Assembly: GCF_000685155.1 (NCBI RefSeq)
Contig: NZ_JMIY01000007.1
Location: forward strand, 237,041 to 301,040
Length of the DNA stretch: 64,000 nt
From: Candidatus Methanoperedens nitratireducens
GTDB lineage: Archaea; Halobacteriota; Methanosarcinia; Methanosarcinales; Methanoperedenaceae
Reading direction: 5' to 3'
The position numbers and the translations under genes are program-made. The notes beneath the pieces were generated by a model, which was not told the origin of the DNA, searched no databases, and saw only the letters and a program-made list of their open reading frames with translations. This document shows, one piece after another, positions 1-64,000 of this stretch (within the stretch, counting starts at the first letter, position 1; each line of letters opens with the position of its first letter).

Positions 1-63
1 GTGAAAGTCGCATGTACCGTTCTTAGAAGAGGAAGGGCGGGAAACCGCTCTTTCTTATTCGAC
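1..63 (+). ncRNA. Group II intron, 3' end (domain V 3' half and domain VI), partial
   Basis: The first bases match the 3' strand of a group II intron domain V (GTGAAAGTCGCATGTACCGT, 1-20). A domain VI hairpin follows: AAGGGCGG (33-40), a GAAA loop, then CCGCTCTT (45-52), pairing over 8 bp with one G-T. An unpaired A at 57 lies 7 nt before the likely 3' splice end (TTCGAC, ending at 63), which is where the branch-point A is expected. The rest of the intron and any reverse transcriptase lie upstream of the window. The bases just downstream match the hairpin repeat found elsewhere here, so the intron appears to sit inside a repeat copy. The identification rests on domain V/VI sequence and structure read by eye. 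Confidence 0.82.
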
Positions 64-155
64 TTTTGAGTTCGTTGTTAATTGTCTCTTTCGTGTTCAT
101 TTATGAACAGCGTTCATAGCAGACTCAGTGGTTTATATACTGTACATTATTTATA
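64..155. repeat. Truncated copy of the ACGAACT hairpin repeat, next to the intron
   Basis: Directly after the intron end, TTTTGAGTTCGTTGTTAAT (64-82) is the reverse complement of the left arm of the hairpin repeats at 4077 and 62784. The similarity continues with mismatches through TTTATGAACA and TTCATAGC to about 155, matching the flank left of the 4077 hairpin read on the other strand. One AGTTCGT unit (69-75) is intact. The next unit would be interrupted between AGTTCG and T by the intron. No clear terminal inverted repeat is seen on the right; ATTGGTTAA near 172-180 is at best a decayed one. The right boundary is approximate. Confidence 0.65.
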
Positions 156-255
156 AATAATATATGTAAAAATTGGTTAACATACTTTGCTGTTTTTCCC
201 AAGATAAGATGGGTCCCCATTATATTGAAAAAGAATATACCTTAGTGAATATAAT

Positions 256-2142
256 ATGAATGACAAAATGGAAGCTAAAAATCATACTGCACAAAATAAT
301 GTATTAAAAGATAACCTCAAAAAACAAATTGATAAAGCCTTACATCCATTAAGGTGGGGAGGGAAATGGCGCTGGATTTTTACAGTTTTGCTATACTTGG
401 TAGCTATCGTTATTGCTTATTTTATATTTATTTTTATAATTATCGTTGTTGATTACATAAGTCCAACCCTGTATTTGAATGATATAAGTAATCCCAATAG
501 TGCAAGGTATTTGCTAAGCTCTTTGATTCAAAGCCAAGCCGCAATACTTGCGATCGTAACAACGATTACTTTGATTGCAATTCAACTCGCTGCATCATCT
601 TACTCCCCACGTATAATCGAAATTTTTTTTAAACGTAATATAGATTTTGCAATTCTTCTGTTGATATATGTATCATCTATTTTCTATATGGCTGCAATTT
701 TACGAATCATACCTGAGATTGAAGCAACCTTTCAAAGTCAATTACCACTACAGAGGCGTATTGACGGTGCGCTACTAATTTCTATTTTCGCATTTACACT
801 TTTACTTCCATATTTTTGGAGAACAATTAATTTATTAAAACCTTTGACAATCATCAAAGAATTGTCAAAAGACCTCACAAAAGAAAATATTCTTCAATCG
901 GCTAACTCTGATTATAATTTTAAAATCGAAAATAATCCCTTAGTGCCAATTTTTGAAATTATTCGTGGTTCATGCTTAAGATACGACTTTGAAACAACAA
1001 GAAAGGGATTGAAAGAAATTGGAGATAAAGGAATTGGCTTAATAAATAACAATCTTTCAGAATCTGAAACTGATAGCATAATACTATTATTTGCAAATGA
1101 ACTTGAAGACTTTGGTAAATTGGCTGTAAATAGAGGAGATGATAAAACTGCTAAAGAGACAATTATCGTCCTACGAAGTATAAATAAAGCTTTAGTTGAG
1201 AAAAAAAATCAAAAATCTGTTATTCGGATAAACGCTTCATTAGAATTGATAGGAATTGCCGCAATAGAAAATAAATTATTAAAAACATCACAAGAGGCAA
1301 TAAGTTCTATTTATGAATCTGGGATGACATCTATTAAAACAAATCCAGACGTACTGGAACAATCGGTTTTACTTTTAGGCGACCTTGCTAGAGGTGGAAT
1401 ATATTCTAATCTTGAATATCCCACTTATCGGGCTATTAGATCTATAAGGTCTTTAGGACTCATGGGAGTAAAAGAGAGGTTAGAACGGGCTGCAAGGATG
1501 GCATTATGGTCACTTGAACTCATTGGAAAAACTCAACGAATATATGAACTGAGACTAAGGGAAGAAAAATGGGAAGAAATTCCTCAAACTTATGGATGGG
1601 AAGGTGAAATATATGAAGAATCTGTCCTTTCTCAAGGAGTTGAGAATGAAATATCTTTGTTCGATGAAATTGTAATAGCTGTGTTTTACGTAGGTAGATC
1701 ATCTATTAAAGAAAAATTGTACACTGTGTCTTCAGATGCTATACGCACTTTAGAAATTATAGGAGAAACGACTATCAAAAATAGATTTGATGAAAATGGA
1801 ACTGCAATCTTTTTAGGTCATCTGGGAATAATTGCATTGGAAGCAGACAATAAAGATCTTGTAAAATCATCTGTGGAGGCTTTGAAAACCTTTAGCATAA
1901 TTGTTGATGCTGATTTAGAGGACACGGTACGAGATACAGCCTGGTCTTTAATCAGAGTGGGCACAGTTGCGCTACAAAAAGATTTAAATGAAATAGCCAC
2001 TTCGACGGCGCAGATTCTTGTAAATTTTCCAGGCACCAGTCGTAAGAAAATTACAATTGTTAAAAATTCATTTGATGGATCTCTGACAGGTATACAAGAA
2101 TTTAAAAAAATGTATCTCAGAAAAAAAGTTAGGCTGTTGTAA
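256..2142 (+). CDS. DUF2254-like membrane protein with helical repeat C-terminal region
   Basis: A 628-residue protein. The N-terminal 200 residues hold about four hydrophobic segments (roughly 40-68, 92-112, 130-150, 170-190). The stretch around AIVTTITLIAIQLAASSYSP (about 98-117) resembles the core of DUF2254 predicted membrane proteins, whose function is unknown. The remaining 400 residues are soluble and rich in repeated helix pairs (GIAAIENKL, GIIALEADN), suggesting a HEAT-like solenoid in the cytoplasm. The gene is clearly more AT-rich than its neighbours and lies between a group II intron end and the CoA genes, which hints at acquisition by transfer. An in-frame ATG at 268 is an alternative start. 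The family link is by eye; the function is not known. Confidence 0.7.
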   Translation: MNDKMEAKNHTAQNNVLKDNLKKQIDKALHPLRWGGKWRWIFTVLLYLVAIVIAYFIFIFIIIVVDYISPTLYLNDISNPNSARYLLSSLIQSQAAILAIVTTITLIAIQLAASSYSPRIIEIFFKRNIDFAILLLIYVSSIFYMAAILRIIPEIEATFQSQLPLQRRIDGALLISIFAFTLLLPYFWRTINLLKPLTIIKELSKDLTKENILQSANSDYNFKIENNPLVPIFEIIRGSCLRYDFETTRKGLKEIGDKGIGLINNNLSESETDSIILLFANELEDFGKLAVNRGDDKTAKETIIVLRSINKALVEKKNQKSVIRINASLELIGIAAIENKLLKTSQEAISSIYESGMTSIKTNPDVLEQSVLLLGDLARGGIYSNLEYPTYRAIRSIRSLGLMGVKERLERAARMALWSLELIGKTQRIYELRLREEKWEEIPQTYGWEGEIYEESVLSQGVENEISLFDEIVIAVFYVGRSSIKEKLYTVSSDAIRTLEIIGETTIKNRFDENGTAIFLGHLGIIALEADNKDLVKSSVEALKTFSIIVDADLEDTVRDTAWSLIRVGTVALQKDLNEIATSTAQILVNFPGTSRKKITIVKNSFDGSLTGIQEFKKMYLRKKVRLL

Positions 2143-2167
2143 GGAGTTATCTTACTCAAGATTTTTA

Positions 2168-2923
2168 TTATGGTGGCATCAAATTCCCGTGATTCGATAA
2201 ATAAGTGATTATTTCTTTTATTGAGTTATTCAGGTTTTTCTTATTATCAAATTCCCGAATTATCCTCAAAAGCTCATCTTTTTCTGAGTCTTTAAGCTCT
2301 TCTGCGAATTTTGATATGTTCGGTATTGCACGGGTTATATTATCCACGATTGTTATCCCTGCGCACTGCGCTGTTCTTGATAAAGGATTCAGGTCTATTG
2401 CAATAACAGATTTTCCCATCTCAACCAGCGCTTTGCATCTATCCCCATCCTCAAGAGGGACAAGAACAACATCTGCATTGAAAATGCCATCAGTATCCAC
2501 CTTTGCCCTCTCATGCTCCAGGCCGGGTATTAACCCATCGCTCTTTGTATACATTTTCTTTGCCCCGAGGGAGCGCAGGCATTCGATGATTCTGTTTATC
2601 CTTTCCTCGGTCCTGTAGAATAGATTGACCTCAAGAGGAGCATTAACGATATCACTTAACCGAATAATCTCCCCTGGAACAAGGGCGGCAACATTCCCGT
2701 TAACTGAGATAACAGGTCTTTTCGCAAGCAGCAGCATTGCTGCTGTGACCCTCTCAGCCTGCAATGCACACGTTGATGTTTTTTCTCCGATTAAGTAATC
2801 AAATGCCTCACCGCGCCCCTGTGCAATCAATCCCTGCATGCTTGTTATTCCATTTCTTATACCCTCAACTATCAGTTCCCGCGTCAATAGCGACTCATAC
2901 CTGGGATGGCTCTCAGGGATCAT
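2168..2923 (-). CDS. 4-phosphopantoate--beta-alanine ligase (phosphopantothenate synthetase)
   Basis: A 251-residue cytoplasmic enzyme of the archaeal phosphopantothenate synthetase family (formerly DUF137). It joins 4-phosphopantoate and beta-alanine using ATP, the archaeal replacement for bacterial PanC in coenzyme A synthesis. It begins with the typical HPRYESLLTRELIVEGIRNG and contains ALQAERVTAAMLLLAKRPVI, the VNGNVAALVPGEI stretch and the DLNPLSRTAQCAGITIVDN block near the C-terminus. The length is normal for the family. Its ATG overlaps the stop of the pantoate kinase gene by 4 nt (ATGA), so the two consecutive pathway steps are translationally coupled. Confidence 0.93.
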   Translation of the reverse strand: MIPESHPRYESLLTRELIVEGIRNGITSMQGLIAQGRGEAFDYLIGEKTSTCALQAERVTAAMLLLAKRPVISVNGNVAALVPGEIIRLSDIVNAPLEVNLFYRTEERINRIIECLRSLGAKKMYTKSDGLIPGLEHERAKVDTDGIFNADVVLVPLEDGDRCKALVEMGKSVIAIDLNPLSRTAQCAGITIVDNITRAIPNISKFAEELKDSEKDELLRIIREFDNKKNLNNSIKEIITYLSNHGNLMPP

Positions 2924-3774
2924 AATAAATGCACCCCGACATTACTTATCCTGCTTGTATGGACCTCCCCGAATTCCAGAAGCGCTCCCTTATCATTCAT
3001 GGCAAAAACCGCATCTCCAAGCATGGCCTGACTTGCAAGCCCTCCTTTTGCCTCGACTGCTTCTATGGCATCCTTTACTTTCGGGCTCATTAACTCAATC
3101 TCCTTTGCAAAAGCGCTTGATTGCCAGAAAAAATTCTCAAGTGTGGGTTTTTTTAAGAGTTCCTTTAGCCTGAGTTTCCCTGTCTTATTGATCGCTCTCT
3201 TTTTCATATCATCAGATAGAACAGATCCTGTCGGGATCTTCCCGAAGCTCACCCATGAGATTGTATTATCTTTGCACGGGATCTTATCAATTACCGCTGT
3301 GAAAGGTGCGCCTGCTTTTTTCCTGATAACGATGCCTCCGAACGTCTGGCCTGTAACATCACCAAGTCCTGTCCTGTTGGTCACCTCGGCTATATGTGCA
3401 GCCTGGGATAATTCGTTTAAGGTCAGACTCAGGGAAAGCGCATCATTTAATGCCAGCGCTGCACTCAGGGCTCCGGCGCCGCTTGCTCCAAATCCGCAGC
3501 CTACAGGAATACTAAGTGCGGTCTCAACTATTACTGGTTGTGATGTCAGGAGCTTTATAGCCGATAGGGTCGTAGCTGCTTCAGTAAAAGCGCCGTTGAT
3601 ACTTATTGTTGTTCCTTCTGTTTCTTCTGCCAGGCGTACTTTAGTGACCGCCCCATCCTCAAGACATACGCCACAGCCTGTTGAACCTGAAAGTCGGGCA
3701 TCCTTTTTCATGTCGATTATGAAGATACCCGAGATGTGAGCAGGAGCGAATGCGCTCCCAGTTTTCTGTTCCAT
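2920..3774 (-). CDS. Pantoate kinase (GHMP kinase family)
   Basis: A 284-residue GHMP-superfamily kinase that phosphorylates pantoate to 4-phosphopantoate, the step before phosphopantothenate synthetase. The glycine-rich ATP-binding motif is visible as PVGCGFGASGAGALSAALAL (about 90-109), and NRTGLGDVTGQTFGGIVIRK (about 132-151) is typical of archaeal pantoate kinases. It is the first gene of a two-gene operon with the synthetase and overlaps it by 4 nt. A TATA-like stretch (TAAATATAAT, 3861-3870 on the minus strand) lies about 90 nt upstream. The pairing with its pathway partner makes the assignment firm. Confidence 0.92.
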   Translation of the reverse strand: MEQKTGSAFAPAHISGIFIIDMKKDARLSGSTGCGVCLEDGAVTKVRLAEETEGTTISINGAFTEAATTLSAIKLLTSQPVIVETALSIPVGCGFGASGAGALSAALALNDALSLSLTLNELSQAAHIAEVTNRTGLGDVTGQTFGGIVIRKKAGAPFTAVIDKIPCKDNTISWVSFGKIPTGSVLSDDMKKRAINKTGKLRLKELLKKPTLENFFWQSSAFAKEIELMSPKVKDAIEAVEAKGGLASQAMLGDAVFAMNDKGALLEFGEVHTSRISNVGVHLL

Positions 3775-3973
3775 TAGATTACACTGTATGGACTTGTTTA
3801 GCTAAATTATTTACCACAGGATTTCATACTGAATAACAATCATTATATCTCAATAAATAAATTATATTTATCATGCAAATTAAAGTTATGCTACTTAGGA
3901 CTCTTGAAGTGTTTGATATAACTAACTCCAAAAGTGAGAAGTTAAAATTCATTTAACTTTTTGTTATAGAATC

Positions 3974-4387
3974 GGTGATTACCAACGCCTGCCCAAAACC
4001 ATTGGTAATTTATTCATACACCGTAAAGTCGGCTATAAGCTGTGGTTGTTCATAGATAACAATGAAAAAGACGATTAACAACGAACTCAAAACGAACTTA
4101 AACGAACTCATCAGCCCGAGTTCGTATCGAGTTCGTACCAGTTCGGTGTTTATATTAACTGAACCACATCCGAGTCTAAAATGCGATATATATTGAACTT
4201 TTCCCATGAAAACTTAAATCTATATGTTCAAGCATTACGGTTTTTCATGCTTTACTTAGTAACAAAAATCTTTGCGCTCTTTGCGTGAGAGCACCGTATT
4301 CCCGCGGCAGGCAACTGGAGACTAACGCTAATCTATGTTTTAAAAACAGTTAAGTTTAAATGGCTAACTCATGAATTGGTAATCACC
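3974..4387. mobile_element. MITE-like element 1 (414 bp) with terminal inverted repeats
   Basis: The stretch starts with GGTGATTACCAA (3974-3985) and ends with its exact reverse complement TTGGTAATCACC (4376-4387). Inside, near the left end, ATTACCAA...TTGGTAAT (3979-4009) forms a further hairpin, and the six-heptamer dyad repeat lies at 4077-4150. There is no credible transposase; the only open frame (65 aa, minus strand) runs through the dyad repeat and looks spurious. No target duplication is evident: GAATC on the left, GCTAT on the right. The element ends 10 bp past the stop codon of the cysteine desulfurase gene, so it may affect that gene's transcript end. The left 35 bp recur inverted at the right end of the element at 62744-62925. 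Confidence 0.72.
4077..4150. repeat. Six-heptamer dyad repeat, copy 1
   Basis: Three ACGAACT units at 4081, 4092 and 4102 are followed by inverted units AGTTCGT at 4119 and 4130 and AGTTCGG at 4140. Spacing is 11 and 10 bp on both sides, close to one helical turn. The outer ends AACA and TGTT extend the dyad. About 94 bp around it differ from the 62784 copy at only 3 positions. It could act as an array of protein sites or as an RNA hairpin of three stacked stems. Confidence 0.9.
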
Positions 4388-4397
4388 GCTATAGCTA

Positions 4398-5630
4398 TTA
4401 TGAATTAAATAAACTAACCGTCTTTCCAAGCGCATCTATGAATTTTCTGGCTTCCTCTTCGGAATTATACAGGTAAAGAGAAGCACGCACGGCAGCTTCA
4501 TATTTTCGGTAATTGAACCATGAGTGCACGCAGAATGCGCCTGAGCGTACCGCGATATTCTCGGTCTCATCCAGAATAATCGCAATATCATGGGCATCGC
4601 CGCCTTTTGGAAATTCAACTGTGAACGTGGTGATACCGCTCCTCTGGCCCGGGTCCTGCGGCCCTATGATCCTCAATCCAAGCAGATCCTTTATACCATC
4701 TGTAATAATCCTTGAGAGTCTCTCCTCATGTCTCTCTATATTCGAGCGCCCGATCTTCTCAAGGTAATCCACGGCTGCTCCAGAGCCTATAATGCCTGCA
4801 TAGTTCTGAAGCCCTGCTTCGAACTTCTCAGGCGGAGGTAAAAGCCTTGCAGTCTCGAACGTGGTCTCGCTCACGGTATCTCCTCCTACAATGAAAGGTG
4901 CCATTTCCTCAAGTAAGTGGTACTTCCCGTATAGCACACCCATGCCTGTTGGCCCGAGCATCTTGTGCACGGAAAGAGCAAAGAAATCAACATCCAGAGC
5001 CCCAACATCCACCGGCCTGTGGGGCGCGCTCTGGGCACCGTCGAGCATGACAAGCGCGCCATGATCATGGGCAATCCTGATAATCTCTTTCGCCGGGATG
5101 GTGTAGCCGTCAAGGTTTGAGGTGTGAACCATACTCACAAGCCGCACGTTCCTGTTCTTATTCAGTGTTTCCTCAAACCCTGTAAGATCAAAGGTATTAT
5201 CCGGGTTTGAGTACACAACCATATGCTTTATGCCTCTCTTATGAACCTGCACCTGCCACGGGACAAGGTTTGAGTTATGCTCCCTGTCCGTGGTAAGGAC
5301 TATATCCCCTCTTTTGAAATCTTTTGAATTGGCAACCAGGTTCAGTCCTTCTGTTGAGTTACGTGTGAATATGATCTCCTCAGGGCGTTTTGCACCGAGG
5401 AACCTCTGGAACTTCTCCCTGCTTTCAGATACTTTCTCATCCACTTTCTTTGCCATCTTGTGAAGAGAACGCCCGCCGCATACTGGATATTCGTTATAAT
5501 ATTCATTCATTGCATCTATTACCTGCCCTGGCTTTAAGCTCATGCAGGCGTTGTCAAAATAGATCGGGTACCTGCCGTTCCATTTTTTCGTAAGTGCAGG
5601 GAAATCGAGGCGGATCTTCTGGATGTCCAT
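4398..5630 (-). CDS. Cysteine desulfurase (class V aminotransferase, SufS/Csd-like)
   Basis: A 410-residue PLP enzyme that takes sulfur from cysteine for Fe-S cluster assembly and tRNA thiolation. The PLP lysine is K223 in SVHKMLGPTGMG. The pyridine-ring histidine lies in TDREHNSNLVPW (about 118), the cofactor aspartate in LVMLDGAQSAPHR (about 197), and the catalytic cysteine in VRSGAFCVHSWF (C367). Length and motif order are full for the SufS/Csd group. It stands alone with no scaffold gene nearby and has its own upstream region shared with the divergent gene at 5842. A MITE-like element abuts its 3' end. The motif around C367 differs from bacterial SufS, as is common in archaeal homologues. 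Confidence 0.88.
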   Translation of the reverse strand: MDIQKIRLDFPALTKKWNGRYPIYFDNACMSLKPGQVIDAMNEYYNEYPVCGGRSLHKMAKKVDEKVSESREKFQRFLGAKRPEEIIFTRNSTEGLNLVANSKDFKRGDIVLTTDREHNSNLVPWQVQVHKRGIKHMVVYSNPDNTFDLTGFEETLNKNRNVRLVSMVHTSNLDGYTIPAKEIIRIAHDHGALVMLDGAQSAPHRPVDVGALDVDFFALSVHKMLGPTGMGVLYGKYHLLEEMAPFIVGGDTVSETTFETARLLPPPEKFEAGLQNYAGIIGSGAAVDYLEKIGRSNIERHEERLSRIITDGIKDLLGLRIIGPQDPGQRSGITTFTVEFPKGGDAHDIAIILDETENIAVRSGAFCVHSWFNYRKYEAAVRASLYLYNSEEEARKFIDALGKTVSLFNS

Positions 5631-5841
5631 AATGAATACAAAGGTTCTGGATACTATATATTTTGTTGTATGATAGTATTATTATCAGCTAGAGATCAAT
5701 TTAATCCAAAAGGCTTATGTGTACTGAAATTATAATATCTATAGTAGATTAAAGGTATGCTTATACCTTGATCTGTTGAGGGAGTGTATATATTTGGGAA
5801 TTATCGGGGCCATGCCCATCGTTGTATAAGTAGCGGGTCAG

Positions 5842-6825
5842 ATGCTATATACAGTTTGCAGTAAATACCATCCTGGCGTTGATACCCATCTTAGAAATGT
5901 GGAATCATTAGGCCTGAGTAAACATCTTTACATTGAGGATCTGTCAGAGATACCAGGCGATATCACTACGATTATCTTTGGTGCCTGGCATATATCTTAT
6001 AAACCAGTACTCAAATTCGCAAAAAGAAGGGGTATAAAGATAGGATTCCTCTGGACATCAAGTCCAACAGAGACTGAACTGCACTCGATAATAATAAGCC
6101 AGCACCAGCACGAGATGCTATATCAGTCCTCAAGCCCGACAGAGACAGGGATGCAGGGGGAAATATCGCTTCTAAATCGGATCATTGCAATGAAACAAAA
6201 CAACGAGATCGATTTCATATGGTTTGCTAAAAAGGACTTCCTCGCCGCTTTTGGAGATGATGGCATCTTCTATGCACCCCATCCTGTACATGATAGAACC
6301 AAACGAACATCCATTCCTGATAAAAATAACATAAGCCTGTTCTCATCGCCTGCAATAAAAAAGAACACATTCTCCCAGTATCTTGCTTTTATAGCAGTCA
6401 GACGCCGTATCCCGACCCTTCATCTCAAAACCAACCTCTCTTTCAAACCTATGACCTATATAACAGCCCTGGGATGGATGCCGCAGGACATATACGAGCA
6501 GGAGATCAACAATACATACGTTGCGCTCCATGTCAGCCTTGCAGAATCATTTGCATACGGGGCATACGAGTTCCTTGGAAGGGGCATACCGTGCCTGGTA
6601 TCTCCTACTATAGCCAGAAACTTTAACCTGCCCCTTCAGGCTGATATTGTTATCCATAATGTGGATTCTGTAAAAGAGATAGCTGACAGGATACAGTACA
6701 TAGTGGAATCAGACGAAGAATATTATAAAAAATTAAGTGACACCATATATCAGGCAATGAGAAAGTTAAAAGAACACAATAACACTTCTCTAATCAAAAT
6801 ATTCAGGGAGCAGGATATACTGTGA
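5842..6825 (+). CDS. Probable glycosyltransferase (GT-B type)
   Basis: A 327-residue soluble protein. The C-terminal third has the layout of the nucleotide-sugar half of GT-B (GT4-like) enzymes: VALHVSLAESFAYGAYEFLG (about 229-248), then GRGIPCLVSPTIARNFN and VDSVKEIADRIQYIVESDEE. The N-terminal half is a poorly conserved Rossmann-like region (TTIIFGAWHISYKPVLKFAK). A short internal repeat, TSSPTETELHS and SSSPTETGMQG, lies at about 73-105. It is a single gene, divergent from the cysteine desulfurase and convergent with the RNA ligase, so context gives no substrate. It may be a diverged or inactive member, since the usual EX7E spacing is not obvious. Confidence 0.6.
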   Translation: MLYTVCSKYHPGVDTHLRNVESLGLSKHLYIEDLSEIPGDITTIIFGAWHISYKPVLKFAKRRGIKIGFLWTSSPTETELHSIIISQHQHEMLYQSSSPTETGMQGEISLLNRIIAMKQNNEIDFIWFAKKDFLAAFGDDGIFYAPHPVHDRTKRTSIPDKNNISLFSSPAIKKNTFSQYLAFIAVRRRIPTLHLKTNLSFKPMTYITALGWMPQDIYEQEINNTYVALHVSLAESFAYGAYEFLGRGIPCLVSPTIARNFNLPLQADIVIHNVDSVKEIADRIQYIVESDEEYYKKLSDTIYQAMRKLKEHNNTSLIKIFREQDIL

Positions 6826-6837
6826 CGTTAAAGAATC

Positions 6838-8007
6838 CTAGCTCCACAGCTCTCCACGAAGTATTGATTCTGTTTTATCGTTTGTACTCTTGAATAATTT
6901 TCTTATTTTTACCAGGTATTCATTACCTATTTTCTCGGGTCTCTCGAAGATAGCATCCACACCCAGCAGTCTTAAGTGCTCTTCAAAGTTCTCGACGGTT
7001 CTAAGATCTCTAACCCTTATCTGCACAGTTTCAGTTATTCGCTCCCCTTCTTCTTTCTTTTTGATGGTCTTGATCATAGGGAGTATAATGCTCTCACCGA
7101 GCCTCTGGCACCTCTGGGCAATGCTCTCTTCATCCTCGTCCCACTCCACTGACTGGAATGCCTCCCTGCATACCCTCGGGAAGAAAAAGTCCCTGCCATA
7201 ATCGTTATAGAACTCAAAAGCGTATCTTAAATCAGCGCAGTTGCTCTGAGAGCTTGTGTATTTTACAGGCTGTACCTGCATCTGCGGATCTTTGATGACC
7301 ACCCCTTCATGCTGTAAACTACCTAACCCTTTTATTATCTTCGTAATCTCGATATGCGCTTCATCCACGTCATATTCTCCAAAAAGCCTGACCGATCTTA
7401 TCCCGTACTCATCCATGAGCGCTCTTCGCCTCATAACAGGCATGGGTTTTCCAGTTATCTTCTCCATAATATCAAATACAAAAAACTCAAGTGACTCGAT
7501 ATCGTAGATTGTTTTAGGAACATACGGGCTGTCAGGGCCAACCATCTCACCGCACAGGACAAGATCTGGATGATCCAGAAAGAATTCACGGTTGACTAAC
7601 TCATCCGCCTTCTCTGTCGTATAAGGACACACAAAACCGCCCCGGGTAATCCCTGTGATCCGATCTCCTATAAGCGCCACTCTTGCATTGTAGCCGTTCA
7701 TCTTCTCTTCGACAATAACCTTCTCGCATGAGGAGAAATGGCTTACAACACCGGGATAAAGCACAAGTGTACGCCTTATTTTAGGAAAACCCCGCACTAT
7801 ATCAAAAGGCTCAAGGAATATAGAGGTACCGCCCTCGATACCTGAGATCGGCTTATCAAACCTGAATAACTCAGGGGGTGAAAAAACATATTGTAATGTT
7901 CTTCTCTGTATCGCACCTGCAATCCTGTGCTCAGGTACCTCAAGTAGTCTCGATACTCTCTCAATATCCAGTCTGTTAATAAGTTCAGAGGAGATATCCC
8001 GTTTCAT
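6838..8007 (-). CDS. ATP-dependent RNA ligase, Pab1020/Rnl3 family
   Basis: A 389-residue nucleotidyltransferase. Motif I with the adenylated lysine is IVEEKMNGYNARVALI (about 88-103, KxNG), followed by RITGITRGGF, the HPDLVLCGEMVGPDSPYV block (motifs III/IIIa), EFFVFDI (IIIa) and EGVVIKDPQMQVQPVKYT (motifs IV/V). This archaeal family forms dimers and joins 5'-phosphate to 3'-hydroxyl RNA ends, including intramolecular circularisation. It is the last gene of a six-gene operon; its ATG overlaps the stop of the adjacent four-CBS protein by 4 nt. Coupling to proteins that usually bind adenosine ligands suggests, as inference, control by adenylate state. Its usual partner HARP is encoded at 61718-62413. 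Confidence 0.88.
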   Translation of the reverse strand: MKRDISSELINRLDIERVSRLLEVPEHRIAGAIQRRTLQYVFSPPELFRFDKPISGIEGGTSIFLEPFDIVRGFPKIRRTLVLYPGVVSHFSSCEKVIVEEKMNGYNARVALIGDRITGITRGGFVCPYTTEKADELVNREFFLDHPDLVLCGEMVGPDSPYVPKTIYDIESLEFFVFDIMEKITGKPMPVMRRRALMDEYGIRSVRLFGEYDVDEAHIEITKIIKGLGSLQHEGVVIKDPQMQVQPVKYTSSQSNCADLRYAFEFYNDYGRDFFFPRVCREAFQSVEWDEDEESIAQRCQRLGESIILPMIKTIKKKEEGERITETVQIRVRDLRTVENFEEHLRLLGVDAIFERPEKIGNEYLVKIRKLFKSTNDKTESILRGELWS

Positions 8008-8798
8008 TCTCTTTTAGAGTTCATCAAAGCCAGATGCTTTATAATCCCTCTCCTGCTGATAACACCCACTAACTCATCCCTGAGATTCAAAACAGGTACT
8101 CCACCAATGTTCTCATTCAGAATCAGAGAGACAACATCGGGTATGGGGGTATTTGTTCTAACATATTTCACATCACGGGTCATGATATCCCCTACAATGA
8201 GATTGCGTATCCTCTCAACCTGCTGATTATCAGGTACCAGTGTCCTGAAATGCTTCATTCCTTTTGCAATATCTCTTTCAGTAATGATCCCGACAAGATC
8301 GCCATTCTCGATCACAGGAAGTCTTCCTATATCGTTATCCAGCATTATACGCCTTGCATGTGCTACACGGTCATTAGCACCTACTGTTATAGGTTCATTC
8401 ATTATTTCTGCTGCATAGCCTTTTACAGCACGAATGGTCTTAAGGATCTCATGCGGTGTTACCCAGCCCTGGACCTTACTGTTATCGGTCACAACAACAA
8501 TCCCGCCTGTTCGATCCATCAATGCTATTGCATCTTCCATACTTGTATCAGGGAGTACCTTTGTGAACGCATCTGTGGTTGCAGTTGCAACGTGCAGCGA
8601 GGATGCTGGAAGATTTGATTTCTTCCACGTCCCCAGTTCTCTGGCAATGCTCCTCATCGTAATCACACCCAGAAGCTCGCTTCCGTTGATAACAAGAAGC
8701 CTGCGCGTGTCGAGTTTATCCATCAGTTCCATCGCGTGTGAAATCGTATCTGATTTATGCACCAGAATTGGATCTACCATTATGTTTTTTACTTTCAT
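8004..8798 (-). CDS. Four-CBS-domain protein (operon position 5)
   Basis: 264 residues made of two tandem CBS pairs. The repeats are recognisable by IMVDPILVHKSDTISHAMEL, IMNEPITVGANDRVAHARRI and IMTRDVKYVRTNTPIPDVVS, each followed by a G-IxxR strand-helix unit (GVITMRS, GIITERDIAKG, GVISRRGIIKH). The second CBS unit (about 85-127) is the most diverged. CBS pairs bind adenosine-containing ligands such as AMP, ATP, ADP or SAM and act as sensors. No catalytic domain is fused. It lies 7 bp after the previous CBS gene and overlaps the RNA ligase start by 4 nt, so it is the member most tightly coupled to the ligase. Confidence 0.88.
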   Translation of the reverse strand: MKVKNIMVDPILVHKSDTISHAMELMDKLDTRRLLVINGSELLGVITMRSIARELGTWKKSNLPASSLHVATATTDAFTKVLPDTSMEDAIALMDRTGGIVVVTDNSKVQGWVTPHEILKTIRAVKGYAAEIMNEPITVGANDRVAHARRIMLDNDIGRLPVIENGDLVGIITERDIAKGMKHFRTLVPDNQQVERIRNLIVGDIMTRDVKYVRTNTPIPDVVSLILNENIGGVPVLNLRDELVGVISRRGIIKHLALMNSKRE

Positions 8799-8805
8799 AC
8801 TCTCC

Positions 8806-9654
8806 TCACATTGTCAGTATTGATTTTACAATGCTGTCTCCTGTCAGTATCCTTGTAAGCCCGTTGCCCATCACAGGTAATCCTTTGATTCTCTTCTCTA
8901 TCATTATACGTGCTGCATGTGTTGCAGTATCCTCTTTATCTACAGTGATAAGCGGGCTTGACATTATATCCTCAGCAACCAGAACTACATCTCTTATATA
9001 CCTGTATTTTTTTATTCCTGCATAGGAATCCTTTCTCGCCATTTTTATGTCTTTCTGGGGCAGTGCATCGGTTTTATCCCTCATCTCTGTAAACGTAAGG
9101 TTTGATCTTGTGATTATCCCCACAGGCATTTCATTGTCCTCCATAACAACAGCTCTATCAATTTGATTCGTCTCAAGCTCATGGATTATATGGCTTATCG
9201 TATGGTGCCTGTGAACTGTAAGAGCAGGCTCAAGGTCCATATCCTTTACTTTCAGATCCAGGTCCAGCTCTGAGAAATACCTTATCAGGTCCCATTTTGT
9301 GACTATCCCTGCCAGTCTATTTTTATTATCAATTACAGGCAATCCGCTTATATTATTCTCAATCATCAGTTCTGCAAGCTGCCTGGGGGTTGCATCAGGA
9401 AATATCGTAATCAGGCTCTCTGTCATGACCACTCTGACAGGGATCGCATCGATCGGACGACGGCGCCACTGTGGCTCTGCCTGATCAAGCCTCATGCTGA
9501 TATCTTTCTTGGTCACTATTCCAATGGGACTGTTGTCCTCTATGATCACCAGTCTCCCGATTCTGTGGCGAAGCATCAGATTCCTTGCTCTGGCCACGGT
9601 CTCATTAGACGATACTACGTAAACAGGTGATCGCATTAATTCCTTGATTTTCAT
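8806..9654 (-). CDS. Four-CBS-domain protein (operon position 4)
   Basis: 282 residues of four CBS motifs, starting LMRSPVYVVSSNETVARARN and ending LMSSPLITVDKEDTATHAARI-type units. GIVTKKDIS, GIVTKWDLI and GIITRSNLT mark the ends of successive repeats. There is a short polar insert (LPQKDIKMARKDSYAGIKKY, about 196-215) between CBS3 and CBS4. No membrane segment or catalytic domain is seen. It is separated from its neighbours by 6 and 7 bp and so is clearly co-transcribed with them. The adenosine-ligand sensing role is a family property; the regulated partner is unknown but the operon points to the RNA ligase. Confidence 0.87.
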   Translation of the reverse strand: MKIKELMRSPVYVVSSNETVARARNLMLRHRIGRLVIIEDNSPIGIVTKKDISMRLDQAEPQWRRRPIDAIPVRVVMTESLITIFPDATPRQLAELMIENNISGLPVIDNKNRLAGIVTKWDLIRYFSELDLDLKVKDMDLEPALTVHRHHTISHIIHELETNQIDRAVVMEDNEMPVGIITRSNLTFTEMRDKTDALPQKDIKMARKDSYAGIKKYRYIRDVVLVAEDIMSSPLITVDKEDTATHAARIMIEKRIKGLPVMGNGLTRILTGDSIVKSILTM

Positions 9655-9660
9655 GATCTT

Positions 9661-10614
9661 CTACTCGGCTATTGCCCGAACAAAGTCGCGCTCTGTTATT
9701 ATCCCTCTCAATTCGCCATCCTCCAGTACCGGGAGTGAGCCTACGTTCTTTGAGAGCATAATACCTGCTGCCTCTCCCAGATCAACATCCGATCTTATAG
9801 AAACGATATCCCTTTTTATGAGGGTGCGGACAGGTACCTCGAATACCTCGCTTGCGTTTCCCGTGACAAGTCGGTCGAACATATCGCCGCTGCCAAGAAA
9901 ACGCAGAATATCAGATGCGGTTATTATACCTATAAGTACGTTGTCGCGAATAATAGGAAGCCTCCTGAAACCATTATTTATCATGGATTTAGCTGCAGTC
10001 CCGACAGGCATATCGGGCAGAGCGGTCACCACATTTTTATTCATGTATTCACTTACGGTCTTGCCTGTTATAACACTGGCTATGAGAAAGACAAAATCCC
10101 TCTCTGAAATGATGGCCTTCACCCTGTTATTATCATCAACAATCGGAACTCCCCCCACATTCTCCTTTAACATGGTGTCAAGTACATCTTTAAGCGAATC
10201 CTTCTCATTCAGGCTCACCACGTTCTCTTCCATAATCTCACCTATGCTCCCGTTGATGGCCGCAAGGAGATTTCCATCATATCTTTTCTTTACAATCAGG
10301 TGTCTTAAGCCCCCTCCCAGAAAATCTACGATATCCCGTGAGGTCACTATCCCTTCAAGACGCTTTGTACCTGCATCTGCAACAGGAATCCTCCTGAAAC
10401 CTTTATTCAGCATGGTTTTAACCGCATCTATTATCGGCATTGTAGGAGGGATAGTCACGACTTCCTTTGATGCTATTGTCATTATCTCTCCTGATCTCTG
10501 GGCTATCCTGGTCTTAAACTCAAGAGGCCCGGCATTCCTGACATATGCATCACGGATCTCCTTTAGAGTCCCTGTTGTGAACTTCTGGTTTTTTGCAACA
10601 ATTTGCCTTTTCAT
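9661..10614 (-). CDS. Four-CBS-domain protein with N-terminal extension (operon position 3)
   Basis: 317 residues. A basic N-terminal extension of about 40 residues (MKRQIVAKNQKFTTGTLKEI) precedes four CBS units that start near EIMTIASKEVVTIPPTMPII, EIMEENVVSLNEKDSLKDVL, YMNKNVVTALPDMPVGTAAK and LIKRDIVSIRSDVDLGEAAG. GIVTSRDIVDFLGGG and GIITASDILRFLGSGDMFDR are alike, so CBS1 and CBS3 look like copies, pointing to an internal duplication of a CBS pair. It is the longest of the five proteins. It starts 10 bp after the preceding CBS gene. Confidence 0.87.
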   Translation of the reverse strand: MKRQIVAKNQKFTTGTLKEIRDAYVRNAGPLEFKTRIAQRSGEIMTIASKEVVTIPPTMPIIDAVKTMLNKGFRRIPVADAGTKRLEGIVTSRDIVDFLGGGLRHLIVKKRYDGNLLAAINGSIGEIMEENVVSLNEKDSLKDVLDTMLKENVGGVPIVDDNNRVKAIISERDFVFLIASVITGKTVSEYMNKNVVTALPDMPVGTAAKSMINNGFRRLPIIRDNVLIGIITASDILRFLGSGDMFDRLVTGNASEVFEVPVRTLIKRDIVSIRSDVDLGEAAGIMLSKNVGSLPVLEDGELRGIITERDFVRAIAE

Positions 10615-10624
10615 AAAACACCTT

Positions 10625-11398
10625 TTAAATAAATGCTTTAATTATATCATTTCTATCAACTATACCTGCCAGTTTACCGTTATCGACTACAGAGAGCCTG
10701 CCTATATCAAGCCTCATGAGCGACTGGGTTGCTTCTTTTAAAGTAGCATGCGGAGATATGGTATATGCAGGAGAACTCATGACCTTTTCAACAGGTGGAG
10801 ACATAGTAGATTGAGTCCCATGCTCATCTTCCCTCTCAATCCTTGCATACCCGGCTTTGATAATATTGCGCCTTGTTATCATTCCTACCAGATGATCATC
10901 TTTCAACACAGGAAAACCGGATAGACCTGATTCTCTCATACGCAGCCAGACTCTGGCTATACTGTCCTTTGCAGAGCATGTTTTTACATCTCTGGTCATT
11001 ATTTCTCCTACTTTCCTTTTAGGTATTTTTTCCAGGTCCAGGTTCCTGAAAATATCCGCTGTGCTCAAAATACCAACCAGTGTCTTATCCTGGATGGATC
11101 TTATAACTGGAACGCGCCCCAGACCTTCGTTGATCATCAACCTGGCAGCGTGTATCATATCCATATCTGGATATACCTCAGGGAACCCGGATGCTAAACC
11201 CTCTACAGTAACGTTTGATTTAGTGGAATATATGCCTAATATACCCCTTTCGGTCAGGATTCCGACAACCCTGTTGTTATTATCCACTACAGGCAGGGTA
11301 CGCTTATGCCTGTCCCTGATCACCTGACGCGCATGTGTCATAAAATCAGTGTCACGAATAAAAATAGGATCCCTGGTCATTACCTCTTCCACTTTCAT
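10625..11398 (-). CDS. Four-CBS-domain protein (operon position 2)
   Basis: 257 residues forming two CBS pairs: EVMTRDPIFIRDTDFMTHAR, the diverged GFPEVYPDMDMIHAARLMIN, EIMTRDVKTCSAKDSIARVW and KVMSSPAYTISPHATLKEAT, ending in GIVDRNDIIKAFI. A short linker rich in charged residues (about 185-200) joins CBS3 and CBS4. There is no other domain. The 37-bp gap from the two-CBS/zinc protein upstream is the widest in the cluster but still fits one transcript. The cluster as a whole carries about 18 CBS units in five consecutive genes. Confidence 0.87.
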   Translation of the reverse strand: MKVEEVMTRDPIFIRDTDFMTHARQVIRDRHKRTLPVVDNNNRVVGILTERGILGIYSTKSNVTVEGLASGFPEVYPDMDMIHAARLMINEGLGRVPVIRSIQDKTLVGILSTADIFRNLDLEKIPKRKVGEIMTRDVKTCSAKDSIARVWLRMRESGLSGFPVLKDDHLVGMITRRNIIKAGYARIEREDEHGTQSTMSPPVEKVMSSPAYTISPHATLKEATQSLMRLDIGRLSVVDNGKLAGIVDRNDIIKAFI

Positions 11399-11435
11399 AG
11401 CAAATACTCTTCTATTATGTATATATATGTTCTAT

Positions 11436-11990
11436 CTAGGTAGTCTCTCTACAGTCCTCACAGAGAATTGCCCCGTCAACCAATTTCAGATCAAGCTTAA
11501 AGATTTGGCACCGCTCACAGATGCCCTGCCTGAGACTAAACTGGGAAACTGACTCTGAGGCAATCCTTTCCCTGTGCATTCCGATAAGATCCGAGCATAC
11601 ACTGCCCATCTCTACTGAGGCGGCTATGAGGTCGGTATCTGTTACGATACCAATAAGCCTTGCACCTTCAACAACAGGCAATCGCCGTATCTTCATCTTA
11701 ACCATCTTGAACATGGCATTTGTAACATCCTCAGTAGCAGGTATGGTTATAAGAGGGCTTGTCATCAGCTCTCTTATGGAGATATCATTCGGCAAAATGT
11801 TCTTAGATACGATTTTTCTGACTATATCTCGCTCTGTGACAATCCCTACCGGGCGCTCCCTATCTGTTATTATGATACTGCCAACATCAAGCCCGAGCAT
11901 TTTTATCGCCAGAGCCTGAACATCGCTCTTTATGTCTATCGTTGCGACATCCCTTGTCATTATGTCTCTTACAGGCATCCTGAATTCCAT
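11436..11990 (-). CDS. Two-CBS protein with C-terminal zinc ribbon (operon position 1)
   Basis: 184 residues. One CBS pair (DIMTRDVATIDIKSDVQALA at about 9-28 and ELMTSPLITIPATEDVTNAM near 73-92) is followed by a linker and a C-terminal CxxC...CxxC ribbon (GICERCQIF and GAILCEDCRE, about 151-181) that probably binds zinc. It is the first gene of the operon and the only one of the five with a possible nucleic-acid or protein-binding ribbon. About 180 bp separate it from hemA upstream, enough for the operon promoter. The start could also be M5. Confidence 0.87.
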   Translation of the reverse strand: MEFRMPVRDIMTRDVATIDIKSDVQALAIKMLGLDVGSIIITDRERPVGIVTERDIVRKIVSKNILPNDISIRELMTSPLITIPATEDVTNAMFKMVKMKIRRLPVVEGARLIGIVTDTDLIAASVEMGSVCSDLIGMHRERIASESVSQFSLRQGICERCQIFKLDLKLVDGAILCEDCRETT

Positions 11991-12171
11991 GTGCGTTCCT
12001 CCCTATTGTTTAAGTATGTATTTTGAAGTTTTATATGTTGTGCTTTAATTCAGGTATCTAAGATTATTAAGCTTAAAACAGATATATACTGGAACAGTGG
12101 TTATTAAACTTTATGTAGTTCAGCAATATTATTAATAAAATCGGTGTTATTTTTCAAAATGCCTTAGAGTC

Positions 12172-13443
12172 TCATGGTTTGGAATCAGAGCATTTTTCCC
12201 TCGCACCGTTTAATTTAAATAACTCAGCCACGGTGTCCAGAAATAGCTCATCATCATGCTCTGCCGCATCCCTGAGTATCTTTGTGGGTTCTGCAAGGAT
12301 CTGGTTTGCAAAGGAATGGGTCATGTCATTGAGCACCTCGCACTCGATAGTCCCGATCGTGTGCCGTGCTTTGAGTTTATTTATTGCCTCCTCGCATTCC
12401 TTTTTCCTTATATTCTCAACCGTTGAATAAAGAGCCGAGATGATCCTATCAGCCTGCTGACGCTTGTACTGCTTTTTAAGTAATTCAAGTTCTTCTTCGA
12501 TGAGGAGCTCTGCCTTTTTAGCTTCCTCTTTTCTCCTTGCAATATTTGCTTCGCTTATGCTTTTCAGGCTATCTATGTTATGCAGGCTGATACCGGGGAT
12601 ATCAGCTACACTGCTCTCGACATTTCTGGGATTCCCGATATCTATAAGCATGAGTTCATTTTCCCGATTATCCATTGCCTGGCAGATTATTTCGTGAGTC
12701 AAAATAAAATGCGGCGCCGAAGTAGCACTGATCACCGCATCTGATACCGGAATGTATTTCTCCATCGATTCATATGTTATGGCTTTACCATTTAACTCAC
12801 AGGCCAGAGCCTCAGCCCGCTCAAATGTCCTGTTCGCAACATAGATAACCCTGATATCCTTATTCGCAAGTGCTTTTGCTACAAGCGTTCCCATCTCCCC
12901 GGCACCGATGACCATCATGGTCTTTCCGCTTAATCCTCCAAGGCTCTTCTCAGCAAGTTCCACAGCAGCAGAACCGATTGAGACCGAGCCTTTATTAATC
13001 CCGGTCTCGTTCCTTATGCGTTTTCCAACCTGTATTGATTTATTGAAAGCAGTATCGAGTATCTTTCCGGTAGTGTTCGCTTTTTTTGCAAGTATGTATA
13101 ATTCTTTCACCTGGCCGAGAATCTGGTCTTCTCCAACGATCATGGACTCAAGACCGGATGCGAGTCGCAGAAGATGACGGAGCGATTCATCATGATCAAG
13201 AAAATCAATAATTCTTGAGGAAACTTTCATATGTTTGGCAAATTCAAGAAGTACCTTGCTTCCTTTTGGCGAAACAACATATACCTCAACACGGTTGCAC
13301 GTTTTAAGTACAGCGCACTCCTCGACAAGTGGATGCGATTTAAGACGCATCAAAAGCTGGTCAACACCGCCATGCCATGCGGTTTCCATCTCCTCTATGG
13401 TCGCTTTGGTATGCGTGATAAGCATGCTTGATATCTCAGACAT
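12172..13443 (-). CDS. hemA: Glutamyl-tRNA reductase
   Basis: 423 residues. It reduces glutamyl-tRNA(Glu) with NADPH to glutamate-1-semialdehyde, the first step of tetrapyrrole synthesis. The catalytic cysteine is C49 in VLKTCNRVEVYV. The LRHLLRLASGLESMIVGEDQ block, the GINKGSVSIGSAAVELAEKS block and the nucleotide-binding VIGAGEMGTLVAKAL follow in the expected order. The C-terminal dimerisation helices carry many charged residues (EEAKKAELLIEEELELLKKQ). Length is normal. It is the last gene of a three-gene siroheme/heme operon, overlapping the preceding gene by 8 nt. Confidence 0.95.
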   Translation of the reverse strand: MSEISSMLITHTKATIEEMETAWHGGVDQLLMRLKSHPLVEECAVLKTCNRVEVYVVSPKGSKVLLEFAKHMKVSSRIIDFLDHDESLRHLLRLASGLESMIVGEDQILGQVKELYILAKKANTTGKILDTAFNKSIQVGKRIRNETGINKGSVSIGSAAVELAEKSLGGLSGKTMMVIGAGEMGTLVAKALANKDIRVIYVANRTFERAEALACELNGKAITYESMEKYIPVSDAVISATSAPHFILTHEIICQAMDNRENELMLIDIGNPRNVESSVADIPGISLHNIDSLKSISEANIARRKEEAKKAELLIEEELELLKKQYKRQQADRIISALYSTVENIRKKECEEAINKLKARHTIGTIECEVLNDMTHSFANQILAEPTKILRDAAEHDDELFLDTVAELFKLNGAREKCSDSKP

Positions 13444-14089
13444 TATGCTCTCCTATCTCTAGATGTTTTAGAGCTACTTTATATGCCTTTTCATATGATT
13501 CTCCAATAGCAGTCCATACCTCATTATCATTGATGACACTCCACAGTATTTCTTTGCGTTTTGTCTGATCTTCTACCTTTGATTTCAGTATTTTGCGAAG
13601 ATCATTCTGAAGCCGTGACATCTGTGCAAACTCAGGTGTAATGACTTCCTCGATTCTCTTGCGGATATATTTTGAGATAGCAGGACTCTGGCCAAGAGTT
13701 GAGATCCCGATCACAATATCCCCCCTTCTGATGACCGATGGTATAATAATATCCCCCAGGTCATCTACTCTGTTAACAAGTATTCCTCTCCTGTCTGCCA
13801 GACTGGCGATTTTCTCATTCAGGAGAGCATTGTTTGTAGCCGGGATTATAATAAAAGCATTTTTCATGTACTGTAGCATCTCTTTTTCAGAGATGTCTTC
13901 TACCTTAATAGTTTTTATTTTTTTTCTCTCAGACAACTGACCCAGCAGAGGTGTGAAATCTCTGCTTATAACAACCACCCGGGCGCAATCGCAGAAGAGC
14001 GAGGCCTTACGTTCACCAACTTCGCCGCCTCCAAAGATGACCACCTCTTTTCCTGCAAGATCAAGCATAAGGGGAAGAAAATTCCTCAT
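13436..14089 (-). CDS. Precorrin-2 dehydrogenase / sirohydrochlorin ferrochelatase-like protein
   Basis: 217 residues of the Met8p / CysG N-terminal type: LPLMLDLAGKEVVIFGGGEV (NAD-binding GGGEVGERKA at about 20-29), then RVVVISRDFTPLLGQL, FIIIPATNNALLNEKIASLA and GDIIIPSVIRRGDIVIGIST with LGQSPAISKYIRKRIEEVI. It oxidises precorrin-2 to sirohydrochlorin; iron insertion by the same protein is possible but not shown by the sequence. It sits between the siroheme decarboxylase-type gene and hemA with overlaps on both sides (4 and 8 nt), consistent with siroheme supply for heme b and heme c by the archaeal Ahb route. Confidence 0.9.
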   Translation of the reverse strand: MRNFLPLMLDLAGKEVVIFGGGEVGERKASLFCDCARVVVISRDFTPLLGQLSERKKIKTIKVEDISEKEMLQYMKNAFIIIPATNNALLNEKIASLADRRGILVNRVDDLGDIIIPSVIRRGDIVIGISTLGQSPAISKYIRKRIEEVITPEFAQMSRLQNDLRKILKSKVEDQTKRKEILWSVINDNEVWTAIGESYEKAYKVALKHLEIGEHNV

Positions 14090-14544
14090 AACCTTACACC
14101 GGTTTTCTTAAATTCCCTCTCGCTGAAGAGTATGCTGTAATCCTTAATACCCGTGGCAATAGAGATCTCTTTTGCTGTTCTTTCGCATTCATCACGCGAA
14201 TAGGCATGGATCATGGTAAAGAGGTTGTACTTCCAGTCAGGGAAACGGGGGCGCTCATAACAATGTGTTACTTCTGGAAAGCCTGCCATTATTGCTCCGA
14301 CTTCTTCTACCCGCTCATCAGGGACGTTCCATGTGCACATGGCATTTGCAGTTATTCCGATAGCCCTGTGGCCGATAGATGCACCAAAGCGCCTGACCAC
14401 TCCTTCTCTAATCAGATTTTCCAGCCGGTTCAGAACTTCATCCTCTGAGATCCCTAGTTCCATTGCTATTCCTCTAAACGGCTCAGCGATTATCGGGAGC
14501 CCATTCTGGGTTAATTTCAACAGGCGTATATCAATCTCATCCAT
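14086..14544 (-). CDS. Siroheme decarboxylase subunit (AhbA/AhbB, Lrp/AsnC-like)
   Basis: 152 residues from ATG at 14544, starting MDEIDIRLLKLTQNGLP. It has an N-terminal winged-helix half and a C-terminal half with VVRRFGASIGHRAIGITANA, CYERPRFPDWKYNLFTMIHA and the final ILFSEREFKKTGVRL, typical of AhbA/AhbB. These convert siroheme to 12,18-didecarboxysiroheme in the alternative heme pathway; which subunit this is cannot be settled here. The longer frame to 14628 would add residues without family similarity, and a TATA box at 14577-14586 lies inside it, so the shorter start is preferred. It is the first gene of the operon; its stop overlaps the next start by 4 nt. Confidence 0.88.
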   Translation of the reverse strand: MDEIDIRLLKLTQNGLPIIAEPFRGIAMELGISEDEVLNRLENLIREGVVRRFGASIGHRAIGITANAMCTWNVPDERVEEVGAIMAGFPEVTHCYERPRFPDWKYNLFTMIHAYSRDECERTAKEISIATGIKDYSILFSEREFKKTGVRL

Positions 14545-14576
14545 ATTACCAGATATGTTTACTAGATAGATATACA

Positions 14577-14586
14577 TATTATAAAT
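14577..14586 (-). promoter_or_regulatory. TATA box of the heme operon
   Basis: TTTATAATAT on the minus strand lies about 33-42 nt upstream of the ATG at 14544. Archaeal TATA boxes sit about 25 nt before the transcription start, so the transcript would start only about 10 nt before this ATG. This supports the short start of the decarboxylase gene. No BRE was examined beyond the A/T-rich surroundings. Confidence 0.5.
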
Positions 14587-14688
14587 TAGTATGGTAAATG
14601 TGAACACAGGAATATCTGACGTTTGCACACAACACTCAGCCAGATTAAAAACTCAAAAACGCATTTTGGCGGGCATTTCAATATATTA

Positions 14689-16101
14689 TCACTTTTCATT
14701 CTTCCTTCTTAAGTACGCTACAAATATTATCGATGCAATAACAGAGCCAATCACTATGCTCAGGAAGATCAAATTTGGTTTTGTAAAAGAGTCGGTTAGA
14801 TCATCATTTACTTTTATGCTCCTGCTGAACTCCCAGTTCCTGCCGCTGTATTCCCCATGTGAAAAGTATATATCGCCGGCATCAGTCCCATATTCCCCGT
14901 ATTTAAATACGGGGTCGTTATACGGGGTTTTTTCAGCCTGCCATACGATATAAATATTATCTCCAGAAATCCCTATCTGTGGATCGTAATGCTTGCCGTT
15001 GATATCGTTTACCCTGATGTTCTTACTGAACTCAAGGCTGTTATTCTTTCGGATGCCCTTTGAGAAATAGATATTCGAAGCGCCTTCTCTTTCGTCCTCC
15101 CATACTACAAAAATTTCTCCATTCCTAACCGCAACTGAGGGATGCATCTGGCTTGTATTTCCTGTATCGTCGTTTACACGAATGTTTTTATCAAATATCC
15201 AGCCGTTATTCTCTAATCTGCCTTTTGAGAAGAATATATCAAAATCTTTATTCCTGTCATCATACCATACAATGTATGCGCTTCCATTTTCAAATGCTAT
15301 CGAAGGAGTATAATGGGAAGCATTCGTGAGATCATTTACCCTGACATTATTGCTGAACTTCCAGGCTCCGTTTTCTCTTATTCCATGCGAGAAATAGATG
15401 TCATAATTGCTGTTTCTCGCATCCAGCCATGCAATACATACGTTGTTTTCATCATCGACTGCAAGTGATGGGGCATAATGCCAGTTGCCCGAAGGGTCAT
15501 CGTTAACCCGTACCGGTTTACTGAACCTGTAAATGCCGTTAATAGAGTGCCCTTGCGCAAAATCAATATCCCAGTTTTTCTTGTTCATCATTGCGATATA
15601 CACAGTCCCGTTCACGACCGCGACAGACGGCAGTACCTGACTTCCAGCATCTGCTACAACCGGTATATCCTTTTTGAATTTGATATTATTCTTTGACGAA
15701 GTTGAAAAGTAGAGTTCTTCGAAACCGAATCTGTCATCCTCCCACAGCAGATAGAGGTTATTATCATCCACCGCTATTGAGGGAGAGCCGTGTCCCGTGC
15801 TTCCTTTTATTTCGTTTATCCTGATGTTCTTATCAAAAACCCATCCGTTCTGAAAGCTTCCCTTCGAAAGATATATGTCCCCTGCCTTGTGGGGCTGGTT
15901 GTTCATTATCCGTGTGTAATTGCCGTTCCTCTCATCAGCCCAGACGATATAGACCGCATCGTTATCAGCAGCTAAAGCCGGGAACCACTGGAGGGAATTG
16001 CTCTGTACTCCAGAAGAAAATGCATTCCCGCTTATACTAAGATTCAGAGTAATAAATAATATTAGTACAAGCATCAAAATGCTATGTTTTTCTTTTTTCA
16101 T
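14689..16101 (-). CDS. Secreted, C-terminally anchored repeat protein (sialidase/BNR-like propeller)
   Basis: 470 residues. A signal peptide (KKEKHSILMLVLILFITLNL) is followed by seven or eight repeats of about 55-60 residues, each with the pattern PSIAV...IVWxDxRNxNYDIYFSKG...NVRVND. Examples are SIAFENGSAYIVWYDDRNKD and SVAVRNGEIFVVWEDEREGA. The Asp-box-like repetition suggests a beta-propeller outside the cell. A final hydrophobic helix (FLSIVIGSVIASIIFVAY) plus basic tail RRKNEK anchors it in the membrane. It lies 90 bp downstream of the ABC permease on the same strand and may be part of that operon. There is no evidence of sialidase activity; only the fold is suggested. Confidence 0.72.
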   Translation of the reverse strand: MKKEKHSILMLVLILFITLNLSISGNAFSSGVQSNSLQWFPALAADNDAVYIVWADERNGNYTRIMNNQPHKAGDIYLSKGSFQNGWVFDKNIRINEIKGSTGHGSPSIAVDDNNLYLLWEDDRFGFEELYFSTSSKNNIKFKKDIPVVADAGSQVLPSVAVVNGTVYIAMMNKKNWDIDFAQGHSINGIYRFSKPVRVNDDPSGNWHYAPSLAVDDENNVCIAWLDARNSNYDIYFSHGIRENGAWKFSNNVRVNDLTNASHYTPSIAFENGSAYIVWYDDRNKDFDIFFSKGRLENNGWIFDKNIRVNDDTGNTSQMHPSVAVRNGEIFVVWEDEREGASNIYFSKGIRKNNSLEFSKNIRVNDINGKHYDPQIGISGDNIYIVWQAEKTPYNDPVFKYGEYGTDAGDIYFSHGEYSGRNWEFSRSIKVNDDLTDSFTKPNLIFLSIVIGSVIASIIFVAYLRRKNEK

Positions 16102-16191
16102 GAGATTTTGCTTGTTGTACGGTTATCCTATACCATGACATATAGTGCAGCAAAAGAAATAATCCTTATCATCGAATTTCTTTCTGATCCT

Positions 16192-17448
16192 TCACTGATC
16201 ATACCGTATAGCATCCACAGGCCTCATCCTGGCTGCATATCGGGCAGGGATGATTCCAGATAATATGCCTATTACAACTGAGAATCCAAGGGCAAAGAGA
16301 ATTGTTTCTGCAGTGATTGTCGCTCTCATATCTCCTCCAAAGCCAAGTGCCTGTACTCCTAGAAAGGGAATAAGTAAGGAAATAGCAGAGCCGAATACTA
16401 CACCTATTATTCCTCCCACAAATCCGAACATTCCTGCCTCTATAAGGAAGAGCTTCATGATCTCACGCTCACCCGCGCCCATCGCTTTCAGTAGTCCTAT
16501 CTGTTTGGTGCGCTCCATGACAGACATGAACATGGTGTTGGCTATGCCTATTGCCCCGACAAGAAGCGAGACCGCAGCGATTGCACTCAAGAACAGAGAC
16601 AGAGTCTGGGTCACACCACTCATCTGCTCACGGATAAGGGCTGAAGCTATGACCGTAAAATCTTTTGTTCGCGGGTTTACCTGTCTTGAGCTCATAAGCT
16701 TCTGATCGATATCATCTTTGATTGATTCCACGAGAGAGGCATCAGAAGCTTTTATAACCATAGATGTGAACTGATTATTTGCTACTTTTTCCGTAATAAC
16801 CCCTCTTGCCATCTCAGCAGGCATATAAACCGCTGTATCACTGCCGCCTCCAAATCCGCCAGACTGCTTGAGTATACCCACAACCCTGAAATTTTTACCT
16901 CCAACTGTAAGGGGACGATTAAGCGTTACAGGTTGAAGGAAAGTCCCATATGCAAGATTATATCCCACCACGATCGAATTAGAATCTCCTGTCTGGAGAT
17001 ATCTTCCTTCATCTATTCCTGTAGTATCCATCAGCCTCCAGACTGAGGTATCTACACCTGTTACAGATACTACTGTCTTCTCATTATCATATACTATGTC
17101 GGCTTTGCCAGAGACGATGCCATTTACATACATAACACCAGGTACCTGTTTAACCACCTTATAGTCTTTATCTGTAAGGTTAATTGAAGAGCTTGTACTC
17201 ACAGATCTATCAGTATGCATCTCGCTGTGTACACCTGTTGCTCTGAAGTAGCCAGGGATTACGGTTATAATATCAGCACCGAAATTTCCAAGCCTCTCCT
17301 GCATATTTTCCTGCATCCCCTGTCCTATTGATATAATGGCTACAACAGAGGCGACGCCTATAATAACACCTATGATGGTAAGCCAGCTTCTCATTCTGCT
17401 TTTCTTTACATGGGAAAGAGACAACAGGAAAATATCCAGAAGCCTCAT
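16192..17448 (-). CDS. ABC transporter permease, MacB/FtsX type
   Basis: 418 residues. The N-terminal LLSLSHVKKSRMRSWLTIIG-type start and first membrane helix (GVIIGVASVVAIISIGQGMQ) are followed by a large extracytoplasmic MacB-PCD domain (about 50-275) and three C-terminal helices with ANTMFMSVMERTKQIGLLKA and the last RYAARMRPVDAIRYDQ. This is the MacB/LolC-like layout, in which the permease transmits ATP-driven motion to the outer domain rather than forming a classic channel. It overlaps the preceding COG1361-type gene by 4 nt. The matching ATPase is at 18720. Confidence 0.92.
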   Translation of the reverse strand: MRLLDIFLLSLSHVKKSRMRSWLTIIGVIIGVASVVAIISIGQGMQENMQERLGNFGADIITVIPGYFRATGVHSEMHTDRSVSTSSSINLTDKDYKVVKQVPGVMYVNGIVSGKADIVYDNEKTVVSVTGVDTSVWRLMDTTGIDEGRYLQTGDSNSIVVGYNLAYGTFLQPVTLNRPLTVGGKNFRVVGILKQSGGFGGGSDTAVYMPAEMARGVITEKVANNQFTSMVIKASDASLVESIKDDIDQKLMSSRQVNPRTKDFTVIASALIREQMSGVTQTLSLFLSAIAAVSLLVGAIGIANTMFMSVMERTKQIGLLKAMGAGEREIMKLFLIEAGMFGFVGGIIGVVFGSAISLLIPFLGVQALGFGGDMRATITAETILFALGFSVVIGILSGIIPARYAARMRPVDAIRYDQ

Positions 17449-18707
17449 TTTCTTCTCTGCCTCTGGAATTTCAACCTCTGGTACATTCCAGAAATGCTCT
17501 TTCGCTGCCAGAAGCCAATGATACCGAGTAATACAACCCCAAGATATGGAGCAAAGCTGGCTGCAAGCTTTGAGGTATTCGATCTATTATCGCTGTGCAT
17601 CGCTTCATGTTGATCGCTGGTAGCTCTGGATGCCGTACCAGCCATCGCACCTGAAAGTTTCACAGGCAGCCTCTTTTCTATCGACCGCCGCATACCGGTA
17701 GCATCGGTATACTGTATTCTGATGTTCATATCTGAACCTCCCCTCTGAGCTACCTGGAACGTTGCTGAGGTATAGTCTCCAGCATTCAGATTACCTATAA
17801 CCTGTGTACTGCTTCCCAGTACGCCAAAACTGTTTTGAGGAGGTATCTCCACGCTTACTGCTTTAGCTGGATTGACCCCTATGTTAGCTACACTGAGCAG
17901 AAAACTACTTCCAGATTCCTGGTAGCTTAACTCAAAATCTGTTATTCCTGCAATGCTTATACCAAGGTAATCGGTGGCTGAGTAGTTCATTCCTGATATT
18001 TGTAAAGGTATATTGTAAACTCCGGTCTGAGCAAGCGCATCAACCACGAGATTGAATTTGATCTCTGTCTCGTCTCCGGGGCGAAGACTGCCAAGGGAAA
18101 AGCCTGTACCTGAACCAACTATTGTAAATACATTTGCCAGGTGCTCGTGGGCAGTATTTATATTAGCATACAGGTTTTTTGCAGTACCTGTTCCCTCATT
18201 TTTGAATTTTAATACAACTTCATTTGTAGAGCCTGGGGTAGCAGTCCCGATAGAAGTGTTGATAAGTGTTATCACTGGTATGCCTTTAACGACCAGGGTT
18301 TTATCTTTCAGCACTACAGTAGTAGGCTGGCTGCTGCCTGAACCATCCTTCCCTTTCGTAGTTACATAGATATTAAACTCATACTCTCCCTCTACTGCGT
18401 TTTGATCTATATGGATTTTAAACTTGGCTGTCCGTATATCGTTCCAGTCTTCAATGCTACCGAGAACCGCCTGATTATCAAGTACGTGTATTGCTTTATC
18501 TGTAGCATTGTTTGCCGGAACGAGTCTCACGGTGGTATCAGTCCACCATGTACCATAACCAATATTTTTAATCGGAACCCATACAAAGAGTGTATCCCCG
18601 GGATACACAGGCTCATGCTCGGTTATAAGATACTCATTCGATGCCGCCGCAGCCTGTAAAAATAGCAGCGGAATAAGCAAAACAATACATTTTCCTATAG
18701 AACTCAT
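17445..18707 (-). CDS. Secreted COG1361/CARDB-like protein with C-terminal anchor (ABC partner)
   Basis: 420 residues. A signal peptide (CIVLLIPLLFLQAAAA) precedes three or four Ig-like CARDB/COG1361 repeats, recognisable by VYPGDTLFVWVPIKNIGYGT, GSTNEVVLKFKNEGTGTAKN and LSVANIGVNPAKAVSVEIPP. A membrane helix (YLGVVLLGIIGFW, about 390-402) and a basic tail follow. It sits between the ATPase (12 bp gap) and the permease (4 nt overlap), the place where bacterial MacA-type adaptor genes occur, so it is inferred to be the outer partner of the MacB-like exporter. No MacA sequence similarity is seen. Confidence 0.75.
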   Translation of the reverse strand: MSSIGKCIVLLIPLLFLQAAAASNEYLITEHEPVYPGDTLFVWVPIKNIGYGTWWTDTTVRLVPANNATDKAIHVLDNQAVLGSIEDWNDIRTAKFKIHIDQNAVEGEYEFNIYVTTKGKDGSGSSQPTTVVLKDKTLVVKGIPVITLINTSIGTATPGSTNEVVLKFKNEGTGTAKNLYANINTAHEHLANVFTIVGSGTGFSLGSLRPGDETEIKFNLVVDALAQTGVYNIPLQISGMNYSATDYLGISIAGITDFELSYQESGSSFLLSVANIGVNPAKAVSVEIPPQNSFGVLGSSTQVIGNLNAGDYTSATFQVAQRGGSDMNIRIQYTDATGMRRSIEKRLPVKLSGAMAGTASRATSDQHEAMHSDNRSNTSKLAASFAPYLGVVLLGIIGFWQRKSISGMYQRLKFQRQRRK

Positions 18708-18719
18708 ATTTACTCCTAA

Positions 18720-19388
18720 TTATGATGCAAGCGCTCCATCTATCATCCTCACGATTTTGTTCGCCCGCTCTGCAATTTTTTCATCGTGAGTGATCATAAC
18801 CACCGTGACGCCCTGTGCGTTTAGCTGTGCGAAAATATCCAGAACCTCGCCTCCAGCTTCTGTATCAAGATTACCTGTTGGCTCATCTGCCAGAAGTAAA
18901 AGTGGATATGTGGACAGGGCTCTTGCAATCGCTACCCTCTGGCTCTGGCCTCCTGAGAGCTGGGAAGGGTAATGATTGGCGCGGTCGGAGAGGCCCACAA
19001 GCTGCAGCAACTCCTCTGATCTATCCCATATCTGCACTTCACTGAATTCATGTATTCTCATTGGAAGCTGCACATTTTCAAGGGTGGTTAATGTTGGATA
19101 GAGATTATGGGACTGGAAGACAAAACCTATTTTTTTGCCCCTTATCCGGGCGAGTTCTATCTCGCTCAGGGCAGCAATATCCTGTCCTTCAAGTAGTACC
19201 CTGCCTTTTGTGGGTATGTCAAGACATCCTATCATGTTCATAGCAGTTGATTTCCCGCTTCCGCTTGGCCCCATAACTGCCACAAATTCTCCCGGCTTTA
19301 CTTTTAAGCTTAAACCCCGCAGAGCCGGGATCTCGACTTCACCTATCCTGTAGATTTTCCACACATCTTCAAGTTCAATAATGTTCAA
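18720..19388 (-). CDS. ABC transporter ATP-binding protein, LolD/MacB type
   Basis: 222 residues, the full size of a LolD-like ATPase. Walker A is GPSGSGKST (about 40-48), the Q-loop region [19 protein letters not shown], the signature [15 protein letters not shown] (about 143-157), Walker [14 protein letters not shown] and the switch histidine in VVMITHDEK. It is the first gene of an operon with a secreted COG1361-like protein, a MacB-like permease and probably the repeat protein at 14689. The system likely exports or extracts a lipid-linked or peptide substrate at the cell surface; the substrate is unknown. Confidence 0.94.
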
Positions 19389-19719
19389 AAGAGATCTTCC
19401 TCATTTTATTTTTAAACGGGCTATGTTCCGACATCCTACGATCCCTGCAGCATTTTTATAGCCCGTTGGTATCTTAATGACTTTACAAGCAGTGTAAATC
19501 TAAGTAGTTTACGCTTTAAAAAATTAAAGTTGATGTATTTTCTTATCTTAATTTTTAAACCATAAATTAGATGAATAACGAAAGAAGAAAGTTAGGTATA
19601 AACAAGGAGAAACAAATGACGTCTATAATCGAGCTGGTGGTTTTTTTGATCAACCTGCCCTCTGGATAATAGATGAAATACAAACAGGCTTAAATAAAAT
19701 CTGATCAGGAGGGTTTGGT
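19389..19719. other. 331-bp divergent intergenic region with a possible 17-aa leader
   Basis: This region separates the ABC operon (minus) from the cupredoxin gene (plus). A small hairpin GTGTAAA/TTTACGC lies near 19494-19516. At 19616-19669 an AUG preceded by AAGGAGAAACAA opens a 17-codon frame (MTSIIELVVFLINLPSG, then stop). It ends about 50 nt before the cupredoxin TTG start, so it could be a leader peptide or chance. AT-rich stretches around 19545-19570 may hold the cupredoxin promoter. Nothing else is recognised. Confidence 0.3.
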
Positions 19720-20178
19720 TTGTCAAAATCAAAGAAACATAAGGAAAGGGGAAAGAAACAAAATAATAAGACTGCGCTCATGAGCATTTTGTTCGTACTT
19801 ATAATCATCGCGATTTTTGGCTCTGCTGTGTATATACTAATGAGTAAAACGGCATCTTTGGAGCCTGTGGACAAAGATGCTATTAAAATGACCGTTACCA
19901 TGGCAGGCTTTGATCCCGGTATAATCAGGGCACAGGCAGGAGAGCCAGTGACCATAAACTTGATAAATCCGGATAATTCGCATCATACCGATGGTGGTGG
20001 CTTTCATAACTTCATTCTTACAGCAGGATTATCCAGCGTGAATATTACAGTTCCTCCCCTGAGCCAGAAGGTGTTTACCTTTACTCCTACGCAGCCAGGG
20101 GAATACCACTGGTACTGTGACATATGCTGTGGGGGCAAGGAGAACCCCAGCATGCACGGGACACTTATAGTGGCCTGA
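19720..20178 (+). CDS. Membrane-anchored cupredoxin
   Basis: 152 residues from a TTG codon placed 6 nt after a strong AGGAGGG site. A basic N-terminus and one membrane helix (LMSILFVLIIIAIFGSAVYI, about 20-39) anchor an external cupredoxin domain (about 53-152). Candidate copper ligands are the histidines in NSHHTDGGGFHNF (about 88-100) and the C-terminal YHWYCDICCGGKENPSMHG (about 129-147). The loop has three cysteines and an MH pair, which fits neither a plain type 1 site nor the canonical CuA C-x3-C-x3-H-x2-M exactly. It is followed 10 bp later by a CcdA gene, so an electron-transfer or copper/heme redox role at the outer membrane face is inferred. Confidence 0.8.
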   Translation: MSKSKKHKERGKKQNNKTALMSILFVLIIIAIFGSAVYILMSKTASLEPVDKDAIKMTVTMAGFDPGIIRAQAGEPVTINLINPDNSHHTDGGGFHNFILTAGLSSVNITVPPLSQKVFTFTPTQPGEYHWYCDICCGGKENPSMHGTLIVA

Positions 20179-20188
20179 TGGGAGAACG

Positions 20189-20884
20189 ATGGCTATCGAC
20201 CCCCAGACGCTGACACTTCCCCTTGTAATTACTGCAGGTTTAATTGATGGATTTAACCCGTGTGCTTTCGCTGTACTACTGCTGTTCATAACATTTACCA
20301 TGGGCATGCTTCAGATGCAAACAAATTACAGGTTCGGGTTGTGGAGGACGGGTTTGATATATATAAGCGGTATATTCATAACCTATGTGCTAATAGGCGT
20401 TGGGTTTCTTGGTGCTATATCCTTCTTCTCCACAACACATGCTGTTGGTAAGGCGGCAGCTTTTGTTTCCATGATACTTGGCGTGGTTGTCATGAAGGAT
20501 TACTTTATACCAGGCGGATTCGGGCTTTCAATACCCAAGAGAATGCACACACCTATAAACAACTGGATAAAGCGCACCTCTGCGCCAGGTGTCTTTGGTG
20601 CCGGAGTACTTGTAGGTCTGTGTACCGTACCCTGCAGCGGCGGGATATATCTTGCTGTTCTGGGGCTTCTGGCACTGCAATCAACACTGGCTCAGGGCAT
20701 ACTGTACCTGCTGCTGTACAACCTGATGCTTATCATGCCGCTTGTGGCAGTGCTGCTTGCTTCTTCAAACAGGGTTGTAGTTGATAAGATGGTAGCATGG
20801 CAGTCACGGAACAGTACAAGGGTGAAACTGGTAATGGGCTCATTCATGATAGCAATGGGATTTGTGATACTGGTGATAATATAA
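20189..20884 (+). CDS. ccdA: Cytochrome c biogenesis protein CcdA (DsbD-like)
   Basis: 231 residues with about six membrane helices. The conserved pair of cysteines is seen in DGFNPCAFAVLLLFITFTMG (about 21-40) and LCTVPCSGGIYLAVLGLLAL (about 147-166). CcdA passes electrons from cytoplasmic thioredoxin across the membrane to reduce apocytochrome c or other external thiols. That suits an organism with the multiheme cytochrome encoded at 63488. The gene follows the cupredoxin by 10 bp in what looks like a two-gene operon, so the cupredoxin's cysteines might be one of its targets (inference). Confidence 0.9.
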   Translation: MAIDPQTLTLPLVITAGLIDGFNPCAFAVLLLFITFTMGMLQMQTNYRFGLWRTGLIYISGIFITYVLIGVGFLGAISFFSTTHAVGKAAAFVSMILGVVVMKDYFIPGGFGLSIPKRMHTPINNWIKRTSAPGVFGAGVLVGLCTVPCSGGIYLAVLGLLALQSTLAQGILYLLLYNLMLIMPLVAVLLASSNRVVVDKMVAWQSRNSTRVKLVMGSFMIAMGFVILVII

Positions 20885-21006
20885 TTAGCGGATATAGATC
20901 TCGTGATGCACATGTACACCTTGCCTGTTCCAGCCGCACCAGGTCATCTTACTTTTATAATAGCAGTTGAAATCTATAAATATATTGTAAGGCAAAGGTA
21001 AAGATC

Positions 21007-21711
21007 ATGTCACTATCCTGGTTGAGGGATTCAGCAATCGCAGATGTGCTTCTGGCAGTATTATCTGTAGTCATCTTCATGTTTGCTTATCAGTTTCTCA
21101 TAATTAGAAAGCCTGTTGAGAATCTACCCCAGATACTGATCGGCATTGCGCTATCCACTGCCGGACTTATCCTGTTCTTAGAAGGACTCAAACTTGGATT
21201 CTTGCCACTGGGACGTCAGGTAGGTGCAGATCTCTCTGGCACTGGCTCGGCCTACCTTGTAATTATTTTTGGCTCTATTTTCGGATATGTGATTACACTT
21301 GCAGAGCCCAATCTGCGTGTACTTATCAACCAGGTTGAAATGGTCTCCTCAGGCGCCATACCGGGAAACCTTGTTATGCATGTTGTAGGCATAGGGGTCG
21401 GGATGGCGCTTGGGATATCGATGCTGAGGATACTTCTTGGTATACCCCTCTGGAAGATTATAGTCCCTGGATACATTCTGGCATTTGTGCTCATTTATTT
21501 TGCGCCTGTATATATAGTTCCACTGGCATTTGATGCCGGGGCTGTTGTAACAGGTCCCCTGGTTGTACCGTTGATTCTCACCATAGGGGTAGGGCTGATA
21601 TCGGTTCTGGGCGGAAGGGACCCGCTTATTGAGAGCTTCGGGCTGGTTGCGACCGTAACCCTTGCACCCGTGATCTCGCTTTTAATACTTGGTATCGCAA
21701 TAGGAGAATGA
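21007..21711 (+). CDS. DUF1538 membrane protein
   Basis: 234 residues with six or seven hydrophobic segments and the DUF1538 signature region: FLEGLKLGFLPLGRQVGADL (about 58-77), FGYVITLAEPNLRVLINQVE (about 97-116), and DAGAVVTGPLVVPLILTIGV with GRDPLIESFGLVATVTLAPV near the end. DUF1538 proteins are predicted transporters of unknown substrate. The gene ends 1 bp before a PII-like gene, and this pairing suggests gating by the PII-like protein in the way GlnK gates AmtB, but this is inference. A weak GGTAAAG ribosome site precedes the ATG. Confidence 0.85.
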   Translation: MSLSWLRDSAIADVLLAVLSVVIFMFAYQFLIIRKPVENLPQILIGIALSTAGLILFLEGLKLGFLPLGRQVGADLSGTGSAYLVIIFGSIFGYVITLAEPNLRVLINQVEMVSSGAIPGNLVMHVVGIGVGMALGISMLRILLGIPLWKIIVPGYILAFVLIYFAPVYIVPLAFDAGAVVTGPLVVPLILTIGVGLISVLGGRDPLIESFGLVATVTLAPVISLLILGIAIGE

Positions 21712-21712
21712 A

Positions 21713-22036
21713 ATGAAATATCTCACAAATTATAATGTAATATTCACGATTGTTGAGAGAGGAAAAGGTGAAACGATAATTAAGGCAGCGCATGAGGCCG
21801 GAGCCGAGGGAGCTACCCTGTTCTTCGGAAGAGGAACAGGGGTTCACGAGCACAAAAAGATCCTTGGAATCCCAATCGAGCCTGAGAAGGAGATCGTGAT
21901 AACACTGATCGAAAAGGAAAAAACCGATGCAATCCTTGAGGCTATTGTGAGGGCAGGGAAACTGGATGAACCGGGCCATGGCAGGGCATTTGTTTTAAAT
22001 GTTGAGAAAATGGCAGGTGCGGTGCATCTTGAATAG
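21713..22036 (+). CDS. PII-like signalling protein
   Basis: 107 residues with the ferredoxin-like PII fold pattern: NYNVIFTIVERGKGETIIKA (about 6-25), AGAEGATLFFGRGTGVHEHK with the loop region (about 29-48), IPIEPEKEIVITLIEKEKTD and a C-terminal GHGRAFVLNVEKMAGAVHL. It lacks the canonical GlnB/GlnK T-loop uridylylation tyrosine sequence, so it is a PII-like rather than a true nitrogen PII protein. It is co-transcribed with the DUF1538 membrane protein (1 bp gap), which it probably senses for or regulates. Confidence 0.83.
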   Translation: MKYLTNYNVIFTIVERGKGETIIKAAHEAGAEGATLFFGRGTGVHEHKKILGIPIEPEKEIVITLIEKEKTDAILEAIVRAGKLDEPGHGRAFVLNVEKMAGAVHLE

Positions 22037-22073
22037 AAACGCTGGCTTTCAGGATTCGGGGACTTAAAACAAT

Positions 22074-22682
22074 ATGCTGCATCGCATCACAGGATTAATG
22101 GATAAAGGTATGCCGGTAAGCGTACTATTTACTGAGGAGATGGGTGAGGATACTTCCCTGCTGTACTGTGAGTTAATCCAGAGGGCCAGGTCTGGAGAAT
22201 CTTTCCTTATCCGAGACCAGGGCTGCAGGGCAGGAGCGTTTGTGCTGGGGGATACGCAGATAAGTCCTGAAGATTATTACTATACATCAAAACGATACAG
22301 GGATAGAGATGCAGCAAAAAACGCTGTTTCCAACCTTCACAGGATCGCAAAAAAAGAAGGCTCAATAAGAATAGCCCCGTACTCTGGCAGGGATTTTGAT
22401 ATCCTGATCCTCTTCCTGAAACCTGAGCGGGCGATGCGGCTCGTCCAGGCCTTTACCTATGAGGACGGGAGCGCAGTTGAACTTAAGACAGGCGGCATAG
22501 CCTCAGTCTGCAGTGACTGCACAGCCTATCCAATGAAGGGGAAGCTGGGAATATCACCAGGCTGCAAAGGATCAAGGAAACACAGCAGATATCCTGATGA
22601 CGAACTTGTGGTCGGGATACCCGCTCAATTGGCACGGAGGATCGAGACTGCCCTTGGGAAAATCCCCGGGACTGTTGAGTAA
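22074..22682 (+). CDS. DUF169 family protein
   Basis: 202 residues, soluble. The DUF169 hallmarks are visible: an N-terminal VSVLFTEEMG, a cysteine region LLYCELIQRARSGESFLIRD with DQGCRAGAFVLG, and the C-terminal TGGIASVCSDCTAYPMKGKL then GISPGCKGSRKHSRYPDDEL. Five or six conserved-looking cysteines suggest metal or Fe-S binding, but the family's function is not established. It begins 37 bp after the PII-like gene and may belong to the same transcript. Its role cannot be inferred from the neighbours. Confidence 0.75.
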   Translation: MLHRITGLMDKGMPVSVLFTEEMGEDTSLLYCELIQRARSGESFLIRDQGCRAGAFVLGDTQISPEDYYYTSKRYRDRDAAKNAVSNLHRIAKKEGSIRIAPYSGRDFDILILFLKPERAMRLVQAFTYEDGSAVELKTGGIASVCSDCTAYPMKGKLGISPGCKGSRKHSRYPDDELVVGIPAQLARRIETALGKIPGTVE

Positions 22683-22733
22683 ACACAGACCTCAGGTTTA
22701 AGTATTAACACGCCTATTTTTTAATTTGAAAAA

Positions 22734-23570
22734 ATGGAATTTTTAATAAGGTTTGCACGTCAGTGGGTCGCAGGCGAGACACTGGATGACGCCATAGTAC
22801 AGGCACAAAAAAGGAACAGCTCAGATATAGGAGCCATAATAAATTATCTCGGGGAACATGTAAAGGAAGTACCAGAGGCAGAGAGAAACCTGGAAGAGAA
22901 CCTGAGGATACTTGACAGAACAGAGAGATCAAAAATCAATGCTTCCCTCTCAATAAAGCTCACACAGCTTGGGCTTGATATCGATAAGGGCCTGTGTCTC
23001 TTGAATATGGAAAAAATTACAAGCAGCGCAACATCAAAAAACATCTTTATCTGGGTCGATATGGAGAACTCGCCTTATACAGAGGATACTGTTGACATAT
23101 ACCTCGAAATCCTTAAAAAATATAAAAATGTTGGCATTGCAATACAATCCAACATGAGAAGAAGCGAGGATGATGTTAAGAGGATAGCCGCAGCAGGGGG
23201 TATAATCCGTCTTGTCAAGGGAGCATACAAAGAGAAAAAGGAGATAGCATACACAAGCGGAAAAGAGACATCGATTAACTTCTCAAAGCTCATGGGCTAC
23301 CTTTTCTATAAGAGCCCCTTTCTTGCCATCGCCACGCATGATGAGCTGTTGATAAACGAAGCAATCGAGGTGAATAAAGCCCATAAGAGGAGAATAGAAT
23401 TCCAGATGCTCATGGGAGTGAGGGACGATCTTAAACGCAGGCTTGTAAAGAGTGGTTTTGCAGTAGTAGATTACATCCCCTATGGAACGCACTGGTTCCC
23501 TTATACTACACGCAGGTTAAGGGAGAGGAAGAGGAATATACTGCTGATACTGCGGTCTATATTTGAATGA
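22734..23570 (+). CDS. Proline dehydrogenase family protein
   Basis: 278 residues, a short monofunctional PRODH of the FAD-dependent TIM-barrel family that oxidises proline to pyrroline-5-carboxylate. Motifs are INASLSIKLTQLGLDID (about 64-80), IFIWVDMENSPYTEDTVDIY (about 102-121), GIAIQSNMRRSEDDVKRI, IIRLVKGAYKEKKEIAY (the RLVKGAY FAD/substrate strand) and YIPYGTHWFPYTTRRLRER at the C-terminus. No pyrroline-5-carboxylate dehydrogenase gene is adjacent. It is convergent with the M20 peptidase gene 18 bp downstream. Confidence 0.88.
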   Translation: MEFLIRFARQWVAGETLDDAIVQAQKRNSSDIGAIINYLGEHVKEVPEAERNLEENLRILDRTERSKINASLSIKLTQLGLDIDKGLCLLNMEKITSSATSKNIFIWVDMENSPYTEDTVDIYLEILKKYKNVGIAIQSNMRRSEDDVKRIAAAGGIIRLVKGAYKEKKEIAYTSGKETSINFSKLMGYLFYKSPFLAIATHDELLINEAIEVNKAHKRRIEFQMLMGVRDDLKRRLVKSGFAVVDYIPYGTHWFPYTTRRLRERKRNILLILRSIFE

Positions 23571-23588
23571 TATACTCCCTGACCAGTA

Positions 23589-24845
23589 CTACCCGCATAT
23601 TAACCTTGCCAGGAACTTCATATACATCACAAGATCTTCCATCCTGATATTCTCATCATCTGCATGGGCATTGCTCTCTGTCCTTCTTCCGATCCCGAAG
23701 CAGCATGCGGGCAATCCTGTGACCCTGACCGCGTACGCCACATCCAGGCTTCCCTGCGCCCCTGCAAACCCGATCTCCCTGCCTGCCACTTCACTGGCGG
23801 CACTCTGTACTTCCTTTACCCAGGGATGGCTCATATCCGTAAGCATGGGCGCGTATATCTCATCACAGCTCCATTTAAGAACGATGTCCGGGTTATTCTG
23901 CCTCGCTCTGGAGATGGCCTCTGACATCTCTTTGCATACATCATCGAATCTCTCTTCCGGGATAAAGCGGCGATCACCCTTCAATGTGCACCTGTCAGGG
24001 ATTATGTTCTGTTTAACGCCTGCGTTTATAATATTGATATTAAGAACAGGTACGAGGGTTCTGAGACCTGTTCTCCGGGTTATCGCCATGCTTGCCGGCA
24101 CCTTTGAGCGCCTTTTTTCGATCTCTGCCTTTAGCTTCATCAACTCATTCATGACAGGAATGGATCTCTCTATGGCATTCACGCCAAGAAAACTGCTGCC
24201 GCTGTGGTATGATCTTCCAGAGATATCGATCTGCCAGTCCACGTTCCCGTTTGAGGCAATAGTGATATCATCGCTGTCCCCGTCCATGCTAAGGAAATAA
24301 TCCGCCCCAAGCTTTCCAAGATCTGCAAGGTAGCACAGGCCGGAGTAAGGCCCCATCTCCTCATCTGTTGTCAGGGCGATATTCAGGTTATACTCTGGCT
24401 CTATATCCAGTTCCCTCATCGCAGAAAGAACTGTTAGTAGCGCAGCAGGTCCTCCTTTTGAATCTGCTACACCACGTCCGAAGATGCGCCCATCCCTGAC
24501 CGTGCATTCAAACGGCGGCACGCTCCAGTTTGCACTTGCAGGGACAACATCGAGGTGCGTATTGATCAGGAGTGTTTTCTCGGCGCCGACGTTTCTTATG
24601 GCAGACAGGTTCGCCCGCTCCCCGGGAAGGTGCGAGAGGCGTGGGTTTTTCTTCTCAAATAACTCGCGTGGCATGATGAGCTTCTCAACCTTAAAACCAA
24701 GGTCTGCGAGTTTTTCAATCATGAGATCCACTGCTCTCTCGTAATTTTCACCTGGTGGAACCTGAGTGGGAATGCGCACAAGTTCATCGAGTGTATCAAG
24801 CGCCTGACTGGAGCAGGATTCAAGATAATCAAATAATGCCTTCAT
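23589..24845 (-). CDS. M20 family metallopeptidase/deacylase (ArgE/DapE-like)
   Basis: 418 residues. Zinc-site motifs of the M20 family are seen: LLINTHLDVVPASANW (metal H and catalytic D, about 90-105), GRIFGRGVADSKGGPAALLT (metal D), ALTTDEEMGPYSG (catalytic E and metal E) and YHSGSSFLGVNAIERSIPVM in the lid domain; a late histidine in RTESNAHADDENIRM completes the site. The family hydrolyses N-acyl amino acids or succinyl-diaminopimelate; the exact substrate cannot be read. It is divergent from the DRG GTPase gene, with only 63 bp between them. Confidence 0.88.
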   Translation of the reverse strand: MKALFDYLESCSSQALDTLDELVRIPTQVPPGENYERAVDLMIEKLADLGFKVEKLIMPRELFEKKNPRLSHLPGERANLSAIRNVGAEKTLLINTHLDVVPASANWSVPPFECTVRDGRIFGRGVADSKGGPAALLTVLSAMRELDIEPEYNLNIALTTDEEMGPYSGLCYLADLGKLGADYFLSMDGDSDDITIASNGNVDWQIDISGRSYHSGSSFLGVNAIERSIPVMNELMKLKAEIEKRRSKVPASMAITRRTGLRTLVPVLNINIINAGVKQNIIPDRCTLKGDRRFIPEERFDDVCKEMSEAISRARQNNPDIVLKWSCDEIYAPMLTDMSHPWVKEVQSAASEVAGREIGFAGAQGSLDVAYAVRVTGLPACCFGIGRRTESNAHADDENIRMEDLVMYMKFLARLICG

Positions 24846-24908
24846 CCATGTTCAAGAAGGCTTTTATAACCCAAATCCTTTTTGCCTTATCTACATCTAT
24901 AAGAGCAG

Positions 24909-26003
24909 ATGGCACTTGAAGAAGATATAAAGGCAGTCGAAGATGAAATCTCCAAAACAAAATACAACAAGGCTACCGAAGGTCATATAGGCCGACTTAA
25001 AGCAAAGCTTGCAAGGTTGAGGGAGGAGGTACAGAAAAGGGCATCATCAAAATCAGGCGGTGAAGGATTCTCAGTTAAGAAATCAGGAGATGCATCGGTT
25101 GTGCTTGTTGGATTCCCGTCAGTGGGCAAAAGCACGCTGTTAAACAGCCTGACAGGGACGCAGTCGCAGGTCGCAGCATATGAATTTACCACACTGGATG
25201 TGGTTCCTGGTTCAATGGAGTATAAGGGGGCCACAATCCAGATACTGGACGTGCCCGGCCTTGTAAAAGGTGCTGCATCAGGGAGAGGACGGGGTAAAGA
25301 AGTCATCGCAGTAGTAAGGAACGCTGATCTGGCAGTGATACTGCTGGATGTTTTTCAGCTTGTCCATTATGATGTTCTTGTTGAGGAACTGAACGATGCG
25401 GGTATTCGCATCAATTCAAGACCACCTGATGTCACAATCAGGAAAAAACCAAGGGGAGGCATCAGCATCAACAGTACGGTTAATCTTGATCTTGACGGGG
25501 ACACGATAAGATCGATAATGGGAGAGTACAGGCTCCATAATGCGGATGTAGTGATACGCGAGAATATCGATATAGACCAGTTAATAGATGTGATCCTGGG
25601 CAACAGGAAATATATCCCGGCGATAGTGGTTATCAATAAGATCGATCTTGCAGATGAATACACACTGCGGGCATGTAAAGAAAAATTCCCTGATGCACTG
25701 CTGGTATCGGCTGATAAAAAGATTCATATCGACGAACTAAAAGAGATACTGTTCAACAGACTTGGATTCATCAGGATATACCTGAAACCACAGGGAAAGC
25801 AGCCTGATATGGATGAGCCCCTGATAGTCAGATACGGATCTACCATAGGTGATATATGCGACAGGCTCCACCGTGATTTCAGGAACAGGTTCAGATATGC
25901 CCAGGTCTGGGGAAGATCTGCAAAACATAAGGGCCAGCGTGTGGGTCTTGATCATATACTGTACGATAATGATATACTGACGATAATATTGAGGAAGCAA
26001 TGA
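24909..26003 (+). CDS. DRG-type GTP-binding protein with TGS domain
   Basis: 364 residues of the Obg/DRG superfamily. An N-terminal helical region ([20 protein letters not shown]) precedes the G domain: G1 [10 protein letters not shown] (about 67-76), G2/G3 around [11 protein letters not shown] and [12 protein letters not shown]4 [10 protein letters not shown] and G5 LLVSADKK. The C-terminal TGS domain spans about 290-364 ([20 protein letters not shown] to the end). DRG proteins bind ribosomes and act in translation. The gene overlaps the Nudix gene by 4 nt (ATGA), and the Nudix gene overlaps tfs, giving an information-processing operon. Confidence 0.94.
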
Positions 26004-26449
26004 AACCACAAACACCACTTCTGACAGTAGATGCGATTATAATCTACAGAGGAAAACTTGTGTTAATTATGCGTAAAAACCCGCCGTATCAGGATCATTT
26101 CGCACTTCCTGGCGGGTTTGTAGACGTGGGGGAAACAGTAGAGAGCGCTGTGATCCGTGAGGCAAAGGAGGAGACAGGGCTTGATATTCGACTTATCAAG
26201 CTTCTGGGTGTGTATTCTGATCCCTCACGCGATCCGAGAGGACATACCGTTTCCATATGCTACCTTGCAAAAGGAATCGGAACACTTAAGGCAGATTCTG
26301 ATGCTAAGGATATAGGGCTTTTCGATTTAAACGAAATACCTGAATTGGCATTTGACCATAATAAGATCATAGAAAACGCTAAGAGTGATATCAATGGAGT
26401 TTTGTCCAAAATGCAAGAGCATGATGATGCCTGCGAACAAGATTTTTAA
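26000..26449 (+). CDS. Nudix hydrolase
   Basis: 149 residues. The complete Nudix box GX5EX7REUXEEXGU is present as [20 protein letters not shown] followed by ETGLD (about 37-61). The N-terminus ([20 protein letters not shown]) resembles ADP-ribose or nucleotide-sugar pyrophosphatases, with a hydrophobic beta strand before the box. The likely role is hydrolysis of nucleoside diphosphates linked to another moiety; substrate not determined. It overlaps the DRG GTPase gene at its start (4 nt) and the tfs gene at its end (56 nt), an unusually long coding overlap. Confidence 0.9.
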
Positions 26450-26702
26450 ATGCAGGAATCCTGATTGCGGGTTCGAAAAAGAAATTAAAGAAAGCTTTGT
26501 CTCAAAGTCTGAGCGAAAGGAGCGCGAGGTCTCCGTACTGGAGGGGCGCGCAATGGGAATGCCCACAACCCGGGCCATATGTGAGGAATGCGGCAACGAC
26601 ACAGCATACTGGTGGTTGCGGCAGCTTCGGGCCGCTGATGAGAGTGAGGTACGGTTTTTCAGGTGTACAAAGTGCGGAAATACGTGGAGAGAGTATAGTT
26701 AA
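26394..26702 (+). CDS. tfs: Transcription factor S (TFS), RNA polymerase cleavage factor
   Basis: 102 residues from ATG at 26394, [12 protein letters not shown]. The N-terminal zinc ribbon (CPKC...CRNPDC, about 4-24) resembles Rpb9, and the C-terminal ribbon (CEEC...CTKC, about 64-95) resembles TFIIS. The acidic DE pair in [10 protein letters not shown], which in TFIIS/TFS reaches the polymerase active site and drives transcript cleavage, is intact. Its first 56 nt overlap the end of the Nudix gene. A start three codons upstream is possible but gives no match to the family. Confidence 0.93.
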
Positions 26703-26705
26703 TAC

Positions 26706-27656
26706 TCAAATCCTGTTTATTCCATACGATTCAAGTATTACTTCCCCGTTCAGATGACCTGTGTGATAGGTTTTTCCTGTCTCAAGGTCGTTCACTGTTA
26801 TCTCAGCAGGCGCGAAGACATTTGCATCTATCTTGAAGAAATCATAACCTGCATCCTTGAATGTCCTGTAGAATGGTTTTCCGTAGTCCCTGGATGTGGA
26901 TGATGGTACCTGCTTGAATCTCTCCTCATCGATCCCTCTGACCGTCAGGTATACAGAGCCGTAGTATATCACGCTGTCATTGGTACTGCCCATGGCTTTC
27001 ACATCATCCTTTACAACAGGTGCTATTGGAGCACTTCCTGTGCCGCTTACGATCCTGGTTGTATCATATCCAAGTTCGTTAAGCTTGAATACCGCAGTCT
27101 CAACCACGCGTCCTGAGACCTGCACAGAACCAACTATGCTTGCAGTTGGGGCAACTAATGCTATTACATTGGAAGATTCGACATGACATGCGTCTGCGAT
27201 AGTATCTATGACCTTTTCATCAGGGAGCTGGTTTGATTCAAGGGCAATAACAGCATGATCGTAATCATCTTCATATTTAATGCGTTCATACGTCTTCTTC
27301 GGCTTTAGCGCAAGGGCTCTTGCCGGGCCTGAACCCATTGCGAAGTACTTATCTACGCTGATCCTCCAGCCTGCTTTCTGGGCACCGAGGCAGGATATTG
27401 CAGGATGATCTGTAGTAATATCTATAAAAGCAAACGGGATATCATTTACTTTATGCACTGTGATCGAACTTGATCCAAATCCTCCCATACAGATATCAGT
27501 AAACAGCAAGCCCGCCTCATAGCTTCCGTCTACGTTTATCCCGCAATCTATGATCCTGCTTCCGTTTTTAAGTTCGATCGCCTTTACTTTTAGCTCATCT
27601 GACCAATCAATCATTTCCTCTGCAATTTCCATTGCTTTTTCATTGACACTTAACAA
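26706..27656 (-). CDS. mch: Methenyl-tetrahydromethanopterin cyclohydrolase
   Basis: 316 residues, the normal Mch length. It interconverts 5,10-methenyl-H4MPT and 5-formyl-H4MPT in the C1 branch of methanogenesis or its reversal. Family features are the start [34 protein letters not shown] (about 43-59), [33 protein letters not shown] and [19 protein letters not shown]. It shows that the organism uses tetrahydromethanopterin-type C1 chemistry. It is a single gene, convergent with tfs 3 bp away, with its own upstream region shared with thyA. Confidence 0.95.
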
Positions 27657-27770
27657 AATAATTCACCACACAGTACACATAGTAGGTAGAATACATTAAT
27701 AAGGGTTTTGAAACTATCAAAACCAGAACATCAATAACCTTTAATCCTATGTACTCAAGAATAGGCATTC

Positions 27771-28460
27771 ATGAGATATCCTCCAACCAACCTCATTCAG
27801 GCCATCAGTCTTGCCGATGCATGGGCGCAGGCAGTGAATTTTGTCATGAAATACGGTATGGAGATAAAGACAGAATACGGTCCAATGTCAAAGGATATAT
27901 GTTCTGTTATTGAAATCCAGAAGCCTTATATGGAACCCATGCTGCACCCCCAGTTTCCCACAAAGGAGATGCATGTAAAGGAATATTTGAAGCAGTGGGA
28001 GCGGGATTATGACTGGAAAAAGCAGGGTTTTGAGTATAACTACATGGACCGGCTGGTAAACTATCCATCACGTGACATGGATGTGGATCAGTTAAAAGCA
28101 ATAAGAGATTTTCTTTCTCAGGGTGTCTCACGCAGACGGCAGGCGATCACATGGATACCCCAGCGCGATCTTTTTGTGAAAGAAGACCAGCCCTGCCTTC
28201 AGCGGCTCTGGTTTAGGGATCTTAATAATGGGAACGCTGAGATGCACTGTATGTGGCGCTCACGCGATTTATATGCAGCATGGAATAGCAACATGGTCGG
28301 CCTCCTTACGATGGTAAGAAGAGAGATCCTTGAGCCTAATAATCTAAAACTTGTTAAGGTCGTGGATTTCTGCAATTCACTGCATATCTATGAAGCAGAC
28401 TGGGAAGCCGCATCAGCGGTAAAGCCCCTGCCGATTAGCCCGCAGATGATGCGGTTTTAG
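27771..28460 (+). CDS. thyA: Thymidylate synthase (archaeal ThyA type)
   Basis: 229 residues, shorter than bacterial ThyA as is usual for methanogen-type enzymes. The catalytic cysteine is C142 in KEDQPCLQRLWFRD. The nucleotide-binding stretch AEMHCMWRSRDLYAAWNSNM (about 157-176) replaces the bacterial R-S-D...N block, and VVDFCNSLHIYEADW carries the conserved histidine/tyrosine. It makes dTMP from dUMP; in these archaea the C1 carrier may be tetrahydromethanopterin-related rather than folate. It is a single gene, followed by 321 bp holding a copy of the dyad repeat. Confidence 0.92.
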   Translation: MRYPPTNLIQAISLADAWAQAVNFVMKYGMEIKTEYGPMSKDICSVIEIQKPYMEPMLHPQFPTKEMHVKEYLKQWERDYDWKKQGFEYNYMDRLVNYPSRDMDVDQLKAIRDFLSQGVSRRRQAITWIPQRDLFVKEDQPCLQRLWFRDLNNGNAEMHCMWRSRDLYAAWNSNMVGLLTMVRREILEPNNLKLVKVVDFCNSLHIYEADWEAASAVKPLPISPQMMRF

Positions 28461-28781
28461 GCCATAACTGGAGCATTGAAGTTTAATTTCAGTGATTACA
28501 ACAGTATTTTGTTTTCTTCAAATAATCACATGTATAGTCAAGAAAGCCCCTGCGGGGGCAAAATTATTAACAACGAACTTATACTAACTCAAAACGAACT
28601 CTTGGAGTTCGTTCCAGTTCGTTTATGTTCGTTGTTTTTAGACTATCAGATTTCAAGATGAGGAGGAAGAAATGCGTTTATACTTTCCTATACGTTAAAA
28701 AAAGTTAGCGGGCAGCAATATTGTTATATTAGCGCCCATTTTGTCCTAAAATAGGAATCTAATCTATTCTATTATATAAAT
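28461..28781. other. 321-bp intergenic region carrying a dyad-repeat copy
   Basis: No convincing gene is seen. The region holds a short GC hairpin (CCCCTGCGGGGGC, 28547-28559), the six-heptamer dyad repeat (28569-28636), and an inverted pair AGCGGGCA/TAGCGCCC near 28706-28738 that could be part of a terminator. A 61-codon frame at 28476 crosses the dyad repeat and is taken as spurious. No GGTGATTACCAA terminal repeat was found on either side of this copy. Confidence 0.55.
28569..28636. repeat. Six-heptamer dyad repeat, copy 3 (diverged)
   Basis: Units are ACGAACT (28573), ACTAACT (28583), ACGAACT (28594), then AGTTCGT (28606), AGTTCGT (28616) and TGTTCGT (28626). Outer ends AACAACGAAC and GTTCGTTGTT are perfectly complementary over 10 bp. 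The spacing (10-11 bp) and 3+3 order are kept although the bases between the heptamers differ from copies 1 and 2. This argues that the heptamer array, not just common descent, is being maintained. Confidence 0.88.
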
Positions 28782-28970
28782 TTAATATTTTCTTGGTTTG
28801 TGGTTCTGGTAGCATTCTCTGCAGTATACCGGTCTGTCACCTGATGGTACAAAGGGTACTTCTGTCTCTTCATGACAGTCTGCACAAGTTGCTTTGTGCA
28901 TCTCCCTCGGACCGCTCGGTCTGAAACCGCCTCTTCCACTGCGGAAGCCGCCTCTTCTTTCGTTACTCAT
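28782..28970 (-). CDS. Small CxxC/CxxC zinc-ribbon protein with Gly/Arg-rich N-terminus
   Basis: 62 residues from ATG at 28970, which has a GGAGATATAT site in front. The N-terminus is rich in G and R (RRGGFRSGRGGFRPSG, RGG-like, so possibly RNA-binding), followed by a CADCHEETEVPF...YCRECYQ ribbon (CxxC, 17 residues, CxxC). This CxxC-x17-CxxC type is widespread in archaea and bacteria and has no firm function. It is a single gene, divergent from the XRE regulator. The frame extends 8 codons upstream but without a ribosome site. Confidence 0.82.
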   Translation of the reverse strand: MSNERRGGFRSGRGGFRPSGPREMHKATCADCHEETEVPFVPSGDRPVYCRECYQNHKPRKY

Positions 28971-29107
28971 ATATATCTCCGTAGTTATAATCAATCAACC
29001 TAAAATAAGCACACACAGACGGGATAACCCCGGGCTCTATACCTTACCTAATAAGCCAACTGATATAGTGTCAATAACAACACGTTCATATATAAACTCT
29101 TTGTAAT

Positions 29108-29902
29108 ATGTATAACATGACTGAAAAGACATCTATTACTTCCACACTCTCCTCTTCTCCTCCTGGTATTAACAGTCATTATCAGGTTATCAGGAACAAA
29201 TTAGCTGAAAAAATGGCCGGGGAGATCACACTTTCAGATAAACCGGGAGAGGTATTAAAAAAATGGCGCACAAGTTTTGATATTTCCCAGTCCGATCTTG
29301 CTTCATTTCTGAAAATCTCTCCTTCTGTGATAAGCGACTATGAGTGTGGAAGAAGAAAATCTCCGGGTATTTTTATCATAAGCAGAATTGTGGATGCTAT
29401 CCTCCATATTGATATGGGGCGAGGGGGAGCGAAAATACATTCCTATGAGAGCATGCTACGAGAAGGTTTTAGTGCAGATACAATTTATGTTATTCATGAG
29501 TACCTCTCACCCATATCTGTTAGAGAATTTACAAAACTGATCATGGGAGAAGTTGTATACAATCCAGGCAGTGAGCATATAAAACCATTATATGGATACA
29601 CTATAGTTGATAGTTTAAGGGCTATTCTCCAGCTCTCCAGCAACGAGTTTATGAAGCTATACGGATTGAGTTCTGACAGGGCTATGATTTTCACAGGAGT
29701 ATCCACAGGCAGATCGCCTCTGGTAGCCATCAGAGTGACCAACTTAAAACCTGCTTTAATTGTAATTCACGGAATCCGTGCATCTCAGGTTGATAAAATA
29801 GCAGCCAAAATCGCTGAGATAGAACATATACCGCTAATTACTACAGCCATGCAGACTGCCGATCTTGTTCGTGCACTTCAGTCGCATGACATAAATAGTT
29901 AG
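29108..29902 (+). CDS. XRE-type transcriptional regulator (archaeal, COG1709-like)
   Basis: 264 residues. A helix-turn-helix of the Cro/XRE type spans about 46-97 (VLKKWRTSFDISQSDLASFL, then ISPSVISDYECGRRKSPG). The C-terminal 150 residues (SADTIYVIHEYLSPISVREF, GYTIVDSLRAILQLSSNEFM, IRVTNLKPALIVIHGI, then HIPLITTAMQTADLVRALQS) form a ligand-binding-like domain found in methanogen regulators. It is a single gene ending 14 bp from the convergent HdrD-like gene. Its target is unknown; the neighbouring Hdr genes are candidates by position only. M4 at 29117 is an alternative start. Confidence 0.83.
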   Translation: MYNMTEKTSITSTLSSSPPGINSHYQVIRNKLAEKMAGEITLSDKPGEVLKKWRTSFDISQSDLASFLKISPSVISDYECGRRKSPGIFIISRIVDAILHIDMGRGGAKIHSYESMLREGFSADTIYVIHEYLSPISVREFTKLIMGEVVYNPGSEHIKPLYGYTIVDSLRAILQLSSNEFMKLYGLSSDRAMIFTGVSTGRSPLVAIRVTNLKPALIVIHGIRASQVDKIAAKIAEIEHIPLITTAMQTADLVRALQSHDINS

Positions 29903-29916
29903 AAGCAGGCTTACGC

Positions 29917-31341
29917 CTACTTCTTCTCAGCCTCTTTTTTGGTCTCATTGGAGGCCTCTTTCTGCGCTTTCTCTGTGGCCTCCTTGGGTGATTCCTTGGG
30001 TGCTTCTTTTGGAGCTTCTTTCTTTGGCTCTGCAGGCGGCTTGGGAGGTATGGTCTGCGTCCTGAACAGGTCGCTTATTGTTTCTTTTGGCGCACCTGGT
30101 GCTGGAGATTTAATATCTGTTGAGAGCCCCATCAGATGTGCTGACAGCACCACAAGGTCATCCACTCTCATCTCAAGCTTGAGTTCATCCCTTCCGTCAA
30201 TGAGGTTTCGTCTGCAGAACGGGCATGTACTGATCAGTACCTCTGCTCCTGTTGCCCTGGCATCATTCACACGATCCTTGGCAATATTCAGCGCAAGGTC
30301 GGGTATTCCTGCCTTAACACCTCCACCCGCACCGCAGCATCTCTGCTCATGTCTGTTTCTCTCCATTTCGATAAGCTTCACGCCAGGCATGCTCTTCAAA
30401 ACTTTCCTTGGCTCTTCGAACACACCAACATGCCTTCCAAGGTGGCACGGGTCATGGTAGGTAACAGTCTTATCAAAGCTCTTTTCCCATTTTATCTTCC
30501 CTGCATCAAGCTGCTCTGCCAGCAACTGGGACATGTGGATTGTCTCAAATGGCAGTGCTTTCCCATATGCCCGCGGCCAGTCTATCTTTGCAGCCCTGAA
30601 GCATCCTGCACATGCAAACACTACTCTTTTTGCGCCTCTGGCTTTAAGTGCCTCGATATTGTGCAGTGCAGTCTGTTTTGGTACATCACCGAGGTGCTGC
30701 TGCCCTGTTCTTATGAGCGCTGAGGCACAGCACCACTCATCCTCACCAAGAACCATAAAAGGAACATCGAGCTTATTCAGTATCCGTGCCGTGTTGACGC
30801 ACAGAACCTGCTGGTTATATCCTGCCGTGCACCCGATGAAATACGCAAGATCGGATTTCTCTGCGATCTTGATATCAGGCGTCATCCAGACAAGACGGTC
30901 TTTTTGCTGTTTGAGATACGGGTTGTGTCCATCTCCTATGAGCTTGGGGAAGAGACTCTGCTTGCCGTATGGGCCTGTTCCGTGCTTCACAAGGTTTGCA
31001 CGTGTGGATTCCCACAGTTCTATCGTGTCTATGCCCGCACAGCATACTGTGCCGCACATCCCGCATGTGGTGCAGTTGTAGAGATCATCCGTGAACTTCT
31101 TGATCTCCTCCTCAGGGATCGAAGCAGGCCCGAAGAGCTTTGCCCTCCAGCCGTAGCTTCTGGTTACAAAGTCCCTCCACCGCAGGATCTTATCCCTTGG
31201 CTCAATGGCCTGATCCTTATCTCTTGCATTGTATGCCGGACAGTACTTAACACACTCGCCGCATCGTGTGCATGCGTCGTATTCCATAAGCTGTATGGGT
31301 GTGAGATTCTCAAGTGAAATCGCGGGTTTATTTTTTGTCAT
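29917..31341 (-). CDS. HdrD/DsrK-like iron-sulfur oxidoreductase, copy A
   Basis: 474 residues from ATG at 31341, with GGAGTGAT in front; a GTG three codons earlier overlaps the stop of the cytochrome gene. Two 4Fe-4S motifs, [12 protein letters not shown] (about 25-36) and [11 protein letters not shown] (about 91-101), precede two CCG domains: C...WCCAS...CAGC and DPCH...QRCCGAGGG...CPFC. These ligate the noncubane clusters of HdrD-type subunits. The protein is probably cytoplasmic and bound to the membrane cytochrome b encoded just upstream, exchanging electrons between a thiol/disulfide couple and a membrane carrier. The last 45 residues are a K/E/P-rich tail ([20 protein letters not shown]), longer than in copy B. 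Confidence 0.9.
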
Positions 31342-31346
31342 TTTTA

Positions 31347-32168
31347 TCACTCCTGAGGATTGACCTCTGCATAGCCGCCTTTATTGATCATTATTACAAG
31401 CGGAGTAACAAACATGTGGAATAACTTACTGAAGGGTAGATAAGCAATGAATAGAAGGGAGAATACCTCATGGAACAGCACTAAAGGATTATTGAAAAAT
31501 CCAGGTGCTACTGTCTCATATGCGCTTACCAGCATTCTTTCCTCAACACCATAACTCACACGCAGACCCTGCGCCCAGAAGCCTGTAATTATAATTATGC
31601 TTAATCCTGCAAGAGCTATCCAGTCAACACTTGTATCTCTTGCTGAAGGTACGTCCGCAAAGGCAACTCTCCTCACTATTGCGATCACTATTCCCGCAAG
31701 GAGTATGTAGCCAAACACATTATTAGGGAGTTCTAGTGTTCTCCAGAAGTCTGCAAAGAATTGAAAATCAGTGCCTTTCACAAACGGACCGTAGAACTCA
31801 GCACCAGCCGCCGCTACTGTAAGTATGAATAACCCCATCCATCCCCAGAAAATGAGCATATGCATCAACCATTCTGTCTTTCTCCTGCGCCATATCCTGC
31901 GCTGTAGAAATACGTCCAGAGCAATAATCCCGAGGGCGGGTCCTATACCTTTTTCAAAGGTTTTTTGGAACATTAATTTAAGGGTACCCCATGCACCTAC
32001 CGGTTTTGTGGCACCTTCAGGGACTCCTCGTCCCCATTTATCCAGTTGCATATATATTCCGACAAGGAACAAGATTATCGAAATGATCGCTACAACAACC
32101 ATTATTCTGTAATCTATAAAGAGTGCATCAAATACTGTCTTACCAAATATCTCAAGGCCTTCTGTCAT
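31347..32168 (-). CDS. NarI/HdrE/DsrM-like cytochrome b membrane subunit, copy A
   Basis: 273 residues with about six membrane segments. Candidate heme b ligands are histidines in [12 protein letters not shown] (about 100-111), [11 protein letters not shown] and [10 protein letters not shown] near the C-terminus. The [10 protein letters not shown] entry and a C-terminal FHxxF pattern are as in NarI/DsrM-type quinone- or methanophenazine-reactive subunits. It starts with GGAGGATAAAA before ATG and has a TATA box at 32217-32229. The HdrD-like gene follows within 6 bp. Together they resemble HdrDE/DsrMK membrane electron-transfer modules. Confidence 0.86.
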
Positions 32169-32216
32169 TTTTATCCTCCGTATCTGCCTGAATGGCTTTT
32201 CTTCTCCTAAGAATCA

Positions 32217-32229
32217 CTTTTATATTAAG
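32217..32229 (-). promoter_or_regulatory. TATA box of HdrE-like copy A
   Basis: CTTAATATAAAAG on the minus strand, about 50-60 nt upstream of the ATG at 32168, giving an expected leader of about 25 nt. The same box (CCTAATATAAAAG) is kept at 34603-34615 for copy B, so the promoter was part of the duplicated unit. Confidence 0.6.
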
Positions 32230-32323
32230 CTTTCGTTGTAAACGGCTGTGGGGTTATAAACAAATACGACAGGATTAACTCACCATATAATAACTTCCTT
32301 AACAATTTTATTTATAATCAGAT

Positions 32324-33673
32324 CTATTTCTTCTCTTCCTTTGGCGCTTCTTTCTTTGGCTCAGCAGGCGGTTTGGGAGGGATGGTCTGCGTCCTGAACA
32401 GGTCGCTTATCGTTTCTTTTGGCGCACCCGGAGCTGGAGACTTAATATCTGTTGAGAGCCCCATCAGATGTGCCGATAATACCACAAGGTCATCCACTCT
32501 CATCTCAAGCTTGAGTTCATCCCTTCCATCAATGAGGTTGCGCCTGCAGAACGGACACGCGCTGATCAGTGCCTCGGCGCCTGTTGCCCTGGCATCATTC
32601 ACGCGGTCCTTGGCGACATTCAGCGCAAGGTCGGGTATACCTGCCTTCACGCCTCCACCCGCACCGCAGCATCTCTGCTCATGTCTATTCCTCTCCATTT
32701 CGATAAGCTTCACGCCAGGCATGCTCTTCAAAACTTTCCTTGGCTCTTCGAACACACCAACATGCCTTCCAAGGTGGCACGGGTCATGGTAGGTAATAGT
32801 TTTATCAAAGCTCTTTTCCCATTTTATCTTCCCTGCATCAAGCTGCTCTGCCAGCAACTGGGACATGTGGATTGTCTCAAATGGCAGTGCTTTCCCATAT
32901 GCCCGCGGCCAGTCTATCTTTGCAGCCCTGAAGCATCCTGCACATGCAAACACTACTCTTTTTGCGCCTCTGGCTTTAAGTGCCTCGATATTGTGCAGTG
33001 CAGCCTGTTTTGGTACATCACCGAGGTGCTGCTGCCCTGTTCTTATGAGCGCCGAGGCACAGCACCACTCATCCTCTCCAAGAACCATAAAAGGAACATC
33101 GAGCTTATTCAGGATCCTTGCCGTGCTGACGCACAGAACCTGCTGGTTATATCCAGCCGTGCACCCGATGAAATACGCAAGATCGGATTTCTCTGCGATC
33201 TTGATATCAGGCGTCATCCAGACAAGACGGTCTTTTTGCTGCTTAAGATACGGGTTATGCCCATCTCCTATGAGCTTGGGGAAGAGACTCTGTTTTCCAT
33301 ACGGGCCTGTTCCGTGTTTCACAAGGTTTGCACGTGTGGATTCCCACAGTTCTATCGTGTCTATGCCCGCACAGCATACTGTGCCACACATCCCGCATGT
33401 GGTGCAGTTGTAGAGATCATCCGTGAACTTCTTGATCTCCTCCTCAGGGATCGAAGCAGGCCCGAAGAGCTTTGCCCTCCAGCCGTAGCTTCTGGTTACA
33501 AAGTCCCTCCACCGCAGGATCTTATCCCTTGGCTCAATGGCCTGATCCTTATCTCTTGCGTTGTATGTAGGGCAGTATTTAACACACTCGCCGCATCGTG
33601 TACACGCATCGAATTCCATAAGCTGTATGGGTGTGAGATTCTCAAGTGAGATCGCGGGTTTATTTTTTGCCAT
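32324..33673 (-). CDS. HdrD/DsrK-like iron-sulfur oxidoreductase, copy B
   Basis: 449 residues starting [13 protein letters not shown]. All cysteine motifs of copy A are kept: [23 protein letters not shown], both CCG domains (EDEWCCAS...FACAGC and YHDPCH...QRCCGAGGG...ACPFC). Outside the tail it differs from copy A at only about nine residues (for example PTYN for PAYN, VSTAR for VNTAR). The tail is shorter, ending [11 protein letters not shown]. Its partner cytochrome b lies 62 bp upstream. The near identity next to more diverged cytochromes suggests gene conversion or strong selection on this subunit. Confidence 0.9.
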
Positions 33674-33735
33674 CTGTATCTCTTCTGTTTATATAGATTA
33701 TATTGTTCGATAGGTTGCTAACTATTTAATATCTT

Positions 33736-34554
33736 CTACGGATTTACCTCTACATAGCCGCCTTTGTTTATCATTATTACAAGCGGGGTCACAAACATAT
33801 GGAAGAGCTTGCTGAAGGGTAGATAGGCAACGCAGAACAGCAGCGTAAATACCTCATGGAACAATACTACAGGATTATTGAAAAACCCTGGTGCTACTGT
33901 TTCGTATGCGCTTACCAGCATCCTTTCCTCAATACCCAGATTCATCCGAAGACCCTGCGCCCAGAAGCCTGTAATTATAACGATGCTTAATCCTGCAAGA
34001 GCTATCCAGTCAACACTTGTGAATCTTGCAGGCGGAACGTCTGCTAAGAAAATTCTCCTCACTATTGCAATAGCTATTCCACCCACAAGCATATAACTGA
34101 ATATATTATTGGGAAGTTCAAGTGTTTTCCAGAAGTCTGCAAAGAATTGAAAATCAGTGCCTTTCACAAACGGACCGTAGAACTCAGCACCAGCCGCTGC
34201 TACTGTAAGTATGAATAATCCTACCCATCCCCAGAAAATGAGCATATGCATCAACCATTCTGTCTTTCTCCTGCGCCATATCCTGCGCTGTAGAAATACG
34301 TCCAGAACAATAATCCCGAGTGCGGGTCCTATACCTTTTTCAAAGGTTTTTTGGAACATTAATTTAAGGGTACCCCATGCACCTGCCGGTTTTGTGGCAC
34401 CTTCAGGGACTCCTCGTCCCCATTTATCCAGTTGCATATATATTCCTGCAAGGAACAAGATTATCGAAATGATCGCTACAACAACCATTATTCTGTAATC
34501 TATAAAGAGTACATCAAATACTGTCTTACCAAATATCTCAAGGCCTTCTGTCAT
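33736..34554 (-). CDS. NarI/HdrE/DsrM-like cytochrome b membrane subunit, copy B
   Basis: 272 residues, same layout as copy A with the candidate heme histidines kept ([30 protein letters not shown]). The first 150 residues are nearly the same as copy A. The second half varies: IFSYMLVGGIAIAIVRRIFL against [30 protein letters not shown] against [10 protein letters not shown], and one extra residue in LLFCVAYLPF. The variable part includes the helices that would face the quinone or phenazine site, so the two copies could serve different carriers or partners (inference). Confidence 0.86.
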   Translation of the reverse strand: MTEGLEIFGKTVFDVLFIDYRIMVVVAIISIILFLAGIYMQLDKWGRGVPEGATKPAGAWGTLKLMFQKTFEKGIGPALGIIVLDVFLQRRIWRRRKTEWLMHMLIFWGWVGLFILTVAAAGAEFYGPFVKGTDFQFFADFWKTLELPNNIFSYMLVGGIAIAIVRRIFLADVPPARFTSVDWIALAGLSIVIITGFWAQGLRMNLGIEERMLVSAYETVAPGFFNNPVVLFHEVFTLLFCVAYLPFSKLFHMFVTPLVIMINKGGYVEVNP

Positions 34555-34602
34555 TTTTAGTCTCCGTATCTGCCTGAATGACTCTTCTTCTCCTAAGAAT
34601 CG

Positions 34603-34615
34603 CTTTTATATTAGG
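34603..34615 (-). promoter_or_regulatory. TATA box of HdrE-like copy B
   Basis: CCTAATATAAAAG (minus strand) matches the box of copy A apart from one base and lies at the same distance from the ATG at 34554. The divergent glycosyltransferase-like gene starts at 34635, only 20 bp beyond, so its promoter must overlap or lie within this duplicated leader. Confidence 0.55.
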
Positions 34616-34634
34616 CTTTCGTTGTAAACTACTC

Positions 34635-36185
34635 ATGGCTAAAACCCTGAGTTCCCTGAGATTTATCATGCTACCGGAAAGATGGGTTGATATTATCACT
34701 AATAGATTCCTGATCTATATATTTGTATTGATCATACTAAGTATTTACATAACTGGCAGCCCTCATTTTAATTACAGGTTCCCATTTCATGCAGATGAAT
34801 GGCATAATATAAAAATCGCCCAGGAGATATTAAAAGAGGAAAAAATAATCCTGTATAATCCATTTCTCGCCGGGAATCCATATTATATCAATTTCAATGA
34901 AGAAGCACACGGGGTTACAAATACCAACTCTGCTATGTGGCAGATTAACTACAATCTCCTTGTTGCGTTATCAAGTCTCTTCACAGGAATCCCTGCCCTG
35001 GAGATGGGACTGATCCTTCCCACACTCTTTACCTTTATAATGTCTTTTAATACCTTTATCCTGGTGCGGTATCTTACAAAGAACGATCTTCCTGCATTTA
35101 TGTCGGGTGTTTTTGTCATGACCCTTAAAAGTAATGTAACTTTTCTTGGCCCGTGGTTCCTGGTGGCATCCTCTTTCGGCCTTGCATTTATACCCTTAAT
35201 TCTCTACCTTTTTCTAAAATCACTGGTCTCAGGTAAATATCTTCCGATACTTCTGTTTGTCTTTGCAGCCACTACGTTAGCGCATCCAGCCTCAGCGATC
35301 ATATTCATTCCGATATTTGGCCTCTACATGATATTTAATCCCAGGATAGTCAAACATAATAAAAACAGATTCCTCATCTCCATTGCCATATTACTTATTT
35401 TGCTGCTTGTGATCGTCCCTTTTGAGGGTTCTGTTATAAGCTATATTGTAAAGATACTTAAGGTACTGATCTTCCCGCGCTCAGACCCGATCAATGGGTT
35501 CGTCGCTGTAATGCAGTTCCCGGCGTACATGGGAATAATAGCCTTCGTACTCTCAATTTTCGGCCTCTTTAAAACAATGACGGAGGATGAGGCAAAAATA
35601 CTTCCTTTGTCGGTGGATGCGCTTCTTCCCCTTATACTGGCGTACATCTACCTTGGATATGCCTTCTTAGCCCCGTATGAGCGGGTGGTTCTGTATATCT
35701 CTGAGATCCTGATGATCCTGGCCGGGATCGGGCTGTACCACATATATCGATCAATCGGGAATAAAAGAACTGCTGTAATACTTATTGTTATGATCTTAAT
35801 TCTTCAGATCAGTTCAATACCTGCTTACAGGGATGATATACCGCTGATAATGGGACCGGAGGAATACGGGGCGATCCTGTGGTTAAGAGATAATGCTCCA
35901 CCAGATGCGGTTGTCCTGGCAGCTCCGGGAAGCTCTGAAGCAATCGGTGTGATCGGTGGCCAGAAGGTAATATCCATTATGCGGGGAAGGCTGGGATCAA
36001 GTGAAGAGAGTATTAATAAGAGCATGGGATTTTTCAGAGGAAATACTGAGATGAAAGAGAAAATCCTGTTAGAGCTAAAACCTGATTATGTGTACAGCAG
36101 GGAAGAGATAAGTCTGGAATCCCTGGAATTAGTACATAGCGAGAATAAGATATATATCTACAAGGTAAGATGGCAGAGCTATTAA
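34635..36185 (+). CDS. GT-C type membrane glycosyltransferase (first gene of glycan operon)
   Basis: 516 residues from ATG at 34635. A frame extending to 34578 runs back through the duplicated leader of the cytochrome gene and is rejected. There are about 11-12 membrane helices. After the first helix, NYRFPFHADEWHNIKIAQEI carries the acidic DE motif typical of the GT-C catalytic loop. The C-terminal soluble part (EYGAILWLRDNAPPDAVVLA, then GGQKVISIMRGRLGSS) resembles the end of archaeal oligosaccharyltransferase-like or PMT-like proteins. It overlaps the DUF362 gene by 16 nt. It probably transfers a lipid-linked sugar outside the membrane; donor and acceptor unknown. Confidence 0.72.
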   Translation: MAKTLSSLRFIMLPERWVDIITNRFLIYIFVLIILSIYITGSPHFNYRFPFHADEWHNIKIAQEILKEEKIILYNPFLAGNPYYINFNEEAHGVTNTNSAMWQINYNLLVALSSLFTGIPALEMGLILPTLFTFIMSFNTFILVRYLTKNDLPAFMSGVFVMTLKSNVTFLGPWFLVASSFGLAFIPLILYLFLKSLVSGKYLPILLFVFAATTLAHPASAIIFIPIFGLYMIFNPRIVKHNKNRFLISIAILLILLLVIVPFEGSVISYIVKILKVLIFPRSDPINGFVAVMQFPAYMGIIAFVLSIFGLFKTMTEDEAKILPLSVDALLPLILAYIYLGYAFLAPYERVVLYISEILMILAGIGLYHIYRSIGNKRTAVILIVMILILQISSIPAYRDDIPLIMGPEEYGAILWLRDNAPPDAVVLAAPGSSEAIGVIGGQKVISIMRGRLGSSEESINKSMGFFRGNTEMKEKILLELKPDYVYSREEISLESLELVHSENKIYIYKVRWQSY

Positions 36186-37204
36186 AAAGCTTAATTACAT
36201 CTGACTCTTATTATTATCGCATGGGAACCGGGACTCCATCAGTAATCATCGGAAGGACATCAGAAGAGGTGATGGCAGCAGCTTTTAAAAACCTTCCTGA
36301 AGTTAATAACTATGCTATCAAAGTAAATCTCTGCACAATAGCATCTTCTCCAGTAACAACGAGCGTTGAATCCGTGAGGGATGTGATAACGCGCATACTG
36401 GAGATCAACCCGGATGCCAGGATAAAGGTTGTTGAATCCGATGCCACAGCTCTGAATGCTGATATCGCTTTTAAGCGTCTTGGATACACAGAGCTCGAAC
36501 ACACGGAGGTTGTAAACCTATCAAAGGATGATTCGGTAAAGGCGGATATAGATGGTCTGATTATTGGCACGCTTAATATTCCCCTCACACTGTACGAATG
36601 CGAATGCCTGATTAATATGGCACGATTGAAGACCCATGTTTTTACAAAGGTGAGCCTGGGAGCAAAGAATCTTTTTGGCCTGATCACAAGGAAGGATAAG
36701 GAGAGCCTTCATCCTTTTCTTGATAGCATTATTGTTGATCTCATAGGATTCTATAGACCGGATCTTACCATTATTGAGGGGAATATGGGCATTGAGGGCA
36801 GAGGACCTGTGGATGGGCTGCTCAGGCAGGATAACGTTTTTATAGCAGGAGATGATGTTCTATCTACAGACCTCGTTGCAGCGGCTTACATGGGAATAAA
36901 AAAAGTACCTCATCTTGAACTGGCAAAGAAGGTTCTTGGTAAAAGAGACATACAGATCACAGGCAAAGCAGAACTCCTTAATAACCCGTATCCATATAAA
37001 ACGATGGGGTTTCTGCCCTGCAGCACTACAGGGCTTGGTTTTTATGTCGCATCCATCGGGAGGCGTCTTGAGATGCTCGGGAACTCGATTGCGTTTGTCG
37101 GTGATGTCCTTGGAGCAGTAGACAGGGAGATGCTGAAGCAGAAGATATCATATCGTGATGCTGCCTCAATGCTGCTTCGCAGAGCGACTAAAATTGATAT
37201 ATAG
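36170..37204 (+). CDS. DUF362 domain protein (first of two)
   Basis: 344 residues. DUF362 features: NNYAIKVNLCTIASSPVTTS near the start, then NPDARIKVVESDATALNADI, LTLYECECLINMARLKTHVF (about 139-158), TKVSLGAKNLFGLITRKDKE and DLTIIEGNMGIEGRGPVDGL. The family is of unknown function and is often linked to Fe-S proteins; here no 4Fe-4S motif is fused. It lies inside a glycan operon, overlapping the GT-C gene and 9 bp from the oxidoreductase gene. A second family member is at 54966 in the same locus. Confidence 0.82.
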   Translation: MAELLKSLITSDSYYYRMGTGTPSVIIGRTSEEVMAAAFKNLPEVNNYAIKVNLCTIASSPVTTSVESVRDVITRILEINPDARIKVVESDATALNADIAFKRLGYTELEHTEVVNLSKDDSVKADIDGLIIGTLNIPLTLYECECLINMARLKTHVFTKVSLGAKNLFGLITRKDKESLHPFLDSIIVDLIGFYRPDLTIIEGNMGIEGRGPVDGLLRQDNVFIAGDDVLSTDLVAAAYMGIKKVPHLELAKKVLGKRDIQITGKAELLNNPYPYKTMGFLPCSTTGLGFYVASIGRRLEMLGNSIAFVGDVLGAVDREMLKQKISYRDAASMLLRRATKIDI

Positions 37205-37213
37205 GATGGAAAA

Positions 37214-38230
37214 ATGAAGATCAACATAGGGATCATTGGCTGCGGAAACATAGCACAAAGTGTTCATCTTCCGATTCTCATCAAAAACCCAGATATAAAA
37301 TCTATCTTTGTCTCGGATACCGATATGAGAGCCCTGGAGAACACCTGCAAGCGCTTTGGTATTAAGGCATGCAGAAGCTTCCAGGATTACAGGAAATTCC
37401 TTGACCAGGTGGATGCTGTTTTTATACTGACCCCTCCCCATACCCATCATGCCCTGGTAATAGATTGCCTGAAGTACGGCAGGCATGTGTTTGTTGAAAA
37501 ACCACTATGTATGACGGCAGAAGAGGCAGTTGATATTAAAAAATTAGCAGAGGATACCGGCCTTATTGTCGAGACAGGCTATAATCTCAGATTCATGCCG
37601 CAGTTAAGATTAGCCAAGAAACTCTTGAAGAGGGGACATATCGGCAGGGTTATCACAGTGAACGGGTATTATCTTGCCGAAGCAGCCTATATGCGGGAGA
37701 ACAAAACATTCTATCTGGATCCGGATAAAGGAGGCGGTGTGCTAATGGACGGCTTATGCCACCTGATCGATATAAGTTCCTGGTTCATGGACAGCACTAT
37801 CGTGGAGGCCTATGGATTCACAGGTATATACGATGATCTGCCTGTTGATAATATCGCCAATATCTCTATAAGATTTGAGAACGGCATTACAGGTCACCTG
37901 CAGGCCATATGGGCACCGCTTTCAGAGTACCTGCATACGGGTGATCTCAAGACAATTAAGATTGTAGGCGACCAGGGGGTTCTTGCTCCTGAAATATACA
38001 GCGGCAGGATAAAGGAATACAGGACAAGGAAAGGAACCCATACCATTTATCCAAAGAATATGGATCTCAGGAATCCCATGTGGGCTCTGGGCAGATCCTA
38101 TCTGGACCAGGATACGGATTTTATTAATCGTATTAAAAAAGGATCAAATAATTTAAATAAGCTTAAAGAATCTGCACGCATAGTAGAGATACTGGATTCG
38201 ATTAAAAAATATGGAGCATTTAAAAAATAG
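37214..38230 (+). CDS. Gfo/Idh/MocA family oxidoreductase
   Basis: 338 residues. The N-terminal Rossmann fold begins INIGIIGCGNIAQSVHLPIL (GxGxxA, about 2-21); the EKPLCMTAEEAVDI strand holds the catalytic-type EKP motif (about 95-97). The C-terminal alpha/beta domain has GGGVLMDGLCHLIDISSWFM with the conserved D/H pair. It probably oxidises or reduces a sugar or nucleotide sugar with NAD(P). It overlaps the next GT-C gene by 20 nt, tying it to glycan synthesis. Confidence 0.9.
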   Translation: MKINIGIIGCGNIAQSVHLPILIKNPDIKSIFVSDTDMRALENTCKRFGIKACRSFQDYRKFLDQVDAVFILTPPHTHHALVIDCLKYGRHVFVEKPLCMTAEEAVDIKKLAEDTGLIVETGYNLRFMPQLRLAKKLLKRGHIGRVITVNGYYLAEAAYMRENKTFYLDPDKGGGVLMDGLCHLIDISSWFMDSTIVEAYGFTGIYDDLPVDNIANISIRFENGITGHLQAIWAPLSEYLHTGDLKTIKIVGDQGVLAPEIYSGRIKEYRTRKGTHTIYPKNMDLRNPMWALGRSYLDQDTDFINRIKKGSNNLNKLKESARIVEILDSIKKYGAFKK

Positions 38231-40226
38231 ATTCATCGTATCTCTTGTGCTGCTATTTGCATTCACTGTACGGATCATCGGTATAGGTGATCGTTCATTT
38301 GTTTTTGATGAAGCCATTTATGTAAAGATCGTAAAGGACATGGTAGCAAACGGTTACGACTGGCAGAGCATGAGGATGCTGGGTACAGCCCATCCTCCAG
38401 TTTATTTTATACTGATGGCTGTTATCTATAAGATTTTTAATTTTATGAGCGATGAGTTTTTATTCCGCTCAGTAACGGTATTGATATCAGTAATCGTTAC
38501 TTACTCTGTCTATAAATTAGGCTCGGAATACAGTACTCTTACAGGGATTATAGCCTCGTTTATTTTTGCTCTTAATCCTTACTTTGTGGCTTATTCCAGG
38601 TTTGCGACCCTTGATATGCTTACGGTCCTTTTCATAACATCGGGTATTTACTTTTATTCAAAGTACATATCATCTGATAGATTATATCTCCTGCAGATAG
38701 CAGGGGTCATGTTTGGCCTTGCGACATTCACCAAGGTCTATGCCGGTGTTTTTCTGCTTATAACCATTATCCACCTGTTGATAATAAACCAGAAACCCCG
38801 GAGGATAATCCAGTTCATGATTCCGTACGCTGCTGTAATACTCCTGATATCCCTTCTCCTCGGGCAGAGCATCTATTTTCCGTGGGTTATCCTCAAAACT
38901 TCTTATGGATGGAGTGTAGGGCAAAAAATTGCTTTTAACTGGGCACTGATAACTGTAAGCACTCATATAGGGTTCATATCCTTTGTTATCTCTATGATTG
39001 GGCTCGGATTGCTGACCGAGAAGGCTCTTCATGAGCGGCATTACCTGAGCGCTTTTTACGTGCTGGCTTTTATATTAAATATAATTATCTTCACAACTTT
39101 CTCCGGGACGTATTTCGCACGCTATCTTCTGATCCTCATGCCATCTATTTGCATATTTTTCGGATATTCAATGGAGAAGATAATTTATAAAATAAAAACC
39201 TTCAGAAGGTATACCGCAGTCATATTGATAGTATTCCTGCTGGCAGGATTATCCTCTGATTACAGCAGCACTGTTGATGGCTCTATCTATTCTGCTGCTC
39301 TTATCGATGACTGGTGGCATATAGATTCCTTAAAAGATGTGGCAGGATATATCTCAAACAATAATACCCCTTATTATATCACAGATAATAAAGACTTAAG
39401 CAGAGGCGGAGAATTCTTTATTACAAATGCCCATTACCCTGTTCTTGAGGCCTACAGCGGTATAAAAGGCGCGTTCTATATGGGCAATACACAGGACAAC
39501 ATCTATCTCTACTGGCTCGGGTATAAGGGCAGTGCACTTGGAACATTTCCACTCGATTCCCGGAGTGAGCTAAACGCTACCTATATCGTACTTGTGGATA
39601 AATACACGAAAGTTGCTCCTGAATATGTGCTCTACACCACCGATATCTCCTTCTCCTGGTCTATGAATGACTTCCTGAATGAATATCTTGTATATTATGA
39701 GAACGAGGGAAAATTCACAGATCGGTACGGTATCTCTTCCTATCTGTTCAAACGACATTCAAATAACACCTTTGCCAGAATGGAGGAACCAGCGATATTC
39801 ATAGGTGAACCGGCAGATAACTGGACCAAAAGTAATAATGGATGGATATATGGAGAAGCATGGAGCGAGGCAAAAAACCATTCAAGATATATCCAGAACC
39901 CCGGATCCGGGGGAATAGTTTTAACGATCCCTGATTCAGACTATGATTCCATGTTTGAGATCACGCTGCAGGATGTGGGCTATGATACCCTGGTTTTTGA
40001 GGTTGTCAGGGGTAGAATGAATATAACCCTTGGAGAGCTAAAACTTAATAATACAAAAAAGATAATCCAGCCAGAGTTCAGAGTCCCTGAAAAGGTATAC
40101 TCGGATGCATATCATACCAGGGACGGGGTTCAGCAGCAGTTCCTCATATGGAAAAAGGGCAATACCAGCGCAATTCCTGTATTTAAGGTATCGATATCCA
40201 GACTACCATATCCCGGCCAGCCTTGA
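38211..40226 (+). CDS. GT-C type membrane glycosyltransferase (PMT/ArnT-like)
   Basis: 671 residues. About 11 membrane helices fill the first 370 residues, with the acidic loop GDRSFVFDEAIYVKIVKDMV (about 25-44; FDE as catalytic candidate) and AHPPVYFILMAVIY. The C-terminal 300 residues form an extracytoplasmic domain. It is the last gene of the four-gene operon GT-C / DUF362 / oxidoreductase / GT-C, overlapping its predecessor by 20 nt. It ends 24 nt inside the convergent radical SAM gene. It probably transfers sugars from polyprenyl phosphate to surface glycans. Confidence 0.82.
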   Translation: MEHLKNRFIVSLVLLFAFTVRIIGIGDRSFVFDEAIYVKIVKDMVANGYDWQSMRMLGTAHPPVYFILMAVIYKIFNFMSDEFLFRSVTVLISVIVTYSVYKLGSEYSTLTGIIASFIFALNPYFVAYSRFATLDMLTVLFITSGIYFYSKYISSDRLYLLQIAGVMFGLATFTKVYAGVFLLITIIHLLIINQKPRRIIQFMIPYAAVILLISLLLGQSIYFPWVILKTSYGWSVGQKIAFNWALITVSTHIGFISFVISMIGLGLLTEKALHERHYLSAFYVLAFILNIIIFTTFSGTYFARYLLILMPSICIFFGYSMEKIIYKIKTFRRYTAVILIVFLLAGLSSDYSSTVDGSIYSAALIDDWWHIDSLKDVAGYISNNNTPYYITDNKDLSRGGEFFITNAHYPVLEAYSGIKGAFYMGNTQDNIYLYWLGYKGSALGTFPLDSRSELNATYIVLVDKYTKVAPEYVLYTTDISFSWSMNDFLNEYLVYYENEGKFTDRYGISSYLFKRHSNNTFARMEEPAIFIGEPADNWTKSNNGWIYGEAWSEAKNHSRYIQNPGSGGIVLTIPDSDYDSMFEITLQDVGYDTLVFEVVRGRMNITLGELKLNNTKKIIQPEFRVPEKVYSDAYHTRDGVQQQFLIWKKGNTSAIPVFKVSISRLPYPGQP

Positions 40227-41660
40227 GAATTTTCCGGTTAAAAATCGAAGATCAGATATAGATCTAATGTTCCTGGCTCTTCTCAGTATGTTATTCGGTT
40301 TTATCTCTTCACAGAAGCGGAATTTATAGAAATCTCTTATTAACCTTCTCTGAATACTTACAATCTCATCTTGCGTGAAATTACCTGTACCTGTTATTGA
40401 ATCCATATTCCTTAATCTTGAGAAATCATCAATCCTTATACCTTCTTTAGTCAGAAGATTATGGAGTTCCGTGCCAGGAAAAGGAGTGGCAATAGAAAAA
40501 AAGGCAGAATCAAGCCCGGAATTCCGGGCAAAATCAAGGGTATCAATGATCATCCCATCCGTCTCGCCAGGAAGACCTATAACAAAAAAACCATGCGTCC
40601 ATATACCCGCATCTCTTGCATACCTGATAACATCCCTTGTCCCTGATAAAGAAAGCGGTTTACGTATTATCCTGCGCAGAACATGCTCATTCCCGGACTC
40701 GATCCCGAAGGCAAGCTGATAGCAGCCGCTCTTTTTCATCCTGTATAAAAGATCCCTGGACAGGGTTGCTACCGAAACGCCGTTGGGTGTTGTCCAGGAG
40801 ATATCCAGGTCACGCTCGATGATCAGATCGCAGATCCTTGCCATTCGCTTCTTATTCAGCGAGATATTATCATCTACAAAATGGATCTCTTTGATTCTAT
40901 ATTTGTTTACAAGCTCCTCGATCTCCCGAACTACGTTCTCAGGACTTCTTGACCTCCATCTCTGTCCCCATACTGTTTTTATAGAGCAGAAGATACAATC
41001 ATTAGGACAGCCCCGGCTTGTAAGCATGGTGGTGAAGCGGCGGTTCTTCTGGCTTCCAGGGGCCTTTCCCATACGAATATACATCTCCATATGTACCAGG
41101 TGCCGTGCAGGGAAGGGAATTGAGTCAAGGTCCTGGATATGTGGTCTTGGCGGGTTTAAAACTGCTGAGGCTTTATCTTTAAAAGCCAGCCCCTGTATCT
41201 GTGAGAAATCCGGGTCTGAATACGAATTGACAAGCTCTAAAAAAGTCTCTTCCCCTTCACCGATAACCACACAATCTGCATCAGAGTTCTTTAAACAATC
41301 ATAAGGAAGAGAAGAGGGATGGGAGCCGCCGAGCACCTGAAGGGTATCTGGCATAACACACCTTAATATTGCTGATAATTTAGCAACATCGTCCCACATC
41401 AAGCTATATGCGCAGCCTATCCCTACGATATCAGGATTAGAATCTGATATTCTGGAGGCTAATCCCTCAACAGTCATCCCGATGTGCCTGAGCCCGTCCT
41501 CATCATGGGTTCCTTCTTCCACCATACCATCGATTATATTAACAATGTGACCTTCTTTCTCCAGGACCGCTGCTATGTAACACAGGCCGAGGGGAGGGGC
41601 AACCCCGTAGAACTCCTTTCTCCCAACCTTAATGGAGGGCTGAACAAGCGTTACTCTCAT
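40203..41660 (-). CDS. B12-binding-domain radical SAM protein
   Basis: 485 residues. The N-terminal cobalamin-binding-type domain (VTLVQPSIKVGRKEFYGVAP, then VLGGSHPSSLPYDCLKNSDA) is followed by a radical SAM core with CPNDCIFCS (CxxxCxxC, about 212-220). Further core strands are RIKEIHFVDDNISLNKKRMA, GCYQLAFGIESGNEHVLRRI and GIWTHGFFVIGLPGETDGM. The classic DxHxxGxxS pattern is not seen, so cobalamin may not bind tightly. Such proteins carry out methylations or rearrangements on lipids, sugars or cofactors. It is a single gene, convergent with the GT-C gene and divergent from 41756. Confidence 0.88.
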   Translation of the reverse strand: MRVTLVQPSIKVGRKEFYGVAPPLGLCYIAAVLEKEGHIVNIIDGMVEEGTHDEDGLRHIGMTVEGLASRISDSNPDIVGIGCAYSLMWDDVAKLSAILRCVMPDTLQVLGGSHPSSLPYDCLKNSDADCVVIGEGEETFLELVNSYSDPDFSQIQGLAFKDKASAVLNPPRPHIQDLDSIPFPARHLVHMEMYIRMGKAPGSQKNRRFTTMLTSRGCPNDCIFCSIKTVWGQRWRSRSPENVVREIEELVNKYRIKEIHFVDDNISLNKKRMARICDLIIERDLDISWTTPNGVSVATLSRDLLYRMKKSGCYQLAFGIESGNEHVLRRIIRKPLSLSGTRDVIRYARDAGIWTHGFFVIGLPGETDGMIIDTLDFARNSGLDSAFFSIATPFPGTELHNLLTKEGIRIDDFSRLRNMDSITGTGNFTQDEIVSIQRRLIRDFYKFRFCEEIKPNNILRRARNIRSISDLRFLTGKFSRLAGIW

Positions 41661-41755
41661 TTTTAAATTCCTTAGTAGCTTTTATTGTCTTCCATATATC
41701 AATACCTTCGCCAATAGAAAGCTTATTATCTACCAAAGCCCTTATCCGCATAATT

Positions 41756-43015
41756 ATGCTATATAGATATATTGTTATCATTATTATTTTATTAATCTCT
41801 AGCATTCAACCGACCATGGCCCTGTTTGAGCCCGGTGAGGTTGAGCCTGCTAAATACCATCAATTTGTAATAACAAGCGTTTCACCTGTTGAGTTCTATC
41901 CATCAGATGTCAGAACGATCAATATAACTATACAAAATATTTATGGATATCCAGCATTCGGTGTCACGACATTGACCGATAAGAATAAGGCAGATCCAAT
42001 AAAATTTACACATGAATTGAAGAAATACGTTGCTGACGAAATAGGCCCGAACCAGAACTTTACGGTTCAATATGAGGTCTACATCCAGGACACAGTTCCA
42101 AGAGGCACATACTACATTCCTCTCACGGTTTTCTGGTCAACAGTAAAGGATGGAACAGTAAAACGCCAGGAAGATCTATATATCGGGATTAAAATAATCG
42201 AGAACCCGGAAGTAATTAAAATTGGTATTGTAAATATTACCACAATTCCAGAGAATATAAAACCTGGGGATACATTTGGACTAAAGGTTACACTGAGAAA
42301 TATAGGCAATAGTAAACTTAACCAGATAAGAGCTTTACTTGATGTACGGATGCCGTTCTCAAGCGTTGGATCAAGTACTGAACAATATATTTCTTTACTG
42401 GAGCCAGGCCAGAGCGAAGAGGTTTTATTTAATCTGCTGGTGGATAAACAAACGCCCAGCCGGTTATATAATTTCAATTTTACACTTGAGTACAGGGATT
42501 ATACAAACAGATTGCAATCACAGCATAGCAGCTTCGGGATCAATGTGGAGGAGGTATCAGAAGCATACATTCAGGATGTGATCCTTAGTCCCACTACTCT
42601 CAACCCGGGAAGTGAAGGGATTATTATGGTCAAGGTCGCCAATGCCGGGACAAATGTAATTAAAAATGTAAGGGTTACTGTCTTCGGGGGGGAGAAGATA
42701 TTGACCCAGACCCAGAACTTTATAGGGATTATACGTCCCGGGACATCAGCATTAGAGACCACATCTTTTGGAGTACGCGTGGACCCTGAGATAGAGGTGG
42801 GGAATTACGGATTAAATATCAATATAAATTACGATGATGTGAACGGTGAGCACCGCTCCAGGTCAAACCTGTATATTATTAAAATTAGTGAAAAAAATTC
42901 AATAATTCCTGTGTCCAGTGAGATATTGGATTACATGCTCTACACATTTATATTTATGGCGATGAGTTATGGGATTTTCCTTATGGTTGGCTTCCAGATA
43001 AAGAGAAAGAAGTGA
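41756..43015 (+). CDS. Secreted COG1361/CARDB-like protein with C-terminal anchor
   Basis: 419 residues. A signal peptide (IVIIIILLISSIQPTMA) precedes Ig-like repeats: FYPSDVRTINITIQNIYGYP, IKPGDTFGLKVTLRNIGNSK and LNPGSEGIIMVKVANAGTNV, each giving a CARDB-type beta sandwich. A C-terminal helix (YMLYTFIFMAMSYGIFLMVG) and RKK tail anchor it. It is about the same length as the COG1361-like protein at 17445 and has the same layout, but is not next to an ABC transporter. A 272-residue membrane protein follows after 4 bp, so they probably act as a pair. The function is unknown. Confidence 0.78.
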   Translation: MLYRYIVIIIILLISSIQPTMALFEPGEVEPAKYHQFVITSVSPVEFYPSDVRTINITIQNIYGYPAFGVTTLTDKNKADPIKFTHELKKYVADEIGPNQNFTVQYEVYIQDTVPRGTYYIPLTVFWSTVKDGTVKRQEDLYIGIKIIENPEVIKIGIVNITTIPENIKPGDTFGLKVTLRNIGNSKLNQIRALLDVRMPFSSVGSSTEQYISLLEPGQSEEVLFNLLVDKQTPSRLYNFNFTLEYRDYTNRLQSQHSSFGINVEEVSEAYIQDVILSPTTLNPGSEGIIMVKVANAGTNVIKNVRVTVFGGEKILTQTQNFIGIIRPGTSALETTSFGVRVDPEIEVGNYGLNININYDDVNGEHRSRSNLYIIKISEKNSIIPVSSEILDYMLYTFIFMAMSYGIFLMVGFQIKRKK

Positions 43016-43019
43016 AAAA

Positions 43020-43838
43020 ATGTCGAAAACCAAAAAACTAATATCAATTTTAATAATAATTATCTATCTAATTTCACTTGTTCCTTTTATAATCGCTTCA
43101 AATGCCGGAGAGGCAGGCATTGTTATAGGCAATCAAAATATTGATGTGAACTCTTTACCCGATGATATCCAGGACATTCTGATATATAAGAAAGGCTCGT
43201 ATAATGCTATTTTAATAGAAGATCCTATCACAGAGGTAAACAAACTAAAAGGTCAGGTAGCAAAAGAAAGGAAATTAGTCCTATCTAAAGAAACCCAGGA
43301 TAAGGGCAGTTTTGTCAGTATAGCAGATATAGAAATGATTGTATATGTAACATCATACAACATAATAGACCAGCCATTTGAAAAACTAATTGTAGGAGAT
43401 GTAAAGAAACCAGAGTTCGGAGACATAATAGAGACTATAAATACTAAAATAGGGCAGATAAATAACTATATTTCAAGCACTGTTTTAACTCTCCCTCTAG
43501 TTCTGTCCATCTCCAAAGTAGCTTTCCTTGCAGGCGGACTGCTTGTGGTGCTTATACTGACCTTCTTACTCAACAGTATGGTTGCTCTATGGAATATACC
43601 TGCTATTATAGTGTTATATTCTTTCCAATCTTTCCTTGCAAATCTGGTTGCATTTCTGAACAATCTGGATGTTGATAGTACGAGTCTTATGTTTGGGCTT
43701 CTGTTTATAGTTGCTCTGCCCCTTACATTCTGGATACAGAGGTATGAGAGATCTGAAGAAGGCAGGCAAAAAATACATGAATTATATGAAAAAAATAATC
43801 AAATATTATCAAAGATAAAAAGTAAATTTGGGATGTAG
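43020..43838 (+). CDS. Membrane protein of unknown function
   Basis: 272 residues, not recognised. There is a signal-like N-terminal helix (LISILIIIIYLISLVPFIIA), an external domain of about 130 residues (SLPDDIQDILIYKKGSYNAI to the mid-region), and three membrane helices (about 160-245) before a charged coiled C-terminus (RYERSEEGRQKIHELYEKNN). It lies 4 bp after the COG1361-like gene and 50 bp before the flippase. Co-transcription suggests these two proteins form an envelope complex, perhaps connected with polysaccharide export (inference). Confidence 0.62.
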   Translation: MSKTKKLISILIIIIYLISLVPFIIASNAGEAGIVIGNQNIDVNSLPDDIQDILIYKKGSYNAILIEDPITEVNKLKGQVAKERKLVLSKETQDKGSFVSIADIEMIVYVTSYNIIDQPFEKLIVGDVKKPEFGDIIETINTKIGQINNYISSTVLTLPLVLSISKVAFLAGGLLVVLILTFLLNSMVALWNIPAIIVLYSFQSFLANLVAFLNNLDVDSTSLMFGLLFIVALPLTFWIQRYERSEEGRQKIHELYEKNNQILSKIKSKFGM

Positions 43839-43888
43839 TTTAAATAAGGATTGTATAACAGGGTGGCTGCGGGAAATATGTCGGGATT

Positions 43889-45406
43889 ATGAGCGGATCT
43901 TTAGGAAAAATCGCAAAGGGGGCAGCGATTGCATTTATTGGAATGCTAGCCTTCACTTTTTTTGAGTTTGTCACCAGGGTGATCATTGCCAGATATACGA
44001 CCCAGAGCGAGTACGGCGCCTTCAGTATCGGGTTTGCGCTGCTGAATATCTTTGTTATTATATCCTGTCTGGGACTGCATGGAGGAACTACACGGTGCAT
44101 TGCGTATTTCAGAGGGAAGGGTGAGAATGAAAAAGTTGCCGGGATAGTGTATTCATCTCTGCAGCTTTCTGTTGCAGCAGGACTGTTTTTCTTTCTGGTT
44201 GTTTTCTTTTCATCTGATTTTCTAAATGGGATATTCAATCTGGAACAGTCGATTGTACTGAAGCTGTTTGCAATAGCAATCCCGTTTCTTACGGTTATCG
44301 AAATCCTGTCATACGTTTTTATTGGATATGATAGAATAAAAGAAAAAGTTTATTTTAGAGATATCCTGATGTACCTGTTAAGGGTTTCCGGTATTATACT
44401 TGCCTTTGTTTTAGGATTTGGTTTTTTTGGCATGATGTATGCATATCTGCTTCCGACCGTGATCGTTGCAGTGGTATTTGTCTGGTATACTGTCAGGAAA
44501 ATATCTCTATATAAGCCAGATGATAATGCACCTGTAAGAAAAGAATTACTCCGCTTCTCCATACCATTGCTTGTTACATCCTTATCCACACTGATAATGT
44601 TGCGGACAGACACGCTAATGCTCGGGTATTTTAAGACCTCGGAGGTTGTAGGCCTGTACAATGCCGCCTACCCTGTTGCGCAGCTCATCCCCATTTTTTT
44701 ATTTTCAATGATTATTATATATGTCCCAATCTCTTCACAATTGTATTCAAGGAATCGTACCGAAGAGATGCGAAGAAACTATGTAGTGTTAACAAAATGG
44801 ATACTTGCTGCAACGCTTCCATTTTTCTTTGTGATATTTCTCTTTCCTGAAGCCGTGCTGTCTGCTATCTTCGGTTCTTCTTATGCGCATGCGGGCGATG
44901 TGCTGCGAATACTTGCAGCAGGGGGGTTCGTTCAGGCTTTCCTTGGACCGAATTCAGCTACGCTGGTGGTGATCGGGAAGACGAAGCTTAACATGATCGA
45001 TGATGTGACCGGCGCGATCATGAACGTATCTCTTAACGTGTTACTTATACCCGCGATGGGCATTATCGGCGCTGCTATTGCATCGACAGTATCTTTTAGC
45101 ATGGTCGCTGTGCTGAAATCTGTACAGATTTTTAGCTCTCACAGGCTGCATCCGTTCAGGGGAAATTATTTGAAACCTGTGATGACATCAACTGTTCTTA
45201 TATCTATTATCTATCTATTCGTCAATCCAGTAAACCTGATATGGATGCTGATTTTGCTTTTCTTTTTATTTATTGCTGTATATGGCATAAGTCTGGTTAT
45301 TACAAGAAGTCTTGATAATGAGGATATATTGATGTTTCTGGAAATCGAAAAGATGACAGGTATAGATGCTTCGAGTATGAAACGGATATTGAAAAGGTTT
45401 ATCTGA
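43889..45406 (+). CDS. Polysaccharide flippase (Wzx/MATE-like)
   Basis: 505 residues with about 14 membrane helices spread over the whole length. The beginning, KIAKGAAIAFIGMLAFTFFE and RVIIARYTTQSEYGAFSIGF, and the mid-region LRTDTLMLGYFKTSEVVGLY (about 237-256) are typical of polysaccharide-biosynthesis flippases. Such proteins move lipid-linked oligosaccharides across the membrane. It sits in the middle of the glycan locus between the anchor proteins and the phosphodiesterase. No clear ribosome site lies in front of the ATG. Confidence 0.88.
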   Translation: MSGSLGKIAKGAAIAFIGMLAFTFFEFVTRVIIARYTTQSEYGAFSIGFALLNIFVIISCLGLHGGTTRCIAYFRGKGENEKVAGIVYSSLQLSVAAGLFFFLVVFFSSDFLNGIFNLEQSIVLKLFAIAIPFLTVIEILSYVFIGYDRIKEKVYFRDILMYLLRVSGIILAFVLGFGFFGMMYAYLLPTVIVAVVFVWYTVRKISLYKPDDNAPVRKELLRFSIPLLVTSLSTLIMLRTDTLMLGYFKTSEVVGLYNAAYPVAQLIPIFLFSMIIIYVPISSQLYSRNRTEEMRRNYVVLTKWILAATLPFFFVIFLFPEAVLSAIFGSSYAHAGDVLRILAAGGFVQAFLGPNSATLVVIGKTKLNMIDDVTGAIMNVSLNVLLIPAMGIIGAAIASTVSFSMVAVLKSVQIFSSHRLHPFRGNYLKPVMTSTVLISIIYLFVNPVNLIWMLILLFFLFIAVYGISLVITRSLDNEDILMFLEIEKMTGIDASSMKRILKRFI

Positions 45407-45443
45407 GTCGCAGGTGAAATTTGTTATGATTTCAGGGTATTAT

Positions 45444-47012
45444 TTATATTTTTACTTTTGATTTTAGAATTCTTATTCCACTCCTTATTCTTTCTCTTTC
45501 ATCTACCTGTTTATATTGTATCTTTCTTTTCATTAGCAGTGAATCTACACTAAAAATCTCCTTCAAAACCCTGCCATCCATATCTTTTGGAACCGGCATA
45601 TCGAACATATGCAAAATAGTTGGCGTTACATCACATATTTTCGCATCTATTTCACTTTTCTCCTTTATATCGGGTCCTCGGGCAATGAAAGTTCCATTGA
45701 TCCTGTGCGATCCACCCTGCCATTCTACGAATTCGCTACCATAACCAACTTTCGCAGTAATAGAGTTCACATAATCATCCGTATCAAGAATAATATCCGG
45801 TGCCAGATTTAAATATTTCCCATGATACAGTTCTTCTCTTCTATATGCCCTCACAGATATCTTTTCCAGTCCATCTATAATCTCACTTCTCAGTTTTTCA
45901 TAATCTTCTTCTTTAACAATTCCCTGCGGCTCCCTGCCGGCTAAATTTATGTAAATAGTACCCCATGTAGCATAGCTAAAAGCCTTTGTTCTATCCCAGC
46001 ATATAGGAGTTCTTCCGGTTTGCCGGGTTACACTTCGATACAGGCGCCTTGAAAAAGATAAGTTGAATAATGGGGTAAGCATTTTCAGGATGATGGGCTT
46101 TCTGAGGACTGAAACCAGTGCCTTGATAATCTCCAGGGTTGGTATTCTTTTTATATCTAAGAGACCCTTATTTATCAGGTACTCATTTACAAGGAAGGCC
46201 CTCTTATTTGGCCCAAACCCATGATCCGATACTATGAATATATTAGGTTTATCACCGTTCTGCTCGATTTTATTGATTATCTGATCTAATTTACTATCTA
46301 TATTTTGATAATGACTCAAAAGAATGTCTTTTTTATCCCAGAACTGATGTTGTACCCTGTCAAGCTCTGTAAAGACAAAAAAACCAAAGTCCCAGTTACT
46401 ATCTAAGAACTTAAAAAGGACTTTACAATGTTTCTCAGTTATCTCCTTATGCCTTCTTGAAAATTCTTTATCATTAAGGCACCCAAAGATATCCGGATCT
46501 GTCATGTCCATTTCATAATTTAGATTATGCAGATCTTCACTCAATTCTTTTGGATATGTCAACCTGTCATCAGATGTACACAGGCTCCCTGCGACCATAT
46601 GCCCGTTGATCCTGTATGCGCTAAGAATGTTTGGTGCGTTTAAGACAAAAACTTTGTTCCCGCTATCACTTAAGATATCCCATATATCTTTCTCTTTCTC
46701 AACTGTCTGGGGAAATACCCTAAAGTCATAACTTCCAGAAGCTTTCTGTATAAAGCTGAAGCAACCTATCCTGCCCGGGTTCTTACCTGTTGCAAGACTG
46801 TTCCATGCAGGGATTGTAATCGCTGGCCTGGTGCTTTCCAGATCTCCATAACAACCTTCTGACATCAATCTCTGAAACGTTGGCAGTTTACCTTCACTTG
46901 CCCAGGGTTTTATCAAATCCATTGTTGCGCCATCCAGCCCTATAACAAGTACTTTCAATTTTATGCGCTCCTGAGATGCGGGAACTAATGTTATATCAGG
47001 TGTCAGGTTCAT
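45444..47012 (-). CDS. Type I phosphodiesterase / nucleotide pyrophosphatase family protein
   Basis: 522 residues of the alkaline phosphatase-like superfamily. Features: VLVIGLDGATMDLIKPWASE (metal D, about 22-41), TRPAITIPAWNSLATGKNPG with the nucleophilic Thr/Ser (ITIPAW), GFFVFTELDRVQHQFW (metal D and H), NIFIVSDHGFGPNKRAF (metal DH) and a late GGSHRINGTFIARGPDI. It probably cleaves a phosphodiester or transfers a phospho-group on glycans or lipids. It is the last of a three-gene operon (geranylgeranyl reductase, glycosidase-like lipoprotein, this gene) with 1-2 bp gaps. Confidence 0.85.
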   Translation of the reverse strand: MNLTPDITLVPASQERIKLKVLVIGLDGATMDLIKPWASEGKLPTFQRLMSEGCYGDLESTRPAITIPAWNSLATGKNPGRIGCFSFIQKASGSYDFRVFPQTVEKEKDIWDILSDSGNKVFVLNAPNILSAYRINGHMVAGSLCTSDDRLTYPKELSEDLHNLNYEMDMTDPDIFGCLNDKEFSRRHKEITEKHCKVLFKFLDSNWDFGFFVFTELDRVQHQFWDKKDILLSHYQNIDSKLDQIINKIEQNGDKPNIFIVSDHGFGPNKRAFLVNEYLINKGLLDIKRIPTLEIIKALVSVLRKPIILKMLTPLFNLSFSRRLYRSVTRQTGRTPICWDRTKAFSYATWGTIYINLAGREPQGIVKEEDYEKLRSEIIDGLEKISVRAYRREELYHGKYLNLAPDIILDTDDYVNSITAKVGYGSEFVEWQGGSHRINGTFIARGPDIKEKSEIDAKICDVTPTILHMFDMPVPKDMDGRVLKEIFSVDSLLMKRKIQYKQVDERERIRSGIRILKSKVKI

Positions 47013-47014
47013 GG

Positions 47015-48319
47015 TTATTCACTGCTTGAAATTTCATTAATGGTGTTAAAAGTTTCAAATTGTGGTGCAACACTGTCGTAAACTTTAGAATTGCCAAACG
47101 AGAGCACCCTTGCATTGTTACCCATAAAACCTCCATGGAGTGGAAGAACAAATGTCATTCCCTCGCTTTTGAAAAATTTGTGCATCTCAGCCAGCATTTC
47201 CTTCTGTTCCGTTTTACTTAATTTCTGACTGAATGTCACCAGGGGTGAGTCATCGTTTGCCCAATCGATAAACACGAAGATTTTAACATCTCCCAGTTCT
47301 TCTCTGATTCTGGCTTTCCTACTGGACCATTCTGCCATATTGAGGTTTTTACGTGCAATCATATCTGAAGTAGGGCTCAGGGTAACAAAATCCAGTTTCG
47401 GCTGAGGATACGGAAGATTTATGCTGTCTGTCCAGCTTCCGACATAGATATATTTTCCTTTTGAGTCTCCATAATCATGTATATCATCTACTATCTTTGA
47501 AGAAGCTTCAAAAGACTCTTTTACCGCAGGATGATCCGGGTCTTTGGTATATCTCTCCATGATTACTGCTTGCGTGAACAGCATATCAATCCAGATTGCA
47601 TCTGCTCCGGAGTCTATTTGTTTTTTTGCCATATCAACAAGGAATTTCTGGTAGTTCGGATTTGTTATGTCAGGATAATATGCATCACCTTCACTCCATC
47701 CCAGAGCCTCACCGAGCTTTTTTTGTGCATCTTTTTTTGAAACAGCAATACCCCATTTCTCAGGGTCTAATGCCATTTCCAGGGTTTTATCCCTGTCTAA
47801 AATCTCACCTGTCAGGTCATTTTTATCTATCCCGTTAATTCTTTGGGCAGGTATGGCTCCAACAAATATAACGTCCGGCATTTCCTGTTTAATTCCTGCT
47901 ATGGCATTTTTCAAATCTTCATAAGTATAATTGTAATCCAGAACTGCTTGTAGATCCGTCTGAGTCCCACCTAATTTTAAAACTTCTTCCGGGGCTGATT
48001 CCCTGGTATCCGGGACCGGCCTCCATCTCCAGAAGCCCCTGAATATAAGATCTGTTTTTGTTTTCTTAAGCAGTTTGATTACGTCATCATTGCTTCTTCC
48101 GTATAATGCCCCATCGGTTATTCGTTCATAAAGAACAGCCACTTTAACTTCAAAGAGGTCTGATCCAGCGTTTTCATTCCAGTCAGACACAGTTATATCT
48201 GTCGGGGTTAGAGCTCCTGGTGCTTCTTCTTCGCTGTTCGAACGCTTAAAGCACCCGCTGACCAGAATTAACCCGACTATCAACAAAGCAATTATAACCG
48301 TTTTTTTGCCTTTGTCCAT
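47015..48319 (-). CDS. Lipoprotein with TIM-barrel glycosidase-like domain
   Basis: 434 residues. A lipoprotein signal with lipobox LVSGC (C23) begins the protein (VIIALLIVGLILVSGCFKRS), so it is anchored outside the cell. The barrel-like part has PDVIFVGAIPAQRINGID, GADAIWIDMLFTQAVIMERY (possible acidic catalytic residue at WID), YIYVGSWTDSINLPYPQ and VKIFVFIDWANDDSPL. This resembles endo-glycosidase-like TIM barrels, but no family is firmly recognised. Its stop is 2 bp before the phosphodiesterase gene. A role in trimming or remodelling surface glycans is inferred. Confidence 0.62.
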   Translation of the reverse strand: MDKGKKTVIIALLIVGLILVSGCFKRSNSEEEAPGALTPTDITVSDWNENAGSDLFEVKVAVLYERITDGALYGRSNDDVIKLLKKTKTDLIFRGFWRWRPVPDTRESAPEEVLKLGGTQTDLQAVLDYNYTYEDLKNAIAGIKQEMPDVIFVGAIPAQRINGIDKNDLTGEILDRDKTLEMALDPEKWGIAVSKKDAQKKLGEALGWSEGDAYYPDITNPNYQKFLVDMAKKQIDSGADAIWIDMLFTQAVIMERYTKDPDHPAVKESFEASSKIVDDIHDYGDSKGKYIYVGSWTDSINLPYPQPKLDFVTLSPTSDMIARKNLNMAEWSSRKARIREELGDVKIFVFIDWANDDSPLVTFSQKLSKTEQKEMLAEMHKFFKSEGMTFVLPLHGGFMGNNARVLSFGNSKVYDSVAPQFETFNTINEISSSE

Positions 48320-48320
48320 A

Positions 48321-49439
48321 TCAGGTTCTCTGGTGTTTTATATTTGTTAATAATTTTCCAATTCCTTCCCGTGTTATCGCTGCAAGTTTTGGATATGCAT
48401 TCCTGTCAAATCTGGAAAGGTATAGAAAAACATTTGAAGCTAAAAACTTATGGTAAATCCAGGAATAATCGATCGTCTTATGCCACATGCGCTGGTATTG
48501 AGATAAGAATCTGGCTGAGAAGTCCTCTTCCTCTAAAGATAAGGCACATATTTTTCCAGCAAGCTTGCCTCCATTAATAGCATGAATGATTCCACCCCCG
48601 GTTACTGGATCAACCATTCCGGCAGCATCTCCCACAACCAGTGTGCGCTCACCAAAGGTTCTCTTTGCTGGAGCCGCTGGTATCAATGCTGAGCTTCTCT
48701 GTAAAATTTCCTTTTCTTTAAACTTCTCACCAGTTAATGGATAATTCCCAAGCATATAATTCATTGAATCTATCAGGTTTGAACTAAGCTTACTATAAAG
48801 ACATCCTACGCCCACATTAACCGTATTTTTCCTCGGGAATACCCAGCCATATCCCCACGGGACGATATTTTCTCCGTAGTGGAATTCGCATTGATCAAAA
48901 GGATTGTTCTCCCATTTCACCTCACATGTCACTGATACGAATGTATTGTCTGACTCAGGTTTGAAACCAATACCAAACTTTCTATATACTAATGTGTTTG
49001 GTCCATCAGCAAAGACAACAAGCTTTGATTGTATAATATTTTTTTCAGAAAACAGGTGCACCCCGTCATTTTTAACAGAAACATCCTTAATTTGATGATT
49101 CTTCAGCATCGTTGCACCCTTCTCTACTGCCTTTTCTGCCAGGCATCTATCAAATACATGCCTGTAGACCGTGACTAAATCATCGGTTTCAATGATATTT
49201 TCTCCCCAGGGGAAATAGTACTTTTCTGCCTGGATTTCTTTTTCAATGATATCTGAACTTAACCCTGCATCTACAATTGCGGATTTTATCGTACCTCCTG
49301 CACAAACATTATTTAGTCCAGGAAATTCATCCTTCTCTACTAATATGACATCAAAGCCATGCTCAGCAATCACTCTTGCAGTAGTGGAGCCAGCAGGCCC
49401 CGCCCCAATTACAGCTACATCAGATTTTAGATTCAACAT
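48321..49439 (-). CDS. Geranylgeranyl reductase family flavoprotein
   Basis: 372 residues. The FAD-binding start is DVAVIGAGPAGSTTARVIAE (GxGxxG, about 8-27), followed by a C-rich FPGLNNVCAGGTIKSAIVDA. Further motifs are PWGYGWVFPRKNTVNVGVGC (the family's YGWVFP substrate strand) and VVGDAAGMVDPVTGGGIIHA (second FAD motif). Members saturate double bonds of archaeal lipids or dolichol-type polyprenols. A ferredoxin gene is divergent just 27 bp away and is a likely electron donor. It leads an operon with the glycosidase-like lipoprotein and phosphodiesterase, so a polyprenyl carrier for glycans is a plausible substrate. Confidence 0.88.
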   Translation of the reverse strand: MLNLKSDVAVIGAGPAGSTTARVIAEHGFDVILVEKDEFPGLNNVCAGGTIKSAIVDAGLSSDIIEKEIQAEKYYFPWGENIIETDDLVTVYRHVFDRCLAEKAVEKGATMLKNHQIKDVSVKNDGVHLFSEKNIIQSKLVVFADGPNTLVYRKFGIGFKPESDNTFVSVTCEVKWENNPFDQCEFHYGENIVPWGYGWVFPRKNTVNVGVGCLYSKLSSNLIDSMNYMLGNYPLTGEKFKEKEILQRSSALIPAAPAKRTFGERTLVVGDAAGMVDPVTGGGIIHAINGGKLAGKICALSLEEEDFSARFLSQYQRMWHKTIDYSWIYHKFLASNVFLYLSRFDRNAYPKLAAITREGIGKLLTNIKHQRT

Positions 49440-49466
49440 AAACTTATATATATAGATTGAGTACCT

Positions 49467-49793
49467 ATGCCCATGAAATGCGTCAGATGTATTAATATAT
49501 GTCCCTCGAATTGTCTGGATATAGACAATGGTATGTCGTGTGTGAGGTTTGAGGGGAGATCCGCGTTAAAGATGGATAAGGAAAAATGCACTGAATGTAA
49601 TATGTGCATGGAAGTTTGTCCGATCGGAGACCTCGCTCTATCCGTATATGATTGTTCAAACTGTATTGTCTGTAAAAACAGACCTGGTTGCATTGATACA
49701 CCATCTACTGACAGGGCTTCTTTTCTAAATTCCATCAATTCTATCACTCATTTCATAGTGTCGAAAATCTATTTTTCAATAAGATATACATAA
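49467..49793 (+). CDS. Ferredoxin-like protein with incomplete first cluster motif
   Basis: 108 residues. The second cluster motif is complete: CTECNMCMEVCP (about 41-52). The first is short: CVRCINICPSNC (C5, C8, C12, C16) lacks the first cysteine of the usual CxxCxxCxxxCP, and an in-frame stop just upstream rules out an earlier start. A third cysteine group, CSNCIVCKNRPGC (about 63-75), follows. It is divergent from the geranylgeranyl reductase with only 27 bp between the starts, and is probably its electron donor (inference). Its last 25 nt overlap the convergent GT-C gene. Confidence 0.78.
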   Translation: MPMKCVRCINICPSNCLDIDNGMSCVRFEGRSALKMDKEKCTECNMCMEVCPIGDLALSVYDCSNCIVCKNRPGCIDTPSTDRASFLNSINSITHFIVSKIYFSIRYT

Positions 49794-51715
49794 CCTGTGG
49801 AGGAGTCTATCTTTTTATAAGCTCCAGTTTCCTCAGATCTGGCATAAAGGTCAACCGTTATCGGAAGCTTCCCTCTGTATTCCTGATAAGGGGCTATTTT
49901 AAACTTTAACATGTTAATTGAACCTTTATTAAGGGTTATATTACGCCATTCATCATCCACAGATATTATATAACCATTAGAATGAACATGGACGTCGAAC
50001 TTTATGGTTGTGTTTCCCGTATTCTTCACTTCAACTAACAGCGTATACACCTCTCCGACCTTCATTACCATTGGCACACTTTTATTAAACATATCCCTGG
50101 ATATTTCCCCATTCTCACCATCTGTTATCAATGAAAAACCGTCCTGCTGCTTATTTATCTTTTTAAAAACGATACTTCCGTATGGATAGGTGGGTGAATG
50201 AAAAACGATAGTGTAGTTTTTAAAAATTTCCTCTGTAACATAAGGAGTGAAATAAAAAGGATATTTATCTTTATCAATTATTAAATAATCTGGTTTTAGT
50301 ATATCTACTCTCTCAAGGTCTACCTCTGCAATTTTACTTGAGTACTTTTCCCCTATCTTAAGGATAGTAAATGATTGCGCATTAAGGCCGCCAAGATATA
50401 TGGCGTTCTCCACGATCCCGGATAATGTTATCTTTCCTATTAGAATCTCTCCTTCAAAACCATCCCTTATAACATCATTTTTTATATACTCCACACTGCT
50501 TTTAGCCCAGGAGTACTCACCTTCATCCCAGTATGAGGATGTTGCACCGCTGACAATGTAAGAAAGTAGCACTACTGTCGTGAGAGAAAGCATGAGTATC
50601 CTGAAAACATTCGTGTAGCTGTTCTCTTTTCGAAGATGCTCAAACGAAGTTACTGCCAGATTGGATAGCATTATAAAGTAAAAAGGGAGCAGGTATAGTA
50701 GATAATGTTTATATGCGGCAGATAAAAGTAGTAATATAGATACCATAATAAGAGAAATAACAAGAAAGCTGTCTTTTTTTTCCCGGTATATGAAGCCGTG
50801 CAGGTAATAGAACAATGTAATTATAAATAACAAAATCGCAGATATAGAGAAAATATCTTTCCAGGGAGAAGTCATTGTGACTGCGCCCCATGATAATACC
50901 TCCTGTATTTTTTCACCTGTTTTTATAATTAAGTCAGCTATCGGTATACTCAGCGCTCGATTGCTAGTTGATGTTTGTTTTTCGAACCTGCCTTCGACAT
51001 AATAGGATATCCCATGAAAGCCCACGTTTGTATAAAATAAACTAAAAAGTAAAGGCAAAACAAACAAAAAAGCGAAGAGATATATTAAAAGTACCTTTTT
51101 ATTAATTAGCGCTTTAAAATTAAACTTATTCGTCCACAAAATATATGCTGGGACAGCAGGAACTAAAAATCCTGCCATGTATTTAGCATCAAAGGATAAA
51201 CCCATCATTGCTCCGGCAACGGCTGCGTAAATCATGCCTTTTGTCCCGTGCTCGCAGCGCTGGCTAAGCCAGAAAAAGTACAAGAAAGCAGTAATAAAAA
51301 ATATTGTAGGCGTTTCCAGCATGATCGTCCGGCTGTATAAGATATGATACGATGAAAAAGTAAGAAATATGGCGGCCAATAATCCTGTCTTTCTATTATA
51401 CATTGTTTTTCCAAATAGGTATAAGAAGGGTATCGTTAAACTCCCAAAAATTACGGAAACCATCCTGAGCGTGTTCAATTCCCCTCCAAAAAGTAAAGTA
51501 ACCCCTGCCTCGATATATTGAAGAAATGGGGGATTATAGTTAAATACTTCCGCAACCGGAACCCAGTTATTAACTAATATCTTATTCACTTTCCAGTGAT
51601 ACTGACCCTCATCAGGATACATACCGACGTTCGACACATCCGACGCACGTATCAAGAGTGCGATCAAGAACAGGCCCAGTATAATTAGAATATCTTTTAA
51701 ATTGCTATGTCCCAT
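49769..51715 (-). CDS. GT-C type membrane glycosyltransferase (PMT/ArnT-like)
   Basis: 648 residues. Early helices and the acidic loop NVGMYPDEGQYHWKVNKILV (about 30-49, DE motif) and FNYNPPFLQYIEAGVTLLFG match PMT/ArnT-like enzymes that use polyprenyl phosphate sugars. About 12 helices extend to residue 400. The C-terminal 220 residues are extracytoplasmic and end in an Ig-like domain (VGEVYTLLVEVKNTGNTTIK). It follows the UbiA gene with an 11-nt overlap on the same strand. It is the third large GT-C gene in the locus. Confidence 0.82.
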   Translation of the reverse strand: MGHSNLKDILIILGLFLIALLIRASDVSNVGMYPDEGQYHWKVNKILVNNWVPVAEVFNYNPPFLQYIEAGVTLLFGGELNTLRMVSVIFGSLTIPFLYLFGKTMYNRKTGLLAAIFLTFSSYHILYSRTIMLETPTIFFITAFLYFFWLSQRCEHGTKGMIYAAVAGAMMGLSFDAKYMAGFLVPAVPAYILWTNKFNFKALINKKVLLIYLFAFLFVLPLLFSLFYTNVGFHGISYYVEGRFEKQTSTSNRALSIPIADLIIKTGEKIQEVLSWGAVTMTSPWKDIFSISAILLFIITLFYYLHGFIYREKKDSFLVISLIMVSILLLLSAAYKHYLLYLLPFYFIMLSNLAVTSFEHLRKENSYTNVFRILMLSLTTVVLLSYIVSGATSSYWDEGEYSWAKSSVEYIKNDVIRDGFEGEILIGKITLSGIVENAIYLGGLNAQSFTILKIGEKYSSKIAEVDLERVDILKPDYLIIDKDKYPFYFTPYVTEEIFKNYTIVFHSPTYPYGSIVFKKINKQQDGFSLITDGENGEISRDMFNKSVPMVMKVGEVYTLLVEVKNTGNTTIKFDVHVHSNGYIISVDDEWRNITLNKGSINMLKFKIAPYQEYRGKLPITVDLYARSEETGAYKKIDSSTGYVYLIEK

Positions 51716-52676
51716 CTTGCAGCTCTGTATCTATAAAAATTTCTGTGTGCGGCATAACTTTCTCCTTAACGGCTTTAAAGCGGGATTTTACTATATAATA
51801 TTGTGATGAAACAGCTATTATGAGAAAAACAAGATTTGGATATGATTTAAGAGTCAGAACAAACGCGAGAAACGGAGGAAATGCGTTAAGAATTAAAAAG
51901 AACAGGCATGACATATAGAGCGGGAATACCTTTTCACCCCTATTGAATTTACCTTTATAAATTGATAAAAATGCTCCCGCATAAATCATAAAAACTAATG
52001 CAGCAATAAGACCTGCATAGGGGACCTTCAGGATTATAAGGAAAAGCAAGATAATCATAATGACCCCGGAAAGTGGATTTATCAAATTATTAAATAAATT
52101 TAATGTTTTATCAATGCCTGTATTGACGGCAAAAGTGCGTACATCGCTTTGCGAATCGGATTCGTAATCATATATCTGATGCACTACAATATCAACAATC
52201 CCGATGGAAAACGAAGCTATTAAAAATACGAGCGTGTCGATCTCGAAATGGTTGAAAAACGTAAATACCGCCAGAACAGGCAGCATTTTTTCGATAAGCC
52301 CGTTTACAATAATTCCAGAAAACGCCCTGCCTTTGAATTTTATCGGTGGAGCAGAATATAGAGTCGCAAGTACGTATGAGACAATGTAAATGGCAATGTA
52401 GAGAGAATTACCAAGATATAGCAGGTGCAGAGCGCTTATAAAAACGACACCAAGAATTATTCCTATGAATTTCATTTTAGGAAGTTGCTGGATCGTTCTT
52501 TTTTTACCTGCCGCAATATCATACGACATGTCGAAAAAATCATTTATCAAAAACCCATACATAAAGTAAAACCCGAGAGAGGAAATTAGAACTAAAGAAT
52601 CTAACGGCCTGAAAATATTATCAGTTATCAAAATATATAAAAGTGCTAAGAGGGATATATGCATATCGTAACTCAT
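51705..52676 (-). CDS. UbiA family prenyltransferase
   Basis: 323 residues with about nine membrane helices. The first aspartate motif is GFLINDFFDMSYDIAAGKKR (NDxxD, about 44-63) and the second is IYDYESDSQSDVRTFAVNTG (DxxxD, about 168-187). UbiA proteins join a polyprenyl group to an acceptor such as an aromatic ring, glyceryl phosphate or phosphoribose. The acceptor cannot be read. Its overlap with a GT-C gene and the nearby geranylgeranyl reductase favour a polyprenyl-sugar carrier in glycan synthesis over a respiratory quinone, but this is inference. Confidence 0.85.
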   Translation of the reverse strand: MSYDMHISLLALLYILITDNIFRPLDSLVLISSLGFYFMYGFLINDFFDMSYDIAAGKKRTIQQLPKMKFIGIILGVVFISALHLLYLGNSLYIAIYIVSYVLATLYSAPPIKFKGRAFSGIIVNGLIEKMLPVLAVFTFFNHFEIDTLVFLIASFSIGIVDIVVHQIYDYESDSQSDVRTFAVNTGIDKTLNLFNNLINPLSGVIMIILLFLIILKVPYAGLIAALVFMIYAGAFLSIYKGKFNRGEKVFPLYMSCLFFLILNAFPPFLAFVLTLKSYPNLVFLIIAVSSQYYIVKSRFKAVKEKVMPHTEIFIDTELQDGT

Positions 52677-52867
52677 CCATACTTTCCAGCCTCTGTAGCC
52701 CAGTAATCTTCTAAGTTGAATCTATATCACCTTTCTTTACCACAGGTATTACACGCATATAACTAAGCAAAATATATAGCTATTGCTAACAGGAAAGACC
52801 TGCATAATATGTTATCATGTGAATGAAAACGTTGCTATCTGACCCGGAGCTGGTGAGGAGTAAAAAA

Positions 52868-54085
52868 ATGAAAGTCTGTTATATCTCAAGTTTCTACCCA
52901 CCACTTGTATTTGGAGGCGCTGAGATATATGTTCAAAGGATCTCTGAAAAACTGGTCCAGCAGGATCATGAGGTTGTAGTAGTTACAACGAACTCGAAGA
53001 TATCTGTTAAACCGGTAATAGAGAAGAGAAACGGTGTGAAAATTTATAGAATCCATCCGATAAATATCTATTCAATCTATAATACCCTTTCTAAGCCAGA
53101 TATAATAAAACCAATCTGGTATATGATCGATCTATTGAATATACACTCTTATATTATTATAAAAAATATTTTAATGAAAGAAAAGCCTGATATCGTACAT
53201 GTTCACAACTTCAAAGGTTTTTCATTTGCTTTCGATGCAGTAAAGAGCCATAATTTGCCATTAATGTTTACAATGCATGATTATTTTTTAGAATGCATCA
53301 AAGAAAATTTATTCAGAAGCTGTTATACTATCTGCCAGAGCCCACCGCTATTATGCCGGTCTTACATCGAGCTCCAGAGGTACCTGAAAGATAACAAACC
53401 TGATATAGTCACCGCACCCTGCCAGTTTGTTATCGACAAATTAAAGAATGATGGATTTTTTGAAAAGACCAGAACAACAAAGCTGCCATTAGGTATTGAG
53501 CTTGGTAATAACAAAAAAATTGAGAAAGAGTATGAGATAATCGACATCCTGTTTGCAGGGAGATTGAACATATATAAGGGAGTTCATATACTGATTAACG
53601 CCTTCAGACAAATAAAATACAAAAATATCCATCTTCATATTGTAGGGGAAGGCAAGGAGATGGAAGAATTAAAAAAAATTGCTGAGCATAATCCAGATAT
53701 AACCTTTTATGGCTTTGTGAGTGAGAATATGCTCATAGAATTATACAAAAAAGCAAACATTGCAGTAGTTCCATCTATCTGGTATGAGACCTTCGGGATA
53801 GTTATCATTGAAAGTTTTAAATTCTCAACTCCAGTTATAGCAAGCAATATCGGAGGGTTTCCTGAATTGGTAGAAAACGGTTATAACGGTTTCTTGTTCG
53901 AGGCTGGAAATACTGATGAGTTGAAGAAAATACTTGAGAATTTAATAGAGAATCCGCAAGAATTAAAAAGACTAAACGATAACGCTTTTGAATCTGTGAA
54001 AAAGTACAGCATGGAAGAACATACAAAGAAGCTAATGCGCCTGTATGAGGAACTATTAAAGCAAAAATCAAAAGGAGTACAATGA
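52868..54085 (+). CDS. Glycosyltransferase family 4 protein
   Basis: 405 residues from ATG at 52868, which has GGTGAGGAG 7 nt ahead; the frame runs 15 codons further up without support. N-terminal MKVCYISSFYPPLVFGGAEI is the classic GT4 start. The C-terminal half has DILFAGRLNIYKGVHILINA, LHIVGEGKEMEELKKI and the EX7E region IWYETFGIVIIESFKFSTPV (about 317-336). It uses a nucleotide sugar in the cytoplasm. Its stop overlaps the methyltransferase gene start by 4 nt, and that gene overlaps DUF362, giving a three-gene operon. Confidence 0.92.
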   Translation: MKVCYISSFYPPLVFGGAEIYVQRISEKLVQQDHEVVVVTTNSKISVKPVIEKRNGVKIYRIHPINIYSIYNTLSKPDIIKPIWYMIDLLNIHSYIIIKNILMKEKPDIVHVHNFKGFSFAFDAVKSHNLPLMFTMHDYFLECIKENLFRSCYTICQSPPLLCRSYIELQRYLKDNKPDIVTAPCQFVIDKLKNDGFFEKTRTTKLPLGIELGNNKKIEKEYEIIDILFAGRLNIYKGVHILINAFRQIKYKNIHLHIVGEGKEMEELKKIAEHNPDITFYGFVSENMLIELYKKANIAVVPSIWYETFGIVIIESFKFSTPVIASNIGGFPELVENGYNGFLFEAGNTDELKKILENLIENPQELKRLNDNAFESVKKYSMEEHTKKLMRLYEELLKQKSKGVQ

Positions 54086-54969
54086 AAAAAACAGATAGCA
54101 TTAAAGACCTGCAGCAATATTACCCGCTCTTCAACGAGGGCTACGGCACAGAATACGAGCGCTTTGCTCTGAATAAATTCATACCCCGCATGGTCAACAA
54201 ATACAGCATCTCAACAGTGCTCGAAATGCCTGCCAATGGCGTCATGGGTATACCAGGTATAAAAAGCCTGGGATTTGCAAAAATCGGATGTGATGTCACC
54301 GTGTCCCACCCTTCACAGACATTTTTAGATACTGCCAGGAAGGTATGGGATGCTTTTGGTCTTGAGGCTAAATTTATCAAATCATGCTGGATAGGCTCTA
54401 AGTTCAAAGATGATTCATTTGATCTTGTCTGGAACTTCTGCGTCTATGAGCATTTTGATAATCCTGGAGAGGTCATACAAGAGATGCTGCGTGTGACGCA
54501 CAGATATATTTTTCTTGAAATCCAGAATGCATTGAATATAGGTTTTCCTGTTCATCGATTATACCATTTTTTAAAAAGGGATGCATGGGATCATGGAAAC
54601 CTTGACCAGATGAAGCTATCCAGTATAAGAGAGATCGTTAATAAAAATAACGCCCTGATAGTTGAAACAGGCGCAACCGATATGCCTCCATGGCCTGATA
54701 TTAACATCAGGTTAAAGGAAATGGCGTCTAAAAAGAACAATGACCAGAGGATAGATAAGAACCCTGCGGATAAATTAAGACCCGCAGCCGGGCTAAAAGA
54801 TGTGAGTGAGGTTATCAATGAAATTCGTTTATTTCAAAAATCATCAACGAAGAACGAGATTGTATTTCATCTCTTTAACCTCTGGCATCTTCTGATCGAA
54901 AGTAGTACGCCGGCACCGCTTAAAAAATTCTATGCCCACCATCCGTATGTAATAGCAGAGAAAATATGA
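54082..54969 (+). CDS. SAM-dependent methyltransferase-like protein
   Basis: 295 residues. A diverged class I fold: TVLEMPANGVMGIPGIKSLG (SAM-site region, about 45-64), AKIGCDVTVSHPSQTFLDTA (about 66-85), and FKDDSFDLVWNFCVYEHFDN (motif IV-like, about 111-130) with VIQEMLRVTHRYIFLEIQNA. The glycine-rich loop is weaker than usual, so activity is not certain. It is coupled by 4-nt overlaps to the GT4 gene upstream and DUF362 gene downstream. It probably modifies a sugar or lipid carrier in the same pathway. Confidence 0.72.
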   Translation: MKKTDSIKDLQQYYPLFNEGYGTEYERFALNKFIPRMVNKYSISTVLEMPANGVMGIPGIKSLGFAKIGCDVTVSHPSQTFLDTARKVWDAFGLEAKFIKSCWIGSKFKDDSFDLVWNFCVYEHFDNPGEVIQEMLRVTHRYIFLEIQNALNIGFPVHRLYHFLKRDAWDHGNLDQMKLSSIREIVNKNNALIVETGATDMPPWPDINIRLKEMASKKNNDQRIDKNPADKLRPAAGLKDVSEVINEIRLFQKSSTKNEIVFHLFNLWHLLIESSTPAPLKKFYAHHPYVIAEKI

Positions 54970-56105
54970 CCGTAAAAATTGTTAAAGCCAAAAAATATGA
55001 TGTAAAATCTCTGGAGAGTCTGATCCGGGATGCAATTAAGGACATCGGATCGGACTTAAAGAACAAGAAAACCGTACTCCTTAAACCCAATATAGTCATA
55101 GCCGCAAAACCGGGCTCAGCAATAATAACCCATCCTGCTGTCGTGGAAGCCCTGATAAACGTGCTTGAAGAGAATGGTTTCGAAGATATTATCATTGGGG
55201 AAGGGCCAGGCGTGGGTGCCGACGAGGCTAAAGCGTTTGAGGTATCAGGCTACAGCAAACTCGCTGCAAAAAAGAATGTGAAGCTTATAAATCTCAATAA
55301 AGCCGAACGCACCGAATTAAAATGGAAATACGGTATCATAAAAATCCCGAAAATCGTCCTTGAGGCTGACCTGTATATCAATCTGCCAAAGATGAAAACC
55401 CACGGTCAGACAGCAGTAACCCTTGCCATGAAGAACCAGAAAGGGCTTTTATCCCGCGCCGACAAGCAAAAGTTCCACAAGCTCGGTCTTCATGAACCGC
55501 TGGTTGAATTAGCCAGAGTAATAAAACCGCATCTAACTATTGTCGATGCCATCGAAGGTATGGAAGGGGAAGGGCCGCTCAACGGGAAAAAGAAAAAGGT
55601 AGGCGCTCTGGTGATCGGTACGGATCAGGTAGAAACAGACGCGATATGCTGCGACATTATGGGCATAGACCCTGAAAAGGTAGGGCATATAATAGAAGGG
55701 ATAAAACAGAATATCGGCCCTGAAGTACCTGATTTAATAGGCGATGACATAAAAGAAGTCAGAGCGAAATTCAAACAGGCAAATGAAAAATATGGAAAAT
55801 TCCTGAACGTTTATTCCTGGAGAAATCCCTATGCATGTTCCATGTGCATAGACTCGTTTTCCCTTGCTGTGAGATCCTCGATATGGAGCCCGAAATACTG
55901 GCTGACGTTCCTGCCAAGATTTACATACTACGCTGTGCTGAAGCATCTATACATAATCCAGGGTAAGCACGCTAAAATACCCGATATGAAAGGAAAAGTG
56001 ATATGTCTTGGGGATTGCACCAGAGAGATCGCAGAAAAGAACAACCTCAGACACATAAAAGGCTGCCCGCCGAATTCCAGAGAAATTCTTGATAATCTTC
56101 GTTGA
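54966..56105 (+). CDS. DUF362 domain protein (second of two)
   Basis: 379 residues. DUF362 features: KTVLLKPNIVIAAKPGSAII (about 37-56), ADLYINLPKMKTHGQTAVTL (about 136-155), AMKNQKGLLSRADKQKFHKL and LTIVDAIEGMEGEGPLNGKK. The C-terminal part has a few cysteines (PYACSMCIDSF, CLGDCTREI, KGCPPNS) that could bind a metal or cluster. It is longer than the DUF362 protein at 36170 and only distantly similar. It ends the GT4/methyltransferase operon. The function of the family is unknown. Confidence 0.82.
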   Translation: MTVKIVKAKKYDVKSLESLIRDAIKDIGSDLKNKKTVLLKPNIVIAAKPGSAIITHPAVVEALINVLEENGFEDIIIGEGPGVGADEAKAFEVSGYSKLAAKKNVKLINLNKAERTELKWKYGIIKIPKIVLEADLYINLPKMKTHGQTAVTLAMKNQKGLLSRADKQKFHKLGLHEPLVELARVIKPHLTIVDAIEGMEGEGPLNGKKKKVGALVIGTDQVETDAICCDIMGIDPEKVGHIIEGIKQNIGPEVPDLIGDDIKEVRAKFKQANEKYGKFLNVYSWRNPYACSMCIDSFSLAVRSSIWSPKYWLTFLPRFTYYAVLKHLYIIQGKHAKIPDMKGKVICLGDCTREIAEKNNLRHIKGCPPNSREILDNLR

Positions 56106-56120
56106 GTACGTATTCCGTTA

Positions 56121-57197
56121 TCAAACCGCCCTCATCCCGACCCTGACCAGGGTTCCAAGATTACATAGCATATTTGTATAATGTGCATTGGCCATAGGAC
56201 AGTAGCATTCCTTATTTTTTATGCTTTTCCTCTGTTTATAAGCATTACTATTAAACCAGACCTTTTTGAAATCATAATCTACTTCTCTCACATTTCCGAT
56301 CGGGTCTGCCTTTATACAGCATGTCCAGACATCCCCATCCGGGGCAATGTGAGCAGAAGCGAAACCTGCATAGCATGGGAGAATCTGTTGCTTTTTTCTC
56401 AGGGTCGCTTTTACATGATTATAATACTCAAGGCGAAAAGCCTGCATCACCTTTGGGATTCCGGAGTACATCCCCTGTTCAACTTGATTGATGAGGAAAT
56501 CTATTGATTTTGTGTAATCCTCTACTGAAGGCGTAATTCCAGTTCCAACTGTATCCAGCTCTACTCTTTCCTCTGCAATCTCTGTTATATATGAATCAGG
56601 GCTTTTATCTATAAAATAATTATATATCTGTGAAATATCGCTCACATTATAGTTTGATATAACAGTATGTATACCTAAACTGAAATCAGGGTAATCAAGA
56701 GCACGCAATGCTTCATATGTTCTCAAAGCCTTTTTGAAGTTGTTCTTTACATTTCTGATATAATCATGCCTCTCTCCTATTCCATCTATTGAAAGATTGA
56801 TAATAATCTTTGTTCCTGTGCAGCTTTTAATTATTTCTTCGACCTTACCGGGAATAGTATTATACAGAATTCCATTTGTTGGTATATTGATAATTCCAGG
56901 CTTAAAATGATTATACGCACTATGACAGATCTCTACAATATCATCTCTTAAAAATGGTTCTCCACCGCTGATGGTTAGCCAGTATGGCGATCTACCGATT
57001 GATTTAAACGTTTTATCAAATTCATCTGTTGTAAATTCATCGGTTCTCTTCTTCCAGACATTGCATGTCTTACATCTGGAATTGCAATGATATGTTATAC
57101 TCACAGTTAAATTGAGAGGGAGAATTCTTGGATAATTATACTCTCTGAAAAGCTTATACTGCGGTATTTTTGAAATTACTTCATACGTTTTTTTCAT
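56121..57197 (-). CDS. Radical SAM protein with SPASM-like C-terminus
   Basis: 358 residues. The radical SAM motif is CNSRCKTCNVW (CxxxCxxC, about 38-48), followed by WLTISGGEPFLRDDIVEICH (GGEP) and GIINIPTNGILYNTIP. The C-terminal domain is cysteine-rich: LPCYAGFASAHIAPDGDVWT, then CCIKADPIGNV and CYCPMANAHYTNMLC, a SPASM/twitch pattern for auxiliary Fe-S clusters. Such enzymes modify peptides, sugars or lipids. It lies 22 bp after the GT2 gene on the same strand, so glycan- or lipid-linked chemistry is likely. Confidence 0.88.
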   Translation of the reverse strand: MKKTYEVISKIPQYKLFREYNYPRILPLNLTVSITYHCNSRCKTCNVWKKRTDEFTTDEFDKTFKSIGRSPYWLTISGGEPFLRDDIVEICHSAYNHFKPGIINIPTNGILYNTIPGKVEEIIKSCTGTKIIINLSIDGIGERHDYIRNVKNNFKKALRTYEALRALDYPDFSLGIHTVISNYNVSDISQIYNYFIDKSPDSYITEIAEERVELDTVGTGITPSVEDYTKSIDFLINQVEQGMYSGIPKVMQAFRLEYYNHVKATLRKKQQILPCYAGFASAHIAPDGDVWTCCIKADPIGNVREVDYDFKKVWFNSNAYKQRKSIKNKECYCPMANAHYTNMLCNLGTLVRVGMRAV

Positions 57198-57219
57198 TTT
57201 TCAGCGATACCTACCAGTA

Positions 57220-58458
57220 TTATAAATAAATATATAAAAATTTAAATAATTTTTCGGGCAACCCATTTCCTAGTATTATTACAAGAGGTACCAGGGGCAC
57301 CAGCTTCATCAATATCTTATGTTGTTTTTTCAATTCTTGTGTCTTTTCTTTAGTTGGGTACTGTTGGGAATTAGATTCTATAGAAGTTTTGGATAGAATA
57401 GTCTCTGGTTTAACCAGGATTGAGGTGGATGTATCTACCATAAATGATGATTCTAATTGTATTTGCGATTTTGAAAAAGACGCAGTCTGCTGGTTTATTA
57501 GGGACCATAATTTTATTCTATCTACAATAGGAGTGGTAAGATATGTACCCGGATTATAATCTTTAGTTATTTCTGGAACAACCCCTTTTGTCGTTTCTGC
57601 CATGTCCCATATAAAAGGATTCTCATTTTTTATATTAAAATCATACAAACCGAGTGCTCTTCCATAAAGTTCCAAAATAATAGCGAAAAGTGTCCATATT
57701 ATATTTTTCGGCGTTAACTCTAAACCCTGAAGCATTAACTTTAGTACATCTAATTTTTTCATGCTGGAGGGTGCATACCCTTTTGTTTTCTTAAGATGTA
57801 GATGTCCTGCAAATATTCTTCGTCTCTGTTTAAGAAAATCTGAAATGGTCTCAGGCCCTTTATTGTAAACATTGGCGTCTGGAGCATATACTAGTTCGTA
57901 TCCTTTCTCTCTAATAAGTGCCTCTACGAAGGCCTCATCTACAGCGGTATCATTCGGAATCTCCGTTATCAGATCTCTTCTAAAAGCTACTAATTCACCC
58001 AATTTCGGATGTCTCAGAGCAAGTTTATGGTGCATGTCCCATAATAAATGCACAGTAAAGCCCATAAATGTGTTCGAATCGTTTACTGGAATCGGATGAC
58101 CTCCAGTCATGCCTACCTCCGGGTTTTTAAAAGGCTCAGTTAGATTTTCTATTGTATCGATTGCAGGAATAGTATCTCCACTTTCCAGCACCAGTATATC
58201 GCCACTGGCATATTTTAAGAAGAGGTTTATTGCAGAAGCTTTACCTTCTCTCTTTTCCTGTTTGATTAAAACTATTTTAGGGTTTGAGTTTAAAAAATGA
58301 TGTTCGATAATATCGTTTGTTTTATCACTACATGCAGATGATACAACTATAATCTCTTTGATATATTTCGTAGTCTCCTGGTTTAATAGTGAATTTAGCA
58401 AATCCCTGATATTCTTCTCCTCGTTGTAGACGCAGACACCTATGCTTATTGTAAGCAT
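57220..58458 (-). CDS. Glycosyltransferase family 2 protein with C-terminal membrane segment
   Basis: 412 residues. The GT2 start ISIGVCVYNEEKNIRDLLNS (about 4-23), the EIIVVSSACSDKTNDIIEHH strand and the DILVLESGDTIPAIDTIENL stretch are visible; the usual DxD is replaced by ESGDT, so metal binding may be altered. Later RQRRRIFAGHLHLKKT carries the Q(R)xRW-like motif of processive-type GT2 (RRRIF). There is a hydrophobic region about 235-255 and another at the C-terminus (LMKLVPLVPLVIILGNGLPE). It precedes the radical SAM gene by 22 bp. Confidence 0.83.
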   Translation of the reverse strand: MLTISIGVCVYNEEKNIRDLLNSLLNQETTKYIKEIIVVSSACSDKTNDIIEHHFLNSNPKIVLIKQEKREGKASAINLFLKYASGDILVLESGDTIPAIDTIENLTEPFKNPEVGMTGGHPIPVNDSNTFMGFTVHLLWDMHHKLALRHPKLGELVAFRRDLITEIPNDTAVDEAFVEALIREKGYELVYAPDANVYNKGPETISDFLKQRRRIFAGHLHLKKTKGYAPSSMKKLDVLKLMLQGLELTPKNIIWTLFAIILELYGRALGLYDFNIKNENPFIWDMAETTKGVVPEITKDYNPGTYLTTPIVDRIKLWSLINQQTASFSKSQIQLESSFMVDTSTSILVKPETILSKTSIESNSQQYPTKEKTQELKKQHKILMKLVPLVPLVIILGNGLPEKLFKFLYIYL

Positions 58459-58873
58459 TTTATAACCCCTTCTCAGATAATACCGAAATGGATCGATCTT
58501 ACATTAATCCCACTTTTTTCCTGTGCCAGGGTTAACAGTTTACTCAAGCATCGCCCGCATTACTGCAAGGGACGCAATTAGTTCCACCATTCTATACTTC
58601 ATATTATCTCTCCTGTAATTTATTCAGAACTGTATTACATAAACACATAATACAACTCATTAAACCATATATATTTATCGCTTGGAAAAAATATTATTAG
58701 TATAATACTCATCATTATCATGGATAAAAAATTTATTAGGATAAATCCCGTATTCAGTACCCCTGGATTTAAAACGGCCAGGACGAATAAAAAATTAATT
58801 AAGCTATACACTCTCTAAAAGGTACGGAATATACGATAAATCAGGGCTAATCCCCTTATTTATGCCCGTAAAT
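58459..58873. other. 415-bp intergenic region upstream of the GT2 gene
   Basis: AT-rich. It holds a possible 20-codon frame on the minus strand (58540-58602, reported separately) and, further up, a TATA-like AAATATATATGG (about 58662-58675, minus strand) that could start the GT2 transcript. A 32-codon frame on the plus strand at 58720 has no ribosome site and is not accepted. No RNA gene or repeat is recognised. Confidence 0.45.
58540..58602 (-). CDS. Possible small ORF (20 aa) upstream of the GT2 gene
   Basis: ATG at 58602 is preceded by AGGAGAGATAAT, a good ribosome site. The frame reads MKYRMVELIASLAVMRAMLE then stop. It lies about 80 nt before the GT2 start on the same strand, so it could be a leader peptide or a small amphipathic protein. 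It is too short to judge by codon use and has no recognised relatives. Chance cannot be excluded. Confidence 0.3.
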   Translation of the reverse strand: MKYRMVELIASLAVMRAMLE

Positions 58874-59575
58874 TTATTGGTGGGAGGAAATCACAGAATA
58901 CCTGTATAGTTTAATTAAATGTTGCACATAGTTTAAATGTTCCTTCCAGTTTAACTTGCTCTCGCCCTTATATCTATTCTTGAAGGTGAAAGGAATTTCC
59001 TTGATATTGATATATCTTCCTTTAACTATAATCTCCAGCATTATTTTATAACCGATTGGAGAGAGTTCAATCCCATCAATAACAGTTCTTTTTAAAAAAA
59101 AGAAGCCACTCATCGGATCACTGACATCTGTTAATGGCCTTGCAAGTATAGTTGCTCCCCGACTGATCATTTTTCTGCTAAGCGGCCACTTTTCGATTTT
59201 TTCTTTTCTTATATATCGACTTGCGATTACAAACTCTGATTCACCATCCAGCAGGGGCCTGATAAGTTCTGGAATCATCTCCGGAGGATGGCTTAAATCA
59301 GCATCCATCACCCCAATTATATTGGATCCAGTATATTTAAATCCTTGTATTATTGCGCTGCTTAAACCCTCTTTACGCCTTCGGTGAAGTACCTTAATCT
59401 TATTATTCTTTATCGAGAGTTCGTCGGCAATCTCTCCGGTTCCATCAGGAGAGTTATCATCCACGATTACAATATCTCCTTGCAATAAATTATCATTAAA
59501 CACTGAGAAAATAGCATCCACCACTATTGGCAAATTATCTTTTTCATTATATGTAGGAATTATAATTGTTATCAT
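58874..59575 (-). CDS. Dolichol-phosphate mannosyltransferase-like GT2 (DPM1 type)
   Basis: 233 residues, a typical length for the soluble catalytic domain. It starts ITIIIPTYNEKDNLPIVVDA, with DIVIVDDNSPDGTGEIADEL (about 34-53), the catalytic VMDADLSHPPEMIPELI (DAD, about 89-105) and VIASRYIRKEKIEKWPLSRK. The end is NRYKGESKLNWKEHLNYVQH, as in DPM1. It makes polyprenyl-phosphate sugar in the cytoplasm, the donor the GT-C enzymes of this locus would use. There is no membrane domain, so its membrane partner must be separate. Three ATACGTTTTTTT repeats lie just upstream. Confidence 0.9.
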   Translation of the reverse strand: MITIIIPTYNEKDNLPIVVDAIFSVFNDNLLQGDIVIVDDNSPDGTGEIADELSIKNNKIKVLHRRRKEGLSSAIIQGFKYTGSNIIGVMDADLSHPPEMIPELIRPLLDGESEFVIASRYIRKEKIEKWPLSRKMISRGATILARPLTDVSDPMSGFFFLKRTVIDGIELSPIGYKIMLEIIVKGRYINIKEIPFTFKNRYKGESKLNWKEHLNYVQHLIKLYRYSVISSHQ

Positions 59576-59589
59576 TTTTATTCCCTTTC

Positions 59590-59637
59590 ATACGTTTTTT
59601 TATACGTTTTTTTATTCCTTTCTTTATACGTTTTTTT
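59590..59637. repeat. Three copies of ATACGTTTTTTT upstream of the DPM1-like gene
   Basis: ATACGTTTTTTT occurs at 59590, 59602 and 59626 (minus strand AAAAAAACGTAT). The first two are spaced 12 bp apart and the third 24 bp further, that is, on a 12-bp grid. They lie 15-60 nt before the GT2 start, where a promoter or operator would be. On the minus strand ACGTATAAA resembles a TATA box. They could equally be T-runs acting as terminators for plus-strand transcripts. Confidence 0.55.
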
Positions 59638-59788
59638 GCAGGTCAGGACTAACAGAGACAGGAGTTTGATATTTGTAGTATAAATTGATGATATTAGGTC
59701 GTGTATTGAACAACCAGCCCGGGCATAAGATCTGTGTTATCCAGATCATATCTTTCACTATTTTTAGTGTCTCAGATAACCCCCACAT
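59624..59788 (-). CDS. Possible small protein (54 aa) upstream of the DPM1-like gene
   Basis: ATG at 59788 is preceded by GAGGGATTGTATC, a good ribosome site, with a TATA-like AGATATATATAG about 10-20 nt further. The frame encodes 54 residues (MWGLSETLKIVKDMIWITQI, then a CPGWLF segment and ending PDLQKNV), moderately hydrophobic in its first half. It ends 48 nt before the DPM1-like gene on the same strand. No family is recognised. It could be a small membrane-associated partner of the soluble GT2 or a decayed gene end. Confidence 0.42.
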   Translation of the reverse strand: MWGLSETLKIVKDMIWITQILCPGWLFNTRPNIINLYYKYQTPVSVSPDLQKNV

Positions 59789-59955
59789 GATACAATCCCT
59801 CTATATATATCTGTTGGCTTAAATACTTTTAAGTATTATAATCATCATCACTAAAAAAACCTGTTCAATTCAATTTTGGATTTGAATTGTATTTAGAGCA
59901 GCAATTAGATCGGAACTCTACTTGTTTTACGTAATACCTAACTTTGATCGAATGT

Positions 59956-61239
59956 TTATTTTCTATATTTTTTAGCTATATATACGGCAGCCAGCAGTCC
60001 AATTACCGACATTATAATTTTGAAACCCCGGGCAGATTTAGGTACTTCGAGGAGCAATGAAGTAGCTATTGTTGATTCATCGTTTAAAACATATAGCAAC
60101 CAGGCATCTGAACCTCCCGCGCCATAGCTGAACGTAGTCCCTGATATTATATATCCACCGTCAGAGGTTTGCTGTACAGAGGCTGCTGACTCGTTGTTTA
60201 CTCCACCAAAGGTCTTGTCCCACAGTCTGCTTCCATTAGCATCGGTCTTGATCAGCCAGGCGTCTGATCCACCTGCGCCATAGCTGAACGTAGTCCCTGA
60301 TATTATATACCCGTCGTCAGAGGTTTGCTGTATTGAGGATGCCCATTCGTTATTTACTCCACCAAAGGTCTTATCCCATAGTCTACTCCCGTTAGCATCA
60401 GTCTTTAGCAGCCAGGCATCCGAGCCGCCTGCTCCATATGTAAACGTAGTCCCAGCGATTATATACCCGTCGTCAGATGTCTTCTGTATAGAAGCTGCAG
60501 ATTCGTTACCTGTTCCTCCAAAAGTCTTATCCCACAGTCTGCTTCCATTAGCATCGGTCTTGATCAGCCAGGCGTCTGATCCGCCTGCTCCATAGCTGAA
60601 CGTAGTTCCTGCTATTATATATCCGCCGTCCGATGTTTGCTGTACTGAGGCTGCCCATTCATTTTCTATCCCTCCGAATGTTTTATCCCAAAGTCTATTT
60701 CCATTGGCATCTGTCTTGATCAGCCAAGCATCTGATTCGCCTGCTCCATATGTGAACGTGGTCCCTGCAATTATATACCCACCGTCCGATGTCTGCTGTA
60801 CTGAAGCCGCTGATTCGTTATTTATTCCACCAAAAGTCTTATCCCACAGCCTTTTTCCACCAGAATCAGTTTTGATAATCCAGGCATCTGAGCCGCCTTC
60901 TCCATATGTGAACGTTGTCCCTGCGATTATGTACCCGCCATCCGAGGTTTGCTGTACAGAAGCTGCCGATTCGTTGTTTATTCCACCAAATGTCCTGTCC
61001 CACAGCCTGCTTCCATTAGCATCGATCTTTAGCAGCCAGGCATCTGAGCCTCCGGCTCCATATGTGAACGTAGTTCCTGCTATTATGTACCCGCCATCCG
61101 AGGTTTGCTGTACAGAAGCCGCTGATTCGTTATTTACTCCTCCAAAGGTTTTATCCCATGCAGGAACCGCGCCATGCACTGCACTGGCAAGCAGGAAACC
61201 AAGCAGTGCGGCAATTATTATAGCTTTTTTATGATACAT
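59956..61239 (-). CDS. Secreted seven-blade repeat protein with C-terminal anchor
   Basis: 427 residues from ATG at 61239 (signal peptide YHKKAIIIAALLGFLLASAV); the frame extends 4 codons to a TTG. Seven repeats of 52 residues follow, each WDKTFGG(I/V)NNESAASVQQTSDGGYIIAGTT plus an AWLLKTDANGSRL end, so a seven-bladed beta-propeller is likely. Blades are nearly identical. The C-terminus has a short linker, then ARGF, a hydrophobic helix (IIMSVIGLLAAVYIA) and KKYRK, a layout like archaeal CTERM sorting signals, though no known sorting motif is firmly matched. It is probably a surface protein for adhesion or ligand binding. Confidence 0.8.
   Translation of the reverse strand: MYHKKAIIIAALLGFLLASAVHGAVPAWDKTFGGVNNESAASVQQTSDGGYIIAGTTFTYGAGGSDAWLLKIDANGSRLWDRTFGGINNESAASVQQTSDGGYIIAGTTFTYGEGGSDAWIIKTDSGGKRLWDKTFGGINNESAASVQQTSDGGYIIAGTTFTYGAGESDAWLIKTDANGNRLWDKTFGGIENEWAASVQQTSDGGYIIAGTTFSYGAGGSDAWLIKTDANGSRLWDKTFGGTGNESAASIQKTSDDGYIIAGTTFTYGAGGSDAWLLKTDANGSRLWDKTFGGVNNEWASSIQQTSDDGYIISGTTFSYGAGGSDAWLIKTDANGSRLWDKTFGGVNNESAASVQQTSDGGYIISGTTFSYGAGGSDAWLLYVLNDESTIATSLLLEVPKSARGFKIIMSVIGLLAAVYIAKKYRK
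60097..61158. repeat. Seven tandem 156-bp coding repeats
   Basis: The DNA of the propeller gene consists of six full and one shortened 156-bp unit, each starting at the WDKTFGG codons. They are highly similar also at third codon positions (for example the recurring CCATATGTGAACGT and TTTATCCCACAG-type stretches), pointing to recent amplification or gene conversion. Copy-number change would add or remove whole blades. Confidence 0.85.
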
Positions 61240-61389
61240 AACATCCCACAATTTTATTATCAGTAAGTGGACTTCCCCTTTTATGCCGTAGCATAAGAGA
61301 AATAGCGCGGGGACGCCAGGAAGTCCATGAGTATTATCACGCAGCAGGTTTATATATTTTGTTAAATGAGCTCATCATTGCCTCTGCAA

Positions 61390-61716
61390 TTATGCCTTCT
61401 TCATATCCACGGATGTCTTATTTTTTTTAATAGTCGTCTCTCCAAGTAATCTCTTTATCATTGGCGCATCCCCGAACACATCCTCCCGTTTGCCCTTTCC
61501 ATTGATATAGACCGCAACAAGTATTATTGTTAAGCCAATCTGTGGATTAGCTTCTGTTATACTCAGTCCTATCAATGCAAGAGCGCCTGCAGCCATACCC
61601 CGCAGGGCGCCTCTTCGATATGATTCTATTTTAGTTCGATGATAGATACGGATATCCCGCAGAGTAAGAAAAATAATCACTATAAACCCGAACGCTGCAA
61701 TATATACGTACACCAT
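61390..61716 (-). CDS. Small membrane protein downstream of HARP
   Basis: 108 residues from ATG at 61716, 2 nt after the stop of the HARP gene (a GTG 4 codons earlier would overlap it). Three hydrophobic segments: VYVYIAAFGFIVIIFLTL (about 2-19), ALRGMAAGALALIGL (about 40-54) and IGLTIILVAVYIN (about 61-73). Between the first and second is a basic stretch (RDIRIYHRTKIESYRRG). The C-terminus is charged and soluble (RLLGETTIKKNKTSVDMKKA). It is not recognised, but the tight coupling with HARP makes co-expression certain if HARP is expressed. Confidence 0.7.
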   Translation of the reverse strand: MVYVYIAAFGFIVIIFLTLRDIRIYHRTKIESYRRGALRGMAAGALALIGLSITEANPQIGLTIILVAVYINGKGKREDVFGDAPMIKRLLGETTIKKNKTSVDMKKA

Positions 61717-61717
61717 G

Positions 61718-62413
61718 CTAGACCACACCTGCCACTTTCTCAGGCTTTGTGCGTTTCAGGTACTCTCTTATCATTGCTGGAAACGATTTTGCATTTACGA
61801 AGCGAAGCCCGAGCTGCTCAGCCCATTTCTGGATGCCCATATCGCTTGCCACCACGGCAGCATCAAGCTCTTTTGCAAGCAAAAGCACATCAATATCAGG
61901 TGCACTATCAAGAATACCATAGCGCAGTGCATTTCTGTATTTGTCCCTGAATTTGCTTATAATCTCACCGATCACATGGCGTTCGATCTCTGGCTCGATC
62001 TCATGCCTTGTCCGTGCCTTGGTAGTGCGGAAGAGACATTCTGTAGCGCCTGCCCAGATCGCTTCCTCGGCAACATCCATACCCTTGTTGATGCGGCCTC
62101 TCATGAAATCCACGTAATCATAGAATATCTTGGCAGGGATTTTCACCTCGTATCTATCAGGGGTTTTTTTGACAAGCCATGTATCTATCTTTGCAAGCAG
62201 ATCTTCATCACAGCCGTTGCTCTTTGAAAATTCTCTCAGCTCATTATATACAGATGGGAACGGGATGTAGCAACTGATCCCGAGATACAGGCGCGCCTCA
62301 GCTATGATATCAAGTATGCTGCCCATTGCAGTACAGAGTGTACCCCCTTCAAGCTCTCGCATCTGGGTATCGGTAAGTGCGCTGGTATCCAATACAAATC
62401 TCTGTCTAATCAT
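61718..62413 (-). CDS. HARP: protein-only RNase P homologue (RNA ligase partner, UPF0278)
   Basis: 231 residues. The PIN-type start [20 protein letters not shown] (catalytic D9) is followed by [20 protein letters not shown] and [20 protein letters not shown]. The C-terminal acidic residues are [20 protein letters not shown] (about 178-197), the DxD...D set of PIN nucleases. This family, first called RNA ligase partner, was shown in Aquifex-type homologues to process tRNA 5' ends. In this window it is separated by about 54 kb from the Pab1020-type ligase at 6838. It is followed by a small membrane protein gene. Confidence 0.92.
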
Positions 62414-62587
62414 GTGAACTATTATTGTATTTTATTACGTTAAATTAGTAGTATTTTTCTTCAGGGTCTGTTTTGCTCAAGAATTGTTCTGGTTATTTAA
62501 GAACTTCACTGTAGATATCGCGCCAAAAACCGATGCAACCGAAAAAAATAATACCCGGCTTCACTATCCTATCTTGAGGTCTGATTA

Positions 62588-62734
62588 ATGACATCTGAAA
62601 AATGCAGCTACTATTCAGAAGAGAAATGCATTGCCGCAGATCTAGTCCCCTGCGATTTCCAGGGAAATGACTTCAAAGAGTGCCTGCGCTACCGACTTTA
62701 TTTCCTGAGACCACAGATGATGCAAATACGCTAA
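62588..62734 (+). CDS. Small cysteine-rich protein (48 aa)
   Basis: ATG at 62588 is preceded by TTGAGGTCTGATTA, a good ribosome site. 48 residues with four cysteines (MTSEKCSYYSEEKCIAADLV, then PCDFQ...FKECLRY), spaced 8, 8 and 10 residues apart, which could bind a metal or cluster. Codon use is like that of the neighbours. It ends 9 bp before the MITE-like element at 62744, so that element may have displaced downstream sequence. No family recognised. Confidence 0.58.
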   Translation: MTSEKCSYYSEEKCIAADLVPCDFQGNDFKECLRYRLYFLRPQMMQIR

Positions 62735-62743
62735 GTGCTATTC

Positions 62744-62925
62744 GGTGGTTACCAATCCATGGATTCACCACTTAAAGACGATTAACAACGAACTCAAAAC
62801 GAACTTAAACGAACTCATCAGCCCAAGTTCGTATCGAGTTCGTACCAGTTCGTTGTTTATATTAGCTGAATACAATGGTATGGGAAAAAGTTACCAATGG
62901 TTTTGGATAGGCGTTGGTAATCACC
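62744..62925. mobile_element. MITE-like element 2 (182 bp) with TIRs and 5-bp target duplication
   Basis: The element starts GGTGGTTACCAA (62744) and ends TTGGTAATCACC (62925), a 12-bp inverted pair with one mismatch. TATTC flanks it directly on both sides (62739-62743 and 62926-62930), as expected of a 5-bp target duplication. Inside are a perfect palindrome AATCCATGGATT (62754-62765) and the six-heptamer dyad (62784-62857). The right 35 bp match the left end of element 1 inverted. There is no coding capacity, so it would need a transposase in trans. It lies between a small cysteine-rich gene and rubredoxin. Confidence 0.8.
62784..62857. repeat. Six-heptamer dyad repeat, copy 2
   Basis: ACGAACT at 62788, 62799 and 62809, then AGTTCGT at 62826, 62837 and 62847. 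Spacing and loop (CATCAGCCC) are the same as in copy 1, with the same orientation, although the outer 35-bp end of the element is on the opposite side. All six heptamers are perfect in this copy. Confidence 0.92.
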
Positions 62926-62975
62926 TATTCTCTGGAGCGATAGTTATTTAACTTCATGGAATTAAAACTAATGCC

Positions 62976-63131
62976 ATGGCAAAATATCGATGTACTGTCT
63001 GCGGTTATATCTACGATCCTGAGATCGGGGATAACCCGATAGTCAAACCCGGAACTGCCTTTGAGGATCTGCCGGATGACTGGGTATGCCCTCTGTGCGG
63101 TGTGGGAAAAGATATGTTTGAGAAAATTTAA
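62976..63131 (+). CDS. Rubredoxin
   Basis: 51 residues beginning [19 protein letters not shown]. The two iron-binding motifs are [10 protein letters not shown] (C6, C9) and [11 protein letters not shown] (about C39 and C42), with the conserved aromatic stretch DLPDDWVCP. It is a one-iron electron carrier in the cytoplasm, often linked to oxygen or superoxide protection in anaerobes. The start is 50 bp after the MITE-like element. It is followed 13 bp later by a small zinc-ribbon gene with which it is probably co-transcribed. Confidence 0.95.
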
Positions 63132-63144
63132 ATGAGGTGAGAGA

Positions 63145-63297
63145 ATGTGCAGTGTAGGTGATATGTTCGATATTGACATATCAGGCGAGGCAAAGGTGAA
63201 CGAGTATATATGCCGTGATTGCGGCAAGGAGTTCAAGGGAATAGGAAAAAACCTTCGCTGTCCTGCGTGTCATTCGATGAATTCTGAGGTAAAGTAA
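63145..63297 (+). CDS. Small zinc-ribbon protein
   Basis: 50 residues, MCSVGDMFDIDISGEAKVNE then YICRDCGKEF...LRCPACHSMN. Two CxxC pairs (about 23-26 and 39-42) make a zinc or iron ribbon. A GAGGTGAGAG ribosome site lies just before the ATG. It follows rubredoxin by 13 bp. The pair may be electron carrier and partner; function unknown. Confidence 0.82.
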   Translation: MCSVGDMFDIDISGEAKVNEYICRDCGKEFKGIGKNLRCPACHSMNSEVK

Positions 63298-63370
63298 TAC
63301 GACTCTGTAACAGAAAAAGCGAATGCCTGAGCCGTGGCATTATCCTGAGTACTGGTAAGTACGAAAAGCA

Positions 63371-63378
63371 TATATAAA
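63371..63378 (+). promoter_or_regulatory. TATA box of the multiheme cytochrome gene
   Basis: TATATAAA, within GCATATATAAAAAAAC, lies about 110 nt before the cytochrome ATG at 63488. With a start about 25 nt downstream, the leader would be about 85 nt, long for an archaeal gene. Nothing else in the 190-bp gap after the zinc-ribbon gene looks like a promoter. Confidence 0.5.
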
Positions 63379-63487
63379 AAAACAACATTTACTTTATTAG
63401 TACGTAAAAATGTAATGGTGGAGTTTGGGGTTCTTTTTGAATGAGGGGATCAAGAAGGAATAGGTAAGCAAAGGGGTGGAATAGATT

Positions 63488-64000
63488 ATGGACAGGAAAT
63501 TCAGTCTGGCCATAATTGCACTTGTTGGGATAGGTGTATTCGCTCTTCCAGCAACGATAGCGCTGTTCGCAGGGCAGCACTCATTCTACAACATAGATGC
63601 AACAGGCAACCAGATACCGTGCCAGAAATGCCACGGTGATGTGAAAGCAGAACTGGGCAGTGGATTTGGATATTCTCCGACCACAGGAACGCCCGGACCG
63701 CATGCGAAATTCAAATGCGAGTATTGCCACAGGGCTGAGCAGGGCTACTCAAGCGGAGATGATGGATACGGTCTTATCTATTACAGAGGAGACGGATTCA
63801 ATGGAGACGGAGAAAGGAGTCTTGTGATCTCTATATACGATTATGAGACAAGAGCATATCCTGAGTATATACTTGCTGAAGGAGACATAAGTGAAGCAGC
63901 ACCGGGTGTTATAGGCAGTATAAGTCCTGGTAGTGGCACAGGCGTATTAAGATACGCAGGTTCGTATCTGCGCCCTGCATACAGGAACGGTGAACCGATC
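63488..64000 (+). CDS. Secreted multiheme c-type cytochrome, 5' part (cut by window end)
   Basis: 171 residues are visible and the frame continues past the window. The signal peptide is KFSLAIIALVGIGVFALPAT. Two heme c motifs are present so far: PCQKCHG (CQKCH, about 45-49) and KCEYCHR (CEYCH, about 77-81), with a further histidine in PGPHAKFK that may be a distal ligand. The following 90 residues are rich in G, S, Y and D and lack CxxCH, so a large surface domain may separate heme groups. A GGGGTGGAATAG ribosome site precedes the ATG. Such cytochromes carry electrons out of the cell in ANME-type archaea. Confidence 0.88.
   Translation, partial: MDRKFSLAIIALVGIGVFALPATIALFAGQHSFYNIDATGNQIPCQKCHGDVKAELGSGFGYSPTTGTPGPHAKFKCEYCHRAEQGYSSGDDGYGLIYYRGDGFNGDGERSLVISIYDYETRAYPEYILAEGDISEAAPGVIGSISPGSGTGVLRYAGSYLRPAYRNGEPI

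Follow-up and report, generated by a model that had tools for sequence, protein, structure and literature searches.

An archaeal operon linking CBS modules of probable ribosome-dormancy function to an Rnl3-type RNA ligase in Candidatus Methanoperedens nitratireducens

The operon described here occupies the minus strand of our window (the whole 64,000-nucleotide stretch of DNA that was analyzed) and is composed of six genes, separated by intergenic gaps of 37, 10, 6 and 7 bp and closing with a 4-nt ATGA overlap between the last pair. The first gene (11436..11990) encodes a protein of 184 aa, here called ZnC, with two CBS domains and a C-terminal zinc ribbon of the Ta0289-like type. It is followed by four genes for proteins carrying four CBS domains each, namely a CM-5-type module of 257 aa (10625..11398), a CM-4-type module of 317 aa (9661..10614), a CM-1-type module of 282 aa with a conserved WRRRPI linker (8806..9654) and a CM-2-type module of 264 aa (8004..8798). 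The last gene (6838..8007), whose start overlaps the CM-2 gene, encodes an ATP-dependent RNA ligase of 389 aa belonging to the Rnl3 (Pab1020/MthRnl-type) family. Pfam finds 2+4+4+4+4 = 18 CBS domains along the first five genes and no other domain in them, and this single operon accounts for 18 of the 48 that the entire 3.2-Mb genome encodes. The original prediction had described five CBS proteins with about 18 CBS units and no catalytic domain, spaced by these gaps and this overlap, and the coordinates and Pfam results reproduce that description exactly. A candidate promoter for the operon lies in the 181-bp gap after hemA (11991..12171, minus strand), where a Shine-Dalgarno-like AGGGAGG and a TATA-like ACATATAAAA were picked out by eye. 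No structured RNA in the window was matched by Rfam.

The C-terminus of ZnC, overlooked in the original prediction, forms a zinc ribbon of the pattern CxxC...CxxC, in which the four cysteines and flanking glycines are invariant in 19/19 homologs. Its AF2 model (mean pLDDT 84.9) matches the CBS-rubredoxin-like protein Ta0289 (1pvm, 2qh1) over the full length in Foldseek, and both proteins consist of a CBS pair followed by a four-cysteine ribbon, while their identity across the fold match is only about 23%. Ta0289 is not known from an operon of this kind. The canonical T/D nucleotide-site residues are kept in some CBS domains of ZnC, and also of the CM-1-type protein, which makes these domains candidate adenylate sites. 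We regard ZnC as a probable additional sensor or adaptor subunit.

The ligase gene is the only one of its kind in the genome. Its product scores 394 bits against TIGR01209 (cut-off 137), contains the RNA_ligase domain PF09414 and the Pab1020 C-terminal dimerization region PF18330 (147 bits), and retains intact motifs, EEK(102)MNGYN, TRGG, FVFDI, EGVV and K(249)YTS, with Lys102 in motif I and Lys249 in motif V. Comparison with MthRnl (5d1o, E 1e-99) and Pab1020 (2vug, E 2e-55) shows that the domains, motifs I-V and the C-terminal dimerization region are shared by all three. The family assignment thus agrees with the earlier identification of a circularizing-type Pab1020-family enzyme, for which RNA ligation itself is a predicted activity. 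What sets the window ligase apart from the literature picture of MthRnl and Pab1020 is its conserved genomic tie to ribosome-binding CBS modules; no description of such a tie was found in the literature searched on the enzyme, and among papers naming both RNA ligase and ribosome hibernation no title or abstract dealt with it.

The relatives of the four larger CBS proteins were sought by comparing them with the chain sequences of the PDB ribosome entries 9znf, 9zng and 9zni, and every one of them has a full-length ortholog there. The CM-5-type protein matches chain 4 of 9znf (E 5e-71), the CM-4-type protein chain 5 of 9znf (E 2e-95), the CM-1-type protein chain 6 of 9zni (E 1e-76) and the CM-2-type protein chain 7 of 9zng (E 3e-92) as well as chain 7 of 9zni. 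The uL4 sequence of these three entries is identical to that of 9nri, 9nta, 9o17 and 9ou7, which are ribosomes of Methanosarcina acetivorans (PMC12605026). Their CBS chains are 100% identical to the products of four consecutive M. acetivorans genes, to which the window orthologs are 46-58% identical, and these genes belong to an operon with the same order as ours, in which the ligase comes last after one inserted gene. Neither a ZnC ortholog nor a ligase ortholog was found by sequence comparison among the chains of 9znf, 9zng and 9zni. The proteins are not IMP dehydrogenases, since the catalytic barrel is absent and the TIGR01302 score falls far below its cut-off. We also rejected IMPDH-like or AMPK-gamma-like metabolic regulators, because the proteins contain CBS domains only and the four large ones have ribosome-bound chains as their best structural relatives.

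A 2026 study tied stand-alone CBS modules, named CM-1 to CM-6, to ribosome hibernation; it located CM-1 and CM-4 in dormant ribosomes of M. acetivorans, described a CM-5/4/1/2 gene cluster that is mutually exclusive with HibA, and called the role of CM-2 unresolved (PMC13324472). The window cluster has the same 5-4-1-2 order as this ribosome-linked cluster, with four consecutive four-CBS proteins that are full-length orthologs of the M. acetivorans chains; the CM numbers used here follow from gene order and from resemblance to HibA, Dri and MJ1225, and not from the HMMs of that study. The related proteins HibA and Dri are themselves hibernation factors, and the HibA module binds AMP at 12 uM (PMC13324472). 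HibA of P. abyssi (9sr9) is a ribosome-binding four-CBS module to which, among our four, the CM-5-type protein is the nearest (E 4.6e-19), but it carries a C-terminal HPF/RaiA domain that Pfam does not find in any of the five window CBS proteins. The window's genome yielded no HPF/RaiA match with PF02482 at E 0.5, but this profile scores HibA-like proteins only weakly. Dri of Pyrobaculum calidifontis is a CBS-module factor whose C-terminal half (9e6q chain 3, 332-583) matches the CM-1-type protein (E 1e-15); it fuses two modules in one protein, whereas the window modules are separate genes. The CM-4-type protein also matches MJ1225 (3kh5, E 3e-64). Homology therefore gives strong support to a predicted ribosome-binding side of the operon's function, and the window's own CM proteins would be expected to bind ribosomes. 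Beyond the published CM-5/4/1/2 set, the window operon adds the CBS-zinc-ribbon protein and the Rnl3 ligase, neither of which is mentioned in the main text of PMC13324472.

The original prediction pointed to a similar neighborhood in other methanogens and would have been weakened had it been confined to close relatives. Our survey of gene order bears this out and extends the link well beyond close relatives. Of 142 distinct ligase loci, 120 have a CBS-module gene upstream of the ligase on the same strand, 107 of them within 200 bp, and these 120 loci keep the order ZnC-CM5-CM4-CM1-CM2-LIG or an ordered subset of it, with no permuted order. In 109 of these linked loci the nearest upstream CBS gene is CM-2, and -4 overlaps occur in 38 loci. 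Linked loci span Methanosarcinia, Methanocellales, Mnemosynella, Archaeoglobi, Hydrothermarchaeota and Methanobacteria, with a minimal ZnC-CM4-LIG set in Archaeoglobi, and in the Methanobacteriota sample every one of the 20 ligases adjoins CM-2. When the linked or unlinked label is placed on the ligase tree it changes 4 times, against 13.3 with shuffled labels. The recurrence of the same order in several archaeal groups indicates that the arrangement is not due to chance, and the CBS-ligase association looks new. The gene after the ligase varies by clade (an EF-Tu-like GTPase, an ArgZ-like protein, a DHH nuclease), so there is no universal downstream partner.

Both parts of the operon also occur apart. 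CM-2 is present and the ligase absent in 89 of 115 Methanobacteriota genomes, CBS clusters lacking the ligase are also found in Methanomicrobia-type genomes and in family f4, and haloarchaea and Methanococci have the ligase with no adjoining CBS cluster. The link is thus old but not obligatory. Because either part is often alone, co-occurrence at the genome level is weak, too weak to serve as proof, and the evidence for the link comes from adjacency and order. We looked for a substitute RNA ligase in ligase-free clusters, but the five genes downstream of them that were scanned with Pfam encode a deoxyhypusine synthase, a sensor kinase, a transporter, rpS13 and rpS4. HibA-like proteins are present in Archaeoglobi whose ligase loci lack CM-5/1/2; the retention of ZnC-CM4-LIG despite them suggests that the trio may serve something besides hibernation.

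Four of the five CBS proteins are counterparts of ribosome-bound M. acetivorans proteins, and the operon therefore most likely puts ribosomes to sleep. We consider it reasonably probable that the six genes form a ribosome-dormancy operon in which the ligase takes care of RNA while cells are dormant or recovering. The CM-5, CM-4, CM-1 and CM-2 proteins would bind idle ribosomes, block translation sites and protect the ribosomes at low energy, with adenylates as the likely signal, a control that would extend to the window's own CM proteins. The ligase, which would join 5'-phosphate to 3'-OH ends, may be the RNA-maintenance arm of this program, and its substrates within the operon's function could be rRNA, rRNA fragments or processing by-products, sealed or circularized in dormant or recovering cells. 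In MthRnl, ATP inhibits the sealing step from 50 uM upward, and most of the purified enzyme is self-adenylated (PMC3514331), properties that would suit sealing at low ATP. More tentatively, Rnl3 pre-charged with AMP might mend or circularize rRNA or ribosome-associated RNA in CBS-silenced ribosomes when ATP is low.

It is rather unlikely that the ligase is co-transcribed with dormancy factors only through a shared growth phase or old inheritance, and serves general RNA circularization (box C/D sRNA, tRNA introns, 5S) with no functional tie to dormant ribosomes. The separate persistence of both parts, the opposite-strand AIM24 gene that Methanosarcina tolerates between CM-2 and the ligase, and the lack of a ligase ortholog among the ribosome chains would all fit such a history, but adjacency and order kept across several deep clades, the -4 overlaps, the invariable CM-2 neighbor of the sampled Methanobacteriota ligases and the few label changes on the tree argue against it. 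The mechanism of the original prediction, in which an AMP/ATP-sensing CBS complex directly switches the ligase, draws on the conserved adjacency, the ATP used by the ligase, the T/D residues in ZnC and CM-1 and the minimal Archaeoglobi set. It fares poorly and appears very improbable, as the orthologs of four of the five CBS proteins are on ribosomes, the CBS set is conserved in many ligase-free archaea, so that ligase control cannot be the cluster's main job, and both MthRnl and Pab1020 are homodimers, the former active by itself (PMC3514331). An indirect link between the CBS proteins and the ligase through the energy state is possible. Hardly probable at all is a role in ribosome biogenesis, with the CBS modules on ribosome precursors and the ligase closing circular pre-rRNA or excised spacer RNAs; archaea commonly have circular pre-16S, pre-23S and 5S as well as small rRNA circles, but circular pre-rRNA is made via the BHB/EndA route and then RtcB or another ligase (PMC12558985), and while ligase-free clusters can adjoin the deoxyhypusine synthase, rpS13 and rpS4 genes, the related HibA and Dri act in hibernation.

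Ribosome hibernation in archaea has been recognized only recently, and Rnl3 is a well-known laboratory enzyme. The dormancy reading of this old operon, which joins the CBS modules to Rnl3, offers a concrete lead in the question of whether the ligase acts on the RNA of sleeping ribosomes. The zinc-ribbon CBS protein is a candidate new component, and the chains of 9zng and 9zni provide sequence evidence for CM-2 in ribosome structures that goes beyond PMC13324472. The presence of the same operon in Methanosarcina acetivorans makes the question approachable in that organism. If rRNA is indeed mended in CBS-silenced ribosomes, Rnl3 would gain a physiological role and dormancy would carry its own RNA-repair enzyme.

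The operon occupies window positions 11990 to 6838 on the minus strand and runs from ZnC (184 aa, a CBS pair plus zinc ribbon) through four proteins of the CM-5, CM-4, CM-1 and CM-2 types to an Rnl3-type ATP-dependent RNA ligase (LIG, 389 aa, 8007 to 6838). The gaps of 37, 10, 6 and 7 bp and the final ATGA overlap, read from the window sequence, confirm exactly the six-gene layout and spacing of the original prediction. CBS domains are the sole Pfam matches in the first five proteins (2, 4, 4, 4 and 4), and the operon accounts for 18 of the 48 CBS domains of the whole genome. Directly upstream (12172 to 14628, minus strand) lie glutamyl-tRNA reductase and apparent siroheme-synthase-type and Lrp-type tetrapyrrole genes, which give no sign of membership in the CBS-ligase operon. 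A TTG-start open frame of 365 aa antisense to the CM-4 gene (9644 to 10741, plus strand) is most likely a shadow frame rather than a gene.

A PDB search returned full-length orthologues for all four of the four-CBS proteins: 9znf chain 4 for the 257-aa CM-5 type (E 5e-71), 9znf chain 5 for the 317-aa CM-4 type (E 2e-95), 9zni chain 6 for the 282-aa CM-1 type (E 1e-76), and chain 7 of both 9zng and 9zni for the 264-aa CM-2 type (E 3e-92). One entry holds the CM-5 and CM-4 types and another the CM-1 and CM-2 types. The CM numbers were assigned from gene order and from the best matches, which are HibA for CM-5, the C-terminal half of Dri for CM-1 and MJ1225 for CM-4. The closest PDB match to uL4 of the window's own genome is one sequence common to 9nri, 9nta, 9o17, 9ou7, 9znf, 9zng and 9zni, the first four of which are M. 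acetivorans ribosomes (PMC12605026). For the identity figures the sequences of the four CBS chains were rebuilt from alignments. They match four consecutive genes of locus L040, which lies in a genome of 5,751,492 bp that has the same operon, at 100% identity, and the window proteins at 46-58%. By homology the latter are ribosome proteins, and they very probably bind the ribosome. The same search found no orthologue of the ligase or the zinc-ribbon protein among the chains of those ribosome entries.

The CBS part of the operon is already known in relatives. HibA, six stand-alone CBS-module families and the CM-5/4/1/2 gene cluster have been described (PMC13324472, 2026); that paper cites dormant M. 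acetivorans ribosomes that contain CM-1 and CM-4, and calls CM-2 unresolved; we find a CM-2 orthologue in 9zng and 9zni. According to published work on relatives, CBS modules sit in idle ribosomes at the sites for tRNA, mRNA and peptidyl transfer. The words 'ligase' and 'zinc' are absent from the main text of PMC13324472, and the ligase and zinc-ribbon protein appear undescribed as members of the operon in the literature searched, mostly non-subscription papers and none on 9znf, 9zng or 9zni.

The C-terminal CxxC...CxxC ribbon of ZnC is invariant in 19 of 19 homologues, and the AlphaFold model of ZnC (mean pLDDT 84.9, pTM 0.65) matches Ta0289, a CBS-rubredoxin-like protein, along its full length. 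The ligase combines Pfam RNA_ligase with the Pab1020 C-terminal region, scores 394 bits against TIGR01209 (cut-off 137), and carries the motifs of a nucleotidyltransferase, Lys102 being the motif I lysine. In four species of genus g19 (L006, L009, L011, L024) the Rnl3 gene carries an in-frame TAG at an identical codon (GTVV*Q), and a single TAG was flagged in more g19 genomes; the shared TAG may encode pyrrolysine or mark a common readthrough.

The conserved CBS-ligase neighborhood cited in the original prediction proved real in several archaeal groups: 120 of 142 distinct ligase loci have a same-strand upstream CBS-module gene, within 1.6 kb at 119 and within 200 bp at 107. The complete ZnC-CM5-CM4-CM1-CM2-LIG order occurs at 80 loci and the other linked loci are ordered subsets, with no permuted order among the linked loci of the 142 surveyed; contig ends cut two (L119 and L165) of the 22 unlinked loci. 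The linked set covers Methanosarcinia, one Methanocellales MAG, Mnemosynella, Archaeoglobus (ZnC-CM4-LIG only), Hydrothermarchaeota and Methanobacteriaceae. In the Methanobacteriota sample CM-2 is present in 109 of 115 genomes and the ligase in 20, and by coordinates CM-2 adjoins it in all 20. On the ligase tree the linked/unlinked label needs 4 changes versus 13.3 with shuffled labels, so the link behaves like an ancient trait that has been inherited vertically.

The neighboring genes vary. At eight Methanosarcina-type loci (L039, L040, L068, L147, L156, L160, L163, L168) an opposite-strand gene, in L040 of the AIM24 family (PF01987), lies between CM-2 and the ligase, and L032-L041 and other Methanosarcinaceae loci carry a 345-360 aa gene downstream of the ligase, in L035 with EF-Tu GTPase and domain-2 matches. 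Several lineages have a divergent Era-like GTPase, together with OapB and OapC genes, beside the CBS cluster; at L082, L081, L184 and similar loci these stand upstream of ZnC or of the cluster. Downstream of the ligase-free clusters at L183, L188 and L191 lie genes encoding 327, 149 and about 182 aa, which in L183 are deoxyhypusine synthase, rpS13 and rpS4. Elsewhere in the window's own genome another RNA ligase neighbors CBS genes: at L240 (G000:C1:628000-638000) RtcB and an archease-like gene adjoin grpE-dnaK-dnaJ and are divergent from two 2-CBS proteins.

Among 296 Halobacteriota genomes, CM-2 occurs in 140, the ligase above cut-off in 125 and both in 67, the last figure counted across the two separate lists. 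Methanomicrobia-type genomes have the complete CBS cluster and family f4 at least CM4-CM1-CM2, both without ligase, and in haloarchaea and Methanococci the ligase has no adjacent CBS cluster. Since each occurs without the other across lineages, neither requires the other, which weakens the link. HibA-like proteins (CBS plus a weak C-terminal HPF match) occur in Archaeoglobi and one other family (L230-L234, L239), and the ligase loci of these lineages have no adjacent CM-5, CM-1 or CM-2. Archaeoglobi keep ZnC-CM4-LIG despite their HibA-like proteins, which hints at a tighter mutual tie within this trio.

The original prediction was an adenylate-sensing CBS complex that controls RNA ligation or circularisation. 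The HibA module binds AMP (Kd 12 uM), but neither AMP nor ATP clearly affected ribosome binding (PMC13324472). CBS control of ligation is displaced, given the orthologues in ribosome entries, by a ribosome-dormancy operon, the most likely identity of a gene set whose anatomy, orthology and conservation are shown here. rRNA-derived circles are common in archaea, Rnl3 species included, and also come from species not checked for this ligase (PMC12558985). MthRnl is mostly self-adenylated as purified and ATP inhibits its sealing step from 50 uM (PMC3514331), so this enzyme might seal best at low ATP, in keeping with RNA maintenance under energy stress.

Under energy stress, the four CBS modules of the proposed ribosome-dormancy operon would silence and shield ribosomes, perhaps pairwise, CM-5 with CM-4 and CM-1 with CM-2, as they are grouped in the PDB entries, with the zinc-ribbon protein as a putative sensor or recruiter. 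The ligase would maintain RNA in the same energy-stressed state as the silenced ribosomes, and we tentatively suggest, at somewhat less than even chances, that it acts on the RNA of dormant or recovering ribosomes.

Follow-up and report, generated by a model that had tools for sequence, protein, structure and literature searches.

A 182-bp MITE of Candidatus Methanoperedens nitratireducens with the ends of an insertion sequence of its genus and an independent dyad repeat as its interior

A 182-bp segment of the Candidatus Methanoperedens nitratireducens genome (G000; contig NZ_JMIY01000007.1) has inverted ends, a short direct repeat on either side and an array of dyads between them, which raises the questions of whether it moved as a unit, which transposase could have moved it and whether the array belongs to it. 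The segment, here called element A, lies in a stretch of 64,000 nucleotides (positions 237,041 to 301,040 of the contig), which was analysed as a whole and is referred to as the window (Table 1). An earlier note had described A as a MITE-like element that moved as a unit, and its termini and the TATTC duplication were confirmed in the sequence: the 12-bp ends, GGTGGTTACCAA at 62744-62755 and TTGGTAATCACC at 62914-62925, match at 11 of 12 positions, and an exact TATTC adjoins each of them. On the minus strand the order is L end, dyad unit, R end, and the dyad array proper covers about 62783-62860 of the 97-bp unit. The statement that A carries no gene also held, since the single listed open reading frame (ORF) of at least 60 residues across it (68 aa, GTG start) had no Pfam match. 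Rfam at gathering scores found nothing in the window, the plasmid collection contained nothing resembling A, and a search of IMG/VR with the L-end pattern and the array pattern found neither.

Table 1. Position of element A, its parts and its sister element B in the window
Feature	Coordinates	Strand	Basis or remark
MITE copy A, 182 bp	62744..62925	-	paired termini, exact target-site duplication, ends align with autonomous IS
Target-site duplication TATTC, left	62739..62743	.	
Target-site duplication TATTC, right	62926..62930	.	
R end of A, 30 bp: GGTGGTTACCAA and subterminal sequence common to IS	62744..62773	.	end alignment
L end of A, ~55 bp: terminal repeat and inverted subterminal copy GTTACCAA at 62890-62897	62871..62925	.	
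Dyad unit, 97 bp, six ACGAACT/AGTTCGT boxes, strong hairpin, independent dispersed repeat	62774..62870	+	41 genome copies; fold z
Sister element B, 414 bp	3974..4387	+	L and R ends as in A, perfect 12-bp termini
Dyad unit inside element B (G000:C7:241107-241203)	4067..4163	+	97% identical to unit in A

To find relatives of A, 31 Methanoperedens genomes, the window's own included, were searched for GGTGRTTACCAA, and this 12-mer was present in 25 of them. Full-length insertion sequences (IS) with GGTGGTTACCAA ends were found in three, with lengths of 1445 bp (G017 and G021) and 1578 bp (G002) and with exact 5-bp duplications (TATTT, ATAAC and ATTTT). Each of these copies (L159, L160 and L161) contains a single long, intact ORF of 411-412 aa that matches DDE_Tnp_1 above the Pfam cut-off (E 6.7e-8, 7.3e-8 and 5.9e-7, in the order L159, L160, L161), and L159 and L161 also show the transposase blocks DST, DGGY and YHRRN..EGINSY.K. 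The earlier note expected such termini to be served by a transposase encoded elsewhere, and this was borne out within the genus, and the objection that no element anywhere might share these termini is excluded. Shorter members of the family, among them L076, L084, L086 and L162, likewise combine these ends with exact duplications. In the DNA examined, perfect termini are paired at 14 distinct places (not counting L052, which repeats element B), nine of which have an exact duplication, in each case of exactly 5 bp; 15 further pairings with imperfect termini include one with an exact duplication.

The likeness between A and these elements reaches beyond the terminal repeats. The R end of A agrees with those of the two 1445-bp IS at 26 and 25 of 30 positions and with that of L162 at 27 of 30. 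When positions 13-30 of this end were compared with the whole 1445-bp IS, the best match (14/18) fell exactly at the IS terminus, the next best reaching 10/18. The first 42 bp of the L end agree at 40 positions with L084, at 37 with element C (see below) and at 31 and 29 with the two 1445-bp IS.

In the window's own 3.2-Mb genome the terminal 12-mer occurs at eight places, which form three pairs, elements A, B and C, and two single ends. Element C (L049:1001-1493; G000:C1:643311-643803) is 493 bp long and is flanked by an exact duplication AAAAT; no element-free orthologous site was found for it among five congeners. For element B no exact target duplication was found, and its interior contains the dyad repeat in a longer version. 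Apart from the 12-mer, the three copies have in common a longer L end, in which the terminal repeat recurs as an inverted subterminal copy, and a distinct R end. When the locus L079 of G024 was compared with window positions 3974-4387, the L end and the CRCARAG boxes were kept at the position of the L end of B; an ACGAACT array, however, was not seen at this position, which is followed by different DNA that includes a maturase-like ORF. Palindromic mini-elements of 40 bp, devoid of target duplications, were noticed at L085:3008-3047, L080:2979-3018 and L164:501-540. They consist of an L end shortened at the point where the internal repeat meets sequence of the far terminus, and they look like deletion products.

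Full-length IS were found only in other species and not in the window's genome. The transposase query matched 24 of the 31 genomes; in the window's genome its remnant consists of scraps of 33 and 22 residues fused in one ORF (G000:C5:135157-135324). Since this assembly is rated 99.77% complete and just a scrap was found, the helper transposase has probably been lost from this genome, and the three copies in it look stranded. A gene for a PDDEXK_3 nuclease of the GxxExxY type lies near the transposase scrap (L198:2602-2985).

The earlier note had the dyad array carried by A. The array is indeed present inside the element, but it is not proper to it. Near-identical copies of the 97-bp unit occur 41 times in the window's genome, the one in A included (the count excludes two diverged L042 copies, below 80%, and L052, which is a duplicate locus). 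The common left neighbour is kept in 31 of the 41 copies; where this neighbour has changed, the left border AAAGACG is still found, as in A, L013, L023, L025, L034, L037, L038 and L044; and many of the copies that have both common neighbours sit, as judged by eye, between CRCARAG boxes. All 30 other genomes of the genus match the 182-bp element (E ≤0.001), and among the matches listed most fall in the array part. In an alignment of 13 arrays (the window's, one diverged copy from the same genome and one each from 11 congeners) the six ACGAACT/AGTTCGT boxes are near-fixed, in contrast to variable linkers, loop and flanks. The array strand folds far better than shuffled sequences (z -6.2 as DNA, -6.0 as RNA). 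A search of L001, L010 and L049 against Rfam with E up to 1 yielded just sub-threshold animal families, in L049. The array is a separate repeat, independent of A, that came to lie within it. With respect to the L and R ends it points in opposite directions in A and B, so it was acquired at least twice.

How much of this structure could arise by chance was assessed by counting 12-bp inverted repeats with at most one mismatch, a span of 60-600 bp and an exact 5-bp flanking duplication in the window and in 40 dinucleotide shuffles of it. Two such structures are present in the real window, compared with a mean of 0.125 (maximum 1) per shuffled window. The other real case, at 34604-34814, is an unrelated inverted pair TTTTATATTAGG with an exact 5-bp flanking match ATCGC. 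With 0.125 cases expected per window and this second one at hand, the evidence from A alone is moderate, suggestive rather than decisive, and a chance inverted repeat that happens to lie between chance 5-bp matches might be considered. The existence of a whole family of paired elements that share these ends and show 5-bp duplications, together with end homology that continues past the 12-bp repeats, leaves this reading a negligible probability; the family rules out a chance origin, and because of it A can be placed firmly among elements of mobile type. The abundance of the array suggests another possibility, namely that what moves is the array, the outer GGTGRTTACCAA repeats being part of its longer form. 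Its 41 near-identical copies and a left border that stays constant next to different neighbours would fit, but only two of these copies, those of A and B, lie between GGTGRTTACCAA ends, the same ends delimit many array-free elements, full-length IS among them, and relative to the ends the unit lies in opposite orientation in A and B, so that we regard this explanation as very improbable.

A separate agent could have brought in the array alone: an IS200-like TnpA (Y1 transposase) of the window's genome might move it, as happens with bacterial REP elements. Array copy L031 has an intact TnpA ORF (146 aa) beside it, and ~100 bp from the copy L017 there is a TnpA remnant. However, among the 29 TnpA loci scanned an array was found at only one, the window genome's own L231, and the junction at L031 is the point where similarity to the TnpA locus L233 begins. 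We therefore consider it unlikely, though less so than the array as its own vehicle, that TnpA placed the array in A, and TnpA as the spreader of the array was rejected for want of a general link. At L221/L031 (G000:C8:11635-12322) the intact IS200-like tnpA element begins directly at the right border of the array copy; an IS200-type element seems to have inserted next to the array here, and L031 was accordingly dropped as a guide to the right border of the array.

The explanation that we favour, with a probability of about 0.94, is that A is a non-autonomous element (MITE) derived from the 1.4-1.6-kb Methanoperedens IS. It is based on the shared unlike ends, the 12-bp termini, the 5-bp target duplications and the DDE transposase of the full-length relatives. 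A is shorter than 500 bp, has terminal inverted repeats and a TATTC duplication but no transposase, and its ends are common to L159 and L160. It thus resembles the prokaryotic MITEs described in PMC10969869 in size, inverted ends, flanking direct repeat, intergenic position and in having the ends of an autonomous IS. It departs from that description in its low number of paired copies (three), in the lack of an intact helper in its own genome and in its interior, which is a foreign repeat and goes beyond a mere shrunken IS. As to mechanism, the transposase would have bound both ends in trans and cut the element out; joining to an intergenic target cut with a stagger of 5 bp would then have left a TATTC on either side. 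The inverted copy of the terminal repeat inside the L end probably serves as a second transposase site. In A the 97-bp dyad unit has taken the place of the interior, be it earlier or later than the last transposition. With the transposase decayed to a scrap in this genome, A is probably immobile now.

Several observations speak against the MITE reading: the modest single-locus statistics, the missing duplication of B, the confinement of full-length IS to other species, the wide spacing of the flanks in L131-L133 and the state of the orthologous site in G024. The latter genome is the closest relative found, and in it the flanks of A, 93% identical, adjoin each other without the element. The empty site proposed in the earlier note was thus found in so far as the element is absent, but ~15 bp around the target differ, being absent as well, and TATTC does not occur there. 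The comparison shows a presence/absence polymorphism between species and not a clean single-TATTC target. L131-L133, the remaining genomes in the alignment of this locus, have >1 kb of other DNA between the flanks.

The interiors enclosed by these ends differ from element to element. Element C contains a 91-aa ORF between TTGTAAC..GTTACA dyads. The ORF was found in 10 of the 31 genomes, and dN/dS values of 0.04-0.36 (15 pairs of six sequences, obtained from six of seven loci; G007 gave none under the filter) place it under purifying selection. Its product matched nothing in Pfam (E up to 1) or NCBIfam (E up to 10). IS-ended elements carrying passenger genes are termed tIS. C resembles them in having the same ends and a gene in place of the transposase; it differs in that the passenger is under purifying selection and is also found without IS ends in congeners, at the loci L098, L099, L103 and L106. 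Among the papers that a literature search on tIS-type elements listed, none dealt with archaea. A further element, L178 of G018, is 1315 bp long, has the duplication ATAAA and contains two other small ORFs without a transposase match. The same IS ends thus enclose several unrelated interiors, which may have arrived by capture or by insertion into the ends. A broader proposal, possible but in our judgement doubtful, is that the IS ends serve as a genus-wide capture vehicle, as the 91-aa gene with its TTGTAAC dyads, the ACGAACT array and the other small genes might indicate, and that the six-box array is an undescribed dispersed Methanoperedens element kept as a protein-binding array. The putative binding function is proposed because the boxes are near-fixed while linkers, loop and flanks drift.

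In the transposase of the IS the Y-(2)-R-(3)-E-(6)-K block is complete; when the protein was shuffled 5000 times, the block arose by chance in 32 cases. According to the IS4 revision (De Palmenaer et al. 2008, PMC2266710), a complete YREK block belongs to the IS4 family, and the DDE transposase described here shares it; in the subgroups of that family, however, duplications are 7-13 bp long, compared with 5 bp in L159, L160 and L161, and none of the ends listed there for them matches GGTGGTTACC. The same source gives archaeal hosts and duplications of 4-5 bp or 5-6 bp for ISH3 and IS1634, with which our elements agree, and the length of 1445 bp falls inside the ISH3 size range. It also gives CRGT ends and E-(3)-(R) for ISH3 and C ends and a mostly absent R for IS1634, whereas the ends here are GGTG and the YREK block is complete. 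The best NCBIfam match is IS1182 (NF033551; L159 with E 1.1e-9 over 76 residues, L161 with E 3.4e-7), but the scores of 37.7 and 29.5 bits are far under the cut-off of 270. Because the 5-bp duplications are closer to ISH3/IS1634 and the ends fit no listed group, the IS behind A was left unclassified; it is probably an archaeal IS that has no assigned family. In titles and abstract openings, mostly of literature accessible without subscription, no description was found of the IS, the MITE or the array for Methanoperedens.

A itself is an ordinary MITE, and its dyad-array cargo is the more interesting part. The analysis provides a defined IS and its MITEs in uncultured methane-oxidising archaea. 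The helper has apparently been lost in one species and is kept in others, which makes trans-mobilisation directly testable, and the ACGAACT array is singled out as a genus-wide repeat worth separate study.
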